From Lolliginicoccus suaedae (GTDB lineage Bacteria > Actinomycetota > Actinomycetes > Mycobacteriales > Mycobacteriaceae), in assembly GCF_008312885.1 (NCBI RefSeq), contig NZ_VSSO01000001.1:558001-622000 (forward strand): 64,000 bases of DNA. The letters are read 5' to 3'. The notes under the pieces are model-generated. The model ran no database searches, was not told the DNA's origin, and saw nothing but the letters and a program-made list of their open reading frames with translations. The translations under genes were made by a program, and so were the position numbers. Below are positions 1 through 64,000 of this stretch, piece by piece. The stretch's first letter is position 1; each line of letters opens with the position of its first letter.

Positions 1-2
1 AG

Positions 3-1310
3 GACGGCGAGGATGGCGCTGACGGTGCGGACATGGCCCAGCCCGGTGCGTTGCTGGCCTCGGGCGAGGGCGATCCCATCTGGTTCCTGCCCGCCCCGGA
101 TGAGGCGGCCATCCGGGCGCCGGCGGTGCAGCGGCTCGAGGGGCAGCCAGTGCTCACCTACTGGCGCGGCGAGAGCGACGGCACCGAGGGGGAATACGTC
201 GTGCTCGGCACGAACTACGGCGAGACCCGGATCGTGCAGGCCGGCGACGAGCTGGTGGCGAACCCCCTGGGAATGCGGATCACCCCCGCGGGCACTGCAT
301 GGCTCGTCGCGACACCCGTCGTCGAGACCGTGATCGATGGCGAGGAGCGGGCAGTACGCACCGCTGTGCTGCAGGAGATCTCCCTGGAGGACAACGAAGT
401 CTTGTTCCGGTGGGACGCGCTCGATCACATCCCGTCCGCTGATTCCGAGGTTGCTGCTCCCGAGGATCCGACCGAGCCGTGGGATTATCTCGGCATCGCC
501 GGGCTCGCGCTCGCCGAGGACGGGGATGTGCTGATCACTGGCCACGGCACCGGCGCGATCTACCGGGTCGACCGGGAGTCCGGTGAGCTGGATTGGCGCC
601 TCGGCGGCAAGGCAAGCGACTTCGTGGTCGAGGCCGACGCGGAGTTCCGCTGGCCCCGCGATGCCCGATTGCTGCCCGATGGGCGCCTGAGCGTGTTCGA
701 CGGGGCCACTAGGACCCCGCATCGGGGGCTGACCGAGGAAAAGATCGACGAGGCCGAGGAGAACGGCGAGGATCCGATCGCGCCGCCGGCCTCACGGGCT
801 CTCGTCCTCGACCTCAACGAGGTCGAGCGGACCGCCAGCATCGCGGCAGCGTACTCGCATCCCTTCGGCTGGGCGAGCCCCGGGGCAGGCAGCCATCAGG
901 TACTGCCCAGTGGCAATAGCCTGGTCACCTGGGGCGAGCAGGGCGCCCTCACCGAGTTCGCGCCGGGCGGGGAGATCGTCCGCCACCTGGTGTTCCCGGC
1001 ATCGATGCGCTCGAGCGGCGCCGAGCTCGTAGAGTGGTCCGGCCTCCCCTTCGTGCCACCCGTCGTCGATGCGCGCGCCGATGACCTTTCCACGCGGGTG
1101 AGCGTCAGCTGGAACGGAGCCACACCGGTCAACCGATGGCGCATCTGGGCGGGCCCGAGCGAGGACGAGCTCGAGGTCGTGCGGACCGTCCCCCGTGACG
1201 GCTTCGAGACCGAAGCAATCATCGACGGCGCCTTCGCAGCGGTCCGTGTCGATGCGCTCGATGTGATCGGCGAGACCATCGGCAGCTCAGCCGTGACGCC
1301 AGTCGACTAG
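3..1310 (+). CDS. Arylsulfotransferase (ASST)-like beta-propeller protein, 5' partial
   Basis: The reading frame is open to the left edge, so the true start lies outside the window; an in-frame ATG at 33 is only the first one visible. The product resembles the arylsulfotransferase/ASST_2 family of six-bladed propellers. Repeated blade-like strands (ALAEDGDVLITGHGTGAIY, WPRDARLLPDGRLSVFDGA, HQVLPSGNSLVTWGEQGAL) carry the D/G-rich turns typical of that family. The C-terminal ~90 residues (after about nt 1050) look like a separate beta-sandwich, with a fibronectin-like pattern. Related proteins are secreted or lipoproteins, but the signal sequence is not in the window. No catalytic His was assigned, so sulfotransferase activity is inference. 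It converges with the ArsR-rhodanese gene, with an 11-nt gap. Confidence 0.7.
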   Translation, partial: DGEDGADGADMAQPGALLASGEGDPIWFLPAPDEAAIRAPAVQRLEGQPVLTYWRGESDGTEGEYVVLGTNYGETRIVQAGDELVANPLGMRITPAGTAWLVATPVVETVIDGEERAVRTAVLQEISLEDNEVLFRWDALDHIPSADSEVAAPEDPTEPWDYLGIAGLALAEDGDVLITGHGTGAIYRVDRESGELDWRLGGKASDFVVEADAEFRWPRDARLLPDGRLSVFDGATRTPHRGLTEEKIDEAEENGEDPIAPPASRALVLDLNEVERTASIAAAYSHPFGWASPGAGSHQVLPSGNSLVTWGEQGALTEFAPGGEIVRHLVFPASMRSSGAELVEWSGLPFVPPVVDARADDLSTRVSVSWNGATPVNRWRIWAGPSEDELEVVRTVPRDGFETEAIIDGAFAAVRVDALDVIGETIGSSAVTPVD

Positions 1311-1321
1311 CTGGAGGCGTC

Positions 1322-2011
1322 TCACGCGGCGTCGCCGGTGTCGATGGGGAGCTCCGCGAGCCGCCATTCGAGCATCCCGTCCTGGAGCCTGCGGGCCGGA
1401 ACGCCTTGCGCGCGGAGCTGGTTCACGGCGTCGTAGGCGAGGACGCAGTAGGCGCCGCGGCAGTAGGCGACGATCTCCTGGTCGGCGGGCAGCTCGGCGA
1501 TGCGTTGCTGGAGGTCGTCGAGGGGGACGGAGAGGGCTCCGGGGATATGGGCTGCCTGGTATTCCTCGGCGGGGCGGACGTCGATGACGGTGATCGCGCC
1601 GGTGGCGGCGAGGGCGAGCAGCTCATCGCGCCGTACCTCTTGCTCGACCGTCGGTGCGCCTGGTTGGAACCTGGAGCGCAGGTAGTCGTCGCGCGCGTGC
1701 CGGACGTCGGGGATGTGATCGGTGGCGACGGTACGCAGCTGCGCGTAGAGGCGCGCGATGTCCATGCCGGCTAGGGCGTAGTGGATGCGGGTGCCGTCCT
1801 TGCGGGTGGTGACGAGTCCGGCTTGCTTGAGCACCTGGAGGTGCGCGGAGGCGGTGCTGAGGCCGAGGGATGCGGCGGTGGCGAGGTGATCGACGCTGCG
1901 TTCGCCCTGGCTGAGCAGATCGAGCAGCTCGAGGCGCTTGCCGTTGCCGAGGGCCTTGCCGACCCGCGCGAGCTGATCGAATAGTTCTGTCTTCTTCCGG
2001 CGGTCGCCCAT
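1322..2011 (-). CDS. ArsR-family regulator fused to a rhodanese domain
   Basis: The 229-residue protein has an N-terminal ArsR-type winged helix (about residues 7-90; recognition helix around STASAHLQVLKQAGL) and a C-terminal rhodanese domain (about 125-225) with the active loop CRGAYC, Cys184 and Cys189. No Cys is present in the DNA-binding half, so classical ArsR metal sites are absent. Sensing of persulfide or oxidised sulfur through the rhodanese Cys is plausible inference. The start at 2011 is chosen because GGAGGA lies 4 nt upstream; the longer frame to 2056 would run through the operator palindrome. It is divergent from an MFS transporter that it probably controls. Confidence 0.85.
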   Translation of the reverse strand: MGDRRKKTELFDQLARVGKALGNGKRLELLDLLSQGERSVDHLATAASLGLSTASAHLQVLKQAGLVTTRKDGTRIHYALAGMDIARLYAQLRTVATDHIPDVRHARDDYLRSRFQPGAPTVEQEVRRDELLALAATGAITVIDVRPAEEYQAAHIPGALSVPLDDLQQRIAELPADQEIVAYCRGAYCVLAYDAVNQLRAQGVPARRLQDGMLEWRLAELPIDTGDAA

Positions 2012-2033
2012 TTGCTCCTCCAAAGCTTTGTGT

Positions 2034-2052
2034 AATACTGAACTACAGTATT
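2034..2052. promoter_or_regulatory. Operator-like inverted repeat between arsR-rhodanese and MFS genes
   Basis: AATACTG and CAGTATT form a perfect 7-bp inverted repeat with a 5-nt spacer. It lies 23 nt upstream of the regulator start and 57 nt upstream of the MFS start, in the most AT-rich part of the intergenic region. Size and position fit an ArsR dimer site controlling both genes. This is inferred from sequence symmetry only. Confidence 0.6.
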
Positions 2053-2108
2053 CCATGTTTCTTTGGAGTTTAGTTGCCCAGGGCCACCATCATCCCGCAG
2101 GAGACCTC

Positions 2109-3377
2109 ATGAGCCGCCGTGCCCCCGCGCGCCCGCCCGTTCTCGGCCTGCGCCAGAACGCCGCCCAGTTCGCCCTGCTCGTCGCGGTCAACGCGCTCGT
2201 CGGCGGCATGGTCGGGCAGCAGCAGACGGTGCTGCCGCTGCTCGCCGAGTCCGAGTTCGGCCTGACCGGCTACACCTACATCTTCACCTACATCGCGGCG
2301 TTCGGGATCACCAAGGCCGCGGCCAACTACGTCGCGGGCACGTTCTCCGACCGCTACGGGCGCAAGCCGGTGCTGCTCGTGGGCTGGCTGTTCGCCGTCC
2401 CCGTCCCGGTGATGCTCATCATGGCGCCAAGCTGGGAATGGGTCGTTCTCGCCAACGTGCTGCTCGGCATCAACCAGGGCCTCACGTGGTCGACGACCGT
2501 GGTGATGAAGATCGATCTTGTCGGACCCTCCCAGCGCGGCCTGGCCATGGGTCTGAACGAGGCCGCCGGATACGGCGCGGTGGCCGTGAGCTCCCTGCTA
2601 GCCGGCTACCTCGCCGAGCAGCATGGGCTGCGGCCCGCGCCCTTCCTGCTCGGGCTCGCCTACATCGCGATCGCGCTGATGCTCTCCGGGTTCTTCGTGC
2701 GCGAGACGCGCGGGCACGCGCACCTCGAGGCGCAGGGCCACGTCCGTCGATCCGACGGCATCCACGACCACCTGCACGCGGAGCTCACCGACCGGCAGAT
2801 CGCCATGCAGACCAGTCTCAAGGAGCCCGCGCTATCCTCGGCCAGCCTCGCGGGCCTGGTCAACAACCTCAACTTCGGCCTGTCCTGGGGGCTGTTCCCC
2901 CTCCTGTTCGCCACCGCTGACCTGACCATCTCGCAGATCGGGCTGCTGTTCGCCCTCTACCCGGGCGTGTGGGGCGCCGGGCAGCTCGTCACTGGCGCGC
3001 TCTCGGACCGCGTAGGGCGCAAGCACCTCATCACCGTCGGCATGGGCACCCAGGCCGTCGCGCTCGCGCTGATAGCCGCCTCCAGCGGATTCGCCGGATG
3101 GGCCGCGGGCGCGGTGCTCCTCGGCGCGGGCACGGCCATGGTCTATCCGACCTTGCTGGCCGTGATCGGCGATGTCGCGCACCCTGTGTGGCGTGGCCGG
3201 GCGGTCGGTGTCTACCGGGTGTGGCGCGACCTCGGCTACGCCTTCGGCGCCATCATTGGCGGTGTCGCCGCGGACCTGATGGGCCTGCACGCAGCGGTGT
3301 GGGTGGCCGCGGTGGTGAGCGCGGCCACCGCGGTGGCGGTCTCGGTGAGGATGTACGAGACCCACCAGAAGGCCTAG
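2109..3377 (+). CDS. MFS transporter with a His-rich central loop
   Basis: The 422-residue protein has about 12 membrane helices and the MFS motif A (DRYGRKPVLL) after the second helix, repeated in weaker form in the second half (SDRVGRKHL). The start at 2109 is preceded by AGGAG at proper distance; an upstream start at 2028 would overlap the operator. The loop joining the two six-helix halves (about residues 199-232) holds six His spaced through GHAHLEAQGH and IHDHLHAEL. Such a loop is common in metal-handling transporters, though not proof. With the adjacent ArsR-rhodanese regulator the gene probably exports or imports a metal, metalloid or sulfur-linked compound. Drug efflux is the alternative. 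Confidence 0.8.
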   Translation: MSRRAPARPPVLGLRQNAAQFALLVAVNALVGGMVGQQQTVLPLLAESEFGLTGYTYIFTYIAAFGITKAAANYVAGTFSDRYGRKPVLLVGWLFAVPVPVMLIMAPSWEWVVLANVLLGINQGLTWSTTVVMKIDLVGPSQRGLAMGLNEAAGYGAVAVSSLLAGYLAEQHGLRPAPFLLGLAYIAIALMLSGFFVRETRGHAHLEAQGHVRRSDGIHDHLHAELTDRQIAMQTSLKEPALSSASLAGLVNNLNFGLSWGLFPLLFATADLTISQIGLLFALYPGVWGAGQLVTGALSDRVGRKHLITVGMGTQAVALALIAASSGFAGWAAGAVLLGAGTAMVYPTLLAVIGDVAHPVWRGRAVGVYRVWRDLGYAFGAIIGGVAADLMGLHAAVWVAAVVSAATAVAVSVRMYETHQKA

Positions 3378-3384
3378 CGCCCGG

Positions 3385-4287
3385 CTAGCTGCTGCGGCGC
3401 CGGATGTCCTCGATGATCGCCGAGAAGTCCCGGCCCTTGCCATCCTCGCCGAGATAGCGGTGGTAGAGGGCCGCGGCCTGCTCGGCGAGCGCGCCATCGA
3501 CACCGTGCGCCCGCAGCGCTGCCGTGGCGAGCCCGAGGTCCTTGTCCATGAGCTCGACCGCGAAACCGGGCACGTAGCCACGATTGGCCGGGGATGCGGG
3601 GACAGGCCCGGGCACGGGGCAGTAGGAGGTGAGCGCCCAGCATTGCCCGGAGGCCTGCGAGGCCACCGCGAACAAGGCCTCATGGCTCAGCCCGAGATGC
3701 TCACCGAGCACGAATGCCTCGCTCACGCCGATCATGGTGATGCCGAGGATCATGTTGTTGCAGATCTTCGCGGCCTGCCCCGCTCCCGGCCCGCCGCAAT
3801 GCACGATGGTCCGGCCCATCACCTCGAGCAAGGGGCGCGCGGCATCCATGGCCTCGTCCGGACCACCGACCATGAAGGTCAGGGTGCCTGCTTCGGCGCC
3901 CGCCACGCCGCCCGAGACGGGTGCATCGACGCATCCGAATCCTGCCTGCCCGATGCGCTCGTGGGCACGCCGGGCATCGGCGACATCGATGGTGGAGCAT
4001 TCGAGGAACAGCGCGCCGGGCCGGGCAGCGGGCAGCGCGTGGTCGAGCACCTCATGGACGTGCCGGCCACCCGGCAGCATGGTGAGCACGATGGCGGCCC
4101 CGGAGACGGCCTCCTCGATGCTGCTCGCTGTGGCGATGCCGTGCTCGCGGGCAACCTGCAGTGCTGCGGGCACCACATCGAAACCGGTGACGGGATAGCC
4201 GGCGGCGGCGAGGTTGCGGGCCATGGGGGCGCCCATGTGGCCGAGCCCGATGAACGCGACGGTGGGCAGTGAATCCTTGGTGGTCAT
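3385..4287 (-). CDS. mmsB: 3-hydroxyisobutyrate dehydrogenase
   Basis: The 300-residue protein matches the 3-hydroxyisobutyrate dehydrogenase family. It has an N-terminal Rossmann motif GLGHMGAPMARNLA (residues 14-27), the substrate loop DAPVSGGVAGAEAGTL (121-136) and the catalytic Lys174 in GQAAKICNN. It oxidises 3-hydroxyisobutyrate to methylmalonate semialdehyde with NAD+ in valine breakdown, in the cytosol. The ATG at 4287 overlaps the stop of the acyl-CoA dehydrogenase by 4 bp, so the genes are translationally coupled. A longer frame reading back to 4710 is only the antisense-frame shadow of the upstream gene. Confidence 0.93.
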   Translation of the reverse strand: MTTKDSLPTVAFIGLGHMGAPMARNLAAAGYPVTGFDVVPAALQVAREHGIATASSIEEAVSGAAIVLTMLPGGRHVHEVLDHALPAARPGALFLECSTIDVADARRAHERIGQAGFGCVDAPVSGGVAGAEAGTLTFMVGGPDEAMDAARPLLEVMGRTIVHCGGPGAGQAAKICNNMILGITMIGVSEAFVLGEHLGLSHEALFAVASQASGQCWALTSYCPVPGPVPASPANRGYVPGFAVELMDKDLGLATAALRAHGVDGALAEQAAALYHRYLGEDGKGRDFSAIIEDIRRRSS

Positions 4288-5453
4288 GATGCAGCTTTCT
4301 GGTGGGTGCGGGGCCGGAGGGTATCGCGGGCGATGATGCGGTGCATGATCTCGCTGGCGCCCTCGAGGATGCGATGCACGCGCAGGTCGCGGACGATCTT
4401 CTCGATGCCGTAGTCGGCGAGGTAGCCGTAGCCGCCGTGCAGTTGCAGGGCCTGGTCGGCAATGGTGTAGCAGGTCTCGGTGACGTGATGCTTGGCCATG
4501 GCGCACAGCACGGTCCGGTCGGGATCGCCGCGGTCCAGCGCGCTCGCCGCGCGCCACAGGATGCTGCGCGAGGTCTCGATGCCCAGGCGCATCCCGGCGA
4601 TGGCTGCTTGCACGGTCTCGCGCTCGGAGAGGGGCTCGCCGAACGCGATGCGCTCGCGGGCATGGCGCACGGTTGCCTCCAGGGCTGCCTCGGCGCCGCC
4701 GAGGGAGCATGCGGAGATGCCGAGCCGTCCGCCGTCGAGCCCGGCCATGGCGATGGCGAAGCCCTGGCCGGGCTGGCCGAGCATGTTGCTGGCGGGCACG
4801 CGCGCGCGGTCGAGGATGACTTGCCGGGTGGGCTGGGCGTGCCAGCCCATCTTGCGCTCGTCCGCGCCGAACGACAGGCCTGGCGTGCTCGCGGGGACAA
4901 GGATCGCGCTGATCCCGCGCGGGCCGTCGCCGCCGGTGCGGGCCATCACCAGGTAGAGCTCGCTGGTGCCCGCGCCGGAGATGAACTGCTTGGTGCCGGT
5001 GAGCTCGAGCTCATCGCCGTCGAGCCTGGCGGTGGTGGTGAGCGCTGCGGCATCCGAGCCCGCGCCGGGCTCGGTCAGGCAGTACGAGGCCAGCGCCTCC
5101 ATCCCGCACAGCCGGGGCAGCCACTGCTCGCGCTGGGCGAGCGTGCCGTGGGTGTCGATCATGCCCGCGACCATGTTGTGGATCGACACGTACGCCGCGA
5201 TCGTCGGGCACGCCCGAGCCAGGGCGGTGCAGATGCGAACGGCATCGAGGCGGGACAGCCCCGCGCCACCGTGGCCCTCGCGGACGGTGATGCCGCCCAT
5301 GCCGAGGGCGCCCGCCTCGCGCAGTACGTCCACGGGGAAGTGGGAGCGCTGGTCCCAGTCGAGCGCATGCGGGGCGATGCGGGCCCGCGCGAAGTCCTCG
5401 ACCGTGGCGAGGATGTCGCGGTCGGCGTCATCGAGCAGGTAGAGGTCCTTCAT
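4284..5453 (-). CDS. Acyl-CoA dehydrogenase, probably isobutyryl-CoA dehydrogenase
   Basis: The 389-residue flavoprotein has the usual acyl-CoA dehydrogenase layout: N-terminal helical domain, FAD/substrate middle domain (CLTEPGAGSDAAAL; FISGAGTSELYLVMA) and C-terminal helical domain with QLHGGYGYLADYGIEKI and the probable catalytic Glu364 in ILEGASEIM. It lies between mmsA and mmsB with 4-bp overlaps on both sides. This context makes isobutyryl-CoA (valine pathway) the best substrate guess; 2-methylbutyryl-CoA is the main alternative. It should pass electrons to ETF, which is not encoded here. Confidence 0.88.
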   Translation of the reverse strand: MKDLYLLDDADRDILATVEDFARARIAPHALDWDQRSHFPVDVLREAGALGMGGITVREGHGGAGLSRLDAVRICTALARACPTIAAYVSIHNMVAGMIDTHGTLAQREQWLPRLCGMEALASYCLTEPGAGSDAAALTTTARLDGDELELTGTKQFISGAGTSELYLVMARTGGDGPRGISAILVPASTPGLSFGADERKMGWHAQPTRQVILDRARVPASNMLGQPGQGFAIAMAGLDGGRLGISACSLGGAEAALEATVRHARERIAFGEPLSERETVQAAIAGMRLGIETSRSILWRAASALDRGDPDRTVLCAMAKHHVTETCYTIADQALQLHGGYGYLADYGIEKIVRDLRVHRILEGASEIMHRIIARDTLRPRTHQKAAS

Positions 5454-6973
5454 CGCATCGTGGGGATCGAGAAGTGATCCGTGGCGGGCGCGGCGGCGGC
5501 CTGCATGATCCCGCCGGACGGCCAGCGCTCGGTGACGGTCTTGGTGCGGGTGTAGAAGCGGACGGCGTCGGGGCCGTGCTGGTTGAGGTCGCCGAACATC
5601 GAGGCTTTCCAGCCGCCGAAGGTGTGGTAGGCCACGGGAACGGGGATGGGCACGTTGATCCCGACCATGCCGACCTGCACGCGGGCGGCGAAATCGCGCG
5701 CGGCGCCGCCATCGCGAGTGAAGATCGCCACGCCATTGCCGAACTCGTGCTCGCTGGGCAGGCGCAGCGCGTCCTCGTAGGTATCGGCGCGCACCACGGA
5801 CAGCACCGGGCCGAAGATCTCCTCGGTGTAGGAGCGGGAGGTGGTCGGCACCCGGTCGAGCAGGGTGGGCCCGGTGAAGAAGCCGTTCTCGTGGCCCTCG
5901 ACGACGAGGCCCCGGCCGTCGATGACGATGTCGGCGCCGTCGCGCGCGGCGATGTCGATGTAGTCGTCCACGCGGGCAACGGCATCGGCGCTGACGAGCG
6001 GGCCGAAGTCGACGGACGGATCATCGGAGGGCCCCACCGACAGGCCCTTGACCCGCTCGGCGAGGCGGGCGACGAGCGCGTCGGCGGTGGCCTCGCCCAC
6101 GGGCACCACGACCGAGATCGCCATGCACCTCTCCCCCGCCGATCCGTAGCCCGCGCCCACGACGGCGTCGACCACCTGGTCGAGGTCTGCGTCGGGCAGG
6201 ACGATGGCATGGTTCTTCGCGCCGCCGAAGCAGTGGGCGCGCTTGCCATTGGCGGTGGCGGTGGAATAGATGTAGCGGGCGATCGGGGTGGAGCCAACGA
6301 ACCCGACGGCAGCGACCTGATCGTGGTGGAGCAGCGCGTCGACGGCTTCCTTGTCGCCATGCACGACGTTGAATACCCCTGGGGGCAGCCCGGCCTCGAG
6401 GAACAGCTCGGCGAGCCGGACTGGCACCGAGGGGTCGCGCTCGGAGGGCTTGAGGATGAACGAGTTGCCGCAGGCGATGGCGGGCGCGGCCTTCCACAGC
6501 GGGATCATCGCGGGAAAGTTGAACGGGGTTATCCCGGCGACGACGCCGAGGGGCTGGCGCATCGAGTAGACGTCGATGCCCGCGCCGGCGTCGGTGGTGT
6601 GCTCGCCCTTGAGCAGGTGCGGGATGCCGCAAGCGAACTCGACGACCTCGAGGCCGCGCTGCAGGTCACCGTGGGCGTCGGCGATGGTCTTGCCATGCTC
6701 GGCGGAGAGCAGCCGCGCGAGGCTGTCGCGCTCGGGCTCGACGAGCTCGAGGAACCGGGCGAGCACGCGGGCGCGGCGCTGCGGGTTCCAGGTGGCCCAC
6801 TCGGCCTGCGCGGTGGCCGCGGAGCGCACGGCCTCATCGACGTCGGCGGTGTTGGCGAGGGGAACGCTCGCCTGCACCTCCCCGCTGCTCGGGTGGTAGA
6901 CGTCGGCGGTGCGGGTGCTCGACCCCGCGGTGGGCTTGCCGTGGATGAAGTGCGGGATGTCGCGCACGGTCAT
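5450..6973 (-). CDS. mmsA: Methylmalonate-semialdehyde dehydrogenase (acylating)
   Basis: The 507-residue aldehyde dehydrogenase has the MmsA signature GSAGERCMAISVV with catalytic Cys283, the region PLGVVAGITPFNFPAMIPLWK and the substrate/CoA features VGFVGSTPIARYIY. It converts methylmalonate semialdehyde and CoA to propionyl-CoA in valine (and possibly myo-inositol or thymine) degradation. The ATG at 6973 is chosen because AAGGA stands about 7 nt upstream and MTVRDIPHFIHG matches the usual N-terminus; a frame extended to 7255 runs through the promoter and the MarR gene. It is first gene of the mmsA-acad-mmsB operon. Confidence 0.93.
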   Translation of the reverse strand: MTVRDIPHFIHGKPTAGSSTRTADVYHPSSGEVQASVPLANTADVDEAVRSAATAQAEWATWNPQRRARVLARFLELVEPERDSLARLLSAEHGKTIADAHGDLQRGLEVVEFACGIPHLLKGEHTTDAGAGIDVYSMRQPLGVVAGITPFNFPAMIPLWKAAPAIACGNSFILKPSERDPSVPVRLAELFLEAGLPPGVFNVVHGDKEAVDALLHHDQVAAVGFVGSTPIARYIYSTATANGKRAHCFGGAKNHAIVLPDADLDQVVDAVVGAGYGSAGERCMAISVVVPVGEATADALVARLAERVKGLSVGPSDDPSVDFGPLVSADAVARVDDYIDIAARDGADIVIDGRGLVVEGHENGFFTGPTLLDRVPTTSRSYTEEIFGPVLSVVRADTYEDALRLPSEHEFGNGVAIFTRDGGAARDFAARVQVGMVGINVPIPVPVAYHTFGGWKASMFGDLNQHGPDAVRFYTRTKTVTERWPSGGIMQAAAAPATDHFSIPTMR

Positions 6974-7022
6974 GGAGAGTCCTTCGGGTCGCGGAAGCAT
7001 GTGCGGGAACTGCGGTAGTCCA

Positions 7023-7051
7023 ATAGTAGGACGTCCAAGTGTTTTGCGCCA
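7023..7051. promoter_or_regulatory. mmsA promoter with GGACGTCC palindrome
   Basis: On the minus strand a -10-like TACTAT (7028-7023) stands 17 bp from a weak -35 (TGGCGC, 7051-7046). The spacer holds the 8-bp palindrome GGACGTCC (7029-7036). The symmetric site is well placed for the divergent MarR regulator to block mmsA transcription. Assignment is by position and symmetry only. Confidence 0.45.
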
Positions 7052-7115
7052 TGGTCTCGCCTGCCGAGTCGCGCCCGTCCCGTCGCTCCCGCGAGGGATC
7101 AAGCATGATGGACGC

Positions 7116-7646
7116 ATGGAGCCGCGCCGACCCTTGCCGTTCGATCCGATCGCGACCGCCCGCGACCACTGGATCACGAATGGCTGGACCGACGCCGCGC
7201 CTGGGATGGCCGCGGTCACCTCGGTGATGCGCGCGCACCAGCTGATGCTCGCCAAGGTCGAGAAGGCACTACGCCCGTTCGGGCTGACCTTCGCCCGCTA
7301 CGAAGTGCTGATGCTGCTGAGCTTCACCCGGCACGGCGAGATCCCCATGGCCCGAGCGAGCTCCCGGCTGCAAGTGCATCCCACCTCGATCACCAACGCC
7401 GTCGACCGCCTCGAGCAGGCCGGGCTCGTGCGGCGCGAGCAGCACCCCGACGATCGACGCACCACCCTCATCCGGATCACCGACGACGGCCGTAGCATCG
7501 CCCGCTCCGCCACCGACGCGGTCAACGAGCAGGTCTTCGCCGCGCTGCCCCTCGGCAAGGACGACATCGAGCAACTCGTGGCGGTGCTGACGCGCTTCCG
7601 CGCCACGGCCGGTGATTTCACCGGCCCGGAGCGCACCACGGACTAG
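7116..7646 (+). CDS. MarR-family regulator, probably of the mmsA operon
   Basis: The 176-residue protein is a typical MarR winged helix: FARYEVLMLLSF, the recognition helix LQVHPTSITNAVDRLEQAG and the wing EQHPDDRRTTLIRIT. Start 7116 (MEPRRPLP) has no Shine-Dalgarno sequence but a -10-like CATGAT ends 6 nt before it, as expected for a leaderless mRNA. It is divergent from mmsA, so an acyl-CoA or branched-chain acid ligand and control of valine catabolism are likely. Both points are inference from context. Confidence 0.85.
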   Translation: MEPRRPLPFDPIATARDHWITNGWTDAAPGMAAVTSVMRAHQLMLAKVEKALRPFGLTFARYEVLMLLSFTRHGEIPMARASSRLQVHPTSITNAVDRLEQAGLVRREQHPDDRRTTLIRITDDGRSIARSATDAVNEQVFAALPLGKDDIEQLVAVLTRFRATAGDFTGPERTTD

Positions 7647-7666
7647 GGGCCGCGCGACGCGGTCCC
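7647..7666. terminator. Possible bidirectional hairpin between convergent genes
   Basis: CCGCG (7650-7654) and CGCGG (7658-7662) form a stem around a CGA loop. GGG at 7647-7649 and CCC at 7664-7666 extend it across a one-base bulge. It sits in the 25-nt gap between the convergent marR and SMP-30 genes. There is no T-run, as is usual for actinobacterial terminators. Confidence 0.4.
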
Positions 7667-7671
7667 GGGCC

Positions 7672-8589
7672 CTAGAGGCGCGCGTGGGCGATGGCGCTGC
7701 TCGTCAGCGAGCCGAACCACAGCTCCCCGGCCTGCTCGCGGACGCTGGTGAGCATGGAGAAGCCGTCCACCCGCCCATACTCCTCGTGGGCAACCATTCC
7801 CCGATCGTCGTAGGCGAGGAACCCGATCTCGGCCGAAGGCTTGGGCAGCAGCTTCTCCGGCAGCCGGCCCACCGCGCGACGCGCGGCCTGGGGCAGGTGC
7901 CCCACCACATCGAGCACGGCATTGCGCGGGTTCGCCAGCGCCACCCAGATCAGGCCATCGGTGCCGGTCGAGCAATTATCCGGGTAGCCGGGCATGTCCT
8001 CGGCGAAGGGCTCGGTCGTTCCCGCTGCATCCCCAGTGAGCCAGATCCGCTCGATGCGCCGCGTCGTCGTCTCCGCCACGATCACATACGACTCATCGAT
8101 CGCGAGGGCCACGCCGTTGGCGAACTGCAAGCCATCGTGCACCACCTCGACCGTTCCATCCGGATCGCGGCGCAGCAGCCGTCCCGTGCCGGTCCGCTCG
8201 ATCATCTCCGCGCGCCACCGCGGGATGACGTTCTTCGTGGAGGAATCGCTGAAGAAGATGGTGCCGTCCGCAGCGACGGCGGCGTTGTTGCACGTGCGCA
8301 GCGGGACCCCGGCGACCGAGTCGACCAGCACGCGAACCTCGCCGCTCGTGCGGGAGACGGCCAGCAGCCCGGCATCGGAAGCGCACACGACGAGCTCGTC
8401 GGCGCCGAGCAGCTCGATGCCCAGCGGTCGGCCAGGAACGGTCGCGATCGTCGAGATCTCGCCATCGCGGGTCCGCGAGATGATGCGACCATCGACGAGC
8501 CCGGCGTACAGCGTGCCCTGCTCGTCGAGCACGATGTCCTCCGGACCTTCGCCGGGAATCGGATGAACGGCCAGGTAGGCGGTGCTCAC
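7672..8589 (-). CDS. SMP-30/gluconolactonase (strictosidine synthase-like) protein
   Basis: The ~305-residue six-bladed propeller of the SMP-30/strictosidine synthase group carries PEDIVLDEQGTLYAGLVDG near the start, FFSDSSTKNVIPRW, GLQFANGVALAIDE and MPGYPDNCSTGTDGLIWVAL. The Asn/Asp of these segments are the likely metal ligands. Members hydrolyse sugar lactones or related esters with a divalent metal. GTG at 8589 is preferred because AAGGA lies 6 nt upstream; the GTG at 8595 directly touches that ribosome site. No signal peptide is visible, so it should be cytosolic. The natural substrate is unknown. Confidence 0.82.
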   Translation of the reverse strand: MSTAYLAVHPIPGEGPEDIVLDEQGTLYAGLVDGRIISRTRDGEISTIATVPGRPLGIELLGADELVVCASDAGLLAVSRTSGEVRVLVDSVAGVPLRTCNNAAVAADGTIFFSDSSTKNVIPRWRAEMIERTGTGRLLRRDPDGTVEVVHDGLQFANGVALAIDESYVIVAETTTRRIERIWLTGDAAGTTEPFAEDMPGYPDNCSTGTDGLIWVALANPRNAVLDVVGHLPQAARRAVGRLPEKLLPKPSAEIGFLAYDDRGMVAHEEYGRVDGFSMLTSVREQAGELWFGSLTSSAIAHARL

Positions 8590-8608
8590 GTGCACTCCTT
8601 CTCAATTG

Positions 8609-9835
8609 CTAGCAGGTCGAGCGCGCGGGTATCCCCCGGAAGCGGTCCGCGAGGTACTCGTAGGCGTCGTTGAAGCCCAGCGCCGCCGGGATCAGGTGCT
8701 CTGCCACATCGTAGGTGACAAACGTCAGGGGCGAGCCTGATGCGCAGTACCGCTCGGCGACCTCCTCGACTCCATCGTAGGGCGTGAGGGGATCAAGGCG
8801 GCCATGCCACATGTAGACAGGTATCGTCGGCACGCCCTCGAAGAAGCGGATGCTGTTCTCCCGCAGCACCTCCCTGGCCTCGCTGTTGCCCAGCCAGCCC
8901 TGCGACCGGGTCAGCTGCGCTGCTCCGCGGAACGCGCCATGCAGCAGGATGGAGCGGCGGCACTCATTGCTCAGGAAGTCGCGCAGCAGCTGGCCCTCCG
9001 GATTGAGCTCGGGCGACATGCGGAACCGTTCCGGGTACTCCCGCTCCAGGCCGATCGCGGCGGCGAACCCGAGGCCGAAGCCCGGGTGCGGCTCGTTGCC
9101 GATGACCTCCGCCATCTGCTCGAGGTCGGCGGGCAGGCCGCCCTGGACCGCGCCGACGATCTCGAGCTCGGGGGCATACTCCGGCTGCAACGCCGCCGCC
9201 CATGCGGTGGACATTGCCCCGCCGGAGTACCCGGCGAGGCCCACGGGGCTTGATTCCAGGCCGAGGCCGGGCAGGCTCTGCACCGCGCGGATGCTGTCGA
9301 GGGTGATCATCCCGCCGAGCCGGGCAGCGCCGTATGCGTTTCCTGGTCCGAGGTGATCGGGGATATTGACTGCCCAGCCGCGCTGCAGCGGCAGCAGCAG
9401 CCCTGGTGCCTCCACCTGCTCGAGGTTGAACAAGGCCCGCGACGGGGCGCAGCGCGAGCCGAGCGCGTTGACGATCGGCTGGTAGGACAGCATGGGCCGC
9501 GCAGCGTTCGCCGGCATGGGCGCTGGGGGGAGGAAAACCGTGGTGACCCCTACGATCGGCTCGCCATGCGAATTCGTGGACCGGAACGCGACCTGCCAGC
9601 CCTTCGCTCCGCCGTACACCGCAGCGTCGATCTCGCGAGCGCGCAGCACCTCGCCCGGCTCGGCATCGCTCAAGCCGGTGACGTCGTGGTAGAAGGCATC
9701 GGGATCAGGCATCGCGAACGCTGGCCCCGCCGCCGCCCCGGGCGCATGGGCCACGGCCCCGGCTAGTGCCAGCAGGCAGGCCATCGCCACGGCGATCGCT
9801 GGCATCGGACGTGAAAGTCTCTCGCTGGGCCCCAC
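8609..9835 (-). CDS. Secreted lipase (LIP family, PF03583-like)
   Basis: The 408-residue protein starts with a signal peptide (hydrophobic AIAVAMACLLALAGAVA, cleavage near AAAGPAFA). It has the alpha/beta-hydrolase nucleophile elbow GYSGGA, the acid in WHGRLDPLTPYD and the His in VAEHLIP, the order seen in secretory lipases of Nocardia, Gordonia and Candida. Four or more Cys (SRCAPS, NECRRS, RYCASG, C-terminal STC) may form disulfides outside the cell. GTG 9835 is favoured because GGGGGAG precedes it by 8 nt; ATG 9805 is the alternative. The function is hydrolysis of exogenous triglycerides or fatty esters. Confidence 0.87.
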   Translation of the reverse strand: MGPSERLSRPMPAIAVAMACLLALAGAVAHAPGAAAGPAFAMPDPDAFYHDVTGLSDAEPGEVLRAREIDAAVYGGAKGWQVAFRSTNSHGEPIVGVTTVFLPPAPMPANAARPMLSYQPIVNALGSRCAPSRALFNLEQVEAPGLLLPLQRGWAVNIPDHLGPGNAYGAARLGGMITLDSIRAVQSLPGLGLESSPVGLAGYSGGAMSTAWAAALQPEYAPELEIVGAVQGGLPADLEQMAEVIGNEPHPGFGLGFAAAIGLEREYPERFRMSPELNPEGQLLRDFLSNECRRSILLHGAFRGAAQLTRSQGWLGNSEAREVLRENSIRFFEGVPTIPVYMWHGRLDPLTPYDGVEEVAERYCASGSPLTFVTYDVAEHLIPAALGFNDAYEYLADRFRGIPARSTC

Positions 9836-9910
9836 GCGGCTCGCTCCCCCTGGTTCGCGTTTCCGCTCCCGGCGAGGGACAGCCCTGGCCGGGAGCGGGA
9901 AGATCACAAT

Positions 9911-9928
9911 CTGTCACCGATGTGACAG
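9911..9928. promoter_or_regulatory. Operator-like palindrome upstream of the lipase gene
   Basis: CTGTCAC (9911-9917) and GTGACAG (9922-9928) form a perfect 7-bp inverted repeat around CGAT, 76 nt before the lipase start and in the gap behind the 48-residue small gene. No regulator gene is adjacent, so a distant factor would be needed. A short RNA hairpin is the alternative. Confidence 0.45.
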
Positions 9929-9977
9929 CACGCACATCGTAGCGACGGGAAGGTGCTATCGCGAGCCGGGGCGCGGC

Positions 9978-10124
9978 CTACCGGGAATCAGCGATCTCCT
10001 CCTCGGGCCGGGGCGGAACCGTCTCGTCGATCTCGAGGGAGTGCGGGCTCGCGAATTCCGGATGCTCCTCGAGCAACTCGCCCGCGAGGGCGTGCCCATG
10101 CAGATCGTGGTGGGTCCTGGCCAT
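9978..10124 (-). CDS. Small acidic/His-rich protein of 48 residues, unknown
   Basis: An ATG at 10124 follows a strong GGAGG with 6-nt spacing and opens a frame of 48 codons ending in TAG at 9978. The product begins MARTHHDLHGHALAGELLEE, has four His within its first ten positions or so, and ends in an acidic, Pro-rich tail (PPRPEEEIADSR). No family is recognised and no membrane segment or Cys is present. It lies alone between the lipase and the EamA gene. Ribosome site, frame length and amphipathic composition support translation, but this remains a prediction. Confidence 0.55.
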   Translation of the reverse strand: MARTHHDLHGHALAGELLEEHPEFASPHSLEIDETVPPRPEEEIADSR

Positions 10125-10201
10125 GGCGATCCTCCGATTCGCGTTCGTCCCAGCGCGAAACCGCCTGGCCGGGGCACCAGCGGGTGACCGCCAGGGGTGC
10201 G

Positions 10202-11245
10202 CTACTGCTCCTCCAGTCTAGGCGCGGGCTCCCTCTCGATGGGGCCCGGCGGGACCGGTTCGACAGGCCGGGCCGCGATCCCGCCACGCCCCCGCTCGAC
10301 AACCACGAGCCCAGCGAGGATGGCGAGCGCACCGGCGAGCTGTGCTCCCGACAACTCCTCCCCGAGCATGACCCACGCCACCACAGCGGCGAACACCACC
10401 TCGGACAGCCCCACCATGGCAGCCCGGGGCGCGCCGAGCCGCGCGATAGCGACCACTCCCACCGCGTACGCCACCGCGCCCGATGCCACAGCGAGGACGA
10501 GCACCGCGACCCACCACGGGGCGCGGGCCGGGCCGATCCCCACGGTTCCGGAGAGCACCGCCTCGACGGGCAGCAGCCGTAGGGGCGCCACCAGGGCGAG
10601 CGCGATCACGGCGACCACCATCGCCGCGGTGACCAGGATGATCGGCGAGGTACGTGGTGCTGCCCGGTCGACGATGAGGAAGTAGCAGGCCACGCAGGCC
10701 ATCGCGGCGATGGCCCAGGCGACGCCAGCCGGGTGCAGCCCAGTGGGGCTGCCTGGCCCGACCACCAGCACCAGGCCGCAAACCGCCACCGCGGCCCCCA
10801 GCAGGGTCGCGCGGTCCGGTCTCGTGCCGCGCACCAGCCAGGCCCACGCGAGCACCACCACGGGAGCGAGGAACTCGATGAGCAGGGCCACGCTCACTGG
10901 CAGGTACTGCACGGCCGAGAAGAAGCACAGCTGCACACCAGCTATGGCGGCGATGCCGAATAGCAGGATCGTCGACCGGTCGCTGAGCATCGCGCGAGCG
11001 TGCATCCGTGCCCGGCCACGCTCCATGACCAGCAGTGCCACCACGAGGATGGCTGCTGCCCCGCTGATCCGGGCCAGTACCACCGCTAGCGGCGACCAGC
11101 CGGCATCGAGCAGTGCCTTCGCGAAGGGGCCCGAGAGGCCGAAGAGCGCTGCGGAGGCGAGCGCGAGGCCCACGCTCGAGAGCATCGGCGCGCGGGGGTC
11201 GGGCGAGTCAGAGCGGGGCACGCCTGTGACTATCGCGCCAGGCAT
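10202..11245 (-). CDS. EamA/DMT-family permease
   Basis: The ~347-residue protein has ten hydrophobic helices in two five-helix EamA repeats (GLALASAALFGLSGPFAKAL at the start of the first; VAWAIAAMACVACYFLIV of the second) and the typical LIEFLAPVVVLAWAWLV and LSEVVFAAVVAWVMLGE segments. Relatives such as RhtA/YdcZ-like carriers export amino acids or other small metabolites; the substrate here is unknown. The ATG at 11245 overlaps the TspO-related gene by 38 nt; internal starts at 11221 (GTG) or 11185 are possible. A proline/charged tail follows the last helix. Confidence 0.83.
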   Translation of the reverse strand: MPGAIVTGVPRSDSPDPRAPMLSSVGLALASAALFGLSGPFAKALLDAGWSPLAVVLARISGAAAILVVALLVMERGRARMHARAMLSDRSTILLFGIAAIAGVQLCFFSAVQYLPVSVALLIEFLAPVVVLAWAWLVRGTRPDRATLLGAAVAVCGLVLVVGPGSPTGLHPAGVAWAIAAMACVACYFLIVDRAAPRTSPIILVTAAMVVAVIALALVAPLRLLPVEAVLSGTVGIGPARAPWWVAVLVLAVASGAVAYAVGVVAIARLGAPRAAMVGLSEVVFAAVVAWVMLGEELSGAQLAGALAILAGLVVVERGRGGIAARPVEPVPPGPIEREPAPRLEEQ

Positions 11246-12083
11246 GCCACGCGGGCAACAGGTTTTCGGCCCGCGGTGGACCAGGCACCAGCATGGGCCT
11301 GGAACGGGCAGCGAGCACCGCCACGAGGATCACGGCTGCGCCCGCTGCGGCGACGAGCCCGATGGCGGGGGCCGCGAGGTCCCCGGCGAGCCTGCCCTGC
11401 GCGATCCACGCCAGTGCCCACGCCACCCCGGCCGCCGGCGCGACCCGCCCGCCGCTGGCCCGGACGAGGAGCACCGAGGCCATCACGAGGCCGCAGATCG
11501 CTCCGGATGCCCATGCGGTGGCGGTGCTCGAGGGGTCCGCCGCGCCGATGCCGATGCGCGCGAGCCAGGCGGCGATGTTCGCGAGCACCATGGCCATGAT
11601 CCACCCGAGGTAGAGCCCGAGCACCCCGTCAACGAGCAGCCGATCGATGCGTCCCGAGGGGCAGGCCCCGGCGATGGTCGCGAGGATCACGACAAGCGTC
11701 GCGAGCAGGGCGAGGATGATCACCACGCTAGCGAGCAGGGCGCCCGAGATGGCCGTGATGATCCAGGCGGCGTTGAGCAGCATCGAGGCGATGGCCCAGC
11801 CGCGCAGCCGAGCGTGGCGCGGCGAGCTCCGCTGCGCGGGCAGGGCCTGCCACACCGCGTACGCGGCAAGCCCCAGGTAGAGGACGGGCCACAGTGCATA
11901 CCCAGGCGCGGCAGGCGCGAGCACGGTGGCCGTCTCGGCGAAGATGCCGTCGGCCGCGGAGCCCAGCGACTGGTTTCCCATGCGTCCGCTGCCCACGAGC
12001 GCCGCGGCACTCATCGCGGCGCACGCGAGCAGTACTGCGATCGAGGCTTCGCGGGTGCCGCCCGGGTGGTCCTGGCTGCGCAC
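11208..12083 (-). CDS. TspO/MBR-related membrane protein
   Basis: The 291-residue protein has about seven or eight hydrophobic helices. PGYALWPVLYLGLAAYAVW followed by the RLRGWAIASMLLNAAWI region resembles the TspO/tryptophan-rich sensory group, but it is longer than classical five-helix TspO (~160 residues), as are other actinobacterial members. GTG 12083 is supported by GAGGAGG 8 nt upstream. The downstream EamA gene overlaps it, so the two are probably co-transcribed. Tetrapyrrole or steroid binding is known for TspO itself and is not shown here. Confidence 0.7.
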   Translation of the reverse strand: MRSQDHPGGTREASIAVLLACAAMSAAALVGSGRMGNQSLGSAADGIFAETATVLAPAAPGYALWPVLYLGLAAYAVWQALPAQRSSPRHARLRGWAIASMLLNAAWIITAISGALLASVVIILALLATLVVILATIAGACPSGRIDRLLVDGVLGLYLGWIMAMVLANIAAWLARIGIGAADPSSTATAWASGAICGLVMASVLLVRASGGRVAPAAGVAWALAWIAQGRLAGDLAAPAIGLVAAAGAAVILVAVLAARSRPMLVPGPPRAENLLPAWHAWRDSHRRAPL

Positions 12084-12206
12084 CTCGCGGGCCTCCTCGG
12101 TTGTCAGTAGTGGTGATCGGATTCATCCTGGCACACCCCGGAGCGGCATCGACCCTGCCCGGCCGGCGAGGCGCGGATCACCGTGCGGGACCCGCTCGGC
12201 ATCGGC

Positions 12207-12220
12207 TACATTTGATCGCC
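12207..12220 (+). promoter_or_regulatory. Putative -10 box for a leaderless transcript
   Basis: TACATT (12207-12212) fits the actinobacterial TANNNT -10. The A of the ATG at 12221 falls 9 nt after the box, where transcription would be expected to start. No clear -35 was seen. Confidence 0.45.
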
Positions 12221-12340
12221 ATGGACAGTTGCAGTACCTGCCCGTCACAGCGCCTTGATCCTGTGACGGGGCACCAGTTCCTCCCCTGGCCCGGCACCCG
12301 CGCGCGCGATGCCCGGCAGCGGAGGTCGACGACATGCTAG
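12221..12340 (+). CDS. Leaderless upstream ORF (39 residues, CxxC) overlapping the CNNM gene start
   Basis: ATG at 12221 opens a 39-codon frame beginning MDSCSTCPSQRLDPVTGHQF and ending in TAG at 12338-12340, which overlaps the start of the downstream gene (ATG 12334) in another frame. There is no Shine-Dalgarno, but the preceding TACATT box predicts that the mRNA begins at this ATG. The CxxC and the overlap resemble actinobacterial leader peptides that couple or attenuate the next gene. The perfect 10-bp hairpin at 12241-12270 lies inside the frame, so translation would affect folding. Function is inferred, not known. Confidence 0.4.
   Translation: MDSCSTCPSQRLDPVTGHQFLPWPGTRARDARQRRSTTC
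12241..12270 (+). promoter_or_regulatory. Perfect 10-bp stem-loop in the leader of the CNNM operon
   Basis: CCCGTCACAG and CTGTGACGGG pair without a mismatch around a 10-nt loop. The hairpin lies 64 nt upstream of the first CNNM/CBS gene and within the upstream ORF. It could be an attenuation or sensing element (for example for Mg2+), but it does not match the M-box riboswitch core as far as can be judged by eye. Confidence 0.5.
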
Positions 12341-13713
12341 AAGCCTGGATCCTGCTCGGCCTCGCGGTCATCCTGATCGCCGCGAACGCGCTGTTCGTGG
12401 CCGCCGAGTTCGCTCTCGTGACCGTGGACCGCCCGCTGATCGCTACGGCAGCGGCGGAGGGCGACAAGGGCGCTCAATCGGTCCAGAAGGCCCTGAAATC
12501 CCTGTCCACTCAGCTGTCTGGCGCGCAGCTCGGCATCACCGTCACCAGCCTGGTGATCGGTTTCATCGCCGAGCCCTCCCTCGCGACGCTGCTGCGCCCG
12601 CTGCTCGAGGGCCTCGGCCTGCCGGAGTCGAGCAGCCTCGGCGTAGCGATCACCGTCGCGCTGCTGACCGCGACGATCACCCAGATGGTCTTTGGCGAGC
12701 TCGTGCCGAAGAACTGGGCGATCTCCGAGCCCGAGCGCGTGGCGCGAGCGGTCTCGGGGCCCCAGCGCGCGTTCACTGCCGCGTCGCGCCCGCTTATCCG
12801 CGTGCTCAATGGCGCCTCCAACGCTATGGTGCGGGCGCTGGGCGTGGAGCCGCGCGAGGAGCTCGCCTCCGCCCGCTCCGCCCAGGAGCTTGGCGCCCTC
12901 GCCACGAAGTCCGCGTCGGAGGGCCTGCTCGAGCCGGATGTGGCCGAGCGGTTGTCGCAGGCGGCGGAGTTCGCCGAGCAGACCGCGGCCGATGTGATGA
13001 CCCCGCGCCCGCGGGTCACCTTTGTCGCTGCGGACCTGCCGGTCACCGATGTGCTGGCCCTGGTCTCGCGCACCGGCCACGCGCGCTTTCCGGTGGAGGA
13101 TTCCTCCGTCGATGACGTGATCGGGGTCGTGCACTTCAAGGAGGCGCTCGCGGTCCCGCCGCACGAGCGTGCTTCCACCACTGCCCGTGACATCATGAGC
13201 GAGGTACGGGCCTTGCCGAGCTCGCTGCCGATCGATGATGTGCTCGCCGAGCTGCGCAGCGGGATCCATCTCGCGGTCGTGGTCGATGAGTACGGCGGCA
13301 CCGATGGCATCGTCACGATCGAGGATCTCGTCGAGGAGATCGTCGGCGAGATCGATGACGAGCAGGATCGGCCCTCGGCGCGCGCCCGCCAGCTCGCCGA
13401 CGGCACCTGGACGCTGCCCGGGCTGCTGCGGCCGGACCAGATCGATGACCTCACTGGTGTCGACCTGCCCGAGGGCGAGCACTCCGACACCATCGGTGGT
13501 GTCATCATCGAGCAGCTCGGGCGCCTCGCGGTGCCCGGGGACACGATCACCCTCGCGGGGCGCAATACCCAGGACCTCGACGAGGATGGGCTTCCCACCG
13601 ACGCTGATGTGCGCCTGACGGTCACGCAGGTCGACGGCTATCGCGTGGCGCGGGTCCGGATGTCGATCACATCCCCGGCCAGCGGCACCTCGTCCGAGGA
13701 GGCACGGTCATGA
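12334..13713 (+). CDS. CNNM/CorC-like transmembrane CBS protein (first of pair)
   Basis: The 459-residue protein has an N-terminal CNNM (DUF21) membrane domain (residues ~1-180) with FVAAEFALVTVDR, the LSGAQLGITVTSL helix and the MVFGELVPKNWAI motif. Two CBS domains follow (about 200-345: DVMTPRPRVTFV; VVVDEYGGTDGIVTIEDLVEEIVGEI, shown here in parts). A CorC_HlyC accessory domain ends the protein (LLRPDQIDDLTGVDLPEGEHSDTIGG region). The family mediates Mg2+ (or other divalent cation) transport in the membrane. A GGAGG sits 8 nt before the ATG. It overlaps the second CNNM gene by 4 bp. Confidence 0.92.
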   Translation: MLEAWILLGLAVILIAANALFVAAEFALVTVDRPLIATAAAEGDKGAQSVQKALKSLSTQLSGAQLGITVTSLVIGFIAEPSLATLLRPLLEGLGLPESSSLGVAITVALLTATITQMVFGELVPKNWAISEPERVARAVSGPQRAFTAASRPLIRVLNGASNAMVRALGVEPREELASARSAQELGALATKSASEGLLEPDVAERLSQAAEFAEQTAADVMTPRPRVTFVAADLPVTDVLALVSRTGHARFPVEDSSVDDVIGVVHFKEALAVPPHERASTTARDIMSEVRALPSSLPIDDVLAELRSGIHLAVVVDEYGGTDGIVTIEDLVEEIVGEIDDEQDRPSARARQLADGTWTLPGLLRPDQIDDLTGVDLPEGEHSDTIGGVIIEQLGRLAVPGDTITLAGRNTQDLDEDGLPTDADVRLTVTQVDGYRVARVRMSITSPASGTSSEEARS

Positions 13714-14756
13714 TCGATATCACGGGAATGCTCATCGGCATCGCGCTGCTCGCGGGCAACGCGTTCTTCGTTGGAGCCGAGTTCGCGCTGGTGTCGGTCC
13801 GGCGCACGCAGATCGAGCCGCTCGCCGAGTCCGGCAGCCGCCTCGCGCGCTGGACGCTGCGGGCGGTGGACAATGTTTCGCTGATGATGGCCGGGGCGCA
13901 GCTCGGCATCACGATGTGCTCTCTGGGGCTCGGGGCCGTGGCAGAGCCTGCCGTGGCCTACTTCCTCGAGATTCCCCTCGAGGCCATGGGCGTTCCCTCG
14001 GCGCTGCTGCATCCGATCGCGCTGGTCATCGCGCTGACGATCGTGCTGTCGCTGCACATGACTATTGGCGAGATGGTGCCGAAGAACCTGGCGATCGCGG
14101 GTCCTGCCCGGGCCGCGATGATCCTCGGACCGATGCTGTACGTCATCGTGCAGGTGGCCAAGCCGTTGCTGCTGCTGATCAACTTCATCGCCAACACGAC
14201 GCTGCGGCTTATCAAGGTCACCCCGCGGGACAAGGTGGCGGCGGCGTTCACCGCCGAGGAGGTGGCGAGCTTCGTCAGCGAGTCGAAGGCCGAGGGGCTC
14301 ATCGATGCGGAGGAGCACCAGTTGCTCTGGGGCGCGCTGAGCATGAGCAGCGAGACGATCGATTCGATCACCGTGCCCCGCACCGAGCTGACGGTGCTGC
14401 CGCGGTCAGCGACGATCGCGCAGGCACAGGCCGAGTGCGTCCGCACCGGGTACTCGCGGTTCCCGCTCGCGGACGATAACGGCGAGCTCACGGGCTATGT
14501 CCATGTCAAGGACCTGCTCGATGCCTCGCTGGACCCAGGGGCTCCGCTGCCCGGGGACGTGATCCGCGCGCTGCCCCGCTTCGCCGCCGATACGTTGCTC
14601 GATGACGCGCTCGATGGCATGCAGGAGGGCGGGGTGCACGTCGCGCTGGTCACCGATGGAACCAGCGCGATCCTCGGCGTGGTGATGCTCGAGGACGTGG
14701 TGGAGCGGCTCATCGGGGAGATCGGGGAGCTCAACGACTCCAGCGGATCCCGGTAA
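13710..14756 (+). CDS. CNNM/CorC-like transmembrane CBS protein (second of pair)
   Basis: The 348-residue protein is a shorter paralogue of the previous gene. It has a CNNM membrane domain (FFVGAEFALVSVRRTQ, MMAGAQLGITMCSLGLG, MTIGEMVPKNLAIAGP) and a CBS pair (SITVPRTELTVLPR to VMLEDVVERLIGEIGEL) but no CorC_HlyC domain after it. Twin adjacent CNNM genes of unequal length are common in actinomycetes and may act as a heteromeric complex, which is inference. Start and stop overlap in ATGA with the upstream gene shows coupling. Confidence 0.92.
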   Translation: MIDITGMLIGIALLAGNAFFVGAEFALVSVRRTQIEPLAESGSRLARWTLRAVDNVSLMMAGAQLGITMCSLGLGAVAEPAVAYFLEIPLEAMGVPSALLHPIALVIALTIVLSLHMTIGEMVPKNLAIAGPARAAMILGPMLYVIVQVAKPLLLLINFIANTTLRLIKVTPRDKVAAAFTAEEVASFVSESKAEGLIDAEEHQLLWGALSMSSETIDSITVPRTELTVLPRSATIAQAQAECVRTGYSRFPLADDNGELTGYVHVKDLLDASLDPGAPLPGDVIRALPRFAADTLLDDALDGMQEGGVHVALVTDGTSAILGVVMLEDVVERLIGEIGELNDSSGSR

Positions 14757-14797
14757 GTCCGCGCAGGAGTGCCTGCCGGGTCACTATCGTGGGCGGG

Positions 14798-15538
14798 GTG
14801 GGACTCACTCTGACGGCGCACGCTGTCACCGATCGGGGTTTCTTCCGTGACCGCAACGAGGATGCGATCGCGGTCGATTCCTGGTTCAGCCAGGCCGAGC
14901 ACGGTGTGGCGATGACCTTCCGGATGCCGCTGGCCCGTCCCACCGTGCTCGCGGTCGCTGACGGCGTGGGCGGGCAGCCGGGCGGGGATGTCGCGAGCCG
15001 GGTCGCGCTTATGGAGCTCATCGCGAGCAAGGAGCGCCTGGCCTCGGCGCCCGGGATCTCGGGGGGAGTTCGCTCGATCCATGACCGGATCCGATCCGTG
15101 GGGCGCAGCACGGGCCTCGCGGGCATGGCAACGACGGTGGCGGGAATCGCGGTGGGGCCGGGCTCGCTGCGGGTGTTCAATGTCGGCGATAGCCGGGTGT
15201 ATGTCGCTGGGCCCGACGGTGTTCTGCGGCAGGAGTCCTGCGATGACGTGGTGCGGGATGCGTTCGGCAATCCGACGCATGTGCTGTCGCAGTGCCTGGG
15301 CCGCCCGGGGCAGGCGCCGGAGGCGAACATCTCCGAGCCGGGGGCGCGCCCAGCGGGTGCTGGGCTGCGCGCCGTGCTGTGCACCGATGGAATCCATAGC
15401 GTTCTCGACGACCGCGTGATCGAGAAGGCCCTCATGGAGCGGGACGGGCTGGACTGCGTCGATCTTCTGGTGGAGACCGCGATCCGTCGCGGTAGCCGGG
15501 ATAACTACTCGCTGATCATTGTCGAGATCGATGAATAG
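14798..15538 (+). CDS. PP2C-family serine/threonine phosphatase
   Basis: The 246-residue protein holds the PP2C metal-binding motifs in order: TDRGFFRDRNEDA near the start, LAVADGVGG, VFNVGDSRVYVAG, LCTDGIHSVLDD and SRDNYSLIIVEID at the end. It is only the catalytic domain, with no transmembrane or sensor part. GTG 14798 is preferred because a TATCGT -10-like box ends 7 nt upstream, which fits leaderless initiation; GTG 14789 is an alternative. It would dephosphorylate targets of Ser/Thr kinases. No kinase gene is present nearby, and it lies 41 nt after the CNNM pair. Confidence 0.85.
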   Translation: MGLTLTAHAVTDRGFFRDRNEDAIAVDSWFSQAEHGVAMTFRMPLARPTVLAVADGVGGQPGGDVASRVALMELIASKERLASAPGISGGVRSIHDRIRSVGRSTGLAGMATTVAGIAVGPGSLRVFNVGDSRVYVAGPDGVLRQESCDDVVRDAFGNPTHVLSQCLGRPGQAPEANISEPGARPAGAGLRAVLCTDGIHSVLDDRVIEKALMERDGLDCVDLLVETAIRRGSRDNYSLIIVEIDE

Positions 15539-15595
15539 GCGCGATTCTCCCAAGAAATACCGGTATTGTCCGTTTTGGTGCTGAAGCTTATTGTT

Positions 15596-15661
15596 GGTTC
15601 ATGGCGGCAATGCCCAATCGGGATGATGCCGGAACAGGCGCGAGCATTGCCGCCATGAACC
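15596..15661. repeat. Perfect 18-bp inverted repeat with 30-nt loop
   Basis: GGTTCATGGCGGCAATGC (15596-15613) is exactly repeated in inverse at 15644-15661. The 30-nt centre (15614-15643) is not symmetric. A DNA cruciform or RNA hairpin this long without a mismatch is unlikely by chance. It could be a strong terminator after the PP2C gene, a non-autonomous mobile element or a regulatory RNA. No T-run follows. Confidence 0.7.
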
Positions 15662-15776
15662 TTCTGCGCCGCTGCAGCGCAGCAGCATGGCTGGCCCCGG
15701 AGGACCGCGTCGAACGTAGCGGAAATGCTACTCACCCCTCAGAGCAGCTTTCCGGTCCCGCCTTGCTGTGAGTGCT

Positions 15777-15798
15777 GCTGCCCACCCCTCTGGGCAGC
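15777..15798. terminator. Short GC-rich hairpin
   Basis: GCTGCCCA (15777-15784) and TGGGCAGC (15791-15798) pair perfectly around a 6-nt loop (CCCCTC). No T-tract follows on either strand. It may be a terminator-type structure in the gap between the PP2C and SpoIIM genes. Confidence 0.4.
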
Positions 15799-16038
15799 AA
15801 CTCTCGGCCAGCGTTCTCGGGGGAATAATCGGCTGTCTCGCGGGAACTGTTACTCGCTGTGATCACCGTCCCCTTTTATTGCGGAATCGACCATTTCGCG
15901 CCCAGGAGACTAATTAAACAATGGATTACCTTGTGGTGTGGTGGCTCTTCCGTGATCGCACGAGTGGCACCTTCCACCACGCCCTGATTGACTGAGGGGC
16001 ACGGCCCATCCGGCAGCACCGAGGGGAGCCCACCACCC

Positions 16039-17049
16039 ATGGACAGCGAGACTCTCGCCGCCGCCCATCGCGAGCAATGGCAACGGCTCGCCGAGCTGTC
16101 GCGACGAGCGGGCAGGCTCACCGGCTCCGAGGCTGACGAACTAGTCGCCCTCTACCAGCAAGCAACGACCCACCTATCGATCGCCCGCACCACCACGCAC
16201 GATCCCCGCCTCGTCGACGAGCTCACCATGCTCGTCACCCGGGCCCGCTCCGCCATCACCGGGACGCCCGCCCCAAGCTGGCATGCCATCACGCGGTTCG
16301 CCACCTGCACGTTCCCCGCCGCGCTCTACCGCACCCGCGCCTGGTGGATCGCCACGACCGCGGCCTTCCTCGCCATGACCGTCCTCATCGCCACCTGGGT
16401 CGCCCGGGATCCCGCGGTGCGCGCAGCCGTCGCCGCGCCCGAGGAGATCCGCGAGCTCACCCGGCCCGGTGGCGACTTCGAGTCCTACTACTCCACGCAC
16501 CCGGCCGCCTCGTTCGCCGCGCAGGTATGGACCAACAATGCCTACATCGCTGCGGCCTCGCTGATCGTCGGCATCCTTATCGTGCCGGTGGTGTACATCC
16601 TGTTCATCAACGCCGCCAACGTCGCCGTCGCCGCCGGGCTCATGTCGGCCGCCGATCGGCTCGATGTGTTCCTCGGGCTCATCCTCCCCCACGGGCTGCT
16701 CGAGCTCTCCGCAGTGTTCGTCGCGGCCGGAGCAGGAATGCGGCTGGGCTGGACGCTCATCGATCCCGGCCCCCGCGCGCGCGGCCGGGCCCTCGCCGAG
16801 GAAGGCCGGGTCGTTGCCATCCTCGCGCTCGGGCTAGCCCTTGTCCTGCTCGTATCGGGCCTCATCGAAGCAGTTGTCACCCCAAGCGGGCTCGGCACCC
16901 CGGCGCGCATCGGCATCGGGGTCGTAGCGGAGGTTGCTTTCCTCGCCTACGCCCTGGTCATCGGCCGCAACGCGGTGGCGCGCGGCAGCATCGGCGACCT
17001 CCCGGGCCAGTCCGGGCACAACCACGCGCCCGTCTCCGCTCCCGCGTAG
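16039..17049 (+). CDS. SpoIIM (stage II sporulation M)-family membrane protein
   Basis: The 336-residue protein begins MDSETLAAAHREQWQRLAEL, the usual actinobacterial SpoIIM-family start, so ATG 16039 is chosen over the upstream TTG at 15988. A soluble helical N-terminal part (~80 residues) is followed by about six hydrophobic helices, with the conserved ASFAAQVWTNNAYIAA and LILPHGLLELSAVFVAAGAG segments. In mycobacteria the orthologue is linked to the RDD/MoxR/DUF58 genes, and here the same set lies just downstream on the other strand. Its role in non-spore-formers is unknown; envelope assembly is assumed. Confidence 0.88.
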   Translation: MDSETLAAAHREQWQRLAELSRRAGRLTGSEADELVALYQQATTHLSIARTTTHDPRLVDELTMLVTRARSAITGTPAPSWHAITRFATCTFPAALYRTRAWWIATTAAFLAMTVLIATWVARDPAVRAAVAAPEEIRELTRPGGDFESYYSTHPAASFAAQVWTNNAYIAAASLIVGILIVPVVYILFINAANVAVAAGLMSAADRLDVFLGLILPHGLLELSAVFVAAGAGMRLGWTLIDPGPRARGRALAEEGRVVAILALGLALVLLVSGLIEAVVTPSGLGTPARIGIGVVAEVAFLAYALVIGRNAVARGSIGDLPGQSGHNHAPVSAPA

Positions 17050-17194
17050 CTCAGCGCGGGCGGCCGACTGATGCCGGATAGTCACCCGACCGTATGTCGT
17101 TCGTGCTTCAACCATGCCTACTGTGGTGCGAGCTAGTTCACGAGACCACAAGGCCGCCAGGGCCACTGGCTCGCTCGCCACCCCAGGAGGACCC

Positions 17195-18583
17195 TTGACC
17201 GCGCTCACCCGCAGGCAAGCATTGATCATCGCCGCCGCGACCACGACCGCGACCGCCATCGGACCCGCGGGACTGATCGGCACCCGCCCGGCGCAGGCTT
17301 TGCCCGCTCGCCGATCGCCTCGCTCGGTGACCCACACCGCGAGCGACGGCACCACGCTGACCGACGTCCCGCTCGACGGCACCAGCATCGCCCGCGGACC
17401 CGTGGGCATCAGCAGCCCGAGCGAGATCTCGCAGGTCTTCGAGGTCGCCCAGGACGAGCCGTTCAACCTCCTCGGCGTCGCCTGGGAGGGCCCAGGCATG
17501 CTCGACGGGCAATGCCGGGCGCGCGCCAGCGACGGTACCTGGGGCGAATGGCGCGACCTCCACGGCGGCCACGGCCCGAACAACATCGCGGACCCGGCAG
17601 CCCCGGATGTCCGCAACGGCACCGAGCTCGTCTTCTTCGGCCAGACAACGGCAGTCCAGATCCATGTGCGCGGGCAACGGATCGCTGGCGTGCAGACAAC
17701 CACCACCCCGGGCATGCCCGGAGGGCTCTCCGCCGTGCTCGTGCGACCGAGCGCCGCGCCACTCCGTCCCGCGCAGGATGCGGATCGCGCACCCACCAGC
17801 ATCGCGGGCACCCCCGCCAAGCCGCGCGTCATCACCCGCAGGCAATGGGGCGCCGACGAATCGATCCGCAGGCGCAACACCGTCTACAACGATAGCCTGG
17901 GCGGCGTCGCGATCCACCACACCGCCGGCAACAACCAGTACACCGAGTCCGAGGCCCGGCAGATCGTGCGCGGCATCTACGCCTACCACACCTTGACGCT
18001 CGGCTGGGGCGACGTTGGCTACCACGCCCTCGTCGACAAGTTCGGCAACATCTACGAGGGCCGCTTCGGCGGAATGGACCGGCCGGTCCAGGGTGCTCAC
18101 GCCGGTGGCTTCAATGAGAACACCGCAGGATTCTCGATGATCGGGACATTCACCAGCAGCGCGCCCTCCTCCGCGCAGATCACCGCCATCGCCGAGCTCA
18201 CCGGGTGGCGGCTGGCCACAGCGAACGCGCTCAACCCGGCTGGCACGCAACCCACGCTCACCGCCACGGGCACCACGGTCATGTACTCGGAGGGCACCAG
18301 CTTCACCTGGGTGCCGCAGGGCCAGCCGATCACCGTACCGATCGTGTTCGCGCACCGCGACGTCAACAACACCGAGTGCCCCGGCACGCAGGGCTACCGA
18401 TACCTCGGGCAGATCCGCAGCACGGCCGCCGCCTACATGAAGGACAACAGCGGTGGCGAGCAACCCACCGAGCCCACCGAGCCGTCGGAACCCACCCAGC
18501 CGTCGGAGCCGTCGGAGCCCCAGCAGCCTAGTCAGCCACCGAGCGGCGGCTCCCCCACCGGGCTCGGCAGCCTGAGCCGCTAG
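17195..18583 (+). CDS. Tat-exported N-acetylmuramoyl-L-alanine amidase (PGRP/amidase_2)
   Basis: The 462-residue protein starts at TTG 17195, chosen because AGGAGG stands 4 nt upstream and a Tat signal (LTRRQALIIAA, cleavage near AQALPA) follows directly. Residues ~45-200 form a beta-rich domain seen in actinobacterial PGRP proteins. The amidase domain follows at about 215-415, with RRQWGADE, the zinc ligands His241/His242 region (AIHHTAG), GYHALVDKFGNIYEG and FAHRDVNNTECPG (Cys395). The tail is a low-complexity stretch of PTEPSEPTQPSEP-type repeats, probably a wall-spanning spacer. It cleaves the amide bond between MurNAc and the stem peptide. Confidence 0.92.
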   Translation: MTALTRRQALIIAAATTTATAIGPAGLIGTRPAQALPARRSPRSVTHTASDGTTLTDVPLDGTSIARGPVGISSPSEISQVFEVAQDEPFNLLGVAWEGPGMLDGQCRARASDGTWGEWRDLHGGHGPNNIADPAAPDVRNGTELVFFGQTTAVQIHVRGQRIAGVQTTTTPGMPGGLSAVLVRPSAAPLRPAQDADRAPTSIAGTPAKPRVITRRQWGADESIRRRNTVYNDSLGGVAIHHTAGNNQYTESEARQIVRGIYAYHTLTLGWGDVGYHALVDKFGNIYEGRFGGMDRPVQGAHAGGFNENTAGFSMIGTFTSSAPSSAQITAIAELTGWRLATANALNPAGTQPTLTATGTTVMYSEGTSFTWVPQGQPITVPIVFAHRDVNNTECPGTQGYRYLGQIRSTAAAYMKDNSGGEQPTEPTEPSEPTQPSEPSEPQQPSQPPSGGSPTGLGSLSR

Positions 18584-18598
18584 CACTGGTCCCGCTCC

Positions 18599-19939
18599 CT
18601 ACAAGCGCCCGGCGGCCTTCAGCGCGAGGTACTGATCAGCGAGGGCGGGCGGCAACTCCTCTGGCCCCGCATCGACGACGATGACTCCTCGCGCGCGCAA
18701 CGAGGCCGCGACACCGTCGCGCTGCGCGAGGTCCTGCTCGGCAGCCGCTGCCGCATGGACGGCATCACTGCTCGAGCGATCCCGGGCGATATCGCACAGC
18801 GCCGGGTCAGCGACCGACGCGAGGATCACCTGGTGCCGGGCGAGCAGCCCACCGAGCACGGGTAGCCAGGAATGCTGGATCGCTGCGGGCTCGAGCGGGG
18901 TCACGAGCACCACGAGGCACCGCTTGCGGCCCCTGCGCAGCACCTCCGCCACCAGGCCTGCCGCGCTGGTCTCGGCAAGCCGCGGCTCCACTGTGGCCAT
19001 CGCCTCCACCATGGCGGGAAGCAGCACCGATTCCGTCGTGCCCGACGCGCGGGAGGTGACCGCCACATCGTGCGAGAAGTAGTCCACCCGGTCCCCCGCC
19101 CGGCACGCCAGCACAGCGAGCAACAGGGCCGCATCGAGCTGCGCGTCCAGGCGCGGCGCATCCCCCACCCGGCCCGCGGAAGTGCGGCCGCTATCGACCA
19201 CGATGAGGATGCGGCGATCCCGCTCCGGGCGCCAGGTGCGGACCATCACATCGCGGGAGCGGGCCGTGGCGCGCCAATCGATCGAGCGCACATCATCACC
19301 CGGCACATACTCGCGCAGCGCATCGAACTCGGTTCCCTCGCCCCGCCCGAGCACCGATTGCCGCCCGTCGAGCTCCCGCAGCCGCGCCGTGCGCGACGGC
19401 AAGTGCTTGCGGCTCGTGAACGGTGGCAGCGCCCGCACTGATCCAGGGACATGCCGATCATGCTGCCGCCCCGCGATGCCCAGCGGCCCCACCGATCGGA
19501 TCGTCGTCGCCACCACATGGCGGTCGCCCCTGCGCACCGGCGCGATCCGCACGGCAACAGCACGCGCGTTCCCCGGGGGGATATCGATGGCCCATTGATT
19601 GCCGGTGGCACCTGCGCTGGGAACCCAGGCGTCACGCGCGTGCCCCCGCACCCTGCGCCGACCCTCGTTAACGATCCGCAGGCGCGACTCCACGCTCTCC
19701 CCGAGCCGCACCGACCTCTCCCCCGACCTGGTCACCTCGATCTCCCGCAGCGATCCGGCCAACGCCCAATCGGTGACGATCAGAGCCAGCATGAGCAGCG
19801 CCGCGCCGCCGAGCCCCCACCACGACGGAGCAAGAACCCCCACCACTGGGGCGGCCGCGATCGCCAGCGCGCCCGCGCGCCCGGTCACGACCACGCTCCC
19901 GCCACCGGTTGTCATCGCGGCACCGCCACTGGTTGTCAT
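18599..19939 (-). CDS. DUF58 protein (vWA-like) of the MoxR cluster
   Basis: The 446-residue protein has two N-terminal membrane helices (AGALAIAAAPVVGVLAP, GLGGAALLMLALIVTDWAL) and an immunoglobulin-like stretch. The DUF58 signature follows as EFDALREYVPGDDVRSIDW, then a vWA-like domain with the MIDAS-type ILIVVDSGRTSAG. It partners MoxR ATPases in chaperone or maturation complexes. The ATG overlaps the MoxR stop by 4 bp. The first codons contain a small in-frame direct repeat (MTTSGG, MTTGGG), so a start at 19939 or 8 codons later is possible. Confidence 0.9.
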   Translation of the reverse strand: MTTSGGAAMTTGGGSVVVTGRAGALAIAAAPVVGVLAPSWWGLGGAALLMLALIVTDWALAGSLREIEVTRSGERSVRLGESVESRLRIVNEGRRRVRGHARDAWVPSAGATGNQWAIDIPPGNARAVAVRIAPVRRGDRHVVATTIRSVGPLGIAGRQHDRHVPGSVRALPPFTSRKHLPSRTARLRELDGRQSVLGRGEGTEFDALREYVPGDDVRSIDWRATARSRDVMVRTWRPERDRRILIVVDSGRTSAGRVGDAPRLDAQLDAALLLAVLACRAGDRVDYFSHDVAVTSRASGTTESVLLPAMVEAMATVEPRLAETSAAGLVAEVLRRGRKRCLVVLVTPLEPAAIQHSWLPVLGGLLARHQVILASVADPALCDIARDRSSSDAVHAAAAAEQDLAQRDGVAASLRARGVIVVDAGPEELPPALADQYLALKAAGRL

Positions 19940-20904
19940 CGCGGCACTGCCACGGTCGCGAGCACGTGGTCGAGCACCCCCTCCGCCGTGGTGCCGTCCA
20001 TCTCCGCCTCGGGCCGCAGGCCAAGCCGGTGGCGCAGCGCCGGGCGGGCGATCGCCTTCACATCGTCGGGGGTCACATAGTCACGCCCCACCAGCCATGC
20101 CCAGGCCCGCGCGGCATGCAGCAGGGCCGTCGCCCCGCGCGGCGAGACACCGAGCTGCACCGCCGGAACCGCTCGCGTGGCGCGGCACAGATCGACCCCA
20201 TAGCCCACGATCTCCTCCCCGACCGTGACGCCCCGCACCTCCTCGCGGGCCGCCGCGAGATCCGCCGCGCTCGCGACCACGCGCACCCCGGCCCCGGCCA
20301 GGTCATGCGGATCGAAGCCCGCCATGTGCCGCGCGACGAGCCCCGTCTCGTCCTCGCGCGGGGGCAGGCCCATCGTGAGCTTGAGCAGGAACCGGTCGAG
20401 CTGCGCCTCGGGCAGCGAGTACGTCCCTTCCTGCTCCACCGGGTTCTGGGTGGCGACGACCACGAATGGATCGGGCAGCATGCGGGATTCCCCGTCCGCG
20501 GTGACCTGGCGCTCCTCCATCGCCTCGAGCAGCGCGGACTGGGTCTTCGGCGGGGTGCGGTTGATCTCATCCGCGATGAGCAGGTTCGTGAACACTGGCC
20601 CCTCGCGGAACGAGAACCGCTCCGCCGCGGCGTGGTAGATGATCGATCCGGTGATGTCGGAAGGCATCAGGTCGGGGGTGAACTGCACGCGCGTCGAGCG
20701 CAGGCCGAGGCTCGCGGCGAGCGCGCGGACGAGCAGGGTTTTCGCCACCCCCGGTACCCCCTCGATGAGCACGTGGCCCCGGCACAGCAGAGCCACGAGC
20801 AGCCCGCTGACCGCAGCGTCCTGGCCGATCACGGCCTTGCCGATCTCTTTGCGCACGGCATTCATGGCCTCGCGGGGGCTGCTGGCATTCTGTGGTGAGC
20901 TCAT
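19936..20904 (-). CDS. MoxR-family AAA+ ATPase
   Basis: The 322-residue MoxR ATPase has Walker A GVPGVAKT, Walker B LLIADEINRTPPKTQSALL, sensor 1 VVATQNPVEQEGTY and the arginine-finger helix region EAQLDRFLL. A C-terminal lid has GVSPRGATALLHAARAWAW. It is translationally coupled with DUF58 and DUF4350 on both sides through ATGA overlaps. MoxR proteins act with vWA/DUF58 partners in folding or metal insertion of client proteins; the client here is not known. Confidence 0.94.
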   Translation of the reverse strand: MSSPQNASSPREAMNAVRKEIGKAVIGQDAAVSGLLVALLCRGHVLIEGVPGVAKTLLVRALAASLGLRSTRVQFTPDLMPSDITGSIIYHAAAERFSFREGPVFTNLLIADEINRTPPKTQSALLEAMEERQVTADGESRMLPDPFVVVATQNPVEQEGTYSLPEAQLDRFLLKLTMGLPPREDETGLVARHMAGFDPHDLAGAGVRVVASAADLAAAREEVRGVTVGEEIVGYGVDLCRATRAVPAVQLGVSPRGATALLHAARAWAWLVGRDYVTPDDVKAIARPALRHRLGLRPEAEMDGTTAEGVLDHVLATVAVPR

Positions 20905-22061
20905 GGGTGGGTTCCCTCCGGGGTGTCACGGCCAAGGTCGAGGTCATGCTCGAGGTCGGCGAGCTCGCGGGCCAGCACGAGCAACGCCGAGTCATCGGTG
21001 GGCCCGGGCCCGTGCAGCAGTCCGGTGACAGCGCCAGGCTCCCGGCCCGTCCGCGCGGCGATGGTGGCCGCGAGGGTGCGATCATCGGTGCTTCGGGGCA
21101 GCCGCAGCGCGCGGGCGGCCCGGTGGGTCGTGGCGGCGCGCAGGACGGTTGCGGCATGGGCGTGGTCGCGGGCGCGCTGATAGAGGCGGGCGCGCCCCTC
21201 GTGGGTCTCGGTGGCGCGGATGATCACCGGTAGTGGCTCAGTGACGATCGGGCCGAGGCGTCGGGCGCGCCACGCGGCGAGCAGCACTACTCCGACGAAC
21301 ACCTGGGCGGCGGCGAACCACCAGCCCGGCGGGATCAGGGAGACCAGCGACTGCTCGTCGGTGCGGAACGCCGGATCGGTGGGGCTCGGCAGGTACCAGG
21401 CGAGCGCGGGGTGCCGGCCGAGCAGCATCATCGACAGGGCGGCATTGCCCTCATCGCCCAGGTGCTCGTTGGTGAGCACATCGGCGGAGCCGAGGATGAT
21501 GATGGTGCCATTGCCCGCGCTGGCGGGAATGACCACGAGCGACTCGTCGTAGCAGCTGATCGCTGAAGGCCCGGCGCTGTAGCGGGCGCCGCCGAGGGTG
21601 GAACGCCCGGCCATCGCGGCAGCGGGCAGGGCGCAACCGGGATCGAGCGCGGCCGTGAGCGCGGGGCCGCGCAGCTCCACCTCACCGGGCAGTTCCTCGA
21701 GCAGCGACTGGCCCGGGTCGACAAGGACAGTGGCGCTCGCGGTTCTGATGAGGTCCAGGACCCGCTGGCTGGGCATGTCCGCGGGGTCGGTGATGAGGAT
21801 TGTGCCGCCCGGGGCAGCGGCGCGCGCCTCGTCGTAGGACTCGATCCGGCTGGCTTGCACGCCTTGCTCGCGCAGCAGCACGTCGAGCGCGCGGGTGCCC
21901 GACGGTGCCGCCGAGCGCGGATCGAGAGGCGTGCTGGTATCGGTCCCGCCGATGAGGACGGTGATGATGGCCGTGCTGACCACAGCGACGGCGATCAGCA
22001 GGGGCGCGCGCACGGCATGCCAGCGCTCGCGCCAGGTCGTGGGGCGCGGCAAGGCGCTCAC
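20901..22061 (-). CDS. DUF4350 membrane protein
   Basis: The 386-residue protein has one N-terminal helix (LLIAVAVVSTAIITVLIGG), an extracytoplasmic ~200-residue domain with the DUF4350 pattern (GTRALDVLLREQGVQ, ILITDPADMPSQRVLD), a second helix (WWFAAAQVFVGVVLLAAW) and a cytosolic C-terminal domain. It starts with GTG overlapping the DUF4129 stop (GTGA). In the mycobacterial cluster the counterpart stands between DUF4129 and MoxR. Its biochemical role is unknown. Confidence 0.85.
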   Translation of the reverse strand: MSALPRPTTWRERWHAVRAPLLIAVAVVSTAIITVLIGGTDTSTPLDPRSAAPSGTRALDVLLREQGVQASRIESYDEARAAAPGGTILITDPADMPSQRVLDLIRTASATVLVDPGQSLLEELPGEVELRGPALTAALDPGCALPAAAMAGRSTLGGARYSAGPSAISCYDESLVVIPASAGNGTIIILGSADVLTNEHLGDEGNAALSMMLLGRHPALAWYLPSPTDPAFRTDEQSLVSLIPPGWWFAAAQVFVGVVLLAAWRARRLGPIVTEPLPVIIRATETHEGRARLYQRARDHAHAATVLRAATTHRAARALRLPRSTDDRTLAATIAARTGREPGAVTGLLHGPGPTDDSALLVLARELADLEHDLDLGRDTPEGTHP

Positions 22062-22735
22062 CGGGGTGCCTCGGGGGTCGCGCCGATGGGCTGGTCCTTG
22101 CTCGCCCGGCCGATGGCGAGGGCATCATCGGCGGCGGCGATGGCCGCGTAGTCGCTCATCGTGGCCTCGCGGTGCCCGTAGAGCACGTCATCGAGCACCC
22201 GGGCGGCGGAGCGCATCGCCGTGGCTGCGTCTGGATGGTCGTCCCGCAGGCGCTCGGCGAGCTCCCAGGCCGTGGAGCCGCGGGTGTCGTCGATGATGCC
22301 ACGCTCCTCGAGGCTGGTAGTGGCGGCGTGGAACCGGGCGGCGATGGCCGTGGCGAGGTCTCCCGCGCGGATCGCGCTCTCCGCCAGGAGTCGATGGTCA
22401 CGTGCACTCTTGCTCGCCATGCCCCTGAGCCGGGAGCGTGCGGCACGGCTGTTGCGCAGCGCTCCTGCCCGCCACCGAACCAGCAGGATCGCCAGGACCA
22501 GGACGGCGAGGAGGACGAGGAGGCTACCGGTTCCTCCTGGGGCGGCGCCCTCGATGCCGGCCAGCGCAAGGCTGATCGCCTGGCTGATCTGCTCGAGCAG
22601 CCACGCCGTCGCTTGCTCGAGCAGCGATGGTCGCTGCTCGAGGTAGACCGCTCGGGACAGTTCCTCGCGCGCGGCGGCCCCCGCCGGATCCCGAGCGATC
22701 TCGACGGGGGGCTGCAGCGCGCTCAGTGACGGCAT
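22058..22735 (-). CDS. DUF4129 domain membrane protein
   Basis: The 225-residue protein starts at ATG 22735, 7 nt after the stop of the upstream gene. It has one central helix (GSLLVLLAVLVLAILLVRW) followed by a conserved cytosolic helical domain (ESAIRAGDLATAIAARFHA, GSTAWELAERLRDDHPDA, ARVLDDVLYGHREAT) that defines DUF4129. Some relatives are fused to transglutaminase domains; this one is not. The gene belongs to the DUF4129-DUF4350-MoxR-DUF58 chain. Confidence 0.85.
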   Translation of the reverse strand: MPSLSALQPPVEIARDPAGAAAREELSRAVYLEQRPSLLEQATAWLLEQISQAISLALAGIEGAAPGGTGSLLVLLAVLVLAILLVRWRAGALRNSRAARSRLRGMASKSARDHRLLAESAIRAGDLATAIAARFHAATTSLEERGIIDDTRGSTAWELAERLRDDHPDAATAMRSAARVLDDVLYGHREATMSDYAAIAAADDALAIGRASKDQPIGATPEAPR

Positions 22736-22742
22736 CGCTTGG

Positions 22743-23783
22743 CTACCCGGCGCCCTGCTCCCCGCTAGCGCGGGCAAGCTCGATGTCGAGCCCCTCCTTG
22801 CGCATGCGCAGGTCGACGTAGAGCAGCGAGGTGGCTGCCGTGGAGAAGGGCGTGACGACGATGGACAACAGGATCCCTCCGATCGCCGAGATGACGAGCA
22901 CCGGGACGTTGCTGGCCGTCGCGTAGCCGGCGATTCCGCTGAGGATCCCGAACGGGATCATGAAGATCAGACTGATACCGATGACAATGAGCATCACGAG
23001 CAGCAGCACGCCCAGCACCCGCCACCACGTGCCGCGCACCAGCGCGATCGAGCGCTTGATGGCTGTGATCACACCGGATTTCTCGAACACCAGCGCCGGC
23101 ACGGAGAGCGAGACGAGCACGCCCACCCACACCACGAGCGCTAGGGCTGCGAGCACCGCGACGATGCCGATGGCCCAGTGCACGAAGAAGCTCCCGGTCA
23201 CGATAGCGACCAGCGTGATCCCCGCGACGACACCGAGCAGGTACAGGCCGAGGATCCGCAGCAAGTGCGGGCGAGCCGCGGTCCAGGTCTCCCCGATGGT
23301 GATGCGATCGCCGAGCACGGCTGTCTTGACGACAGTGGTCAGCATGCCGAGCAGCACGATCGTGACGAGCCCGGAGATCACCGCAGCGATCAGCTGGCCC
23401 CCGACCCATCCGGCCATCCCTTCCGGCGCGGTGTCCATCGCGGCTGGATCGAACGCCACGTCAGCGGTGGGGATCTGCGCGACGGTCGCGATGACTTGGC
23501 CGATGGTGACCAGGATCGCGGTGAGGCCGAACATGACGACCGCGTAGCGGGTCATTGTCTTGACCGCGCCGTCGAGGATCTCGCCGACGCCGAGGGGACG
23601 CAGCGGGATCACGCCGGGCCGGGGCGCGCCGAAGCGTGCCGGGTCCACTGGCTGCATGGGGGGCATGCCGTAGCCGTCCTGCGGTCCCGCCGCGGCACCT
23701 GGTGGTGGCTCGTAGCCGGGTGGTGGTGGCCAGTTCCCCCGTGGATCGTCGCTGCCTGGATTCGAGCCCGGTGGATGGGTCAT
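22743..23783 (-). CDS. Polytopic membrane protein (glycerophosphoryl diester phosphodiesterase membrane-domain type)
   Basis: The 346-residue protein has a Pro/Gly-rich cytosolic N-terminus (PPPGYEPPPGAAAGP) and about six long hydrophobic helices arranged as in the GDPD membrane-domain family (PLGVGEILDGAVKTMTRY start, TWTAARPHLLRILGLYLL, WWRVLGVLLLVMLIVIG). No phosphodiesterase domain follows. The start at 23783 has AAGGGGGAA 3 nt upstream; a longer frame to 23942 is not needed. It is probably first gene of the five-gene envelope operon that continues through DUF4129, DUF4350, MoxR and DUF58. Confidence 0.8.
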   Translation of the reverse strand: MTHPPGSNPGSDDPRGNWPPPPGYEPPPGAAAGPQDGYGMPPMQPVDPARFGAPRPGVIPLRPLGVGEILDGAVKTMTRYAVVMFGLTAILVTIGQVIATVAQIPTADVAFDPAAMDTAPEGMAGWVGGQLIAAVISGLVTIVLLGMLTTVVKTAVLGDRITIGETWTAARPHLLRILGLYLLGVVAGITLVAIVTGSFFVHWAIGIVAVLAALALVVWVGVLVSLSVPALVFEKSGVITAIKRSIALVRGTWWRVLGVLLLVMLIVIGISLIFMIPFGILSGIAGYATASNVPVLVISAIGGILLSIVVTPFSTAATSLLYVDLRMRKEGLDIELARASGEQGAG

Positions 23784-24015
23784 CGTTCCCCCTTCGATCG
23801 TGTCAGGACGCGCCAGCCAGCTGGTGCCACGTGGATCCCTCCGGCTGGTTCGCCTCAGTGAACTCAGAGTCTGCCAGCCCTTGGCCGCGTACGCAGCGCG
23901 GGCGGCCACGCCCACCGGGCCGTTGCGCCCGGGCCGTTCCATTCGCCCGGAACCGGCCGCGGATCGCGCGCTCCTGCGACGATGAGATCCCAGCGCGCAG
24001 GAGGTCTACCCCATC

Positions 24016-24567
24016 ATGAGGAAACTGATCTATCCCATCGGCGTTTCCGTCGATGGCTATATCAACGATCGCGACGGCAGCATCGACTGGACCGAACCGG
24101 ACGACGAGCTGCACCAGTACCACAACGACAGGTACCGCGAGATCGAGATCTCGCTGCATGGCCGACGCCTGTACCAGCTGATGGCCGAGTACTGGCCGCG
24201 CGTGACCGAGGACGCGCCGCCCATCGAGCGCGAGTTCGGCGGGCTCTGGACCGAGAAGCCCAAGTTCGTGTTCTCCCGGACGCTAGCCGAGGTCCAGTGG
24301 AACAGCACCTTGGTCAGCGAGAACGCGGTCGAGGTGGTGCGCGGGCTCAAGGCCGGTGGCGATGGCGCGATGGAGGTCGGTGGCGCGGGACTGGCGGCGT
24401 CGCTGATGCCGCACGGGCTCATCGACGAGTACCAGCTCTTCATCTCGCCCGTGGTTCTCGGCGGAGGCACGCCCCTGTTCCCGCCACTGGACAAGCGCAT
24501 CCGGCTCCGATTGGCCGAAACGCGGCACTTCGACACCGCGGTGATGCTGCGCTACCTGGCCGACTGA
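24016..24567 (+). CDS. Dihydrofolate reductase-like (RibD C-terminal domain) protein
   Basis: The 183-residue protein belongs to the RibD_C/DHFR-like group: KLIYPIGVSVDGYINDRDGSI at the N-terminus (shown in part), FVFSRTLAEV in the middle, and the NADPH-binding VGGAGLAASLMPHGLIDEY and SPVVLGGGTPLF near the end. Such stand-alone proteins reduce unknown substrates with NAD(P)H and are not true folate enzymes. AGGAGG lies 11 nt upstream. The gene interrupts the envelope cluster between the membrane protein and RDD genes and points against both. Confidence 0.87.
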   Translation: MRKLIYPIGVSVDGYINDRDGSIDWTEPDDELHQYHNDRYREIEISLHGRRLYQLMAEYWPRVTEDAPPIEREFGGLWTEKPKFVFSRTLAEVQWNSTLVSENAVEVVRGLKAGGDGAMEVGGAGLAASLMPHGLIDEYQLFISPVVLGGGTPLFPPLDKRIRLRLAETRHFDTAVMLRYLAD

Positions 24568-24587
24568 CGCCCGGGCACGCGGAACCG

Positions 24588-25403
24588 TCAGCGTGGCGGC
24601 GCGGCCCAGGGGTCGTCGCTGGCGGGGCCGCCGGAACGGGGCGCGGGGGCCGCCTGGCTCCGGGGGCGGGCGAGACGGGCCCGGCGCTCGGCCACGAGAT
24701 CGCTGATCACATCCTCGTCCGGCAGTCCTGCGGGCGGCGTGGCTCCGGTGCGCTTCAGCAAGCTCGCCGCGAGATCAGCAGCGATGCGATCGCGCGCGGC
24801 CACCGAGAACGAGTCGCGGCGCGCGAGGAACTGCTGGGCAGACTGGTGCAACGCCGGGCCGACATCGGTGAGATCGACGGTGCGGGTCCAGTCCGCTCGG
24901 CCGCGAGGGTTGCTGCCCGCTGCGGCGACCACCGGGGCGAGCCGCTCGCGCACGACGATGGTCCCCGCGAGATGGTCCCCGGCCCTTTTCCCCGCGGGGC
25001 TCGCCAGCGACGTCACGAGCGCGACCGCGCCGAAGAAGCCCAGCACCCAGAAATCGAGGAAGAATCCCGCGAGCCCCCGCACGAGGGCATGGCGGCCACT
25101 GATGGTTCCTCCGTCATCGCGCAGCACCCGCAGCCCCATGATGGCCTTGCCGAGGCTGCGGCCCCGTGTCAGCGTCTCGACCAGCACGGGCAGGGCGATC
25201 ATCACCAGGATGACGAGCAGGAGGGAGATCGCGGCGTGGGCGGCGGGATCGAGCGCGGGCAGCGCCGAGAACAGCACGGCGAGAAGCGTGCCGAGCAGGG
25301 TGAGCTGCACGGTCACATCGATGGCCATCGCGACGCCGCGGCTGGCGAAGGTAGCGTGCCGCAGGTCGAGCTGGACCGCTTCGCCGGATACGAGTGCGGG
25401 CAT
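24588..25403 (-). CDS. RDD-family membrane protein
   Basis: The 271-residue protein starts at ATG 25403 (MPALVSGEAVQLDL), matching the mycobacterial RDD orthologues; upstream codons to 25538 are of unlike composition. Four hydrophobic helices carry the RDD pattern (FASRGVAMAIDVTVQL with the Arg and Asp; TRGRSLGKAIMGLRVL; GKRAGDHLAGTIVV). The C-terminal ~100 residues are polar, Arg/Ala-rich and probably cytosolic. In relatives the gene accompanies SpoIIM, MoxR and DUF58. The function is not established; ion transport has been suggested for some RDD proteins. Confidence 0.88.
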   Translation of the reverse strand: MPALVSGEAVQLDLRHATFASRGVAMAIDVTVQLTLLGTLLAVLFSALPALDPAAHAAISLLLVILVMIALPVLVETLTRGRSLGKAIMGLRVLRDDGGTISGRHALVRGLAGFFLDFWVLGFFGAVALVTSLASPAGKRAGDHLAGTIVVRERLAPVVAAAGSNPRGRADWTRTVDLTDVGPALHQSAQQFLARRDSFSVAARDRIAADLAASLLKRTGATPPAGLPDEDVISDLVAERRARLARPRSQAAPAPRSGGPASDDPWAAPPR

Positions 25404-25540
25404 GGCAACCACGGTATCCGTGCCGCCCCGGCCCCGCACAGGAGCGGAACCGCGCGGTGTACGCGATCTGGAAGCTTGTGCCCTACCAGCACGCATTGGA
25501 TAGGATCGGGACCACCGATCATCAGGGGAGCCGTGCACGC

Positions 25541-27253
25541 GTGACCGACGAGCAGAACGACAACAGCGGCGCTAGCGAGCCCAGGAAGCCTCGCGGTCGC
25601 CGCATCATCCTCGCCGCGACGGCGCTGCTCCTCCTCATGGGCGTGGCATATGGCGCGGATCTCTACCTGGGCCGCGGCGAGATGGCGCGGGGCACCGAGG
25701 TGCTCGGTGTCGAGGTCGGCGGCATGGAGCGCGGCGAAGCGCTCGCGGAGCTGCGGCAAGCGCTGAGCGATCGGGAGACCGCCGCGGTGCCCGTGCTCGC
25801 CGGCGACGTGGAGACCACCGTGGTGCCTGCCGAGGCCGGCCTCTCGTTCGACCTGGAGGCGACCGTCGAGCAGGCCGCGCACCAGCCCCTGAACCCATTG
25901 ACCCGCTTGGCCTCACTGTTCCGGGAGCGAGAGGTCCCCGCCGCCCGCACGATCGATGAGGCGGCGCTGACCGCAACCATGGAGCGGCTCGTCAGCGAGA
26001 TCGACCGGGAACCGCAACCTGGTGGCATCGCCTTCGAGGGCGCCCGGGCCATCCCGATCATCCCCCAGCAGGGGCAGCAGCTGCTCGCCGAGACCGCACG
26101 CGGCATCATCGCCCAGGACTGGCCCCTCGGCGTGCCGCTGGTGCTGCCGACCGACATCACCGACGTCGAGCTCACCGAGGACGACATCGACCGCGCGATG
26201 CGCGAGATCGCCGAGCCCGCGCTCGCCACTCCCCTCGTGGTCACCGGGACCAGCGGGACCACCGCGACGTTGCCGCCCGAGCAGGTCGGCGAGGTGCTGC
26301 GCTTCGAGGCGGACGGCCCGGAGCTGCGGCACTCCTTCGACCAGGAGGCCGCGATCGGCATCCTCGCCCCCCAGCTGGCCTCCACCGAGTACCCGGCGCG
26401 CGACGCGACCGTGGCCCTGGGCAACGCGGGCCCCTATGTGGTGGCGGACCGCTCTGGCAGCGAGATCGACTGGGAAGCAACGCTCGACGGGTTCGACGAG
26501 CTGATGCTGCGCACCGAGGAGCGTGCCGTCGACGCCGAGTACGTGGAGATCATCGCGGAGTTCCGCACCGCCGACGCCGAGGCGCTCGGCATCAACGAGG
26601 TCATCGCCGAGTACACCACCGGCGGGTTCGCCACCGAGTCCGGGGTGAACATCCGCCAGGCCGCCCGCGAGGTCAACGGCGCAGTGGTCAAGCCGGGCGA
26701 GACATTCTCGCTCAACGGCTACACCGGGCCACGGGGCACCGCGCAGGGCTACATCGAATCGGGCATCATCCTCAACGGGCGGCCCTCGGAGGCGGTGGGG
26801 GGCGGCATCAGCCAGTTCGCCACCACGCTGTACAACGCCTCGTACTTCGCGGGCATGGACGATGTGGAGCACCAGGAGCACTCGTACTACATCTCGCGGT
26901 ATCCGGCGGGCCGCGAGGCGACGGTGTGGGAGGGCGCGATCGATGTGAAGTTCCACAACCCCTACAGCACGGGCATCCTCATCCAGTCCTTCGGCGACTC
27001 CTCGAGCGTGACGGTGCGCATCTGGGGCACCAAGACGGTGAACGTGCAGTCGATCAACGGGGGCCGCTGGGCCTACACGAGCCCGTCGCGCATCACCCTT
27101 CCCGAGGGACCGAACTGCTACCCCTCGAGCGGGGCGCAAGGCTTCACAACCTCCGATACCCGCGTGGTGCGCAATGCCCTCACAGGCGCGGAGATCTCCC
27201 GCACCACTCGCACGGTGCGTTATGACCCGCAGCCGATCGTGGAGTGCGAGTAG
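25541..27253 (+). CDS. VanW-family protein with peptidoglycan-binding-like repeats
   Basis: The 570-residue protein has a short Lys/Arg-rich cytosolic start, one membrane helix (RIILAATALLLLMGVAYGADL, shown in part) and a large extracellular region. Two PG_binding_4-like domains (GVEVGGMERGEALAEL with EAGLSFDLEATV; later AVDAEYVEIIAEF) precede the VanW domain (about 365-520: NIRQAAREVNGAVVKPGETF, GGGISQFATTLYNASYFAG, YYISRYPAGREATV). GTG 25541 is supported by AGGGGAG about 10 nt upstream and by a TAGGAT -10 box at 25501. It faces away from the RDD gene. A role in wall or envelope maturation is likely; resistance to glycopeptides cannot be inferred. Confidence 0.87.
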   Translation: MTDEQNDNSGASEPRKPRGRRIILAATALLLLMGVAYGADLYLGRGEMARGTEVLGVEVGGMERGEALAELRQALSDRETAAVPVLAGDVETTVVPAEAGLSFDLEATVEQAAHQPLNPLTRLASLFREREVPAARTIDEAALTATMERLVSEIDREPQPGGIAFEGARAIPIIPQQGQQLLAETARGIIAQDWPLGVPLVLPTDITDVELTEDDIDRAMREIAEPALATPLVVTGTSGTTATLPPEQVGEVLRFEADGPELRHSFDQEAAIGILAPQLASTEYPARDATVALGNAGPYVVADRSGSEIDWEATLDGFDELMLRTEERAVDAEYVEIIAEFRTADAEALGINEVIAEYTTGGFATESGVNIRQAAREVNGAVVKPGETFSLNGYTGPRGTAQGYIESGIILNGRPSEAVGGGISQFATTLYNASYFAGMDDVEHQEHSYYISRYPAGREATVWEGAIDVKFHNPYSTGILIQSFGDSSSVTVRIWGTKTVNVQSINGGRWAYTSPSRITLPEGPNCYPSSGAQGFTTSDTRVVRNALTGAEISRTTRTVRYDPQPIVECE

Positions 27254-27295
27254 CGCCTCTACCGAGCCTCCCGTGCCCGCATGGCAGGGGTCCAC

Positions 27296-27351
27296 GAGTG
27301 TGGAATAAGCGACACCCCCCCGTGCTCGAACCTGTCGTTCTTCGCACACTT
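27296..27351. repeat. Intergenic palindromic repeat, copy 1 (divergent copy)
   Basis: GAGTGTGGAATAAGCGACA (27296-27314) is imperfectly mirrored by TGTCGTTCTTCGCACACTT (27333-27351). It is related to copies 2 and 3 but has several changes. It lies between the vanW-like gene and the cadC promoter. Confidence 0.7.
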
Positions 27352-27375
27352 GCCGACCCCAGCAGGACCCAGGCC

Positions 27376-27410
27376 CTGACGCTCACGCAAACACTCGTTA
27401 GACTGTTTGC
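27376..27410 (+). promoter_or_regulatory. cadC promoter/operator
   Basis: A -35-like CTGACG (27376-27381), a 17-bp spacer and TAGACT -10 (27399-27404) place the transcription start at or next to the ATG at 27411, so the mRNA is leaderless. The perfect inverted repeat GCAAACA (27387-27393) / TGTTTGC (27404-27410), with 10-nt spacing, overlaps the -10 box and ends at the start codon, as expected for a SmtB/ArsR-type repressor site. Confidence 0.7.
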
Positions 27411-27779
27411 ATGACTTCCGAGATGGCCGACTCCTGCGACCTGCTCTGCCTCGACCTGCCCCGCGCCGAGGCCATCCGCACCAGCCTCCCCAGCGAAGAA
27501 CAACGTCGACGCGCCGCAGAGCAGGCCCGTGGCCTCGCCGAACCGACCCGCATCGCCCTCGCCACCGCCCTTGCCAGCGGCGGTGAGCTCTGCGTCTGCG
27601 ACCTGTCCTGGATCACCAGCACCAGCAAGGCGCTCGCCTCGCACCACCTCCGCCAGCTCCGTGCCGCCGGCATGGTCACCTCCCGCCGCGACGGCAAGCT
27701 CGTCCTCTACCGCCTCGCCCCCGAGACCGCATCGCTTCTCGGCATCCTGCTCGGCACCACCGAGGGGAGCACGCCATGA
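27411..27779 (+). CDS. CadC/SmtB-type metal-sensing repressor
   Basis: The 122-residue ArsR/SmtB protein carries ELCVCDL in the alpha-3 region (Cys61, Cys63), and the N-terminus supplies CDLLC (Cys9, Cys13). This is the four-thiolate arrangement of staphylococcal CadC for Cd, Pb or Zn. The recognition helix is SKALASHHLRQLRAAGMV. It overlaps the P-type ATPase gene by 4 bp and should repress both genes from the operator overlapping its own start. Metal specificity is inferred from the Cys pattern. Confidence 0.9.
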   Translation: MTSEMADSCDLLCLDLPRAEAIRTSLPSEEQRRRAAEQARGLAEPTRIALATALASGGELCVCDLSWITSTSKALASHHLRQLRAAGMVTSRRDGKLVLYRLAPETASLLGILLGTTEGSTP

Positions 27780-29749
27780 TCCGCGAGGCCCTCCGCCACC
27801 CCACGATCCGCGCGGCCCTGCTCGCCGCGGCCCTGCTCGCCGCAGCGCTCCCCCTGGGCGGCCTGCCGTCGACAATCCTCATCCTCGCCTCCGCCCTCGT
27901 TGGCGCGAGCACGTTCGTCCCACGAGCAGTCGCGCGGCTGCCCCGCCACATCGGCGTCGGCACCCTGATGAGCATCGCCATGATCGGTGCGGTCCTGCTC
28001 GGCGCCTACACCGAGGCAGCCCTGCTCGGCATCCTGTTCTCCCTCGCCGAAGGCCTCGAGGACCTCGCCGTCACACGCACCCGCCGCAGCCTGCGCGCCC
28101 TGCACGCGCTCATCCCCGCCACCGTCACCGTCAAGCGGGACGGAACGATCCGCGACATCCCCGCCGCCGAGCTCTCCATCGGCGACACGCTCGTCCTCGC
28201 CCCAGGCCAGCGCGCCGCCACCGACGCCACCATCACCGAGGGCCGCACCAGCCTCGACGTCTCCGCCATCACCGGCGAATCCATCCCCATCGAGGCAGGC
28301 CCCGGCGATGCCTTGCCTGCCGGGGCGATCAACGGCACCAGCGCCATCACCGCCCGCGCCACCGCGGAAGTGGCCGACTCCTCGCTCGCCCGCATCGTCG
28401 CGATCGTCGAGCAGGCCCAGCAGGACCACGGCGCCCGCCAGCGCATCGCCGACCGCATCGCCCGGCCCCTCGTGCCCGCGATCCTCCTGCTCGCCACCGC
28501 CATCACCGTCGTCGGAGTGCTCCTCGGCGACCCCATGACGTGGATCGAGCGCGGACTCGTCGTGCTCGTCGCCGCATCACCCTGCGCCCTCGCCATCTCC
28601 GTGCCGCTCACCGTCGTCGCCGCCGTCGGCGGGGCGAGCCGCGCCGGAATGGTCGTCGGCTCCGGACGCGCCCTCGAAGCACTCGGCGCCGTCACGATCC
28701 TCGCGCTCGACAAGACCGGCACGCTCACCGCCAACACCCCCACCGTGATCGGCACCCAGCACACCGGGTTAAAGGGCACCGGGCAGGCAGCCGATCCCCT
28801 GGCCGTCGCCGCGGCGCTCGAGGAACGCAGCGACCACCCCCTCGCCGCAGCCATCGTCGAGGCCGCCCAGCACCGAGCCGCCACCCGCTACCACGCCGAA
28901 GACGTGGAAGCCGTTCCGGGCCGCGGCCTCATGGGAAGCATCAACGGCTCCCCGGCACGGCTCGGCGCACCCGGCTGGATACCCTTGCCCGCCGAGCTCG
29001 AGGAGAATGCGCGCGCGTGGCAGGAATCCGGCGCTACCGTCGTCGCCGTCGAGCTAGCCGACGAGGTGCTCGGCATCCTCGCGGTCCGCGACGAGCTGCG
29101 CCCCGAAGCGCCCGCCGTGGTGAAGCAGCTGCGCGACCGCGGCATCCGCACCGTCATGCTCACCGGCGACTCCGAGCCATGCGCCCGCGCCCTCGCCGCC
29201 GAGTGCGGCATCGACGAGGTCCACGCTCGCCTCCTGCCCGAGGACAAGGCCGAGGTGGTCGCGGGACTGCGGCGGACCGGCACCACCGCCATGGTCGGCG
29301 ATGGCATCAACGACGCCCCCGCCCTCGCCACCGCCGACACCGGCATCGCCATGGGCGCGATGGGCAGCGACGCCGCCATCGCCGCCGCCGACTGCGCGCT
29401 GCTCGGCAACGACCTGCGACACCTGCCCCAGGTTCTCGACCACGCCCGGCGGGCACGCCGCATCATGGTGCAGAACATCGCGCTGTCGCTGGCGATCATC
29501 ACGATCCTCGTGCCGCTCGCCGCGACGGGACTCCTCGGCCTCGCCACGGTCGTGCTCATCCATGAGTCCGCCGAAGTGCTCGTCATCCTCAACGCCATCC
29601 GCGCGGCCCGCATCCGGCGGCTCGACGGCGGCGTTCCCGAGGCCGTGCCCGTTCCCGTGGCGGCTTCCGGGGCGCGGGATCCTCGAGGACTAGGTAGCGG
29701 GCTGCTCGCCAAGGACGACGACGGCGGGAGCTGCTGCGACCACTGCTAG
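27776..29749 (+). CDS. Heavy-metal P1B-type ATPase (Cd/Zn/Co-type exporter)
   Basis: The 657-residue ATPase has the TGES actuator loop (DVSAITGESIPIEAG), a membrane SPC motif (ASPCALAISVP, Ser268-Pro269-Cys270), the phosphorylation site DKTGTLT (Asp312), an HP pair in EERSDHPLAAAIVEAA and GDGINDAPALATAD. The eighth helix carries HES (His596). There is no N-terminal HMA domain. The last residues GGSCCDHC form a small Cys/His cluster that may bind metal. SPC and HES resemble P1B-4 pumps, while the CadC partner suggests Cd/Zn/Pb. It exports metal at the cytoplasmic membrane using ATP. Confidence 0.92.
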   Translation: MIREALRHPTIRAALLAAALLAAALPLGGLPSTILILASALVGASTFVPRAVARLPRHIGVGTLMSIAMIGAVLLGAYTEAALLGILFSLAEGLEDLAVTRTRRSLRALHALIPATVTVKRDGTIRDIPAAELSIGDTLVLAPGQRAATDATITEGRTSLDVSAITGESIPIEAGPGDALPAGAINGTSAITARATAEVADSSLARIVAIVEQAQQDHGARQRIADRIARPLVPAILLLATAITVVGVLLGDPMTWIERGLVVLVAASPCALAISVPLTVVAAVGGASRAGMVVGSGRALEALGAVTILALDKTGTLTANTPTVIGTQHTGLKGTGQAADPLAVAAALEERSDHPLAAAIVEAAQHRAATRYHAEDVEAVPGRGLMGSINGSPARLGAPGWIPLPAELEENARAWQESGATVVAVELADEVLGILAVRDELRPEAPAVVKQLRDRGIRTVMLTGDSEPCARALAAECGIDEVHARLLPEDKAEVVAGLRRTGTTAMVGDGINDAPALATADTGIAMGAMGSDAAIAAADCALLGNDLRHLPQVLDHARRARRIMVQNIALSLAIITILVPLAATGLLGLATVVLIHESAEVLVILNAIRAARIRRLDGGVPEAVPVPVAASGARDPRGLGSGLLAKDDDGGSCCDHC

Positions 29750-29794
29750 GGGGTGCGGTGCCTGGTTGCTGGGAGAGCTGAGTGCTAGTGCCGC

Positions 29795-29849
29795 GAGTGT
29801 GCGAGAAACGACAGCTTTCGCGACCAAGCGTGTCGCTTTTCGCACACTC
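29795..29849. repeat. Intergenic palindromic repeat, copy 2
   Basis: A 55-bp imperfect palindrome with arms GAGTGTGCGAGAAACGACA and TGTCGCTTTTCGCACACTC, two mismatches between arms, and a loop around TTTCGCGACCAAGCG. It lies between the convergent ATPase and LysE genes. It differs from copy 3 at only two positions over 55 bp. Confidence 0.85.
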
Positions 29850-29906
29850 ATGGGGCCGCGAGCTGGGGGTGAGGGCTCGGGCCGAGGGCTGGGGCGCGAC
29901 GCGCTC

Positions 29907-30530
29907 CTACGTGGACAAGGCGACTTGGGCGCCAAGGCCTATCAGCACCGAACCCGTTGCCGTCCCGACCGCAGCGCGGACCGCCCTGCGCTGGAACAAC
30001 TTCCGGATGCGACCGACGAGCATGGCAACGGCCAGGAACCATGCGGCGGTGACGATTCCGCCCGACGCGGCCAGCACACCGATATCGGCCCAATCTCCGT
30101 CGGCACCGACGAACTGCGGCATCAGCGCCAGGAAGAAGACAGCGGCCTTGGGATTGAGAACATTGCACAGCAAGCCCTGGCCGAACGAAGTCCGATGCCT
30201 CTGGGCCGGGGCGTCGGCACCCGGATCATTGACCGTTCCGCGCTCGCGCCACGCTTGCATGATGGCGCGGGCTCCCAGGTACGCCAGGTACGCAGCGCCC
30301 GCGAACCGGATGACATCGAACGCGATCGGCGACGCCGACACCAGCGCGGTCGCTCCTGCCGCGGCGGCCACCACCCAGAACGAAACGCCCACCGCCACCC
30401 CCATGGCCGTCGCGATCCCGGATCGGCTTCCGCCTGCCACGGCATTGCGCAGCACGATCACGAAATCGGGGCCCGGAGAAACGACAGCGATGAGCACGAT
30501 GCCCGCAAACAGAAGAACGGAGCCTGTCAT
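29907..30530 (-). CDS. LysE/RhtB-family amino-acid exporter
   Basis: The 207-residue protein has about six hydrophobic helices and the LysE/RhtB landmarks SPGPDFVIVLRNAVAGG after the first helix, GAAYLAYLGARAI, and LLCNVLNPKAAVFFLALMPQFV in the middle. It probably exports an amino acid such as threonine, homoserine or leucine, by family. ATG 30530 is chosen because GGGGAG lies 9 nt upstream; the frame extended to 30566 has no ribosome site. Palindromic repeats flank the gene on both sides (copies 2 and 3). Confidence 0.88.
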   Translation of the reverse strand: MTGSVLLFAGIVLIAVVSPGPDFVIVLRNAVAGGSRSGIATAMGVAVGVSFWVVAAAAGATALVSASPIAFDVIRFAGAAYLAYLGARAIMQAWRERGTVNDPGADAPAQRHRTSFGQGLLCNVLNPKAAVFFLALMPQFVGADGDWADIGVLAASGGIVTAAWFLAVAMLVGRIRKLFQRRAVRAAVGTATGSVLIGLGAQVALST

Positions 30531-30727
30531 GACCCAATACTCCCCAGGCTGCCGGTCCGGCAGCAATTCAGGCAGAGCGGGCCCGCGCTGCGAATGTTCG
30601 AGCTAGATCGCGGTTCGAGCGTTCAACCCCTGGCCGCAGCGTTCGTTTTCCGTTCATGCCCGGTTCACGCTGCCGCTAGGAAGGCCGGGCATCGCGGTAG
30701 CGCGACTTCTGCGCCAGTCGACGCCGC

Positions 30728-30782
30728 GAGTGTGCGAGAAACGACAGTTTTCGCGACCAAGCGTGTCGCATTTCGCACACTC
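30728..30782. repeat. Intergenic palindromic repeat, copy 3
   Basis: A 55-bp imperfect palindrome, arms GAGTGTGCGAGAAACGACA and TGTCGCATTTCGCACACTC, almost identical to copy 2, including the inner CGCGACCAAGCG. The flanks also agree (CCGC before; TGGGGG after). It lies in the ~326-bp gap between the LysE start and the end of the YqeY gene, where no coding frame is seen. Confidence 0.85.
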
Positions 30783-30856
30783 GTGGGGGCACGAGCGGCG
30801 GCCAGGTCGGGGGCGCGAGCGGCGGCCGGGACTGGGGCGCCGCGGCCCCCGCGCCC

Positions 30857-31327
30857 CTATCCCGCGAGGCGGGCCTTGACCACCTGCGAGACCCGCGCCC
30901 CGTCCGCGCGGGCGTCCACGAGCGCGTTGGCGGCCTTCATGACCTGACCCATCTGCCGCATGCCCGGGCGCTCGCCCGTATCGGTAGCGACCTGCTCGAT
31001 CGCCTGGTCGACCAGGGAGGCAAGCTCGTCATCGGTCAGTGGCTTGGGCAGGTAGCGCGCGATGATCTCGCCCTCGGCGCGCTCCTTCGACGCGAGCTCC
31101 TCCCGGCCAGCGTCGGCGTACACCGTCGCCGATTCGGCGCGCTTCTTCGCCTCCCGCATCAGTACCTTGGTGACCTCGGCATCGGAGAGCTCCCGCGCCG
31201 ATTCTCCCGCCACTTCCTCGGTCTGCACCGCGGCGAGCAGCATGCGCAGTGTCGCCTTCGTCTCTGTGTCCTGTGCCTTCATCGCGGCCGTCAGGTCCGC
31301 GCGCATCCGTGCTTTCAACTCAGCCAT
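30857..31327 (-). CDS. GatB/YqeY-domain protein
   Basis: The 156-residue protein (start ATG 31327, MAELKARMRADLTAAMK) is a typical YqeY: helical, with LRMLLAAVQTEEVA, the ELSDAEVTKVLMREAKKR region and the C-terminal MGQVMKAANALVDARADGARV. YqeY shares the tail domain of GatB and may bind tRNA, but its role is unknown; it is nearly always single-domain. A longer frame to 31339 adds only three codons. It is divergent from the yjdJ-like gene. Confidence 0.92.
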   Translation of the reverse strand: MAELKARMRADLTAAMKAQDTETKATLRMLLAAVQTEEVAGESARELSDAEVTKVLMREAKKRAESATVYADAGREELASKERAEGEIIARYLPKPLTDDELASLVDQAIEQVATDTGERPGMRQMGQVMKAANALVDARADGARVSQVVKARLAG

Positions 31328-31425
31328 AGTGGCCCCCACGATACGCCGGGGCCGACGGTTCCCCTGCCATGAGCGCGCTGCTGCGGCACCATGGAGGCAT
31401 CAGGCACGTGACCAGGAGGCCCCGC

Positions 31426-31755
31426 ATGGCATTCACCCTGCGCGACAACGACATGCTCGAGCGCTACGAGTTGCTCGACAACGGCACCAACGAGGTCGCT
31501 GGATCGGTGGAGTACAGCATCCTGCAAGGACGAATCTCGCTCACCCATACCGAGATCGGCAAGGCCTACGCCGGGCAGGGCCTCGCGTCCCAGTTGCTCG
31601 GACAGGTGCTCGACGAGGCACGGGAGCGGGAGCTCGCGGTCCTGCCGTTCTGCCCGTTCGCCCAGCGCTACATCCAGAAGCATCCCGGCTATGCCGAGCT
31701 CGTTCCGCCGCAGCTGCACGGCAAGTTCGGCCTGCAAACCCAGGAGTCGTCATGA
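31426..31755 (+). CDS. YjdJ-like small GNAT acetyltransferase
   Basis: The 109-residue protein is a minimal GNAT fold: RYELLDNGTNEVAGSVEY strands, then HTEIGKAYAGQGLASQLLG, where the acetyl-CoA loop is AGQGLAS, and a C-terminal VLPFCPFAQRYIQKHPGY. ATG 31426 follows AGGAGG by 6 nt. It overlaps the Fe-S/CDGSH gene by 4 bp. The same pairing occurs in E. coli as yjdJ-yjdI, which argues for linked function. The acceptor molecule is not known. Confidence 0.88.
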   Translation: MAFTLRDNDMLERYELLDNGTNEVAGSVEYSILQGRISLTHTEIGKAYAGQGLASQLLGQVLDEARERELAVLPFCPFAQRYIQKHPGYAELVPPQLHGKFGLQTQESS

Positions 31756-32189
31756 GCGAGAAGCCCGCGACCGGGAAGCCCAGCATCAAGGCGTACGAGG
31801 CGGACGGCATCACCGTCACCTACGACCGGCATCGCTGCCTGCATGCCGCGGAATGCGTGCGCGGCCTGCCGGAGGTCTTCGACACCGCCCGCCGCCCCTG
31901 GATACAGCCCCACGCGGCCGATCCCGCTGCCACGGCAGACGTGGTTCGCCACTGCCCCACCGGGGCCCTGCACTACGAGCTCGCCTCCGGTCCCGCCGAG
32001 CAGGGCGATGCCGGGGCCACGATCACCACAGGGCCCGGCCAGCCGCTGTGGATCAGGGGATCGTTCACCATCGACGACGGCAGCGGGCCGCGTGCCGAGA
32101 CGCGCGCCACGCTGTGCCGCTGCGGACGCACCACGAACGCGCCCTACTGCAGCGGGGACGGCGACTGCACGGGCTGGCACGACGAGTAG
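31752..32189 (+). CDS. YjdI-type Fe-S domain fused to a variant CDGSH domain
   Basis: The 145-residue protein has an N-terminal Fer4_19/YjdI domain with Cys29, Cys35 and Cys68 (CLHAAECVRG ... HCPTGAL). A C-terminal CDGSH-type motif follows: Cys122-R-Cys124-x2-Thr-x3-Pro-x-Cys133. The standard D-G-x-H that supplies the His ligand is replaced by S134-G-D-G137; Cys139 and His143 lie close by and might substitute. It is probably a cytosolic electron or cluster-transfer protein acting with the GNAT encoded just upstream. The altered ligand set is seen directly; its consequence is inference. Confidence 0.88.
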   Translation: MSEKPATGKPSIKAYEADGITVTYDRHRCLHAAECVRGLPEVFDTARRPWIQPHAADPAATADVVRHCPTGALHYELASGPAEQGDAGATITTGPGQPLWIRGSFTIDDGSGPRAETRATLCRCGRTTNAPYCSGDGDCTGWHDE

Positions 32190-32206
32190 ACGCGCGTCAC
32201 ACGGCG

Positions 32207-32255
32207 TCAAGAACGCATCAAGACTGCTGCTCGTCGCGTCAGGACGCCGTCAAGG
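32207..32255 (+). promoter_or_regulatory. Four TCAAGA-like half-sites upstream of the potassium operon
   Basis: TCAAGA (32207-32212), TCAAGA (32218-32223), TCAGGA (32239-32244) and TCAAGG (32250-32255) are direct repeats with 11-, 21- and 11-bp spacing, on one DNA face. This is the layout of OmpR/PhoB-type response-regulator sites, so the KdpE-like protein encoded at the operon's end is the obvious candidate ligand. It makes the GTG at 32259 an unlikely translation start for ktrB. Confidence 0.6.
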
Positions 32256-32315
32256 CCCGTGCGCGCGGCCCCACGGCTGCGCACGCTGGATGAGTGCCCC
32301 AACAACTCCAGGCTC

Positions 32316-33731
32316 ATGCTGCGTAGCGCGGCGGGGCCCTCGCGCGCCCGCCATCTGATCGGGCTGTTCGTCCGGCATCCAGCCCGCGTGGTCAGCACCG
32401 GCTTCGTGGTGGTCGTGCTGACCGGAACGATCCTGCTGATGCTGCCGTTCTCCTCAGCGTCCGGCGACTGGACCGCGCCCCTGCCAGCGTTGTTCACCGC
32501 GACCTCGGCGGTGTGCGTCACCGGACTCGTCGTCGTCGATACCGGCACCTACTGGTCGGTGTTCGGGCAGATCGTCATCGGGTTGCTGTTCCAGATCGGT
32601 GGCATGGGCGTGATGACGCTGGCCTCGCTGCTCGGCATCGTCGTCGCGCGCCGCATGGGCATGCGCATGCAACTGATCGTGCAGGCCGAGACCAAGGAGC
32701 TGCGGCTCGCCGATGTGCGCCGGGTGGCGGTGGGCGTGGTGGTGGTGAGCCTCGCCATCGAGGCGATCGTGGCGCTCATCATTGGCGTGCGCTACTACGC
32801 CGTCTATACCGATTCGGCTCTCGGGGCCCTGGGGTTCGCGCTGTTCCATGCGGCGTCGGCGTTCAACAATGCCGGTTTCGGCCTGCGGGCGGACAGCATG
32901 ATGGCGTTCACGGGCGACCCGTGGATCCTGCTTCCCATCATCGCCGCGTTCGTGCTCGGCGGCATCGGCTTCCCCGTCCTGCTCGAGATCGGGCGGCACC
33001 TGCGGCGGGAACGCCTCGCGCGCAGCAAGGCAGGCCTGCCCCCCGGCCCTCCCCCGCGATGGTCGCTGCACACCCGCATCACCGTGCTGGCCTACGGGGC
33101 GCTGGCCGTCGTCGGCATCGCCGCGGTGCTTGCCTTCGAGTACTCCAACCCCGCCACGCTCGGGCCCCTAGGCACGGGCGAGAAGATCCTCGCCGGGGTC
33201 TTCCAGGGCCTCGCGCCGCGCACCGTGGGCTTCAACTCGCTGGATGTGGGCCAGATGGATTCGGCGACGATCCTCATCACCGATGTGCTGATGTTCATCG
33301 GTGGCGGCAGCGCGGGCACTGCCGGCGGCATCAAGGTGACTACGTTCGCGATCCTCGGCTTCGTGATCCTCGCGGAACTGCGCGGGCAGCCCAGCGTCCA
33401 TGCGCTTGGCCGGCGCATCCCGGAATCGGTGCAGCGCCAGGCGTTGACGATCGTGCTGCTCAGCGTCGCCGCGATCATCGGCGCGACGATCCTGCTGATC
33501 GCCATCAGTGGGCATGGCGCCGAAGCGGTGATGTTCGAGGTCATCTCGGCGTTCGCTACTGTGGGGTTGTCCATGGGCATCACCGCGGACCTGCCTGCCC
33601 TTGGGCATGTGGTGCTGATCGCGCTCATGCTCATCGGCCGGATCGGACCGGTGGTCGTGGCGTCCGCGCTCGCGCTGCAGGAGCGGCCACGGCGCTACGA
33701 GCTGCCCGCGGAACGCCCCATCGTGGGGTGA
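32316..33731 (+). CDS. ktrB: TrkH/KtrB-family potassium uptake channel subunit
   Basis: The 471-residue protein has four pore repeats with filter segments TSAVCVTGLVV, SAFNNAGFGL, RTVGFNSLD and AFATVGLSMG, and the gate-type GGGSAGTAGGIKVTTFA in the third repeat, as in KtrB/TrkH K+ (or Na+-coupled) channels. ATG 32316 is preferred because the repeats at 32207-32255 run up to the earlier GTG (32259). The KtrA/TrkA regulatory ring is not encoded in the window. It forms an operon with a KdpD-like kinase and KdpE-like regulator rather than with kdpFABC. Confidence 0.9.
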   Translation: MLRSAAGPSRARHLIGLFVRHPARVVSTGFVVVVLTGTILLMLPFSSASGDWTAPLPALFTATSAVCVTGLVVVDTGTYWSVFGQIVIGLLFQIGGMGVMTLASLLGIVVARRMGMRMQLIVQAETKELRLADVRRVAVGVVVVSLAIEAIVALIIGVRYYAVYTDSALGALGFALFHAASAFNNAGFGLRADSMMAFTGDPWILLPIIAAFVLGGIGFPVLLEIGRHLRRERLARSKAGLPPGPPPRWSLHTRITVLAYGALAVVGIAAVLAFEYSNPATLGPLGTGEKILAGVFQGLAPRTVGFNSLDVGQMDSATILITDVLMFIGGGSAGTAGGIKVTTFAILGFVILAELRGQPSVHALGRRIPESVQRQALTIVLLSVAAIIGATILLIAISGHGAEAVMFEVISAFATVGLSMGITADLPALGHVVLIALMLIGRIGPVVVASALALQERPRRYELPAERPIVG

Positions 33732-33733
33732 GC

Positions 33734-35521
33734 ATGATCGATCAGGGGGCAGCATTGGCAGATCGAGTACTCGTGGCGGTCTCCGGCAACGGGGATGCAG
33801 AGGCATTGGTCGAGCACGCGGCACGCTCGGCCGAGCGCTGCGGCGCCGACCTGCTCGTGGCGCATGTGCTCGATCCGCGAACCCAGGGCACCCCGCCAGA
33901 GGCAGTCGAGTCGATGCGCGAGCACGCCGCGCGCGCCGGAGCGAGCTTCCACACCGTCGTGGCGGGCGATGCCGCCGGTGCCGTGCTCGAGCTCGCCCGC
34001 GGCGCTGGCGCGACCCGCATCATCGTTGGCTACCCCGCGGGAGCACGTGGGCGCTCGCCGGCGCGGCGCGGTATCACCACGACCATTGCCCGCCATGCAG
34101 GGGCGATCGACGTGCAGATCGTGGCCACGCCACCGTCGGAGCGTCCACCGCATGCCCCTGGAAGGGGGCCAGCGCTCGGCCGTGGACGCAATCGTGCCGC
34201 CTGGGCGGCGGCCATCCTGGTGCCCGTGCTGCTCACTGCCGGGTTCGTGCCTTTCAAGGCACGTCTCGAGCTCGGCGACGTTGCCATGACGTTCTTGCTC
34301 GGAACCGTTGCCGTAGCCCTCCTCGGCGCGTGGCGGCCCGCCCTGACGGCGGTGGCGCTCAGCGCGCTGCTGCTCAACGTGTTCTATACCGAGCCCTTTC
34401 ACACGCCCTACATCGCGGACCCCCACAACCGGTTCACCCTCGCGGTGATGGCAGTCGTTGCCGCTGCGGTGGCCATCATCGTTCACCGATCGGCCAGCCG
34501 TGCCCGCGAGGCCGCCCATGCGCGGACCGAGGCGGCGCTCATGTCCTCCTACGCCCGCACGATCCTCCTCGACGACAATCCGGCCGATACGCTGCTCGCC
34601 CGGATCCGCGAGGACTTCGGCCTGAGCTCGGTGGAGCTTCGCGAGAAACCCGCGCCCGCACCGTCGCCCCACGGCCAGGAGATCCCCATCGACGCCACCA
34701 CCGCGCTCGTGCTCGACGGCCCCGAGCTCGACGAGGCGCGGCGATCCATGCTCGCTAGCGCCGGGGTGCAGGCAGTCCTCGCGCTGCGCCACCAGGAGAT
34801 GACCAGCACAGCCGCCGAGGCCAGGCGGCAATCCGATGCCGCCGCGCTCCGCACCGCGCTGCTCTCCGCGCTCGGCCACGACCTGCGCACACCCCTCACC
34901 GCCCTGACCATGGCCATCGGGACGCTGCAGGACGACACGCTGGCCATCACAGCGGCGGATCGGCGCGAACTGCTCAGCGTTGCCGACGAATCGACTCGCC
35001 AGCTCCGCGATCTCGTCGACAACCTCCTTGATTCCTCGCGCCTCGCCACCGGCGCCGTGCGGCCCCTCATCCGCCCCCACGGCATCGATGACGTCACCGT
35101 GCGGGCTCTTGCCAGCGTCCGTGGCGGCAATGCTGTCGCCCTGCGCTTCCCCGACGATCTGCCCGGTGTGCTCGCCGACGCCGGGCTGCTCGAGCGTGTG
35201 CTCGCGAACCTTGCCGATAACGCCCTCCGCCACGGTGGCGCGCCCGTCAGCATCGAGGCACGCCCCATCGACGGCCGCGTCTCGCTCGCGATCATCGATC
35301 ACGGCCCTGGCCTCTCCCCCGCCGCGCGAGCGCAGCTGTTCGAGCCCTTCCAGCGGCATGGCGACCGCGATCGCACAACTGGCATCGGGCTGGGCATGTC
35401 CGTCGCCAAGGGATTCATCACCGCCATGGGCGGAACCATCGAGGCCAGCGACACCCCCGGCGGCGGCCTCACCGTCACGGTCGCGTTGCCCGCCGCTACT
35501 GGCCCGGAGGCGCGCCCATGA
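33734..35521 (+). CDS. KdpD-like sensor histidine kinase with USP domain
   Basis: The 595-residue protein has an N-terminal universal-stress domain (DRVLVAVSGNGDAEALVEHA, GATRIIVGYPAG) but lacks the large N-terminal KdpD ATP-binding domain. A DUF4118 four-helix membrane part follows (about 155-255: GDVAMTFLLGTVAVALLG, LLLNVFYTEPFHTPY). Then come HisKA with His382 in LGHDLRTPL and HATPase_c (NLADNALRHG, IDHGPGLSPAARAQLFEPF, GIGLGMSVAKG). It lies 2 nt after ktrB, so it is a short KdpD. The signal is probably K+ or turgor by analogy. Confidence 0.9.
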   Translation: MIDQGAALADRVLVAVSGNGDAEALVEHAARSAERCGADLLVAHVLDPRTQGTPPEAVESMREHAARAGASFHTVVAGDAAGAVLELARGAGATRIIVGYPAGARGRSPARRGITTTIARHAGAIDVQIVATPPSERPPHAPGRGPALGRGRNRAAWAAAILVPVLLTAGFVPFKARLELGDVAMTFLLGTVAVALLGAWRPALTAVALSALLLNVFYTEPFHTPYIADPHNRFTLAVMAVVAAAVAIIVHRSASRAREAAHARTEAALMSSYARTILLDDNPADTLLARIREDFGLSSVELREKPAPAPSPHGQEIPIDATTALVLDGPELDEARRSMLASAGVQAVLALRHQEMTSTAAEARRQSDAAALRTALLSALGHDLRTPLTALTMAIGTLQDDTLAITAADRRELLSVADESTRQLRDLVDNLLDSSRLATGAVRPLIRPHGIDDVTVRALASVRGGNAVALRFPDDLPGVLADAGLLERVLANLADNALRHGGAPVSIEARPIDGRVSLAIIDHGPGLSPAARAQLFEPFQRHGDRDRTTGIGLGMSVAKGFITAMGGTIEASDTPGGGLTVTVALPAATGPEARP

Positions 35522-36198
35522 CCGAGGTTCTCGCCGTCGATGACGATCCGCAGATCCTGCGCGCTCTGCGCGTGAACCTCGTTGCCCGCGGTTACACCGT
35601 GCGCACCGCGACCACCGGAGCCGAAGCGCTGCGATCCGCCGCTGCCCACCAGCCCGACGTCGTCATCCTCGATCTCGGCCTGCCCGACCTCGACGGCACC
35701 GATGTCATTCATGGCCTGCGCGGCTGGACCACCATGCCGATCATCGTGCTCTCCGCCAGGGTCGACTCCATCGATAAGGTCATCGCTCTCGATGCGGGCG
35801 CGGACGACTACGTCACCAAGCCATTCGGCATGGACGAGCTGATGGCCCGTCTGCGCGCCGCCATCCGCCGTGGCGCCCCCTTACCCACCACGAGCAGCAG
35901 CGAGATCACCGTTGGCTCGCTCGCCATCGACCTCTCCGCCAAGCGCGTCACACGCGACGGGACCATCATCCGCCTCACCCCGACGGAATGGGCCATCCTG
36001 GAGCTGCTCGCGCGCAACACCGGCAAGCTCGTCACCCAGAAGCACATCCTCGCCACCGTCTGGGGCCCCGAGTATGAGACCGAGACGCACTACCTGCGCG
36101 TCTACCTCGCGCAGCTGCGCCGCAAGCTCGAGGACGATCCCGCCCGCCCCCGGGTGCTCATCACCGAGCCGGGCATGGGGTACCGGTTCATCGGCTAG
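35518..36198 (+). CDS. KdpE-like response regulator
   Basis: The 226-residue OmpR/PhoB-type regulator has acidic pocket Asp8-Asp9-Asp10, phospho-acceptor Asp52 (VVILDLGLPD), Thr/Ser switch IIVLSA and Lys102 in YVTKPFG. A C-terminal winged helix follows (LTPTEWAILELLARNTGKLV, HYLRVYLAQLRRKLEDDP), typical of KdpE. ATG overlaps the kinase stop (ATGA), giving a three-gene unit ktrB-kinase-regulator. The direct repeats upstream of ktrB are its likely target. Confidence 0.93.
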   Translation: MTEVLAVDDDPQILRALRVNLVARGYTVRTATTGAEALRSAAAHQPDVVILDLGLPDLDGTDVIHGLRGWTTMPIIVLSARVDSIDKVIALDAGADDYVTKPFGMDELMARLRAAIRRGAPLPTTSSSEITVGSLAIDLSAKRVTRDGTIIRLTPTEWAILELLARNTGKLVTQKHILATVWGPEYETETHYLRVYLAQLRRKLEDDPARPRVLITEPGMGYRFIG

Positions 36199-36522
36199 CG
36201 GACGCGGCGTCTCCGTGACATACCGAGAACCAGGACCCGATCTTTCGACTGCCCAGATGGGGTAGCTCGTAAACAGAACCAATGGGGCGTTCTCCAGAGT
36301 GCTTCTCGTTGACTAGTGGGATCTTCCGCGGAGCACCTGCATCATTCGATCTACGAGGTGTCGCGCGCCTCTCAACGCAGCGATAAAGTCCTGTGCTTCT
36401 CAACCGCTAGCGCGCTGACACTCGATGATTTACCCGTACGGCCCGCGTGGATTCATGAACGACTCGACAGGGTAATATCAATACCTCGCGCAATACCGAT
36501 GGAGGGTGCAGTAGTTCGCGTG
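36199..36522. other. Gene-free, lower-GC stretch
   Basis: Between the KdpE-like gene and the hypothetical membrane gene no coding frame with a ribosome site is convincing; a frame from 36316 exists but its first ~60 codons have atypical composition. The stretch is clearly less GC-rich than the window. It contains TAATAT at 36473-36478, a possible -10 for the downstream gene. Confidence 0.5.
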
Positions 36523-36861
36523 ATGAAATTAGGTCTCGCAGTCGTTTCCATCATCATGCGACTTGTGAACGGGTTGATCGCTTCGGCGGCCGTCCTTGGG
36601 TCCCTGGGCTATGTTCTCCTGCGCGTGCTTCACAGCGGCACCCATTGCGTTGTCACCCGGTCAGGCACGACCGAGTGCTTCAGCCTCAGCGGTCCCGCCA
36701 TCCTGCAGGCGACTGCCCAGATGTGCATCATCTGCCTCATCGCATTCAGCATCGCATCCATCATGGTTAGCGGATCGCCCTTCTCTCGTTGGGTCCTCAC
36801 CGCGCTGCCGTTGCCACTTGTCGGTGGTGCCGCGCTTTGGTTCGATTCGCTCAGCACCTAG
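36523..36861 (+). CDS. Small hypothetical membrane protein
   Basis: From ATG 36523 (or GTG 36520; GGAGGG lies about 14 nt upstream) a ~112-residue protein is encoded: MKLGLAVVSIIMRLVNGLIA begins a first helix. SGPAILQATAQMCIICLIAF and WVLTALPLPLVGGAALWFD are further hydrophobic stretches, for three helices in all. Two Cys in the loop (HCVVTRSGTTEC) are in position for an extracellular disulfide. No family is recognised. Base composition is lower in GC than in neighbours, which suggests a recent acquisition or weak constraint. The frame may extend upstream to 36316. Confidence 0.5.
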   Translation: MKLGLAVVSIIMRLVNGLIASAAVLGSLGYVLLRVLHSGTHCVVTRSGTTECFSLSGPAILQATAQMCIICLIAFSIASIMVSGSPFSRWVLTALPLPLVGGAALWFDSLST

Positions 36862-37096
36862 GCTCGGAACCGCCGAACGCAGTCGCGGCGCACACCTTCG
36901 AGATCGTCGGCCAGCCGTGATTCGCGTCCCCGGAAGCGGGGATCATCCCGCCAGGCTGGGGCAGCATGGGGGGCATCATCCGATCGCCCGAGCAGTAAAG
37001 CGCCGGGGTGATCAACAGGATCGACAACATGGGACGATTCGGGGTCGCGCGGATGGCTGTCGCGACGGATGCTGACTAGCTAGCGCGTTTCCGGCA

Positions 37097-37381
37097 CTAC
37101 ATCTGCATCATCATCTGGCGCATCCGCATCATCTGGTCCGGGGAACAGATCATGCCCATTGCTTGCATGTGCATTCTCATCAAGTCGGGGTTCTGCTGCA
37201 ACAGCTCATGCTTGAAGCGCATGATCTCCGGGTTTTCGTGCATGAACTGCATGACCTTGCCGCACGGGCTGCTCGTGTCCTGCATCATCGGTGCCGAGGG
37301 CTGCGCGAGCGCTGCACCGCCTCCAAAGACTGCTGAAGCTGCAATAGCAGTAGCCACGACAGTTGATCTGATTGTCTTCAT
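37097..37381 (-). CDS. Secreted Met-rich small protein
   Basis: The 94-residue protein has a signal peptide (MKTIRSTVVATAIAASAVFG, cleavage after AALA). The mature part contains 17 Met, with pairs and triples (APMMQ, PDQMMRMRQMMMQM), three His and two Cys (Cys40, Cys79). It resembles Met/His-rich periplasmic metal-binding proteins in composition, and soft-metal (Cu+, Ag+) binding is possible, but no family is recognised. ATG 37381 has a GAGGG directly before it, which is close; the start is fixed by the signal peptide. Flanking noncoding DNA is long on both sides, so it is probably a single-gene unit. Confidence 0.75.
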   Translation of the reverse strand: MKTIRSTVVATAIAASAVFGGGAALAQPSAPMMQDTSSPCGKVMQFMHENPEIMRFKHELLQQNPDLMRMHMQAMGMICSPDQMMRMRQMMMQM

Positions 37382-37484
37382 CCCTCGATGCTCGCCGGAA
37401 ACCGCGACCCGGGATAGAGACTTCCGACCCCATGCCGACAGGGCCATCCGCCGCCGGATCGTCCTCAGCGAGGGGACGCGGCGA

Positions 37485-38066
37485 TCATTCGCGTCTATAG
37501 GCGCCGGCTGCGGAGCGGGCCAGACGCCGTCCCGCCTCGATGGGCTCTGCGGGGGCGCCGCGGAGGAAGGCGGCGAGGGTCCCGCTGTAGGCGATGAGCA
37601 CCTCATCGGCCAGGTCGTGGGCGCGCTGCCCGGCGAGCGGGCGGGAGAGATGCACGAGGCGATCGGCCAGCAACGCAGTGTCGGCCGCGAGGACCTCGCC
37701 GATAGCGTCGGTCGTAGCCGGCAGCTCGGCAGCGGCAGCGAGGAAGGCGCACCAGCGCGCCGGGTGGTGCTGCTCGCTGCGGTACGTGGCGAGCGCGTCG
37801 AACACCGCGAGCAACCGCTCGAGGTCATCAGTGGCCGCGATGATGCAGCGGTCCCAGGCGGTCCTCCATTCCGCGAGGCGCATCCGCAGCGCTTCGGCCA
37901 CCAGGGCGTCCTTGCTCCCGAAGTGGGTGTACAAGGTGGCTGTGGAGACCCTGGCCTCGTGCAGCAGCTCGTCGACCGGGGTGCCCCGGATGCCACGGTC
38001 GAACAGCACTCGGTCGGCTGCCTCGAGCAGCCGTGCGCGGGCGGGAGCTCGTTGGTCCGTGGTCAC
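37485..38066 (-). CDS. TetR-family repressor of the divergent MFS gene
   Basis: The 193-residue protein has an N-terminal TetR helix-turn-helix (ARLLEAADRVLFDRGIRGTP, VSTATLYTHFGSKDALVAEA) and an unspecific ligand domain. GTG 38066 has no ribosome site, but TAGGCT ends 6 nt upstream (38078-38073), fitting leaderless initiation. Its own -35 would overlap the first AACGnnCGTT box, so it should be autorepressed. The partner is the divergent MFS transporter; the ligand is unknown. Confidence 0.87.
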   Translation of the reverse strand: MTTDQRAPARARLLEAADRVLFDRGIRGTPVDELLHEARVSTATLYTHFGSKDALVAEALRMRLAEWRTAWDRCIIAATDDLERLLAVFDALATYRSEQHHPARWCAFLAAAAELPATTDAIGEVLAADTALLADRLVHLSRPLAGQRAHDLADEVLIAYSGTLAAFLRGAPAEPIEAGRRLARSAAGAYRRE

Positions 38067-38072
38067 GAATCC

Positions 38073-38127
38073 AGCCTAGTGACCCCTCAACACAGAACGC
38101 ACGTTTTGGTACGGTGAAACGAGCGTT
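38073..38127. promoter_or_regulatory. Shared tetR/MFS promoter with two AACGnnCGTT boxes
   Basis: AACGCACGTT (38096-38105) and AACGAGCGTT (38118-38127) are palindromic boxes with centres 22 bp apart. For the MFS gene, TCAACA -35 (38087-38092), a 17-bp spacer and TACGGT -10 (38110-38115) bracket box 1 and abut box 2. On the other strand the tetR -10 TAGGCT (38078-38073) has its -35 in box 1. The layout fits simultaneous repression of both genes by a TetR dimer pair. Confidence 0.65.
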
Positions 38128-38155
38128 CCGGTAATCGACTTTCCCAGGGGGCGCG

Positions 38156-39307
38156 ATGCGGGCTCTCGTGATCAGCGGCATGGCCTTGATCGCCGCTACC
38201 TACGGGCTCGCGCGCTTCGGCTACGGGCTCTTCCTGCCCCGGTTCGCCGAAGCATTCCAGATCGGACCGGCCATCTCCGGGCTCATCCAGTCGGGCAGCT
38301 TCCTGTCCTTCTGTCTCGCCGCAGTGACGGCCGCCCGCATCGCTGCCCGCCCGCGACTCATCGTCGCCTGCGCTGGCACGACAGCCGCGCTGGGCTCAGC
38401 AGGCATCGCGGCCGCCCCCAGCGCGATCATCCTCGCTCCGAGCGTGATCCTCGCTGGCGCGGGGGCTGGGTTCGCCACGCCGGGACTCGTCGCGCTCATC
38501 GAGCGAAACATCCCTCGACCGCGCCGGGAAAGCGCCCAGACCATCGTCAATGCCGGTACCGGAGCGGGAATCGTGGTAGCTGGCACCCTCATGCTCCTCA
38601 CGCTCGGCCAGTGGCGCACGGGCTGGGCGATCATCGCCGCCCTATCGGCCATGGCGACCATCGCCACCCTTTCCACTGACCGGTCCGTCGGCGAGCGCTT
38701 CAGCACTCCCGAGCGGGCTCCGATCCTGGCATCGCTTGCCTTGCCCATTGCCGCGGCCGCGCTCGCGGGGGCCTCGAGCGCCGCGATATGGACCTTCGGC
38801 CGCACCCTCATGGTCGACTCCCGCGCGGAAGGCGAAACGTACTCCATCCTCGCGTGGATGGTGCTGGGAGCATTCGGTGTCCTGGGCGCCACCGCCGGAA
38901 GGCTCGCGCATGCGACAGGCCTCCGGGTCGCCTGGATCCTCACTGCCGCGGCCATGGCCGCCTCGACCATCGCCCTCGGCATGGCACCGGCAGCATTCCT
39001 CGCTGCATACATCTCCGTGGCCGTGTTCGGCGCCACCTACACCGCTGTCTGCGGCCTGCTGATCGTGTGGGCATCGCGAGTCGTCCCCGGTCACGCCGCG
39101 CAAGGCACCGCCGCGCTGTTCATCGCTCTCGCCATCGGGCAGGCGATCGGCTCGGCATTGATCGGCGTCATCCTGGGTAGCACATCGCCCCTCGTGGCTT
39201 TCGGCATCGCGGCCGCGGTTGGGTTCCTCGCCGTGCTTCCCGCGACCCGGCGAGCCACCTCGGCTCCTTCCCTCGCCGCTCCCGCCAGCGCGGGCCGTCT
39301 GGCCTAG
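38156..39307 (+). CDS. MFS transporter (YbfB/YjiJ-like)
   Basis: The 383-residue permease has about twelve helices without the usual long hydrophilic loop. It begins ISGMALIAATYGLARFGYG, a pattern typical of the YbfB/YjiJ MFS group (FLPRFAEAF follows). A GGGGG stretch precedes the ATG by a few nt. It is controlled by the divergent TetR. Export of a small toxic molecule is the usual role of TetR-MFS pairs, but the substrate is unknown. The C-terminus is Ala/Pro-rich. Confidence 0.83.
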   Translation: MRALVISGMALIAATYGLARFGYGLFLPRFAEAFQIGPAISGLIQSGSFLSFCLAAVTAARIAARPRLIVACAGTTAALGSAGIAAAPSAIILAPSVILAGAGAGFATPGLVALIERNIPRPRRESAQTIVNAGTGAGIVVAGTLMLLTLGQWRTGWAIIAALSAMATIATLSTDRSVGERFSTPERAPILASLALPIAAAALAGASSAAIWTFGRTLMVDSRAEGETYSILAWMVLGAFGVLGATAGRLAHATGLRVAWILTAAAMAASTIALGMAPAAFLAAYISVAVFGATYTAVCGLLIVWASRVVPGHAAQGTAALFIALAIGQAIGSALIGVILGSTSPLVAFGIAAAVGFLAVLPATRRATSAPSLAAPASAGRLA

Positions 39308-39351
39308 CTGGCGACTGCGGCGCGCGATGAGAGGCACGGCCGGGCACGCCG

Positions 39352-40386
39352 TCACTCGTGTTTCGCGGTCTCTGCATCCTTCATGGCCTGCCGGAGCGCG
39401 TCGCGCTCGTCGCGCAGGGCGGTGACATCGGCGCGCAGGTCGCTGATGCGCTCGCGGGCGTCGGCGAGCTGCTGGCGCTGGTTCTCCATGGCCTCTCGGT
39501 GGCTGGCGGCAGCTTCCTCGAGCGCATCGCGGCGGGCCTTGTCGAGGGCGTCGGTGTGGTCGCGGGCATCGGCGAGGCGCGCGGCCTGCTCGGCGCGCAG
39601 CTCCCGGGCCAGCTCACCTAGCTGGCCGCGCAGGTCGCGCGATTCCTCGGACGCTTCTTTGCGGGCGGCCTCGGCGCGGGCCGTCGCGTCACGGGCCGCT
39701 TCCAGCGCCTGCTCCAGCCGCGCGAGCGCTGCGGCGTGCCGGGCGTCGCGATCGTGCTGCTGGGACTCCCATTCCTGGCGGGCGCGGGCATGCTCCTGGC
39801 CGATGGTGTCAATGTGCTCGTGGAACTCGCGGCGCGCGTCCTCGAGCTGGGCGGTAGCGGAACGGGTGGCGTCCTGCTCCTCGCGGAGCTGCTGCTCGAG
39901 CTGCTCGCCGCGCTCCCATGCCTGGGCGGCGGACTCGACGGCCTCATCGCGCTCCTCGCGGGCGGTCTCCTCGGCGGCGCGGGCGCGAGCGAGCGCGGCC
40001 TTGGTTGTGGCGGTCTCCTGCTGGGCGCGGGCGACCTGCTCGGCGCAGTCGGCACGGATCGTCTCGAGCTGCTCGTCCACCGCGGCGGGATCCGCGATGC
40101 GGGCCAGCGCCTTGTCGATGCGCTCGGCCACCGCGGTGAGCTCGCGGAGGTGCTGTCCGGTGGCGGCGCGCAGCGCGGGCACGGTGGCGGCGAGCGACTC
40201 GACTGCTTGCTCCGGCGTCTCGGGATCGGTGGGCGCGCCGTCGGAGAGCTGCTTCTCGGCCTGGCGCGCCCGCCACGCGCGCGCCCGCTCGGCCGCGGTG
40301 GCGTACTTGCGGACCCGTCCCCCGGTGGGAGGTGCCTCGCCGACCGGGGTGGGCGCTGAAGCGTTGTCGGTGTTCGTTGCGGCCAC
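39352..40386 (-). CDS. Coiled-coil protein, KfrA-like N-terminus
   Basis: The ~344-residue protein is almost entirely helical: a Pro-rich start, then RVRKYATAAERARAWRARQA, then a long heptad-repeat region rich in Ala, Glu, Arg and Gln (QLEQQLREEQDATRSATAQL, ARLEQALEAARDATARAEAA). No catalytic domain is present. Resemblance to KfrA or chromosome-associated filaments is structural only. GTG 40386 is chosen because TAGTCT ends 6 nt upstream (leaderless); GTG 40392 would touch that box. Ortholog-type function is unknown; a DNA- or wall-associated filament is possible. Confidence 0.72.
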   Translation of the reverse strand: MAATNTDNASAPTPVGEAPPTGGRVRKYATAAERARAWRARQAEKQLSDGAPTDPETPEQAVESLAATVPALRAATGQHLRELTAVAERIDKALARIADPAAVDEQLETIRADCAEQVARAQQETATTKAALARARAAEETAREERDEAVESAAQAWERGEQLEQQLREEQDATRSATAQLEDARREFHEHIDTIGQEHARARQEWESQQHDRDARHAAALARLEQALEAARDATARAEAARKEASEESRDLRGQLGELARELRAEQAARLADARDHTDALDKARRDALEEAAASHREAMENQRQQLADARERISDLRADVTALRDERDALRQAMKDAETAKHE

Positions 40387-40470
40387 GGGCACAGACTACC
40401 CCAGGCCCGGGCAGTCCCCGGCCGACGTGAATGCTGCTAGTGGCCGGGATAGTTCAGTGCTTGGCGACCG

Positions 40471-40881
40471 TCATCCGATGGCGGCGATGAGCTCCCGGCA
40501 GGCATCCTCGCAGCGGCGGCAGACGCGCGCGCAGGCGCGGCAGTGCTCGTACTGCTCGGCGTGGCCCTCGCAGTGCCGCGCGCACTCGTCGCAGGCGGCG
40601 CGGCAGGCATTGAGGGTGGCCTTCACGACTTGCGCGCTCGCGCCTCCCTGGCGGGAGACGATCTGCCCGGTCGCGCGGCAGATCGTGGCGCAATCGAGGT
40701 TTGCGGCGATGCAGCCGGTAAGGCTGGCCACCTCATCCTCGGCGAGGCAGGCGTCGGCGCAGGCAGTGCAGGCCTGCGCGCATTCGATGCACGCCTCGAT
40801 GCAGGAGACGAGCGCGTCACGGTCCCCGGCGATGCGCACGGGGCCAGGGTGGGTCTCCAGCATGATCGATGGTGTGCCCAT
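40471..40881 (-). CDS. Four-helix-bundle copper-storage protein (Csp3-like, DUF326)
   Basis: The 136-residue protein has 18 Cys (27, 31, 34, 38, 41, 45, 57, 64, 68, 93, 97, 100, 104, 114, 117, 121, 124, 128) spaced by 3-4 residues along four predicted helices, matching the cytosolic Csp3 proteins that store many Cu(I) ions as thiolate clusters. There is no signal peptide. GGAGG with 5-nt spacing precedes ATG 40881. It is unlinked to an obvious copper regulator in this window. Confidence 0.92.
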   Translation of the reverse strand: MGTPSIMLETHPGPVRIAGDRDALVSCIEACIECAQACTACADACLAEDEVASLTGCIAANLDCATICRATGQIVSRQGGASAQVVKATLNACRAACDECARHCEGHAEQYEHCRACARVCRRCEDACRELIAAIG

Positions 40882-41031
40882 GATGTCCTCCTATGTCGTC
40901 CGTTCCTGGATGGCTGCGTGGCCTTTGGTCGGGCCGAGGTGTGCCTACCCGGGGCGGATGTGGGCAAACGTCGCGTCCTCGTCCTGACGCTCGTCCGGTT
41001 TGCCCGCATGGCGCGCGGGTAGCCGGAGCGC

Positions 41032-41559
41032 ATGTGGTTCGACACGGTGGATGAACTTTTCCGCATCGTTGCTGTTGGCGCTGCCGCCTATGTGGTGCTC
41101 GTGGTGGTTCTGCGCGTCTCGGGCAAGCGAACGCTGGCCAAGCTGAATGCCTTCGATTTCGTCGTCACGGTGGCTCTCGGTTCCACGCTCGCGACGATCC
41201 TGCTGAGCTCGGAGGTCTCGTTTGTCGAGGGGGCGGTGGCGCTCGTGTTGCTCGCGGCGCTGCAGTTCATCGCGGCGCTGGTGAGCAGTCGTGTTCCCGG
41301 GGCGCGGGATGTGTTGACCTCCGTGCCCACGATGCTGCTCGAGGACGGGGAGCTCCACGAGGCTGCGCTGCGCTCCCAGCGGGTCTCGCCGGCGGAGGTG
41401 CGGCAGGCGGTGCGCTCGACGGGGCTCGGTGATCTCGCGGACGTGGCGGCCGTGGTGCTCGAGACGGACGGCTCGCTGAGCGTGATACCTGCGAGCTCGC
41501 GGGGCGGGGGCACCAGCTTGTCCGATGTGCGGGGGCGCGCGAAGGACAAGGGCTCCTAG
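41032..41559 (+). CDS. DUF421 (YetF-like) membrane protein
   Basis: The 175-residue protein has three N-terminal helices (FRIVAVGAAAYVVLVVVLRV, then TVALGSTLATILLS and EGAVALVLLAALQFIAAL) and the DUF421 hallmark RVSGKRTLAKLNAFDFVVTVALGS (shown in part). A C-terminal soluble domain (SVPTMLLEDGELHEAALRSQ) follows. Members such as YetF/YdfR are uncharacterised. It lies alone between the Csp3-like gene and a 377-bp gene-free gap. Confidence 0.88.
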   Translation: MWFDTVDELFRIVAVGAAAYVVLVVVLRVSGKRTLAKLNAFDFVVTVALGSTLATILLSSEVSFVEGAVALVLLAALQFIAALVSSRVPGARDVLTSVPTMLLEDGELHEAALRSQRVSPAEVRQAVRSTGLGDLADVAAVVLETDGSLSVIPASSRGGGTSLSDVRGRAKDKGS

Positions 41560-41936
41560 CTGTTTCGGCTTGCTCCATCTTTCGTTCGTTGCGTCCGTTC
41601 GTTCGTGCGTTCGTCTCACAACAAAACGTCAATCGCCATGCAACGCCGTGATCTGCGGGTATCCCGCGAAGGCATTCGCGATGTTCCATAAACGTCCGTT
41701 TTTGGCACACAACGAACGAGCCCCTGGAGCCACATTGGCGACCAGGGACAACGATGGTGCAAAACCTTGTTTCATAACTAATGATGCGAAACTCAGCGAT
41801 CTGGCGGGTTATGAAACATGCCCCGCACGAGGGGTGCTAGCAGGCGCGCGACCGGGCAACATGCCACGAGCGGAGCACCGAAGCCGCAGAAGCGAAATGA
41901 GCGGCGAAAAGAGGCCTGGGCCCGCGCGAGAGGCCC
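41560..41936. other. 377-bp gene-free stretch
   Basis: No coding frame with a ribosome site is seen. The first ~60 nt hold GTTCGTTC-like words in imperfect tandem. An 11-bp inverted repeat (41768-41818) lies in a markedly AT-rich part. The gap separates the DUF421 gene from the convergently oriented end of marR. Confidence 0.55.
41768..41818. repeat. 11-bp inverted repeat in AT-rich gap
   Basis: TGTTTCATAAC (41768-41778) is mirrored exactly by GTTATGAAACA (41808-41818) with a 29-nt centre. It is among the most AT-rich sequences in the window. A regulator site, hairpin or remnant of a mobile element are all possible. Confidence 0.55.
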
Positions 41937-42398
41937 TCAGCGACCCCGAGAAGACGTGTCGTCCCGCGACAGGCGGGCCAGAAGCGACAGTGAATGAACG
42001 AACACCGCCCGGTCCTCGTCCCCGATGCCGTCGAAGAATGCCTGCTCCGCGCGCAGCACTTGCTGGGAGAGCTCCTGGTACCGGGTGATCCCCTCCGGGG
42101 TGGCGATCACGGTGCGGACCCTGCGGTCCCTGGGATCATCCTGGCGCTGCACGAAGCCCGCGCTCTGGAGGTCATCAACGAAGTACGGCATGACGGTCCG
42201 GTCGATGCCGAGGTAGTCGGCCAGCGCGTTCTGCGTCGGGATGCGCTTGTGGATGACGGTGTGCAGGAGCTGGTAGCCGCGGGCCCCTCTGGGGAAGGTC
42301 TCGAAGACTGGATCGACGATGGCCGCGTACCGGCGCCCGAGCATAGCGATGGACCATCCGAGGTCGCATGCCTCGCGCGCGGTGGTGTCTTCGCTCAT
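41937..42398 (-). CDS. MarR-family regulator next to hchA
   Basis: The 153-residue MarR protein has RIPTQNALADYLGIDRTVMP as its recognition-helix region and the wing RQDDPRDRRVRTVIATPEG. ATG 42398 has no ribosome site; TACGAT (42410-42405) ends 6 nt upstream, giving a leaderless mRNA. No Cys is present in the protein, so direct thiol redox sensing, as in OhrR, is not expected. It is divergent from the Hsp31 gene and probably represses it. Confidence 0.85.
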   Translation of the reverse strand: MSEDTTAREACDLGWSIAMLGRRYAAIVDPVFETFPRGARGYQLLHTVIHKRIPTQNALADYLGIDRTVMPYFVDDLQSAGFVQRQDDPRDRRVRTVIATPEGITRYQELSQQVLRAEQAFFDGIGDEDRAVFVHSLSLLARLSRDDTSSRGR

Positions 42399-42445
42399 CG
42401 CTTGATCGTACGACGCCCTGGTACGCGCCGTGTCGCTACGGTATG

Positions 42446-42474
42446 TTGCACATATGGTTGCAAACACAAACGAT
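42446..42474 (+). promoter_or_regulatory. hchA promoter with TTGCA/TGCAA operator
   Basis: TTGCA (42446-42450) and TGCAA (42459-42463) form an inverted repeat of 18 bp in total. TTGCAC (42446-42451) can act as -35 and AACGAT (42469-42474) as a weak -10 after 17 bp. The symmetric site over the -35 fits repression by the divergent MarR. Confidence 0.45.
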
Positions 42475-42591
42475 CGCGCCCGGGCCAGCGATGCCCCGGT
42501 CGCGCCCGGAGCATCCATCGGCATCGCTTGAGCACCTCGGAGGCCAATCGGCCCACCGGGCGCTGCAACGCTAGGAGAAGGAAACCCGAAC

Positions 42592-43452
42592 ATGGTTGAC
42601 ACCACCACAGATCGCAATCCCACGGCCGATCCCGCGGAGCACAATGCCTTCTTTCCATCCCCCTACTCGCTGAGCCAGTACACCGCGCCGAAGACCAACT
42701 TCGACGGCCTCGCCACCGACGAGAAGTACACCGGCGACCGGTGGAAGATCCTCGTGATCGCCACCGAGGAGCGCTACATGCTGATGGAGAACGGAACGTT
42801 CTTCTCCACCGGCAACCACCCTGTCGAGACGCTGCTGCCCCTGCACCACATGGCCGAGGCGGGCTACGGCATCGATGTCGCCACGGTCGGTGGCGCGCCC
42901 GGCAAGTTCGAGTGGTGGGCCTTCCCGAAGGAGGACGAGGCCATCAAGTCGGCCTGGCAGGCCACGAGCGAGGCGTTCAAGGCTCCCAAGCGGCTCGGGG
43001 ACCTTCTCTCCGAGGGGCTCGACGACTACGCGGCGATCTTCATCCCCGGCGGGCACGGCGCGATGAACGGCATCCCGTTCAGCAAGGACGTCCAGCAGGT
43101 GTTGGATTTCTTCCTCGAGACGGATCGCCTCATCATCACCCTGTGCCACGGCCCTGCCGTGTTCCGCGCGGGCGGGCTCGATCGCGAGAAGAACCCATTC
43201 GCCGGGTACAAGATCGTGGCGTTCCCTGATTCTCTCGACTTCGGGGCAAACATCGAGATCGGCTACCTCCCCGGCTTGATGCCGTGGAAGCTCGGAGCCA
43301 CCCTGGAGGCGGAGGGCATCGAGGTCGTCAACGACGACATGTCGGGCGCCACCACGCGCGACCGCAATGTACTGACCGGCGACAGCCCGCTCGCCGCCAA
43401 CCAGCTCGGCAAGGAATCCGTCGCCGCGCTTCTGGAGAAGTTCGGCAACTGA
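42592..43452 (+). CDS. hchA: Hsp31-type glyoxalase III/deglycase chaperone
   Basis: The 286-residue protein matches Hsp31 of the DJ-1/PfpI superfamily over its full length: ILVIATEERYMLMENGTFFS, FIPGGHGAMNGIP and the nucleophile elbow TLCHGPA with Cys185. The Hsp31-specific SPYSLSQYTAPKTNFDG near the N-terminus is also present. These enzymes convert methylglyoxal to lactate and/or remove glycation adducts, and hold unfolded proteins. AGGAGAAGGAA precedes the ATG. Divergent MarR control suggests induction by electrophile stress. Confidence 0.94.
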   Translation: MVDTTTDRNPTADPAEHNAFFPSPYSLSQYTAPKTNFDGLATDEKYTGDRWKILVIATEERYMLMENGTFFSTGNHPVETLLPLHHMAEAGYGIDVATVGGAPGKFEWWAFPKEDEAIKSAWQATSEAFKAPKRLGDLLSEGLDDYAAIFIPGGHGAMNGIPFSKDVQQVLDFFLETDRLIITLCHGPAVFRAGGLDREKNPFAGYKIVAFPDSLDFGANIEIGYLPGLMPWKLGATLEAEGIEVVNDDMSGATTRDRNVLTGDSPLAANQLGKESVAALLEKFGN

Positions 43453-43470
43453 GTCACGCGACCCTCGGTG

Positions 43471-43520
43471 CAAACGCGATAGCAGCCGCTCGAAATCCGG
43501 GTCGGCTTCTATCGCGTTTG
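43471..43520. terminator. Extended hairpin between convergent hchA and SDR genes
   Basis: CAAACGCGATAG (43471-43482) pairs perfectly with CTATCGCGTTTG (43509-43520). Inside, after one mismatch, AGCCG and CGGCT add five more pairs around a 14-nt loop. It sits in the 104-bp gap of two convergent genes and could terminate both transcripts. No T-run is present. Half of the outer arm (TCTATCGC) recurs just downstream at 43527-43534. Confidence 0.6.
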
Positions 43521-43556
43521 GCAGTTTCTATCGCAGGTAGCGCAGTCGAGCACCCG

Positions 43557-44378
43557 CTAGTCGCCGCCTTCGAGCCGGGGACGCAGCTTCGCCCAGTAGG
43601 CCACAAGCTGCCGGGCAGCGAGTGCTGGCGCGAATCGCTGCACGAGAACGGCCCGGCGCGCATCGGGATGGGTGATGACGCGGTACCTGCCGCGATCGAC
43701 CGCGTGCACGATCTGTCGCGCGACATCGGCCGCAGTGACCTTCGACGACTTCATGAGCTTGCCCATCAGCCCCACCATCGCAGGATCAGGACTGCGCATG
43801 CGGTCGCCGAGATTGGTGGCGAAGAATGACGGGCACACGACGGTGGTCCTGATCCCATAGGGCGCGAGCTCGTGCCGGAGCGTGTCCGACAGCGAGATGA
43901 CCCCGGCCTTCGACACGTTGTACGACGCCATCCCGGGAACATTGAGCACCCCGGCCATCGAGGCGATGTTGACGATATGGCCGCTACCGGCCTGCTTGAA
44001 CAGTGGTGTCACCGCGCGGCATCCGGCGACAACACCCATGAGGTTGATGTGCAGGATCCAGTCCCAGTCGCTGGCCGGGATCCGTTCGAACCGGCCCGCG
44101 GCGGCGACACCGGCATTGTTCACCAGGATATCGAGCCCGCCCCATTCCTCGGCGCACCACTGCACGGCATCAGCCCACGCGGATTCGTCGGTGACATCGA
44201 GCGCGCGGAACTCGACCACACCACCGGACTCAGCGAGCTCCGCGCGAGTGGCTTCGCCTGCCGTACCGTCGATGTCGGTCAGGAGCACCCGCGCGCCCGT
44301 GCGCAGGAACGCCACGGCGACTTCCTTGCCGAGGCCCGAGGCGCCGCCGGTCACCAGGACGCGCCTGCTCGCCGTCAC
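43557..44378 (-). CDS. Short-chain dehydrogenase/reductase
   Basis: The 273-residue SDR has TGGASGLG (cofactor loop), NNAGVAAAGRFE, the catalytic Ser in IVNIASMAG and the YNVSK motif. It is a classical SDR, probably NAD(P)-dependent. GTG 44378 overlaps the crotonase stop (GTGA). It is last gene of the tetR-aidB-ech-ech-sdr operon, so it may act on a hydroxyacyl-CoA or aldehyde of that pathway. The substrate is unknown. Confidence 0.9.
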   Translation of the reverse strand: MTASRRVLVTGGASGLGKEVAVAFLRTGARVLLTDIDGTAGEATRAELAESGGVVEFRALDVTDESAWADAVQWCAEEWGGLDILVNNAGVAAAGRFERIPASDWDWILHINLMGVVAGCRAVTPLFKQAGSGHIVNIASMAGVLNVPGMASYNVSKAGVISLSDTLRHELAPYGIRTTVVCPSFFATNLGDRMRSPDPAMVGLMGKLMKSSKVTAADVARQIVHAVDRGRYRVITHPDARRAVLVQRFAPALAARQLVAYWAKLRPRLEGGD

Positions 44379-45409
44379 GATTCCCTGCTCTCTTCCCCGC
44401 CCGACCGCGCCTGCTTGTGGTCACCGAAGGGTTCGTCGCGCTCGCGCACCGCCTCGCGGAAACCGACGGTGGCCGCGCGTTGCTGGAAGGCATAGCCCTC
44501 GCGGGTATGCCGGGAGACGCCGTCGAACACCGTGCTGATCATCCCGGAGTTGGCGACGCCCTGTGCCAGCAACGCGGAGTTGAGGGCGAGCTTGGCCATC
44601 ATCAACTGGTTCACCGGCATCATCGCGATGCGGCCGACCAGGTCCTCGGTTCGTTCATCGAGCTCGTCGGCGGGCCAGGACTCGACAGCGAGGCCCCATT
44701 CCTGGGCTTGCTTGCCGTCGATGCAGTCGCCGGTGAACAGCATCCGCTTGGCGCGTTGATCGCCGATCCGGTGCGCCCACATGCCTGCGGCGGGAATGCC
44801 CCACACGCGGGTGGGCGGGTAGCCGATCTTTGTGTCGTCGGCGCAGATGATCTGGTCGCAGTACAGCGCGATGTCCGTGCCCCCGGCGACCGCGAATCCG
44901 TGCAGCTTGGCGACGGTCGGCTTGTTCGCGTGCAGCAACGACGCGAACCCCCGGTTGAAGCGGCTCATCATGGCGTAATCGGCCATCGGGTCCCACGTGC
45001 GCTGGGGGTCGTGATTGCTCGCCTGCACCCCTGGATCGAGGACGGTCCCGGCCACGCCATCCGGTCCGTCGGCGGAATCGAAACCGTTCTCGGCGAACAC
45101 CTGCAGGTCATACCCGCCGCAGAATCCCTTGCCGCGCCCGGAGAGCAGCATGACGTGCACCCGCGGGTCGAGGTCCGCGCGCTCGACGGCGTGCGTGAGC
45201 TCGACGGGAGTGTCGGTGGTGATGGCGTTGCCGCGCTCTGGGCGGTTAAAGGTGATGCGGACAATGCGGCCATCGCGCTCATAGGTGAGGGTGCGATAGG
45301 CTCGCTCATCCTCGGGCGATGGGCGCCCGGCCCACGGTGAGCCGGGCGCATCAGCCCAGTTCTCCTGCCACGCGGCGGGCCGGTCGCCGGAATGCTCCAT
45401 GTGGTCCAC
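44375..45409 (-). CDS. Enoyl-CoA hydratase/crotonase-family protein, long form
   Basis: The 344-residue crotonase has a ~40-residue N-terminal extension and a ~40-residue insertion after the first oxyanion-hole segment (SGRGKGFCGGYDLQVF). The second oxyanion segment is KLHGFAVAGGTDIALYCD. Acidic residues corresponding to the hydratase pair are not obvious, so the reaction may differ. GTG 45409 (GAGGGAAG 3-4 nt upstream) is preferred to ATG 45400. It lies directly after the shorter crotonase in the same operon. Confidence 0.85.
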   Translation of the reverse strand: MDHMEHSGDRPAAWQENWADAPGSPWAGRPSPEDERAYRTLTYERDGRIVRITFNRPERGNAITTDTPVELTHAVERADLDPRVHVMLLSGRGKGFCGGYDLQVFAENGFDSADGPDGVAGTVLDPGVQASNHDPQRTWDPMADYAMMSRFNRGFASLLHANKPTVAKLHGFAVAGGTDIALYCDQIICADDTKIGYPPTRVWGIPAAGMWAHRIGDQRAKRMLFTGDCIDGKQAQEWGLAVESWPADELDERTEDLVGRIAMMPVNQLMMAKLALNSALLAQGVANSGMISTVFDGVSRHTREGYAFQQRAATVGFREAVRERDEPFGDHKQARSGGEESRES

Positions 45410-45419
45410 TTGCTTCCCT

Positions 45420-46205
45420 CTACTTGTCGGTCGCGCTGGAATCGGTGAAGCTGCCGTGGCGCCCGTGGCCGGAAGCGAACCTGCCCGCGCCGGAGAACGC
45501 ATCGACGAGCGAGATCGTGCCGCGCCGCCATTCGTTGGCAATGGCCTCGTCGAGCGGCATGCTTTCCTGCTCGTAGCTCGATAGCCGGTCCTGCCTCATG
45601 CAGGTCTGCGGGAACCGCGCGAGCTGCTCGGCGAGCTCGATGGCCTCGTCGAGGGCTTTCCCGGCGGCGCTGATCCGGTTCGCGAGGCCCATCCGGTGGG
45701 CTTCCTCCGCACCGACGGGGCGACCGGTGAGGATCATGTCAAGGGCGTGCGACTGCCCGATCAGCCGGGGCAACCGGATCGTTCCGCCATCGATGAGGGG
45801 CACGCCCCAGCGCCGGCAGTACACCCCGAACGTGGCCTGCGGATCAGCCACCCGGAGGTCGGCCCAGATGGCGAGCTCGAGCCCACCGGCGACGGCGTAC
45901 CCGTCAACGGCGGCGATCACGGGCTTGCCGAGCAGCAGACGGGTGGGGCCCATACCGGCTGGACCCTCGTCTCCAGGCTCCGCGATATCGATGTCTCCCT
46001 TGGCGACGGCCTTGAGGTCCGCTCCGGCGCAGAAGTTGCCGCCCGCGCCGTGGAGCACCGCGACGGAGGCACTGCCGTCGTTATCGAATTCCTGGAACGC
46101 GTCGGTCAGCGCGCGCGCGTGGTGATGGTCGACGGCGTTGCGGACCTCGGGGCGGTCGAGGGTGACGATCGTGATCGGCCCACGCTTCTCCACAGTGACG
46201 GTCAT
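45420..46205 (-). CDS. Enoyl-CoA hydratase/isomerase
   Basis: The 261-residue protein is a standard crotonase: HGAGGNFCAGADLKAVA and AVDGYAVAGGLELAIWADLR form the oxyanion hole, with FGVYCRRWGVPLIDGG after it. It should hydrate or isomerise an enoyl-CoA in the cytosol. It overlaps the acyl-CoA dehydrogenase gene by 4 bp. The natural substrate is open because the second crotonase lies next to it. Confidence 0.9.
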   Translation of the reverse strand: MTVTVEKRGPITIVTLDRPEVRNAVDHHHARALTDAFQEFDNDGSASVAVLHGAGGNFCAGADLKAVAKGDIDIAEPGDEGPAGMGPTRLLLGKPVIAAVDGYAVAGGLELAIWADLRVADPQATFGVYCRRWGVPLIDGGTIRLPRLIGQSHALDMILTGRPVGAEEAHRMGLANRISAAGKALDEAIELAEQLARFPQTCMRQDRLSSYEQESMPLDEAIANEWRRGTISLVDAFSGAGRFASGHGRHGSFTDSSATDK

Positions 46206-47836
46206 GCTCCCACCTCCGGGTTCGCGCGGTCGATGATCGTTGCGGTGTCGATGCCGGTGGGCAGGATGCCGAACACATCGCCCCAGTTCTCGCTCAACCG
46301 GCTCGCGGTGAACGCATCAGCCACGGCCGGGTTTCCGTATCGCACGAGCAGGGATCCCTGGAGCACCTTCGCCATCGCGCCGACGATGCTCCGAGCCCGG
46401 TATTGCATGGTGTCGAAGTCCGTGAACTGGGCCTCGAGCGCGGTGATCGCCTGGTCCAGCCGCTTGTCGGCCCCTGCTGCGGCGCGCACCTCGTCGAGGA
46501 ACACTTCCAGCGTCTCGGGCTGCTTGGCCATCGCGCGCAGCGTGTCCAGGGCTGCGACGTTTCCGGAGCCTTCCCATACCGACAGCAACGGGGCCTCGCG
46601 GTAGATCCGCGGCATGCGGGACTCCTCCACGTAGCCGTTGCCGCCGAGGCATTCCAGTGCTTCGCCGGCGTGGACCGGGCCGCGCTTGCACACGTAGTAC
46701 TTGGAGACGGCCAGGCTGATGCGGCGCAGCGCCGTCGCACGCTCATCGCCGCTGGTTGCCTTGTCGGTCAGATCAGCCAGCCACAGGCCGACCGTGGTAG
46801 CGGCCTCGGCCTCGACAGCAAGGTCGGCGAGCACGTTGCGCATCGCGGGCTGGTCGATGAGATAGGCACCGAAGGCTTGCCGGTGCGCGGCGTGGAAGGT
46901 GGCCTGCTGCACTCCCACGCGCATGAGGACACTGGTGCCGAGGGTGCAGTCGAGGCGGGTCATGTTGACCATCTCGATGATGGTGGGAACCCCGCGCCCC
47001 TCCTCGCCGACGCGCCAGCCGGTGGCGTTGTCGTACTCGATCTCGCTGGATGCGTTCGAGTGATTGCCGAGCTTGTCCTTGAGCCGCTGGAGCGCGATCG
47101 CGTTGCGCGTGCCGTCCGGGAGCACGCGCGGCACGAAGAAGCAGGTCAACCCAGCGTCTGTTTGCGCGAGGGTGAGGAAGAAGTCGGACATCGGCGCGGA
47201 GGTGAACCACTTGTGGCCGGTGATGCGGTAGCTGCCGTCGGGCTGGAGGACAGCGCGGGTGGTGTTGGCCCGCACGTCCGAGCCGCCCTGCTTCTCGGTC
47301 ATCGACATGCCCGCGAGCAGTGACTTCTTGGTGTCGGGCGGCGCGAGGACGGGATCGTAGGAGCGGGTCGCGAGCAGGTGCTCGTACCGCGCGGAGAGCT
47401 CCGGATTGTGCCGCAGCGCCGGGACGACGGCGTAGGTCATCGAGATGGGGCACTGGTGGCCGGCGTCTGCTTGGCCCCACGTGATCAGCTTCGCCGCGCG
47501 GGCGAGGTGCGGGCTGGGGGCCGTGTCGATCCACGGTGAGCCGTGCAGGCCGAGGCTCGTCGCGCGGGTCATCAGCTCGTGGTAGGCGGGATCGTAGGCG
47601 ACCTCATCGATGCGGAAGCCGTACCGGTCGTGGGTCTTGAGCACCGGGGGGTGCGCCTCGGCGAGGTCACCGAGATCAAGCGCGTGCTGGGTGCTGGCGA
47701 GCGCTCCAGCGTGCTCCACTTCTGGCCAGCGCTCGAGCGCGCCAGCCCGTTCTAGGGCCTCGGCGATCGGTGGATAGCTGGCCGGATTGTGGCCGGTGGC
47801 CTGCACTGCTTGGTTGAGCACTTCATGGGTGGGCAT
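46202..47836 (-). CDS. aidB: AidB-like acyl-CoA dehydrogenase
   Basis: The 544-residue flavoprotein belongs to the AidB branch of acyl-CoA dehydrogenases: the long N-terminus (HEVLNQAVQATGHNPASYPP), the FAD segment GMSMTEKQGGSDVRANTTRA, GHKWFTSAPMSDFFLTLAQT and the C-terminal ECLGGNGYVEESRMPRIYRE with extra helices. E. coli AidB is linked to alkylation stress, but actinobacterial relatives often sit in fatty-acid catabolic clusters; here two crotonases and an SDR follow in an operon. It overlaps tetR by 14 nt. Confidence 0.9.
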   Translation of the reverse strand: MPTHEVLNQAVQATGHNPASYPPIAEALERAGALERWPEVEHAGALASTQHALDLGDLAEAHPPVLKTHDRYGFRIDEVAYDPAYHELMTRATSLGLHGSPWIDTAPSPHLARAAKLITWGQADAGHQCPISMTYAVVPALRHNPELSARYEHLLATRSYDPVLAPPDTKKSLLAGMSMTEKQGGSDVRANTTRAVLQPDGSYRITGHKWFTSAPMSDFFLTLAQTDAGLTCFFVPRVLPDGTRNAIALQRLKDKLGNHSNASSEIEYDNATGWRVGEEGRGVPTIIEMVNMTRLDCTLGTSVLMRVGVQQATFHAAHRQAFGAYLIDQPAMRNVLADLAVEAEAATTVGLWLADLTDKATSGDERATALRRISLAVSKYYVCKRGPVHAGEALECLGGNGYVEESRMPRIYREAPLLSVWEGSGNVAALDTLRAMAKQPETLEVFLDEVRAAAGADKRLDQAITALEAQFTDFDTMQYRARSIVGAMAKVLQGSLLVRYGNPAVADAFTASRLSENWGDVFGILPTGIDTATIIDRANPEVGA

Positions 47837-48476
47837 GGCTGGCGTCCTCGCGGGGGTTGGGGGTCGGTGCGGTCGTGGCGCCGAGGGCGCGGGAGACGAA
47901 TGCCTCGAGCTCGGCGATGGTCGCGGACGGGTCGGCGTGATGCGTGAGCGGCGCGAGCAGGACGTCGTTGATCGCCCCGACGATCGCGGCGCCGGTGATG
48001 CTCGCGTTCTGATGCGGGAAGTCGCCGCGCTCGATCCCAGCGGTGACGACGTGGGCGAACAGGTCGGTGAATGCCGCGCGGAACACGAGTCGCTCGGCGT
48101 CGACGAGCGGGTCGACGGGTTCGGCGAGCAGCGCGTAGGCGAGCCTCGGTGATTTCAGCGCGCGGTGGCAGAACGTGCGCACGGCGGCGAGCGCCGCATG
48201 ATGTGGCCCGTGCTGGGCGAGCGCGCGATGGCCGGCCTCCGTCACCGCAGTGACTTCCCGGGCGACCGCCTTGCGGAATACCTCGGCGAACAGCTCCCCC
48301 TTGCTGGGGAAGAACCGGTATGTCGTGCCGGTGGCGACCCCTGCCCGCTCGGCGACGCGGGCCATCGAGCATCCGGCGTAGCCGTGGTCGTGGATGAGCT
48401 CGGTCGCGGCGGTGACGATGGCACGCTTGGTCTCGTCGAGCCGGGCCTTGACTGCTGGTGTCTGGCGGTACACCAT
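47823..48476 (-). CDS. TetR-family regulator of the acyl-CoA operon
   Basis: The 217-residue TetR protein has the helix-turn-helix YAGCSMARVAERAGVATGTT followed by YRFFPSKGELFAEVF. ATG 48476 has no ribosome site but is preceded by a full promoter ending 6 nt upstream (leaderless). It is first gene of the operon tetR-aidB-ech-ech-sdr, and its operator overlaps its own -10. It likely senses an acyl-CoA, as most TetR proteins of this context do. Confidence 0.88.
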   Translation of the reverse strand: MVYRQTPAVKARLDETKRAIVTAATELIHDHGYAGCSMARVAERAGVATGTTYRFFPSKGELFAEVFRKAVAREVTAVTEAGHRALAQHGPHHAALAAVRTFCHRALKSPRLAYALLAEPVDPLVDAERLVFRAAFTDLFAHVVTAGIERGDFPHQNASITGAAIVGAINDVLLAPLTHHADPSATIAELEAFVSRALGATTAPTPNPREDASHAHP

Positions 48477-48482
48477 AGAAGA

Positions 48483-48511
48483 AGTGAACACCAGTTCATA
48501 GCTTGGGTCAA
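48483..48511 (-). promoter_or_regulatory. tetR promoter and operator
   Basis: On the minus strand TTGACC (48511-48506) and TTCACT (48488-48483) are separated by 17 bp. The inverted repeat TGAAC (48485-48489) / GTTCA (48494-48498), 4-nt spacer, covers the -10 region, fitting autorepression. The ATG follows the -10 by 6 nt. Confidence 0.65.
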
Positions 48512-48555
48512 GGAGTGGCGGCCGATGCGGCATGCTCCGGGCGTAGCCTGGGGCG

Positions 48556-49530
48556 ATGCGGTACACCGACTGGGGTGAGCGCGTCGGGCGCTGGTCCGGA
48601 ATTCGCAGCGAGACAGTCAATGTGCACGGCACGGAGGTGCACTACCTGGTAACCGATCGGACGCGGCCGCCAGCTGCGCCGGTCCACCTGCTCGTTCCCG
48701 GCGCAGCTGGCGGCGCCTCGCAGTGGCTCGATGTGCTCGCGGAACTGCGGCCACGCGCGCACGCGATCGCGATAGACCTGCCCGGCACACTGGCCGGCCA
48801 CACTGCGCTGCCGAACCGGCGCGCGGCAGGCATCGAGGCCAACGCGGCGTTCCTGCGTGATTTCACCGACGCGCTCGAGCTCGACCAGCTCGTGGTTCAC
48901 GGCTGGTCGGCGGGCGGGATGATCGCGTTGCTGTTCGCCGACCAGTCACCCGAACGGGTAGATGCGCTCGTGCTGGTGGCGCCGGCGCTTCCTCCCCCGC
49001 TGAGCCGCCGCGAGGCGCGCATGTGGACAACCCTCGGCAGGGCGGGATTGGCCCTCGTCGCGCCGGTCGCCCGTGTGCTGCTATGTCTTTTGGGGCGGCG
49101 CATCCTCGCAGCTTCGCAGCGGCAACTGGCCGATCCCGCGTCGATTGCGGACAAGAAATGGAATACGGGCGGTGACATGACGAGAATGTCGCCGGAAATC
49201 ATGGGTCTCATGCGGGACGAGATGTCGGCGGTCGAGGGGAAGCGAATGGGCAGCATGGTCACGGTATATGCCTCGCTGATGTCGCTGATCCTCGTCCGGC
49301 GGGGATCCGCTCTCGATGCGATGCGCCGCGTCACGGCGCCGACCCTCCTGGTCGTGGGCGATGAGGATCGTCTCGCTCCCCACGCGTCGCTCGATGACTG
49401 GACCGCGCAGCGGCCCGACTGGAACGTGGTGGTCCTGATCGGTGTGGGTCACGCGCCGCCGCTCGAGGTCCCCGCCGATTACGCTCGCACGGTCATCGAC
49501 TGGTGTGATTCACGGGTTCACGACCAGTAG
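48556..49530 (+). CDS. Alpha/beta hydrolase
   Basis: The 324-residue hydrolase has an oxyanion-type VPGAAGGASQW, nucleophile elbow VVHGWSAGGMIAL (Ser), the acid in VVGDEDRLAPHASL and the His in LIGVGHAPPLEVP. ATG 48556 is preceded by TAGCCT (48544-48549) at 6 nt, so the mRNA is probably leaderless. It is divergent from the TetR/AidB operon and may be co-regulated. The substrate is unknown. Confidence 0.88.
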   Translation: MRYTDWGERVGRWSGIRSETVNVHGTEVHYLVTDRTRPPAAPVHLLVPGAAGGASQWLDVLAELRPRAHAIAIDLPGTLAGHTALPNRRAAGIEANAAFLRDFTDALELDQLVVHGWSAGGMIALLFADQSPERVDALVLVAPALPPPLSRREARMWTTLGRAGLALVAPVARVLLCLLGRRILAASQRQLADPASIADKKWNTGGDMTRMSPEIMGLMRDEMSAVEGKRMGSMVTVYASLMSLILVRRGSALDAMRRVTAPTLLVVGDEDRLAPHASLDDWTAQRPDWNVVVLIGVGHAPPLEVPADYARTVIDWCDSRVHDQ

Positions 49531-49619
49531 GGCTACGCGGCGCCCTTGCTCAGCGGATGCGCGCATGGCGCCGTGTGCCTAAAACCCCTCGCGGCCTAGT
49601 TGTGCAACACTTGCCCATC

Positions 49620-50174
49620 ATGGGCGAACTCCTCGGCTACGCGCGCGTGAGCACCACCGACCAGACCACTAGCCTCCAGCAGGATGCGCTCAACGCCATT
49701 GGCTGCTACCGCATCTGGACCGAGACCGGGAGCGGCGCGAGCACCACCCGCCCGCAGCTTGCCGCGATCCTCGACGCGCTGCGCCCCGGTGACACCCTCG
49801 TCGTGTGGCGGCTCGACCGGCTCGGCCGCTCCCTTCCCCACCTCATCCAGACCGTCGAGGACCTCAACGCCCGCGGCGTCGGCTTCAAGTCCCTCACCGA
49901 GTCCATCGACACCACCACCCCCGGTGGCAAACTGATCTTCCACATCTTCGGTGCGCTCGCGGAGTTCGAGCGCAACCTCATCCGCGAGCGCACCAATGCA
50001 GGCCTCGCCGCGGCCCGGTCCCGCGGCCGCACGGGTGGCCGCCCCCCTAAGCTCACCCCGGCCAAGCTGCGGCAGGCCAAGCGGATGCGCGAGTCCGGGG
50101 CGACGCTCGCCGAGATCGCCGATGTCGTGGATGTCTCGCGCACCACGCTCTATCGGCACCTGTCGAAGGCATAG
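49620..50174 (+). CDS. Serine recombinase (resolvase/invertase type)
   Basis: The 184-residue protein has the catalytic Ser11 in GYARVSTTDQ, the Arg-rich VWRLDRLGRSLPHLI, the long helix HIFGALAEFERNLIRERT and a C-terminal helix-turn-helix (LAEIADVVDVSRTTLYRHL). It is of the size of Tn3 resolvases and Hin-type invertases. No transposase or second mobile gene is adjacent, and no clear res or hix sites were found. It lies just before the polysaccharide locus, which it may have come with. Confidence 0.88.
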   Translation: MGELLGYARVSTTDQTTSLQQDALNAIGCYRIWTETGSGASTTRPQLAAILDALRPGDTLVVWRLDRLGRSLPHLIQTVEDLNARGVGFKSLTESIDTTTPGGKLIFHIFGALAEFERNLIRERTNAGLAAARSRGRTGGRPPKLTPAKLRQAKRMRESGATLAEIADVVDVSRTTLYRHLSKA

Positions 50175-50191
50175 CTACCCAGGGCATATAG

Positions 50192-51139
50192 CTACCAGGT
50201 GGCCAGCGCGTCGCGGAGCGCATCGACCGTCCCCGACTCCTGCTCGATCCGCCAGTCGAATCGCTTGGCGAAGTCGAACAGGAGCAGGCCCTCGACCCCC
50301 TCCGCGCGCAAGTACTCGACAAGGGTGTCCATCCACGCGGCCTTGTCGCCGTAGGAGGCGTCGGCGCCAGTCTCGTAGATCCAGATCGGGATGTCCGGCG
50401 CGATCGCTCGCGCGGTATCGATCGCGGGGCCGAATAGCTGGGCGGGCTCGCTCCATGCCCCACCATCGGCCACGGCATAGCCATCGAGGCCGATGATATC
50501 CACATATTTGTTACCGGGAAATGAACGGACGAGGTCGTGCTGGCCCCCGGAATCCCCGTCGGAATGCACGTTCGGGGACCACACCCACTGCACATTAGTG
50601 GCTCCCGCACTGTCGAAAACGGAACGCACATGCTGGAACGCTTCTCGATAGTCCTGGGGATCATTGCTATTAGTGGTGGTGGCCCACGGGTACCAGTCCC
50701 CGTTCATCTCGTGCGCGAAGCGCATGTAGAGCGGGCGACCGTCGGCCGCGAGCACGCGGGCCCAGGTCTCGATGTAGGGATCATGCTCGCCTCGTGCAAT
50801 GGCGGCAAGCCGGTAGCGCGGCTGCTCGATGCCTGCCGCCGGGTTCCAGGGCTCCCAGGTGATGGAGGGCGTGGCACCGGCGCCATGGATGCGGTCGAGG
50901 ATCTCCGCGCTGGGTTCCCTCCTCCATTCCCAGGCCTCGTAGAAATTAACCACATCAAGGTTCCGGTTCAGAATGGCGGATAAATCGATCGAGGAATCCA
51001 CGCCACCACCGGGGCCGTCCGCGGACAGCCCGAATACCCTGCCCCGAGAATTACTGTCATTGGAAATGACGACAATCAGAACTATTGCGCTAATTGCCAC
51101 GAAAGCCATGCCTATGAACCGTGTCACGTTCATCTTCAC
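50192..51139 (-). CDS. Membrane-anchored GH26-like glycoside hydrolase
   Basis: The 315-residue protein has an N-terminal anchor or signal helix (FIGMAFVAISAIVLIVVIS). Its catalytic domain matches GH26 (beta-mannanase/lichenase type): acid/base Glu144 in RFAHEMNGDWYPW and probable nucleophile Glu256 in PIWIYETGAD, with ITWEPWNPAAG earlier. The start at GTG 51139 or ATG 51133 is uncertain. It is divergent from a GT2-GT39 pair; GH26-type hydrolases beside polymerising synthases commonly trim or release the polymer. The polymer is unknown. Confidence 0.85.
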   Translation of the reverse strand: MKMNVTRFIGMAFVAISAIVLIVVISNDSNSRGRVFGLSADGPGGGVDSSIDLSAILNRNLDVVNFYEAWEWRREPSAEILDRIHGAGATPSITWEPWNPAAGIEQPRYRLAAIARGEHDPYIETWARVLAADGRPLYMRFAHEMNGDWYPWATTTNSNDPQDYREAFQHVRSVFDSAGATNVQWVWSPNVHSDGDSGGQHDLVRSFPGNKYVDIIGLDGYAVADGGAWSEPAQLFGPAIDTARAIAPDIPIWIYETGADASYGDKAAWMDTLVEYLRAEGVEGLLLFDFAKRFDWRIEQESGTVDALRDALATW

Positions 51140-51207
51140 TGCACATTCCCGCTCCCTCTATGATTCCCCTCAGAATCACGCGCGTCCACGAATTCCGGGG
51201 GAACTTT

Positions 51208-52821
51208 ATGGCTACAATAACCAGGCGAGGGGTCGCTCCGCAGGGTACGGGCACGACCACCACCGCACCAGCGATCGCCCCTGCCCGCACGGGCACCAGC
51301 TTCCTCCCGTCGCCGCCGAGCGATCACGACAAGCTCTCCTACCTCGAGCCGCACCAGCGGTGGGTCCCCGTCGTATCGGCATTCGGTGGCCTCCTGACCA
51401 TCGCTAGCCTGGTCCTGCTCGTCGAGGCGCGCCCCTGGGCCCTGCCGCTGCTTCCCATCCTCCTGCTCAGCTCCGCCGCGCTCGTGATCTCGTTCCTCTC
51501 CGCGCGGCGCAAGAGGCGCGACACCGTGGCGAGCCACCGCGCGATCATCGAGTCCTGGAGGCCCGCGTCGATCCCCTCCGTCGACGTCTTCCTCCCGAGC
51601 GCTGGCGAGCCACTCGATGTCCTCGACAACACTTACCATCACGTCGCGCGCCTCGAATGGAACGGGGAGCTGCGTGTCCATGTCCTCGATGACTCCGCCC
51701 GCTCCTCGGTCAAGCAACTCGCCGAGTCCTACGGGTTCATCTATCGCTCCAGGCCCGATCGCGGGCACCTGAAGAAGGCGGGCAACCTGCGGCATGGGTT
51801 CGACAACTCCACCGGCGACATCATCGCCGTGCTCGACGCCGACTTCGTCCCGCGGCCCGACTACCTGCGGGAGCTTGTGCCCTACCTCGACGATCAGAAG
51901 CTCGGCATCGTCCAGAGCCCGCAGTACTTCGATGTAGATCCCTCGATGAACTGGGTCCAGCATGCCGCGGGCGCGACGCAGATCCTGTTCTATCGCTGGA
52001 TCCAGCCCTCCCGCGACGCCAGCAACGCACCGATCTGCGTGGGCACATGCGCCTTGTACCGCCGCTCGGCGCTCGCCGCCGCGGGAGGGTTCGCCCAGAT
52101 CGGCCACAGCGAGGACGTCCACACCGGCGTCCAGGTCATGAACGGCGGCTACCAGGTCCGCTACGTGCCGGTCGTGCTCGCGAAAGGACTGTGCCCCGAC
52201 GATCTCGACCAGTTCGTCAGCCAGCAGTACCGCTGGTGCACGGGCTCGATGAGCCTCCTGCGCAGCAAGCCGTTCCACGCCATGAGGCTGAGCATCATGC
52301 AGCGCGTCTGCTACTGGGCGGGCTTCCTGTACTACATCACCACCGGCATCGGCGTGATGGTCGTCGCGCTGCCACCGATCCTGATGGCGCTCATCGCCCC
52401 CGAGGCCGTCGAGGTCCGCAACTACGTGCTGGTGCTGCTCGCGCTGATCGTCCGGATGGGACTCGTTCCCATCGTCACGCTCGAGAAGGAAAGCTTCTTC
52501 CGCCTCACCCGCATCCAGGCCACGTACTCCTTCGCCCACGCCATCGCCCTGCTCGACGCTGTCCGGGGTCGCGCTGATTCCTGGCAGGCCACCGGGATCA
52601 GGGGTCCTCGCACCACCACGGCAGCGCGCGTGCGGCGCCTCGCCATCGCGACCATCGCCACCACCCAGGTGCTGCTGTGGGCCACGATCCTGTGGCGCGC
52701 CCCCACGTTCGGCTGGATCGACTACGCCCCGATGGCGCTGCTCGCCGCGCTCGGCCTGTACACCTTGTTCCCGCTGCTGCTGTGGCGGTCCGGAACCACC
52801 ACGAACGGAGCGCGCTCATGA
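51208..52821 (+). CDS. Cellulose synthase-like glycosyltransferase 2
   Basis: The 537-residue protein has two N-terminal helices, a GT2 core with VHVLDDSARSSV (first Asp), LDADFVPRPDYL (DxD), IGHSEDVHTG (acid) and SQQYRWCTG (QxxRW), and four or more C-terminal helices, as in BcsA. There is no PilZ domain. A GGGGGAAC ribosome site precedes ATG 51208. It makes a beta-glycan and passes it through the membrane; mannan or glucan are both possible, and the GH26 neighbour favours a mannan-like or mixed-linkage polymer. It overlaps the GT39-like gene by 4 bp. Confidence 0.9.
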   Translation: MATITRRGVAPQGTGTTTTAPAIAPARTGTSFLPSPPSDHDKLSYLEPHQRWVPVVSAFGGLLTIASLVLLVEARPWALPLLPILLLSSAALVISFLSARRKRRDTVASHRAIIESWRPASIPSVDVFLPSAGEPLDVLDNTYHHVARLEWNGELRVHVLDDSARSSVKQLAESYGFIYRSRPDRGHLKKAGNLRHGFDNSTGDIIAVLDADFVPRPDYLRELVPYLDDQKLGIVQSPQYFDVDPSMNWVQHAAGATQILFYRWIQPSRDASNAPICVGTCALYRRSALAAAGGFAQIGHSEDVHTGVQVMNGGYQVRYVPVVLAKGLCPDDLDQFVSQQYRWCTGSMSLLRSKPFHAMRLSIMQRVCYWAGFLYYITTGIGVMVVALPPILMALIAPEAVEVRNYVLVLLALIVRMGLVPIVTLEKESFFRLTRIQATYSFAHAIALLDAVRGRADSWQATGIRGPRTTTAARVRRLAIATIATTQVLLWATILWRAPTFGWIDYAPMALLAALGLYTLFPLLLWRSGTTTNGARS

Positions 52822-54365
52822 CCATCGCTCTGGCCGCACCAGCCCCCAGCCAGCCGCTACCCGCGATTCTCGACCAGCACGGCCGGTGGCGAGCGCCGTG
52901 GCACCTCGCGCTCCTCGCCACCGCTTCCGCGATCCTGGCAGTCCTCGCGTGGCGGCCAGGCTCGAACAGCAATGCATTCCAGGACGAGGGCCTCTACCTC
53001 TACATGGGCCACCGCGTGATCGACAGCCTGCTCGGCGGCGGCCTCGTCCATGAGTACCCGGGAACGTACTTCTCCGGGGCGCCCCAGTTCTACCCCGTGC
53101 TCGGCGCGGTCGCCGATTCGATCGGTGGGCTAGCGGGCGCCCGGCTGCTGAGCCTGCTGCTGATGATCGTCGCTGTGATCGCCATCGACGGGATCGGGCG
53201 CCAGCTGTTCGGCCCCGTCGCGGGAATCACCGGCGCGCTCGCGTTCGCCGTCGCTGGCCCAGTCATCTTCGTCGCTCACCTCGCGACGTTTGATGCACTG
53301 GCGATCATGCTGCTCTCGCTCGCCACCTGGTGGACCGTCCACAGCGCCCGCCACGACGGACTGCTCGCGGGGCCTCTGGTCGGCGCGATCCTGGCGGCAG
53401 CGTTCCTCGCCAAGTACGGCGCGATCGCCTACCTGCCGGGGATCGCGGCCCTCGGCACCATCCTGGCCTGGCGCCGTCTCGGTCCGACCGCTCTCTGGCG
53501 CGGGTTCCTCGTCCTCGCCAGTGCCGCCGTGGTCACCTTGTTCGTCACCCTCGTCTGGTGGCATGGGCTCGCCGGGGGCATGATGGCCACCACCTTCGAC
53601 CGTGCTCCCATGTCCATTGCCAGCACTGGCTCCCTGCTGGGCTCGGTGACCCAGTGGGCCGGCCCGTGGCTTGCCCTCGCCGCTGCGGGCGCGGTCGTAG
53701 CGGCAGCGCGGCGCCAGCCGGCCATCGCGACGCTCCTGCTCGCTATGTCGGTGATCGCGATCGTCCAGCACCTCCGCATCGGCGAGGCGACGTCCTTGCC
53801 GAAGCACCTGGCCTTCGGCCTGGTGTTCGCCGCTCCGCTCATCGGTTGCTTTCTCGCCATGCTCATCGGCGCGCGGCGTCGCGCGGGCACCGTCGTCGTC
53901 GCGCTGGCCATCGCCCTGCTAGCGGTTAGCGGTGCGGCGACATCGATGCGATTGATGACCACGTGGGTCGACGATTCCGGGATCCTGCCCGTGCTCGAGC
54001 AACGAGCGCTCGATGCTCCCGGCAAGGTCGTCCTCGGCGAGGAGCCATCCGCCCAGCGCTACGCGCTGCGCGGCACCTACGAGCCCCTCCAATGGACCGA
54101 TACGTTCGGGTTCCGCTATGGCGGACTCACCGGTCCCGCCGCGTACTTCCTCGCGATCGATCAGTCCCACTTCGGGACGATCTACCTGACCACGAACACC
54201 CCCAATGGCAGGCTCGTCCAGCAGTACCTGGCCGAGGGCGGGACTCCCTATCGCTACGCGGGCGCTGTCCCCTTCACCAGGCGGGGCGAGGACGCGGGCC
54301 AGTACCTGGTGTGGGTGCCCAGCGCCGAGGAGGCTGGTTCCGAGCTGATCCTCGGGCCCCGCTAG
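52818..54365 (+). CDS. GT39-like polytopic mannosyltransferase-type protein
   Basis: The 515-residue protein has about ten hydrophobic helices and an Asp-Glu pair in the first extracytoplasmic loop (NAFQDEGLYLYMGHRVI), the hallmark of GT-C enzymes using polyprenyl-phosphate sugars, plus a C-terminal soluble domain (GEEPSAQRYALRGTYEPL). It is coupled to the GT2 gene by an ATGA overlap. It may add side groups to the GT2 product or to a wall lipid. The acceptor is not known. Confidence 0.85.
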   Translation: MTIALAAPAPSQPLPAILDQHGRWRAPWHLALLATASAILAVLAWRPGSNSNAFQDEGLYLYMGHRVIDSLLGGGLVHEYPGTYFSGAPQFYPVLGAVADSIGGLAGARLLSLLLMIVAVIAIDGIGRQLFGPVAGITGALAFAVAGPVIFVAHLATFDALAIMLLSLATWWTVHSARHDGLLAGPLVGAILAAAFLAKYGAIAYLPGIAALGTILAWRRLGPTALWRGFLVLASAAVVTLFVTLVWWHGLAGGMMATTFDRAPMSIASTGSLLGSVTQWAGPWLALAAAGAVVAAARRQPAIATLLLAMSVIAIVQHLRIGEATSLPKHLAFGLVFAAPLIGCFLAMLIGARRRAGTVVVALAIALLAVSGAATSMRLMTTWVDDSGILPVLEQRALDAPGKVVLGEEPSAQRYALRGTYEPLQWTDTFGFRYGGLTGPAAYFLAIDQSHFGTIYLTTNTPNGRLVQQYLAEGGTPYRYAGAVPFTRRGEDAGQYLVWVPSAEEAGSELILGPR

Positions 54366-54369
54366 CGCC

Positions 54370-54861
54370 CTACTCGACGATGACGGTGGCCGTCATCCGC
54401 GGATGGTAGAAGCACACGTAGTCATAGGTGCCCGGCTCGGTGAAGGTGCGACTGTAGGACTGGCCCTGCGTGAGGTCGCCGGACTCGGTTCCGTCGGTGA
54501 AGTCGACGGTGTGCAGGGAGTCATCCTTCTGCACCCAGGTGATGGTGGACCCCACGGGCACGGTGAGGGTGCCGGGCTCGAACTCGAAGCCGATGATATC
54601 GACAGTGCGCTGCACAGGGTCGGCCTGCTGCGCTGGCGCTGGCGGCGGGGCCTGGGTGGTCGTCGTCGGCGAGACAGGCTCCGGTGCATCGGGAGAGGGT
54701 GTCGCAGGCGCGGTGGTCTCCCCCTCCGCGCTGGTGGTAGCTGCCACGCTGGACGTGCTCGCGGCCGTCCCGGTGGTGCCGGTGCTGATGGTGTCGTCGG
54801 CGCCGCATCCGGCGAGCAGCATGGTCGCGGCGAATGTTGAAGCGAGGATCGTTCTGCGCAT
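54370..54861 (-). CDS. Cupredoxin-domain lipoprotein
   Basis: The 163-residue protein has a lipoprotein signal with lipobox LAGC (Cys19), a long Thr/Ser/Pro linker (to ~85) and a cupredoxin fold with type 1 copper ligands His117 (DSLHTVDF), Cys150, His153 and Met156 (YVCFYHPRMTA). It should bind one copper and move electrons or deliver metal outside the membrane. It lies 9 nt after the class F sortase gene on the same strand, and the two are probably co-transcribed. Confidence 0.92.
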   Translation of the reverse strand: MRRTILASTFAATMLLAGCGADDTISTGTTGTAASTSSVAATTSAEGETTAPATPSPDAPEPVSPTTTTQAPPPAPAQQADPVQRTVDIIGFEFEPGTLTVPVGSTITWVQKDDSLHTVDFTDGTESGDLTQGQSYSRTFTEPGTYDYVCFYHPRMTATVIVE

Positions 54862-54870
54862 GGCGTTCTC

Positions 54871-55491
54871 CTAGGTGGTCAGTTCTGCGAAGGCGATGAT
54901 GTTGTCGCGGTAGCTGTCCGCGCCCTGGTCGAACTCGCCGCCACAGGTGATCAGCCGCAGCTCCGGCTCGGGCGTGGGCAGCCATACCTCCTCGGTGGGG
55001 AACAGTGCCTTCGCGTGCTGCTCGATCGTGGTGATGGTGAAGACCAGCTGCTCGCCCTCGGTGGTCGTGATGGTGACGGTATCGCCGGGTCGGAGCTCGT
55101 GGAGCCGGTAGAACACGTCGGGGCCGCTGCGGGTGTCGACGTGGCCGAGGATTCCCGCGGGCCCGGGATCGCCGGGGGTCGCGCCCTGGTCATACCAGCT
55201 GATGTCGCCGAACTCCGGCACAGCGAGAGTGTTGTCCTGATTCAAGCCTGTGTAGGCGAGGGGCGCGTCGATGCCCAGCGCGGGGATGCTGATCCGGGCG
55301 GGCGGGGCGGTCTCGCGCTGCTCGCGCACGGACTGGAACGCCCGGACGCTATCGAGGTTCTGCGGCGGGGCTGCCACGACGCTCTGTGAGGCGGCCGAGC
55401 CCTGCGTGGGCGCAGCGTCCTCGGTGGCGGTGGCGCAGCCCGTCGCGAGGACGGCGGAGGTGGCGAGGACGGCAGCGAGTCGTCTGAGCAT
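54871..55491 (-). CDS. Class F sortase
   Basis: The 206-residue sortase has a lipobox-like LATGC (Cys19), so it may be lipid-anchored rather than held by a helix. The catalytic triad is His117 (ILGHVDTRS), Cys183 (LITCGGEF) and Arg195 (DSYRDNI), and its short single-domain form is that of class F. Such enzymes lie in actinomycetes and related bacteria with poorly defined substrates. It is flanked by the cupredoxin gene and the two-repeat secreted protein, whose C-terminal PAGGVETGAG could be its target. Confidence 0.92.
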   Translation of the reverse strand: MLRRLAAVLATSAVLATGCATATEDAAPTQGSAASQSVVAAPPQNLDSVRAFQSVREQRETAPPARISIPALGIDAPLAYTGLNQDNTLAVPEFGDISWYDQGATPGDPGPAGILGHVDTRSGPDVFYRLHELRPGDTVTITTTEGEQLVFTITTIEQHAKALFPTEEVWLPTPEPELRLITCGGEFDQGADSYRDNIIAFAELTT

Positions 55492-55579
55492 GGTGGTCTT
55501 TCCCCCTGGAATGGGTCTGCTGGTGGCACAAGGGATGCTCGTGCCACCAGCAGGGCCTGTCGGGCGAGGTGGAGGGTGG

Positions 55580-56848
55580 TTACTTCACCGCTCCGCCGGC
55601 GCCAGTCTCCACGCCACCGGCGGGCATGGAGTCGCCCATGAAGGCAACGATGCCTCCGGCGAGAGCCTCGGCGGTGCCATACATGTGGTTGTAGGCGTCG
55701 TATGCCTCGCTGAACGCGGTCTCGTAGTCACCGGCGTGGTAGGCGTCTACCTGCGCGACGAGCTGGTTGACGTGCATCTGCAGGCCATCGGCGACGACAT
55801 CGGCGGGGATGTTGCCGTTGGACGCGGTATCGAGGAACTGCGAGAAGTCCTCGCGGTACTGCGACAGTCGTGCGAGCGCATCCTCCTGGGCCTGCTCATC
55901 GCCCTCAGCGACACCGACGGTGTACTGGACGAAGAAGTCGATGTGGTCGGACCACATCTCCATGAACGCCTGGCCACCTTCCTCGCCGAACACGCTGCTG
56001 ATCGATGCGGTCAGGTCCTGGGTGTTCTCGTTGAGAGCACCGGCGAGGGCTTCGAAGTCCTCCCCTCCGGAGACTCCGGCGCGCATGGCCTGGACCGCGA
56101 GCTGGGCATGCTCGCCGAGCTGCTGGCCGAGGCCGGAGCGCAGATCGATGGCCTGGCTCTCCACCGGGCCGGTGATCCCGTCCTGGGTGGTGCTGATCGC
56201 GCCAGCAAGGCCCTGGGCGGTGCCGAACATGTGCGCGTATGCCTCGCGGGCCTGGGCCACTGCGGTGGTGTAGTCACCGTCCGCGTAGGCGCGTACCTGC
56301 TCGACGAGCTGGTTGACGTGCTCCTGCAGGAGGTCAGCGACCGCGTTGGCGGGCAGTTCGCCGTTGGTGGCGCCGTCGAGGAAGCCGCCGAAGTCGGCGC
56401 GGTACTGGTCGAGGCGCTGGATGGCCTCGTCCTGTGCCTGCTGGTCGTCCTCGGCGAGTCCGACGGTGAAGTCAACGAAGAAGCCGATGTGGTTGCTCCA
56501 CAGCTCGTTGAACTGCCCGGCTGCCTCGTCGCCGTAGACCAGACGGATGGACTCGGTGAGGTCCTCGGTGTTCTGGCCGAGCGATGCGGCAGCGGCGTCG
56601 AACTGCGGCTGCCCGGCGACACCGGCGCGCATGGCCTCGATGGCGAGCATGGCGTGCTGGCCGAGCTGCTTCTCGAGGATGATGCGGAGCTCTTCAGCGG
56701 TGACGCTGCTGCCCTGGGTCAGGACGATCTCACCCGGGGTGTAGGTGCGATCGAGGAAGCTGGAAGTGGAGCCGACAGTCACGACGCCGCCCGCAAGAAC
56801 TCCTGCGGTGGCGAGGGCTGCGAGCTGGGTCCTGGTGATCTTGAGCAT
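55580..56848 (-). CDS. Secreted two-repeat helical protein with conserved His, unknown
   Basis: The 422-residue protein has a signal peptide (LAALATAGVLAGGVVTVGS) and two homologous ~158-residue repeats (61-218 and 243-400, offset 182). Each repeat keeps four His: 65/247, 120/302, 177/359, 206/388; the last is followed by Met (HMFGT, HMYGT). Repeats are mostly helical with conserved Trp and Phe (WSNHIGFFV, WSDHIDFFV). The C-terminus reads MPAGGVETGAGGAVK (from Met408), without a membrane helix. A strong GAGGAG ribosome site precedes the ATG. A metal-binding bundle anchored or joined by the neighbouring class F sortase is the best inference. Confidence 0.75.
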   Translation of the reverse strand: MLKITRTQLAALATAGVLAGGVVTVGSTSSFLDRTYTPGEIVLTQGSSVTAEELRIILEKQLGQHAMLAIEAMRAGVAGQPQFDAAAASLGQNTEDLTESIRLVYGDEAAGQFNELWSNHIGFFVDFTVGLAEDDQQAQDEAIQRLDQYRADFGGFLDGATNGELPANAVADLLQEHVNQLVEQVRAYADGDYTTAVAQAREAYAHMFGTAQGLAGAISTTQDGITGPVESQAIDLRSGLGQQLGEHAQLAVQAMRAGVSGGEDFEALAGALNENTQDLTASISSVFGEEGGQAFMEMWSDHIDFFVQYTVGVAEGDEQAQEDALARLSQYREDFSQFLDTASNGNIPADVVADGLQMHVNQLVAQVDAYHAGDYETAFSEAYDAYNHMYGTAEALAGGIVAFMGDSMPAGGVETGAGGAVK

Positions 56849-56951
56849 GACTGCTCCTCAATAGTTGAATGCTTGATCCTTCATCATGCATTCGCCGCGC
56901 AGGGCCCTTCGGATTGGTTCGATCACGACGATTCGGGCTGATTCTTCTTGC

Positions 56952-57749
56952 TCAGGCTCGGGTCGCGGTGGCGATGAGGGCGGGCGCGTCGAAGGTGACG
57001 GCGCCCCGCGCATCGGTGAAACGGGCTAGCCGCGTCCGCGCTGCCTCGAGGAGCTGCTGGTACTGCGCGTCATCGATCATGTCGGCGAGGGTCCATCCGC
57101 GGACGTCGGTGTGCACCCACGCCTCGATAGAGGGAAACCGCGCGCGCCCCAACAACTGCTCGACCGCCACGTCGGCGAACTCCTGGCTGATCAGCTCAGT
57201 GAGCTGGCGAGCGTCACCGAGCGAGTAGGGAGCGGCGAGCGCGCGGGCATGCCGCTCGCCGAAGAGCTCCCGGAGCAGATCTACCATGACCGCGTAGCCC
57301 GGGGTCGCATCCAGCGCGGCCCAGGTCGCGATCGCGGCCCTCCCGCCCGGACGGAGGACACGCGCGAACTCTGTCAGCGCGCGCGGCTGGTCGGTGAAGA
57401 ACATCATGGCGAACTGGCACGTCAGTGCGTCCACCGAGCCATCCTCGAGAGGAAGCTCCTCCGCGAGGGCCGCGATCCAGTGGATGGACGGGTCCTTCGC
57501 TCGCGCGACCGCGAGCATCCCTGCGTTGGGGTCGATTCCCGTGACGGTGCCCGATGGCCCTACCCGGCGAGCCGCTTCGACGGCAACTATGCCCGTCCCG
57601 CATCCGACGTCGGCAACCCGGTCGCCCATCTTGACGTCGGCCGCGTCGAGGACCTGCGATGGCCACGCGCCGAATAGCGCGGGCACGAAGAAGCGATCAT
57701 AGATCTCCGCCGCGCTCGCCCGAACCTGGCCGCGATCCGCGAGGTCCAT
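56952..57749 (-). CDS. SAM-dependent methyltransferase
   Basis: The 265-residue methyltransferase_11-type protein has motif I VADVGCGTGIVAVEA, the adenine-binding VTGIDPNAGMLAVARA and the region LRPGGRAAIATWAAL. It resembles small-molecule (UbiE-like) methyltransferases. ATG 57749 is preceded by TAGAAT (57762-57757) 7 nt upstream, which overlaps the dinB stop codon, so it has its own promoter and a leaderless mRNA. The substrate is unknown. Confidence 0.88.
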   Translation of the reverse strand: MDLADRGQVRASAAEIYDRFFVPALFGAWPSQVLDAADVKMGDRVADVGCGTGIVAVEAARRVGPSGTVTGIDPNAGMLAVARAKDPSIHWIAALAEELPLEDGSVDALTCQFAMMFFTDQPRALTEFARVLRPGGRAAIATWAALDATPGYAVMVDLLRELFGERHARALAAPYSLGDARQLTELISQEFADVAVEQLLGRARFPSIEAWVHTDVRGWTLADMIDDAQYQQLLEAARTRLARFTDARGAVTFDAPALIATATRA

Positions 57750-57759
57750 GCGACCAATT

Positions 57760-59106
57760 CTAGGGCTGGCCGGTACCCGACGGCAAGGGCTCCCAGCCGA
57801 GGCTGGCGAGCGGGTCCGCAGGGGCGAGCGCGTGCGAGTCCAGCGGGAACGTGCGGGCGGGCCCGGGCCCGGTCGTGCGGGTCTCGAAGCGGACGGTGAT
57901 CACCCCGTGCCCGCACCCTTGCACCCATCCGTGGCCATGCTCGGGATGGTGGACGTCGAGGCCGGGCCAGTACTCGGACTCATACCGCGCGGGCAGCACG
58001 GCGTCGGGGGTGTCGTCCGGTGGTGGCGTGGCGTCGAGCTCCGGGAAGAGGATCTCCTGCCGGGTATCGCTGAGCCCGGAGTAGCTCACGCCCACGAGCC
58101 GGATGGCGCCGAAGGTGGCGGGGTCGACGGCGAGCTTGTGTGCCGCGCCGAGCAGGATGTCCTTGTCGCTGGTGGCATGGGCGAGCGTGCTCGAGCGGGA
58201 GTGAATGGACATATCAGCCTTGCGCAGCTTGACGGTGACAGTGCGGGCGCCGCGGCCATCGCGCTCGAGCCTGCGGTGCGCGGCGATGCCGGTGGAGGTG
58301 ATCGCGGATCGCACTTCGCTGCGAGTGATGAGATCCCGCGCGAAAGTCGTCTCGGCACTGACCTGCTTGGCCACGGCGCGTTCCGTCACGGGACGATTGT
58401 CGATCCCCCGGGCCAGCTCGTGCAGAGCGCCACCGACAGCGGATCCCAGCAGCCTGCCTGCCTCCTCCGCGCTGATCGCTGCGAGCTCACCGATCGTGGT
58501 GATGCCCATCGTGCGCAACCGCTGCTCCGCCACCGGTCCGATGCCCCACAGCTTGCGCACCGGCAATGGAGCGAGGACACCCTGCTGCTCGGCGGGCGCG
58601 ATCACCCGCTGCCCGCGAGGCTTGGCCATGCCTGACGCGATCTTCGCGATCTGCTTGCCCGGCCCTGCCCCCACCGATGCCTCGAGCCCCGTCCGCTCCC
58701 GCACCCGGTCGCGCAGCGACGAGCAATAGCGGGCGACCTCATCGGATGTCGCCCCGCGCAGCTCCGCGGGCTCCCCGAAAGCCTCGTCGAGCGACAACTG
58801 CTCGATCACGGGGATCATCTCCCGCACCTCGGCGAACACCCGCCTGCTCGCCTCGGAGTACACCGCCCCGCGCGGCGGCAGCACCACCGCGGTCACCCCT
58901 ACCATCGCGCGCGCCTGATGCATCGGCATCGCCGACCCCGCGCCGAACACCCGCGCCTCGTAGCTCGCTCCCGCCACCACGCCCCGCCCACCTGCTCCAC
59001 CAACGAGCACGGGCCGCCCCCGCAGCGTGGGCCGCGCGAGCTGCTCCACGGACGCGAAGAACGCATCCATGTCCAGGTGCAGCACCCAGCGCGACGAACC
59101 ATCCAC
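57760..59106 (-). CDS. dinB: DNA polymerase IV (Y-family)
   Basis: The 448-residue Y-family polymerase has [13 protein letters not shown] and SLDEAFGEP (active-site carboxylates), [10 protein letters not shown] (the finger), [20 protein letters not shown] and the little-finger domain with helix-hairpin-helix ([19 protein letters not shown]). A C-terminal DUF4113-like/actinobacterial extension (~70 residues) follows. It performs translesion synthesis. GTG 59106 is chosen because CATACT ends 7 nt upstream (leaderless) and [17 protein letters not shown] is the usual start; GTG 59136 is less likely. No beta-clamp motif was fixed. Confidence 0.93.
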
Positions 59107-59175
59107 GCTGCCTAGTATGACCGCGCGCACCGACAATCCCGGCGCGCACCGGGAGGCCTGGCGCCGGCAAGCGGC

Positions 59176-59802
59176 CTAGCTATTGCTCCAATCGAAGTCA
59201 TAGCCGATCCAGTTGGTGTCGGTGAACGCCAGCGACAGTCCGCCCGCCTTCACCTCGAAGTCCCCGACGCCGCAATTGCCCTCGGTCCAGATGAAGCCAT
59301 CGGGCAGCACGATGCGCGCCTCATGCTTCTCATTGGTTACGGGGTTGCGCAGGCTCCGGCCCGTCGCCGTGCCGAGCCCTTCCGCGGTCATCACCTGATC
59401 GATGCCCTCGCCCTCGAAGGAGATCGGCGCCCGCTCGAGGCCCACGACCTCGAAGGTGCTGCCCAGGATCGCCCACGGATCACCGCCGAGCGACCCGGTA
59501 TAGATCTGGTGGAGGCAGCCGACCTGCTCCTCGGTCACCGAAGGGTCAACGATGAACACCGCGCGCCCGCCGCCGTCGTGGATCGCATGGGGCCAATCCA
59601 CCACCGCGATGGCCTTGACCCCCGAGAGATCGACGTCCCCGCAGTGGCCCTCGACGATGTCGTTTCCGACCATCGCCCTGCAGGCACCGTCCGACGAGCT
59701 CGGGAACCCCGAGAAGTTGCAGGTGCAGCCGGGCTGGCAGCTGCAGAACTCATAGCCGGTGCCTCGGATGTGCCACCGTGTTTGTTGCATGGTCGCGGAC
59801 AT
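59176..59802 (-). CDS. DUF1326 protein with N-terminal Cys cluster
   Basis: The 208-residue protein belongs to DUF1326: an N-terminal FCSCQPGCTCNFSGFP cluster (four Cys in nine positions), then CRAMVGNDIVEGHCGDVDLS and GNCGVGDFEVKAGGL near the end. Metal binding is likely because of the clustered Cys, but the role is unknown. AAGGGGACC precedes the ATG at 59802. The DUF2182 membrane gene lies 13 nt upstream on the same strand; the two families commonly pair, so they should act together. Confidence 0.9.
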   Translation of the reverse strand: MSATMQQTRWHIRGTGYEFCSCQPGCTCNFSGFPSSSDGACRAMVGNDIVEGHCGDVDLSGVKAIAVVDWPHAIHDGGGRAVFIVDPSVTEEQVGCLHQIYTGSLGGDPWAILGSTFEVVGLERAPISFEGEGIDQVMTAEGLGTATGRSLRNPVTNEKHEARIVLPDGFIWTEGNCGVGDFEVKAGGLSLAFTDTNWIGYDFDWSNS

Positions 59803-59815
59803 AAGGTCCCCTTTC

Positions 59816-60619
59816 TCACATCAGGATCACCGCGAGGCCGGGCGACACGAGCAGCGCCACCCCCAGCGCGGCGAACGCCACACCCGCGGCCAGGCCCAGT
59901 GCGCGGCCGTGCGGGGCGGTCTTCTCGATCAGGATGATGATCGCCACGACCACCATCCACAGCAGGTTCATGGCGCCGAGCGCGATCATCAGCACCATCA
60001 GCATCCAGCAGCAGCCCAGGCATATTCCGCCGTGCCGCACGCCCGCGACCAACGCGCCCCAGGGACGGTCCAAGCGCTTGCCGTGATGCAGGAAGAAGCC
60101 GAGGGGGCTGCGGCAATGCGCCAGGCAAGCCTGCTTGAGCGGCGTCAATTGGTAGACGGCGGCGAGCAGCGCGACGATCCCGGCGACCCGTGCGGCCGAC
60201 GGGCTCGCTGCCTGGATGGGGCCGTTCCACTGCTGCCAGGCCACGTATCCGGGAAGGCCCACTGCCGACCACACCGCGAGGTAGCCGATGACGAAGAACG
60301 GGACCGGGGCCACGCGGCCCTGGGCGGCGGCCCGCGCATAGATGCGCACCACCGGCGCGGTCGCGGGGAACATCATCGCGGCCATCATCACGACCCACGC
60401 GACGAGGAACCCGACGAACGTCATGGTCATGCTCTGCTCGGCCATGTCCATCCCGCTGCCAGGCATCCCGCTGCCCGGCATCTCGCTGCCGGACATCGAG
60501 GGGCGGGTCGCTAGCCACCCCCAGCAGACGATCGCGATCAGCATCATCACCGCGGGTGGGGCGCTCTCGCGCATCCACTCGCGCGTGCGGTTCCGTGTGC
60601 TTGCCTGCGAAGTGACCAT
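59816..60619 (-). CDS. DUF2182 membrane protein (predicted metal-binding)
   Basis: The 267-residue protein has about seven hydrophobic helices. It shows the DUF2182 landmarks VVMMAAMMFPATAPVVRIYA, YQLTPLKQACLAHCRSPLGF and RHGGICLGCCWMLM; the last is the Cys/His cluster probably binding metal. After the first helix a Met-rich loop SEMPGSGMPGSGMDMAEQ arose from a tandem 15-bp repeat. ATG 60619 is likely but an upstream start at 60667 is possible. It is paired with DUF1326. Copper handling is a plausible role. Confidence 0.88.
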   Translation of the reverse strand: MVTSQASTRNRTREWMRESAPPAVMMLIAIVCWGWLATRPSMSGSEMPGSGMPGSGMDMAEQSMTMTFVGFLVAWVVMMAAMMFPATAPVVRIYARAAAQGRVAPVPFFVIGYLAVWSAVGLPGYVAWQQWNGPIQAASPSAARVAGIVALLAAVYQLTPLKQACLAHCRSPLGFFLHHGKRLDRPWGALVAGVRHGGICLGCCWMLMVLMIALGAMNLLWMVVVAIIILIEKTAPHGRALGLAAGVAFAALGVALLVSPGLAVILM

Positions 60620-60759
60620 ATGTGGCACGTCCCGCAACTGTCGCCGCGCTCGCTTCCGGCTTCTCATTCTTCCACTTGGCGGGGGTGCCGTATAGGGTTC
60701 GCGCAAACCTGTTCGCGCTGTTGCTTCCCGGCCGCGGCATGTCGCCATAGGCTGAAGCC

Positions 60760-61185
60760 ATGCCTAGTGATCTCATGCTCAAGACCATGAATGCCGTGCA
60801 TCGGGGCATCGTCAAGGCCTCTGGCGGCCGCTTCGGCAACTCGATCGCCGGAATGCCGGTGATCGAGCTCGTAACGGTGGGCCGCAAGTCCGGCCAGGAG
60901 CGCGTGTGCTACCTGACCTCCCCGCTCCAGCGCGGCGACACCCTCATCGTGGTGGCGTCCCGGGGCGGGGACGATCACCACCCTGCCTGGTACCACAACC
61001 TGCGGGCGAACCCGGACGTGGAGATCATCCGCGACGGCAAGCGCATACCCGTGCATGCTCGCACCGCAACCCCGGAGGAGCGCGCGCAACTGTGGCCCGA
61101 GGTGGTGCGCCGGGCCCGCAACTATGGCGGCTACCAGAAGAAGACCTCCCGCGAGATCCCGCTGGTGCTGCTCGAGCCGCGATAG
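60760..61185 (+). CDS. DUF385 (deazaflavin-dependent nitroreductase family) protein
   Basis: The 141-residue protein matches the F420/deazaflavin-linked DUF385 (Ddn-like) family: LVTVGRKSGQERVCYLT, TLIVVASRGGDDHHPAWYHN and LRANPDVEIIRDGKRIPVHA. Members reduce quinones or nitroaromatics with F420H2, a hallmark of actinomycetes; substrate and cofactor here are inferred. TAGGCT (60748-60753) ends 6 nt before the ATG, so leaderless translation is likely. It is divergent from DUF2182. Confidence 0.9.
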   Translation: MPSDLMLKTMNAVHRGIVKASGGRFGNSIAGMPVIELVTVGRKSGQERVCYLTSPLQRGDTLIVVASRGGDDHHPAWYHNLRANPDVEIIRDGKRIPVHARTATPEERAQLWPEVVRRARNYGGYQKKTSREIPLVLLEPR

Positions 61186-61199
61186 CCAGCGGCGCAGCG

Positions 61200-61235
61200 T
61201 CAGCCCTCGTCTCAGCCCTCGTCTCAGCCCTCGTC
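61200..61235. repeat. Three tandem 12-bp copies across the stop codon of the FAD/Fe-S gene
   Basis: TCAGCCCTCGTC occurs three times in a row (61200-61211, 61212-61223, 61224-61235). On the minus strand each unit reads GAC-GAG-GGC-TGA, that is Asp-Glu-Gly-stop, so the gene's last codons with stop are triplicated. The first unit is used; the other two lie behind the stop. Confidence 0.85.
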
Positions 61236-64000
61236 GAGGACCGCGGCGAAGAGCTCGGCGAGGTGGTGGCCGGGCGTGGGCGCGAGATCCGAGAGCTGCG
61301 TGCGGCAGGAGAAGCCATCGGCGAGGACGATCGTGCCGGGCTCGGCCTCGCGCACCGCCGGGAGCAACTGATGCTCGGCGACCTTCACCGAAACCTCGTA
61401 GTGGCCCTCCTCCACGCCGAAGTTCCCAGCGAGGCCGCAGCAGCCACCGAGCCGTTGCACCGCCGCTCCGGCCTGGGCGAGGAGGCGCGCGTCGGCGTTC
61501 CAGCCCATGACGGCATGGTGGTGGCAGTGCGGCTGGGCGACCACAGTGGTGCCGTCGAGGCGGGGCGGCTGCCAGCCCCGCTCGGTGAGCAGCTCGGCAA
61601 GCGTGCGGATGTTCTCGGCGACGGGCGCAGCGGTCTTCTCGCCGAGCAGCTCACCGGCATCGGAGCGGAACACACCGGTGCAGGACGGCTCCATGCCCAC
61701 GATCGGCATCCCGCCAGCCGCGTCGTCGCGCCGGGCATGATCGCGCAGGGCACGGACGCTCCGACCAAGGATGCGCCGGGCCGCGTCGAGCTGCCCGGTG
61801 GAGATCCAGGTCAGCGCGCAGCATTGCTGCCGCTCGGTGATCTCCGGGCGCATGCCTGCCGCCTCTAGCAGCTTGACCGTCGCGACGCCCACATGCGGGG
61901 TGAAGTGGTTGGTGAACGAATCGACGAACAGCAGCACTGGGTCGCCGGTGGTGGCACGCTGATCGGCGGTGCGGCGGAACCATTCGCGGAACGTGACCGG
62001 CGCGAAGGCCGGGATGTTGCGGCGCGGATCGGCCCCAGCGGCCTTGAGCGCGACCTGCCCGCCAGCGCGGGTGACCGTATTGACCAGGCCCGGCGCGATC
62101 TCGGCGAGCCGCGCCCAGCGGGGCAGCCAGCCGAGCGAGTAGTGCGATGGAGGCCGCACGCGGTTCTTGTAGGTCTGGTGCAGGACCTCCGCCTTGTACA
62201 TGGCCATATCGACGCCGGTGGGGCAATCCGACAGGCAGCCCTTGCAGGACAAGCACAGGTCGAGCGCCTCGTGGACCTCCGGCGATGCCCACCCGTCCTT
62301 GACGGTGCTGCCGTTGAGCATCTCCTGGAGCACGCGGGCACGACCGCGGGTGGAGTCCTTCTCCTCGCGGGTGGCGAGATAGGACGGGCACATCACACCA
62401 CCGGTTCCGGTGTTGTCGGCCCGGCACTTGCCGACACCGGTGCAGCGGTGCACGGCCTGGGTGAAGTTGCCGTCGTCGCCGTGGTAGCCGAACGCGAGAT
62501 GCCGGCGCAGCAGCGGCGCGGCAGGGATGCGAAGGTCGGCATCCACCGCGGCGGGATCGACCATGATCCCGGGATTGAGCAGGTTATCGGGATCGAAGAC
62601 ACGCTTGACCTGCTGGAAGAGCCCGATCGCCCGCTCGGAGTACATGTAGGGCAGCAGCTCGCTGCGGGCGCGGCCATCACCATGCTCGCCGGAGAGGGAA
62701 CCGCCATAGGTGGCGATCAGCTCGGCACCGGCGGTGACGAACTCGCGATAGACCTTGCGCCCGTCGGGCATATCGAGCGGCAGGTCGATGCGGATGTGCA
62801 TGCAGCCGTCACCGAAGTGGCCGTACGGGATTCCCGTGCAACCGAACTCGGCCATCAGCGCGTCGAGATCGCGCAGGTAGGAGCCGAGCATCTCCGGTGG
62901 CACGGCGGCGTCCTCCCATCCCGCGTGGGCCGGCTTGCCCGCGGGGCTGCGGGCGGATAGGCCAGCGCCATCGGCACGGATGCGCCACAGCGCGGCCGCG
63001 GTCGCGGGGTCCTCCTCGATGAGCGTGCCCACGGCCCCGGAACCGGCCACGAGCTGCTCGGCCTTGGCCCGCGCCTCATCGCGGGTATCGCCGGTGACCT
63101 CGGCGAACAGCCACGCCTCCCCCGCTGGCAGGTTGGGCACCGCATGCGCGCCGCGGCGCTCCCGCACCACATCGGTGATGCGCTTGTCGATGCCCTCGCA
63201 GGCGGTCAGCCCGAACTGAAGGACCGTGGGCGTGGCATCCCCGGCGGTGCCGATGTCGGGGTAGCCGAGCACCACGAGGATCTTCGACCGCGGTTCGGTC
63301 GCCAGCGAGACCGTTGCTTCGGTGACGACTGCAAGGGTTCCCTCGCTGCCGACGAGCATGCGCGCCACGTCGAAGCCCCGCTCGGGCAGCAAGTGCTCGA
63401 GGGCGTAGCCGGAGACCTGTCGCCCGAACCGTCCGAACTCGGTGCGTATCGTCGCGAGGTCGCTGTGGGCGACGCGCTCGAGATCGTCGAGCAGCGCCGG
63501 TCCTCGCCGCAGCTCGCGCCCCGCTGCGGTCGAGTCGACGCGCAGTTCCTCGCCCGATGCGGTGAGCAGCCGGGCGGAGACCATGTTGTCCACCGTCTTG
63601 CCGTAGCCGAGGGTGCGGGTGCCGCAGGCATTGTTGCCGATCATCCCGCCGATCGAGCACCGCGTGTAGGACGACGGATCAGGCCCGAACAGCAAGCCGT
63701 GCGGCTTCGCGGCCTGCTGGAGGTCCACCTGGATGACCCCAGCCTCGACCGTGGCGGTGCGCGCATCCGGATCGATGTCGAGGATGCGGTTCATGTGCCG
63801 CGAGAAATCGATGACCACGCCCGTGCCTACAGCATTGCCGCACAGCGACGTTCCGCCGCCGCGGCTCGTGACCGGCACACCGTTGGCGCGACACGCATCA
63901 AGGGTGGCGGCTACCTCGTCATGATGCCGTGGCCGGACCACCACCATCGGCGGCACCCGGTAGAGGCCAGCATCGGAGGAGTAGGCAGCGATCGTGGTGG
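61224..64000 (-). CDS. FAD-linked oxidase fused to Fe-S/CCG domains (GlcD-GlcF/Dld type), 5' partial
   Basis: The frame is open to the right edge, so the start lies beyond 64000; GTG 63956 is only internal, and the codons before it (IAAYSSDAGLYR) match the family. At least 924 residues are seen. The first half is a PCMH FAD-binding oxidase (GVPVTSRGGGTSLCGNAVG, GMIGNNACGTRTLGYGKTV, FGHFGDGCMHIR-like YGHFGDGCMHIRIDL). Then come two 4Fe-4S motifs (CTGVGKCRADNTGTGGVMCP; CLSCKGCLSDCP) and CCG domains (QQCCALTW; GGCCGLAGNFG). It oxidises a 2-hydroxyacid such as D-lactate, glycolate or D-2-hydroxyglutarate. Confidence 0.92.
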   Translation of the reverse strand, partial: TTIAAYSSDAGLYRVPPMVVVRPRHHDEVAATLDACRANGVPVTSRGGGTSLCGNAVGTGVVIDFSRHMNRILDIDPDARTATVEAGVIQVDLQQAAKPHGLLFGPDPSSYTRCSIGGMIGNNACGTRTLGYGKTVDNMVSARLLTASGEELRVDSTAAGRELRRGPALLDDLERVAHSDLATIRTEFGRFGRQVSGYALEHLLPERGFDVARMLVGSEGTLAVVTEATVSLATEPRSKILVVLGYPDIGTAGDATPTVLQFGLTACEGIDKRITDVVRERRGAHAVPNLPAGEAWLFAEVTGDTRDEARAKAEQLVAGSGAVGTLIEEDPATAAALWRIRADGAGLSARSPAGKPAHAGWEDAAVPPEMLGSYLRDLDALMAEFGCTGIPYGHFGDGCMHIRIDLPLDMPDGRKVYREFVTAGAELIATYGGSLSGEHGDGRARSELLPYMYSERAIGLFQQVKRVFDPDNLLNPGIMVDPAAVDADLRIPAAPLLRRHLAFGYHGDDGNFTQAVHRCTGVGKCRADNTGTGGVMCPSYLATREEKDSTRGRARVLQEMLNGSTVKDGWASPEVHEALDLCLSCKGCLSDCPTGVDMAMYKAEVLHQTYKNRVRPPSHYSLGWLPRWARLAEIAPGLVNTVTRAGGQVALKAAGADPRRNIPAFAPVTFREWFRRTADQRATTGDPVLLFVDSFTNHFTPHVGVATVKLLEAAGMRPEITERQQCCALTWISTGQLDAARRILGRSVRALRDHARRDDAAGGMPIVGMEPSCTGVFRSDAGELLGEKTAAPVAENIRTLAELLTERGWQPPRLDGTTVVAQPHCHHHAVMGWNADARLLAQAGAAVQRLGGCCGLAGNFGVEEGHYEVSVKVAEHQLLPAVREAEPGTIVLADGFSCRTQLSDLAPTPGHHLAELFAAVLDEG

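Follow-up and report, generated by a model that had tools for sequence, protein, structure and literature searches.

The closest described relatives of the locus studied here are the class F sortases (NCBIfam NF033748) and the proteins that carry the GVDTG sorting domain (NF058571), in which a P-x-G-x-V-x-T-G-x-G motif is followed by a hydrophobic helix and a basic end. Twenty of the 23 places that score above the NF058571 cut-off lie within ~1.5 kb of a listed class F sortase, and a DUF4397 protein adjoining a class F sortase ends in PAGGVETGFGG, a helix and RRRR. A 2026 study of Actinoplanes (PMC13251363) states that what class F sortases do in the physiology of the cell is unknown; as described there, a strain lacking all four of its class F enzymes had an unchanged phenotype, and the neighbours of two of these enzymes, with no recognisable pentapeptide, were set aside. 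Our literature search found no publication pairing GVDTG or GVETG with a sortase and, judging from listings alone, no evident case of a helix-less or doubly anchored sortase substrate.

The window analysed here, a stretch of 64,000 nucleotides, contains three minus-strand genes that encode a secreted repeat protein (P0001; 55580..56848; 422 aa), a class F sortase with a lipobox (P0002; 54871..55491; 206 aa) and a cupredoxin lipoprotein that has the ligands of a type 1 copper site (P0003; 54370..54861; 163 aa), in agreement with the same-strand module of the preliminary description. They are separated by 88 and 9 bases, short gaps that suggest a single transcript. The sortase is the only one found in the window's genome. 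Its scores are 79.7 bits with Pfam Sortase and 170.8 bits with NF033748 (cut-off 166), and its catalytic residues His117, Cys183 and Arg195 and its lipobox ending at Cys19 bear out the full triad and lipobox first read from the sequence. A PDB sequence search with this protein gave no match at an E-value of 0.001. It resembles other class F sortases in scoring above the cut-off, in its full triad and in adjoining a presumed substrate, but differs from those with GVDTG-type neighbours in that its paired substrate has no membrane helix.

The repeat protein is predicted to be all-helical. It starts with a signal peptide or signal anchor without a lipobox cysteine (residues 1-30, 56759..56848, minus strand), read from the sequence with an approximate boundary, and the predicted structure has pLDDT values below 50 over residues 1-33. 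Since the whole protein has no cysteine, it has no lipobox, which leaves its membrane retention unexplained. Two repeats, each with four conserved histidines, occupy residues 49-223 (56180..56704, minus strand; His65, His120, His177 and His206) and 231-406 (55631..56158, minus strand; His247, His302, His359 and His388; single-repeat model pLDDT 89.5). They are identical at 97 of 166 positions (E = 9e-68) and the histidines of the second are those of the first shifted by exactly 182, as expected from the initial claim of homologous repeats with equal histidine spacing. When the conservation of these residues was checked in homologues, they were found in 67, 64, 67 and 55 of 68 repeat units (34 proteins), so that the equal spacing is not due to chance, and they rank among the most conserved positions of the family. 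Both repeats of one sortase-linked protein (L187) have Gln at the His302 position, thus the full histidine set is not needed for pairing with a sortase. Several one-repeat copies (e.g. L188) exist among the tail-less relatives.

The family had not been recognised in the preliminary description, and no curated Pfam or NCBIfam model reached its threshold in our profile searches. Pfam DUF2150 was a near miss in three of ten relatives (25.5, 26.7 and 20.5 bits; cut-off 28) and PHROG family 31358, of unknown function, matched P0001 weakly (E = 1.2e-4). The PDB sequence search returned nothing up to an E-value of 1, and Foldseek found no match to the model in the PDB at 0.001 or better. VIA-align matches to terpene cyclases, designed switches and rhodopsins were discounted as the usual yield of helical bundles. 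Two Planococcus copies bear the RefSeq name copper amine oxidase, but no such Pfam domain was detected in the window protein (E ≤ 1) or in ten relatives other than these copies (E ≤ 0.01). The putative four-histidine helical bundles probably bind a metal or a metal cofactor.

The C-terminus of the repeat protein, MPAGGVETGAGGAVK, has no membrane helix. Its motif-only candidate sorting signal, PAGGVETGAGG (residues 409-419; 55592..55624, minus strand), is followed by AVK alone, with neither a hydrophobic helix nor a basic stretch, just as the tail was first reported. Alternatively, anchoring may have been lost together with the helix. The alignment of the tail to NF058571 spans positions 1-13 of the model's 44, including PxGGVxTGxGG, and the tail thus contains the motif of the GVDTG sorting domain; unlike that domain, it lacks the hydrophobic helix and basic end that the model requires after the motif, and it scores 14.7 bits (18.9 in the genome search), under the cut-off of 29. 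It is nevertheless the best NF058571 match in the window's genome, where a search limited to GVDTG-type signals found no further substrate of this type. The motif is the common class F signal minus its helix and not a peculiarity of this locus. Of the original proposal of a non-canonical tail recognised by the sortase, the recognition is supported, as the tail tracks the sortase across genomes, whereas the uniqueness of the motif is not.

This co-occurrence was established by comparing loci. Among the relatives opened, a sortase is found next door to 20 of 21 tail-bearing repeat proteins and to none of the 24 tail-less ones, in the DNA examined (Fisher p = 7e-12, with rows that are not phylogenetically independent). 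The remaining tail-bearing protein (L186, on a Planococcus versutus plasmid) has no sortase within the 13 kb examined, and Fictibacillus barbaricus (L104), which is nested in the Fictibacillus branch, has neither tail nor sortase. The opened loci are not a census: they come from close P0001 relatives found by short peptide patterns, from a 296-genome sample of the class and from plasmids, with flanks of mostly ~5 kb (~3 kb in control loci) and some contigs ending early. Fifteen of the 296 genomes have the repeat, three with tail and sortase and 12 without. Loci reached from two sources were counted once (L002/L091, L003/L094, L004/L092, L005/L088/L093, L006/L087 and L007/L089), the tail tally excludes two loci truncated where their contigs stop (L089 and L008) as well as two unopened Methylocystis plasmid matches, and three of the pairs, all from Fictibacillus (L101-L103), are near-copies of one another. 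The controls were 67 class F places down to an E-value of 5e-25, less six linked to the repeat, and include some near-copies (L131/L132, L144/L145 and L151/L152). The repeat is absent from all 61; together with the 24 repeat loci that have neither tail nor sortase, this makes the link branch-specific. The neighbourhood survey envisaged in the preliminary description thus found linkage in particular branches but not in class F generally.

The related pairs belong to two phyla. The ten Actinomycetota repeat-linked sortases form one clade (support 99/86, present in 200 of 200 bootstrap trees) in a tree of 81 sortases, all class F-type, which shows grouping within that type only, and the main split of this clade is that of the repeat proteins. 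The Bacillota pairs (Salipaludibacillus, Fictibacillus, Planococcus and others) likewise comprise a homologous two-repeat protein and an adjoining sortase, directly downstream of the repeat gene in 10 of 11 tail-bearing loci. Unlike the window protein, all 11 tail-bearing Bacillota versions have a complete signal made up of MPxTGxGG, a hydrophobic helix and a basic end, and the Bacillota sortases scanned (137-140 bits) do not reach 166, the class F cut-off, nor does that of Haloechinothrix (161.9 bits). A lipobox is present in all ten Actinomycetota repeat-linked sortases and in the eight on Bacillales genome contigs, and missing from the two Planococcus plasmid sortases. An association between the sortase lipobox and helix-less substrates was considered and dropped, as lipobox sortases also adjoin complete signals (e.g. 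L129, L138, L143 and L090). An RskA-type anti-sigma gene precedes the pair in four Bacillota loci, and the pair may be regulated; in the SigK/RskA/copper literature consulted, no copper effect is tied to SigK.

We consider it likely that the repeat protein serves the neighbouring class F sortase as a dedicated substrate, bearing a motif-only variant of a known sortase signal, joined to the wall, retained through its N-terminus and playing a metal or redox role beside the cupredoxin. Once the protein has been exported, its P-x-G-x3-TG-x-G tail (more fully P-x-G-G-V-x-T-G-x-G-G; predicted substrate end PAGGVETGAGGAVK) is very probably what the sortase recognises. Judging by sortase biology, the enzyme would cut between Thr415 and Gly416 and then join the repeat protein to the cell wall. 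The sorting signal would have been reduced to the motif alone in the actinobacterial lineage, where membrane retention would have shifted from the C-terminal helix to the N-terminus, by a predicted lipid in five of ten genomes and, in the group to which the window protein belongs, by a signal peptide or anchor. The lipobox lineages include Haloechinothrix and three further genomes; one of the five lipoboxes is weak (L071), missed by the pattern and counted by eye. Braun's lipoprotein, which has an N-terminal lipid and a C-terminus joined to peptidoglycan, offers a working analogy: the lipobox lineages would be similar to it if processed as proposed, although its protein and enzyme are unrelated and the window protein has no lipobox.

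Once displayed, the repeat protein may handle metals or redox reactions in the envelope jointly with the blue-copper lipoprotein. The complete type 1 copper site claimed for the latter was recovered (His117, Cys150, His153 and Met156), with a Pfam Copper-bind (PF00127) score of 41.2 bits (cut-off 21.2). Amicyanins have the ligand spacing H...C-x2-H-x2-M, which P0003 shares, but it differs from amicyanin-type cupredoxins in being a lipoprotein with a long linker, and it scores 55 bits with TIGR02657, under the cut-off of 110.2. Cupredoxins neighbour 14 of 46 repeat loci versus 3 of 61 control class F loci, a comparison with flanks of unequal length that is biased towards repeat loci by a profile made from ten of their own cupredoxins (the count drops the duplicate L088 and L084, a weak match at E = 9e-8 with no copper ligands seen). 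Seven of the 14 loci have no adjacent sortase (five tail-less ones, the truncated L089 and L186) and CopC and CopD lie near the Pseudalkalibacillus pair, hence it is possible, if somewhat doubtful, that the module handles copper, with the cupredoxin and the repeat protein as its functional pair and the sortase as an optional extra. Yet, within the DNA examined, 32 of 46 repeat loci lack the cupredoxin, as do three of ten Actinomycetota pairs and 10 of 11 tail-bearing Bacillota loci, and the histidine set, without a PDB fold match, would suit zinc, iron or heme equally. The cupredoxin was accordingly dropped as an obligate third part. Of the assembly originally put forward, the copper link is suggestive and weaker than the pairing of tail and sortase.

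Returning to the dedicated substrate, the tail could instead be a relic of a complete ancestral sorting signal in an actinobacterial branch that lost both helix and wall anchoring, the repeat protein now being a lipoprotein or a secreted protein and the sortase having been kept for other substrates or by linkage. The helix is indeed missing from all ten Actinomycetota versions opened, present in the 11 Bacillota ones, and the lipobox of five of the former fits the same scenario. Nevertheless, all ten Actinomycetota tails retain P, the first G, T, G and the closing GG of the motif, even that of L087, whose identity is 32% overall, whereas the residues at the very end differ; the check for tail conservation among sortase-linked homologues thus turned out in favour of the tail. 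In addition, the tail-less loci are devoid of sortases in the DNA examined and the single sortase of the window's genome has no other GVDTG-type substrate that we could find, making the relic improbable. A role of the sortase in cutting or modifying the tail but not in wall anchoring, by hydrolytic release or by joining it to a second copy or partner protein, is suggested by a helix-less substrate not being held for transfer to lipid II and by the protein polymerisation that some sortases carry out, but the ordinary wall-sorting signals of the Bacillota relatives point to wall transfer and nothing specific speaks for polymerisation, so we find this decidedly improbable.

If the repeat protein is a dedicated substrate with a motif-only signal, other class F loci may hold similar cases. 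A motif-bearing neighbour was found by pattern at 40 of 61 control loci, 33 scored with a helix after the motif and seven without. Among these seven, L151 and L152 are misplaced pattern matches that really have motif plus helix, L153 and L154 are ambiguous because the pattern matched inside the hydrophobic segment, and the helix is truly missing only from L109, L112 and L124. In the Fisher test on helices the counts were 37 versus 3, with L153 and L154 entered as helix-bearing. The helix-less motif tails belong to ice-binding-like proteins (L112 and L124) and a VWA protein (L109). It is conceivable, though rather unlikely, that motif-only signals are a second type of sortase signal in general use, with a class F substrate set, a lipid replacing the helix in lipobox lineages, whose protein would then be tethered to membrane and wall by its opposite ends.

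The locus offers a class F sortase with one clear partner, and related pairs occur in two phyla. This partner shows which tail residues persist after the remainder of the sorting signal has disappeared. With a single sortase and a single apparent class F substrate, the genome would be a clean test case, and it raises the question of whether sortase anchoring requires a C-terminal helix in the first place.

The repeat protein P0001 (422 residues, 55580-56848), the class F sortase P0002 (206 residues, 54871-55491) and the cupredoxin lipoprotein P0003 (163 residues, 54370-54861) are encoded in this transcription order on the minus strand, with spacers of 88 bases between the repeat and sortase genes and 9 bases between the sortase and cupredoxin genes. 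The module is real: genes, catalytic triad, copper ligands and repeat histidines were all found as the preliminary description had them. P0002 scores 170.8 bits on the NCBIfam class F model (cut-off 166), has the residues His117, Cys183 and Arg195, and its lipobox ends at Cys19. P0003 exceeds the Pfam Copper-bind cut-off and carries a complete type 1 ligand set (4/4). The two halves of P0001 are identical at 97 of 166 positions, and His65, 120, 177 and 206 recur exactly 182 residues on. A plus-strand open frame of 556 codons (55271-56941), antisense to the repeat gene, most likely results from the high G+C content.

P0001 ends in PAGGVETGAGG followed by AVK. This tail aligns to the first 13 positions of NF058571, the 44-residue NCBIfam model of the GVDTG sorting domain (motif, helix, basic end); its score lies under the cut-off, as expected since the helix is missing. 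Comparison of two position lists from 61 genomes shows that 20 of the 23 above-cut-off NF058571 matches have a class F sortase within ~1.5 kb, so that in practice the domain serves as a signal for class F. The complete form of the window motif is found in a DUF4397 protein adjoining a class F sortase (PAGGVETGFGG, then a helix, then RRRR), and in all eleven tail-bearing repeat proteins of Bacillota, the C-terminus consists of MPxTGxGG followed by a helix and basic residues. Across ten actinobacterial tails, the P, the first G, the T, the G and the final GG are invariant and the residues after the motif vary (AVK, AAR, TAG, TTR, TAGH, LVR, EAAIIGGR); the motif has thus been retained in the absence of the helix. 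It had been proposed that the sortase recognises a non-canonical P-x-G-x3-TG-x-G tail. Judging by sequence comparison, P0002 probably does recognise the tail of P0001, but the motif is not new, being the common class F signal in shortened form. The genome encodes a single sortase (Pfam PF04203, E 0.001). The P0001 tail is the best of the eight matches to NF058571 in this genome (E up to 10). None of the other seven begins before model position 8; the second-best, in a YcnI-like copper protein (L168), has a helix and lacks the P-x-G...TG motif.

Among the opened loci, a sorting-motif tail is present on 21 repeat proteins, ten from Actinomycetota (window, L091-L095, L097, L071, L072, L087) and eleven from Bacillota (L096, L098-L103, L105, L185-L187). 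A class F-type sortase is the next gene in 20 of these, the exception being the plasmid copy L186, and no sortase was found within the DNA read around any of the 24 tail-less repeat proteins (L073-L086, L177-L184, L104, L188); the rows of this comparison are not independent (Fisher p 7e-12). The L104 protein, from Fictibacillus barbaricus, groups inside the Fictibacillus branch, yet has neither tail nor sortase. The class F cut-off is reached by the sortases of the window, L071, L072 and L087; that of Haloechinothrix alba (161.9 bits) and the three scanned Bacillales sortases (137-140) fall below 166, and RefSeq labels two Planococcus repeat-linked sortases as class F. The repeat-sortase pair is also carried by Planococcus lenghuensis plasmids (L185, L187); the L187 copy has lost some conserved His and retained tail and sortase.

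A tree of 81 class F-type sortases unites the ten actinobacterial sequences linked to the repeat in one clade (support 99/86, recovered in each of 200 bootstrap trees) and the ten Bacillota sequences in a second (98/85). The actinobacterial clade divides into L071, L072 and L087 and a Hoyosella/Lolliginicoccus/Haloechinothrix group. The repeat-protein tree gives the same two actinobacterial groups, the position of L086, on a long branch, being uncertain; at finer levels support is weak and the two trees disagree. The repeat gene is found in none of the 61 other class F loci, so its linkage to the sortase is confined to certain sortase clades and does not extend to class F in general.

The AlphaFold2 model of P0001 is nearly all helix (mean pLDDT 80.9; 89.5 for a single repeat modelled alone), and comparison with its helix list puts each conserved His of one repeat on a separate helix. 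Among 68 repeat units from 34 proteins, His is kept in 67, 64, 67 and 55 units at the four columns, 7 of the 13 misses in the fourth being gaps; the first three columns rank within the top ten positions for conservation and the fourth about 25th. Exceptions include L086, which has no tail, and L187, both of whose repeats carry Gln in place of His302. Counting the window's genome, 7 of 61 genomes encode the protein, as do 15 of 296 in a class-wide sample. Named genomes with it belong to Lolliginicoccus, Hoyosella and Haloechinothrix, the closest named relatives being those of Lolliginicoccus lacisalsi (94%) and L. levis (92%), followed by Hoyosella. It also occurs at 38-48% identity in Bacillales (Salipaludibacillus, Bacillus suaedae, Pseudalkalibacillus, Fictibacillus, Indiicoccus) and on Planococcus plasmids. 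Searches of the protein and its relatives against Pfam and NCBIfam gave no model at curated threshold, with DUF2150 a near miss in 3 of 10 relatives; one weak PHROG match is to a family of unknown function. RefSeq names the L185 and L186 proteins copper amine oxidase; that domain was absent from the eleven family members scanned, a set outside which the Planococcus copies lie.

A lipobox is present in five of the ten actinobacterial repeat proteins (L072, L087, L095, L097 and, weakly, L071) and in none of the eleven tail-bearing Bacillota ones. In the group to which the window protein belongs, both the lipobox and the C-terminal helix are absent; as a guess, a signal peptide that is cleaved slowly or not at all would hold these proteins at the membrane. 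Of 40 control loci where a pattern search matched the motif in a neighbour of the class F sortase, three likewise have a helix-less tail, ending with the motif or shortly beyond it: two ice-binding-like secreted proteins, one with the tail PVGSVDAGDGSAR (L112:1554-2774) and one with 25 more residues (L124:1525-2880), and a VWA secreted protein with the tail PRGGVATGGGTVVP (L109:1742-2917). Judged by eye, all three have an ordinary signal peptide at the N-terminus. Signals without a helix are thus rare, yet extend beyond the repeat-protein family.

Of 46 repeat loci, 14 (five of them tail-less, and one the truncated L089) have a cupredoxin gene next to the repeat gene, versus 3 of 61 control loci within ~3 kb (p 4e-4), a comparison that favours the repeat loci through unequal flanks, related rows and a profile built from ten repeat-locus cupredoxins. 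CopC and CopD are encoded close to the Pseudalkalibacillus pair. On the Planococcus versutus plasmid pPS15-1, the repeat-adjacent cupredoxin (L186:5110-5622) has its Cys-x2-His-x2-Met half first and its other-His half last, and looks circularly permuted. In the window, a second copper-related pair, DUF1326 and a PpoB2 copper chaperone, adjoin each other on the minus strand (59176-60748), some 2-3 kb off the module. ECF-type sigma and RskA-type anti-sigma genes are found upstream of the repeat gene in four of the five Bacillales contigs with listed genes (L096, L098, L100, L105; a domain scan identified RskA_C in all four and the sigma gene of L096, the remaining sigma genes being named by eye), with two opposite-strand genes intervening in L098. 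No such genes appear in the gene list of L104, which has neither tail nor sortase, or in the annotation of the plasmid copies. The Haloechinothrix alba module adjoins DUF4383, molybdopterin oxidoreductase and fasciclin genes (L095:1999-4778), and one Hoyosella has an RskA-type, molybdopterin and fasciclin set near it (L088:9366-12911). These neighbours resemble the mycobacterial SigK regulon, which includes the fasciclin proteins MPT70/MPT83. In the window's genome, an RskA-type gene and a molybdopterin enzyme lie on a different contig from the module. With modest confidence, the module may be assigned a role in envelope metal or redox handling.

One study calls the roles of class F sortases unknown and describes a quadruple class F mutant with unchanged phenotype (PMC13251363). 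Two class F neighbours that have a signal peptide, a helix and a basic end were left out of its substrates since no pentapeptide was found in them, and the authors note that both may be substrates (PMC13251363). The module would offer this sortase class, which has no known role, a dedicated sortase-substrate pair with relatives in two phyla, and a sorting signal pared down to its motif alone, with cleavage, wall linkage and metal binding all putative.
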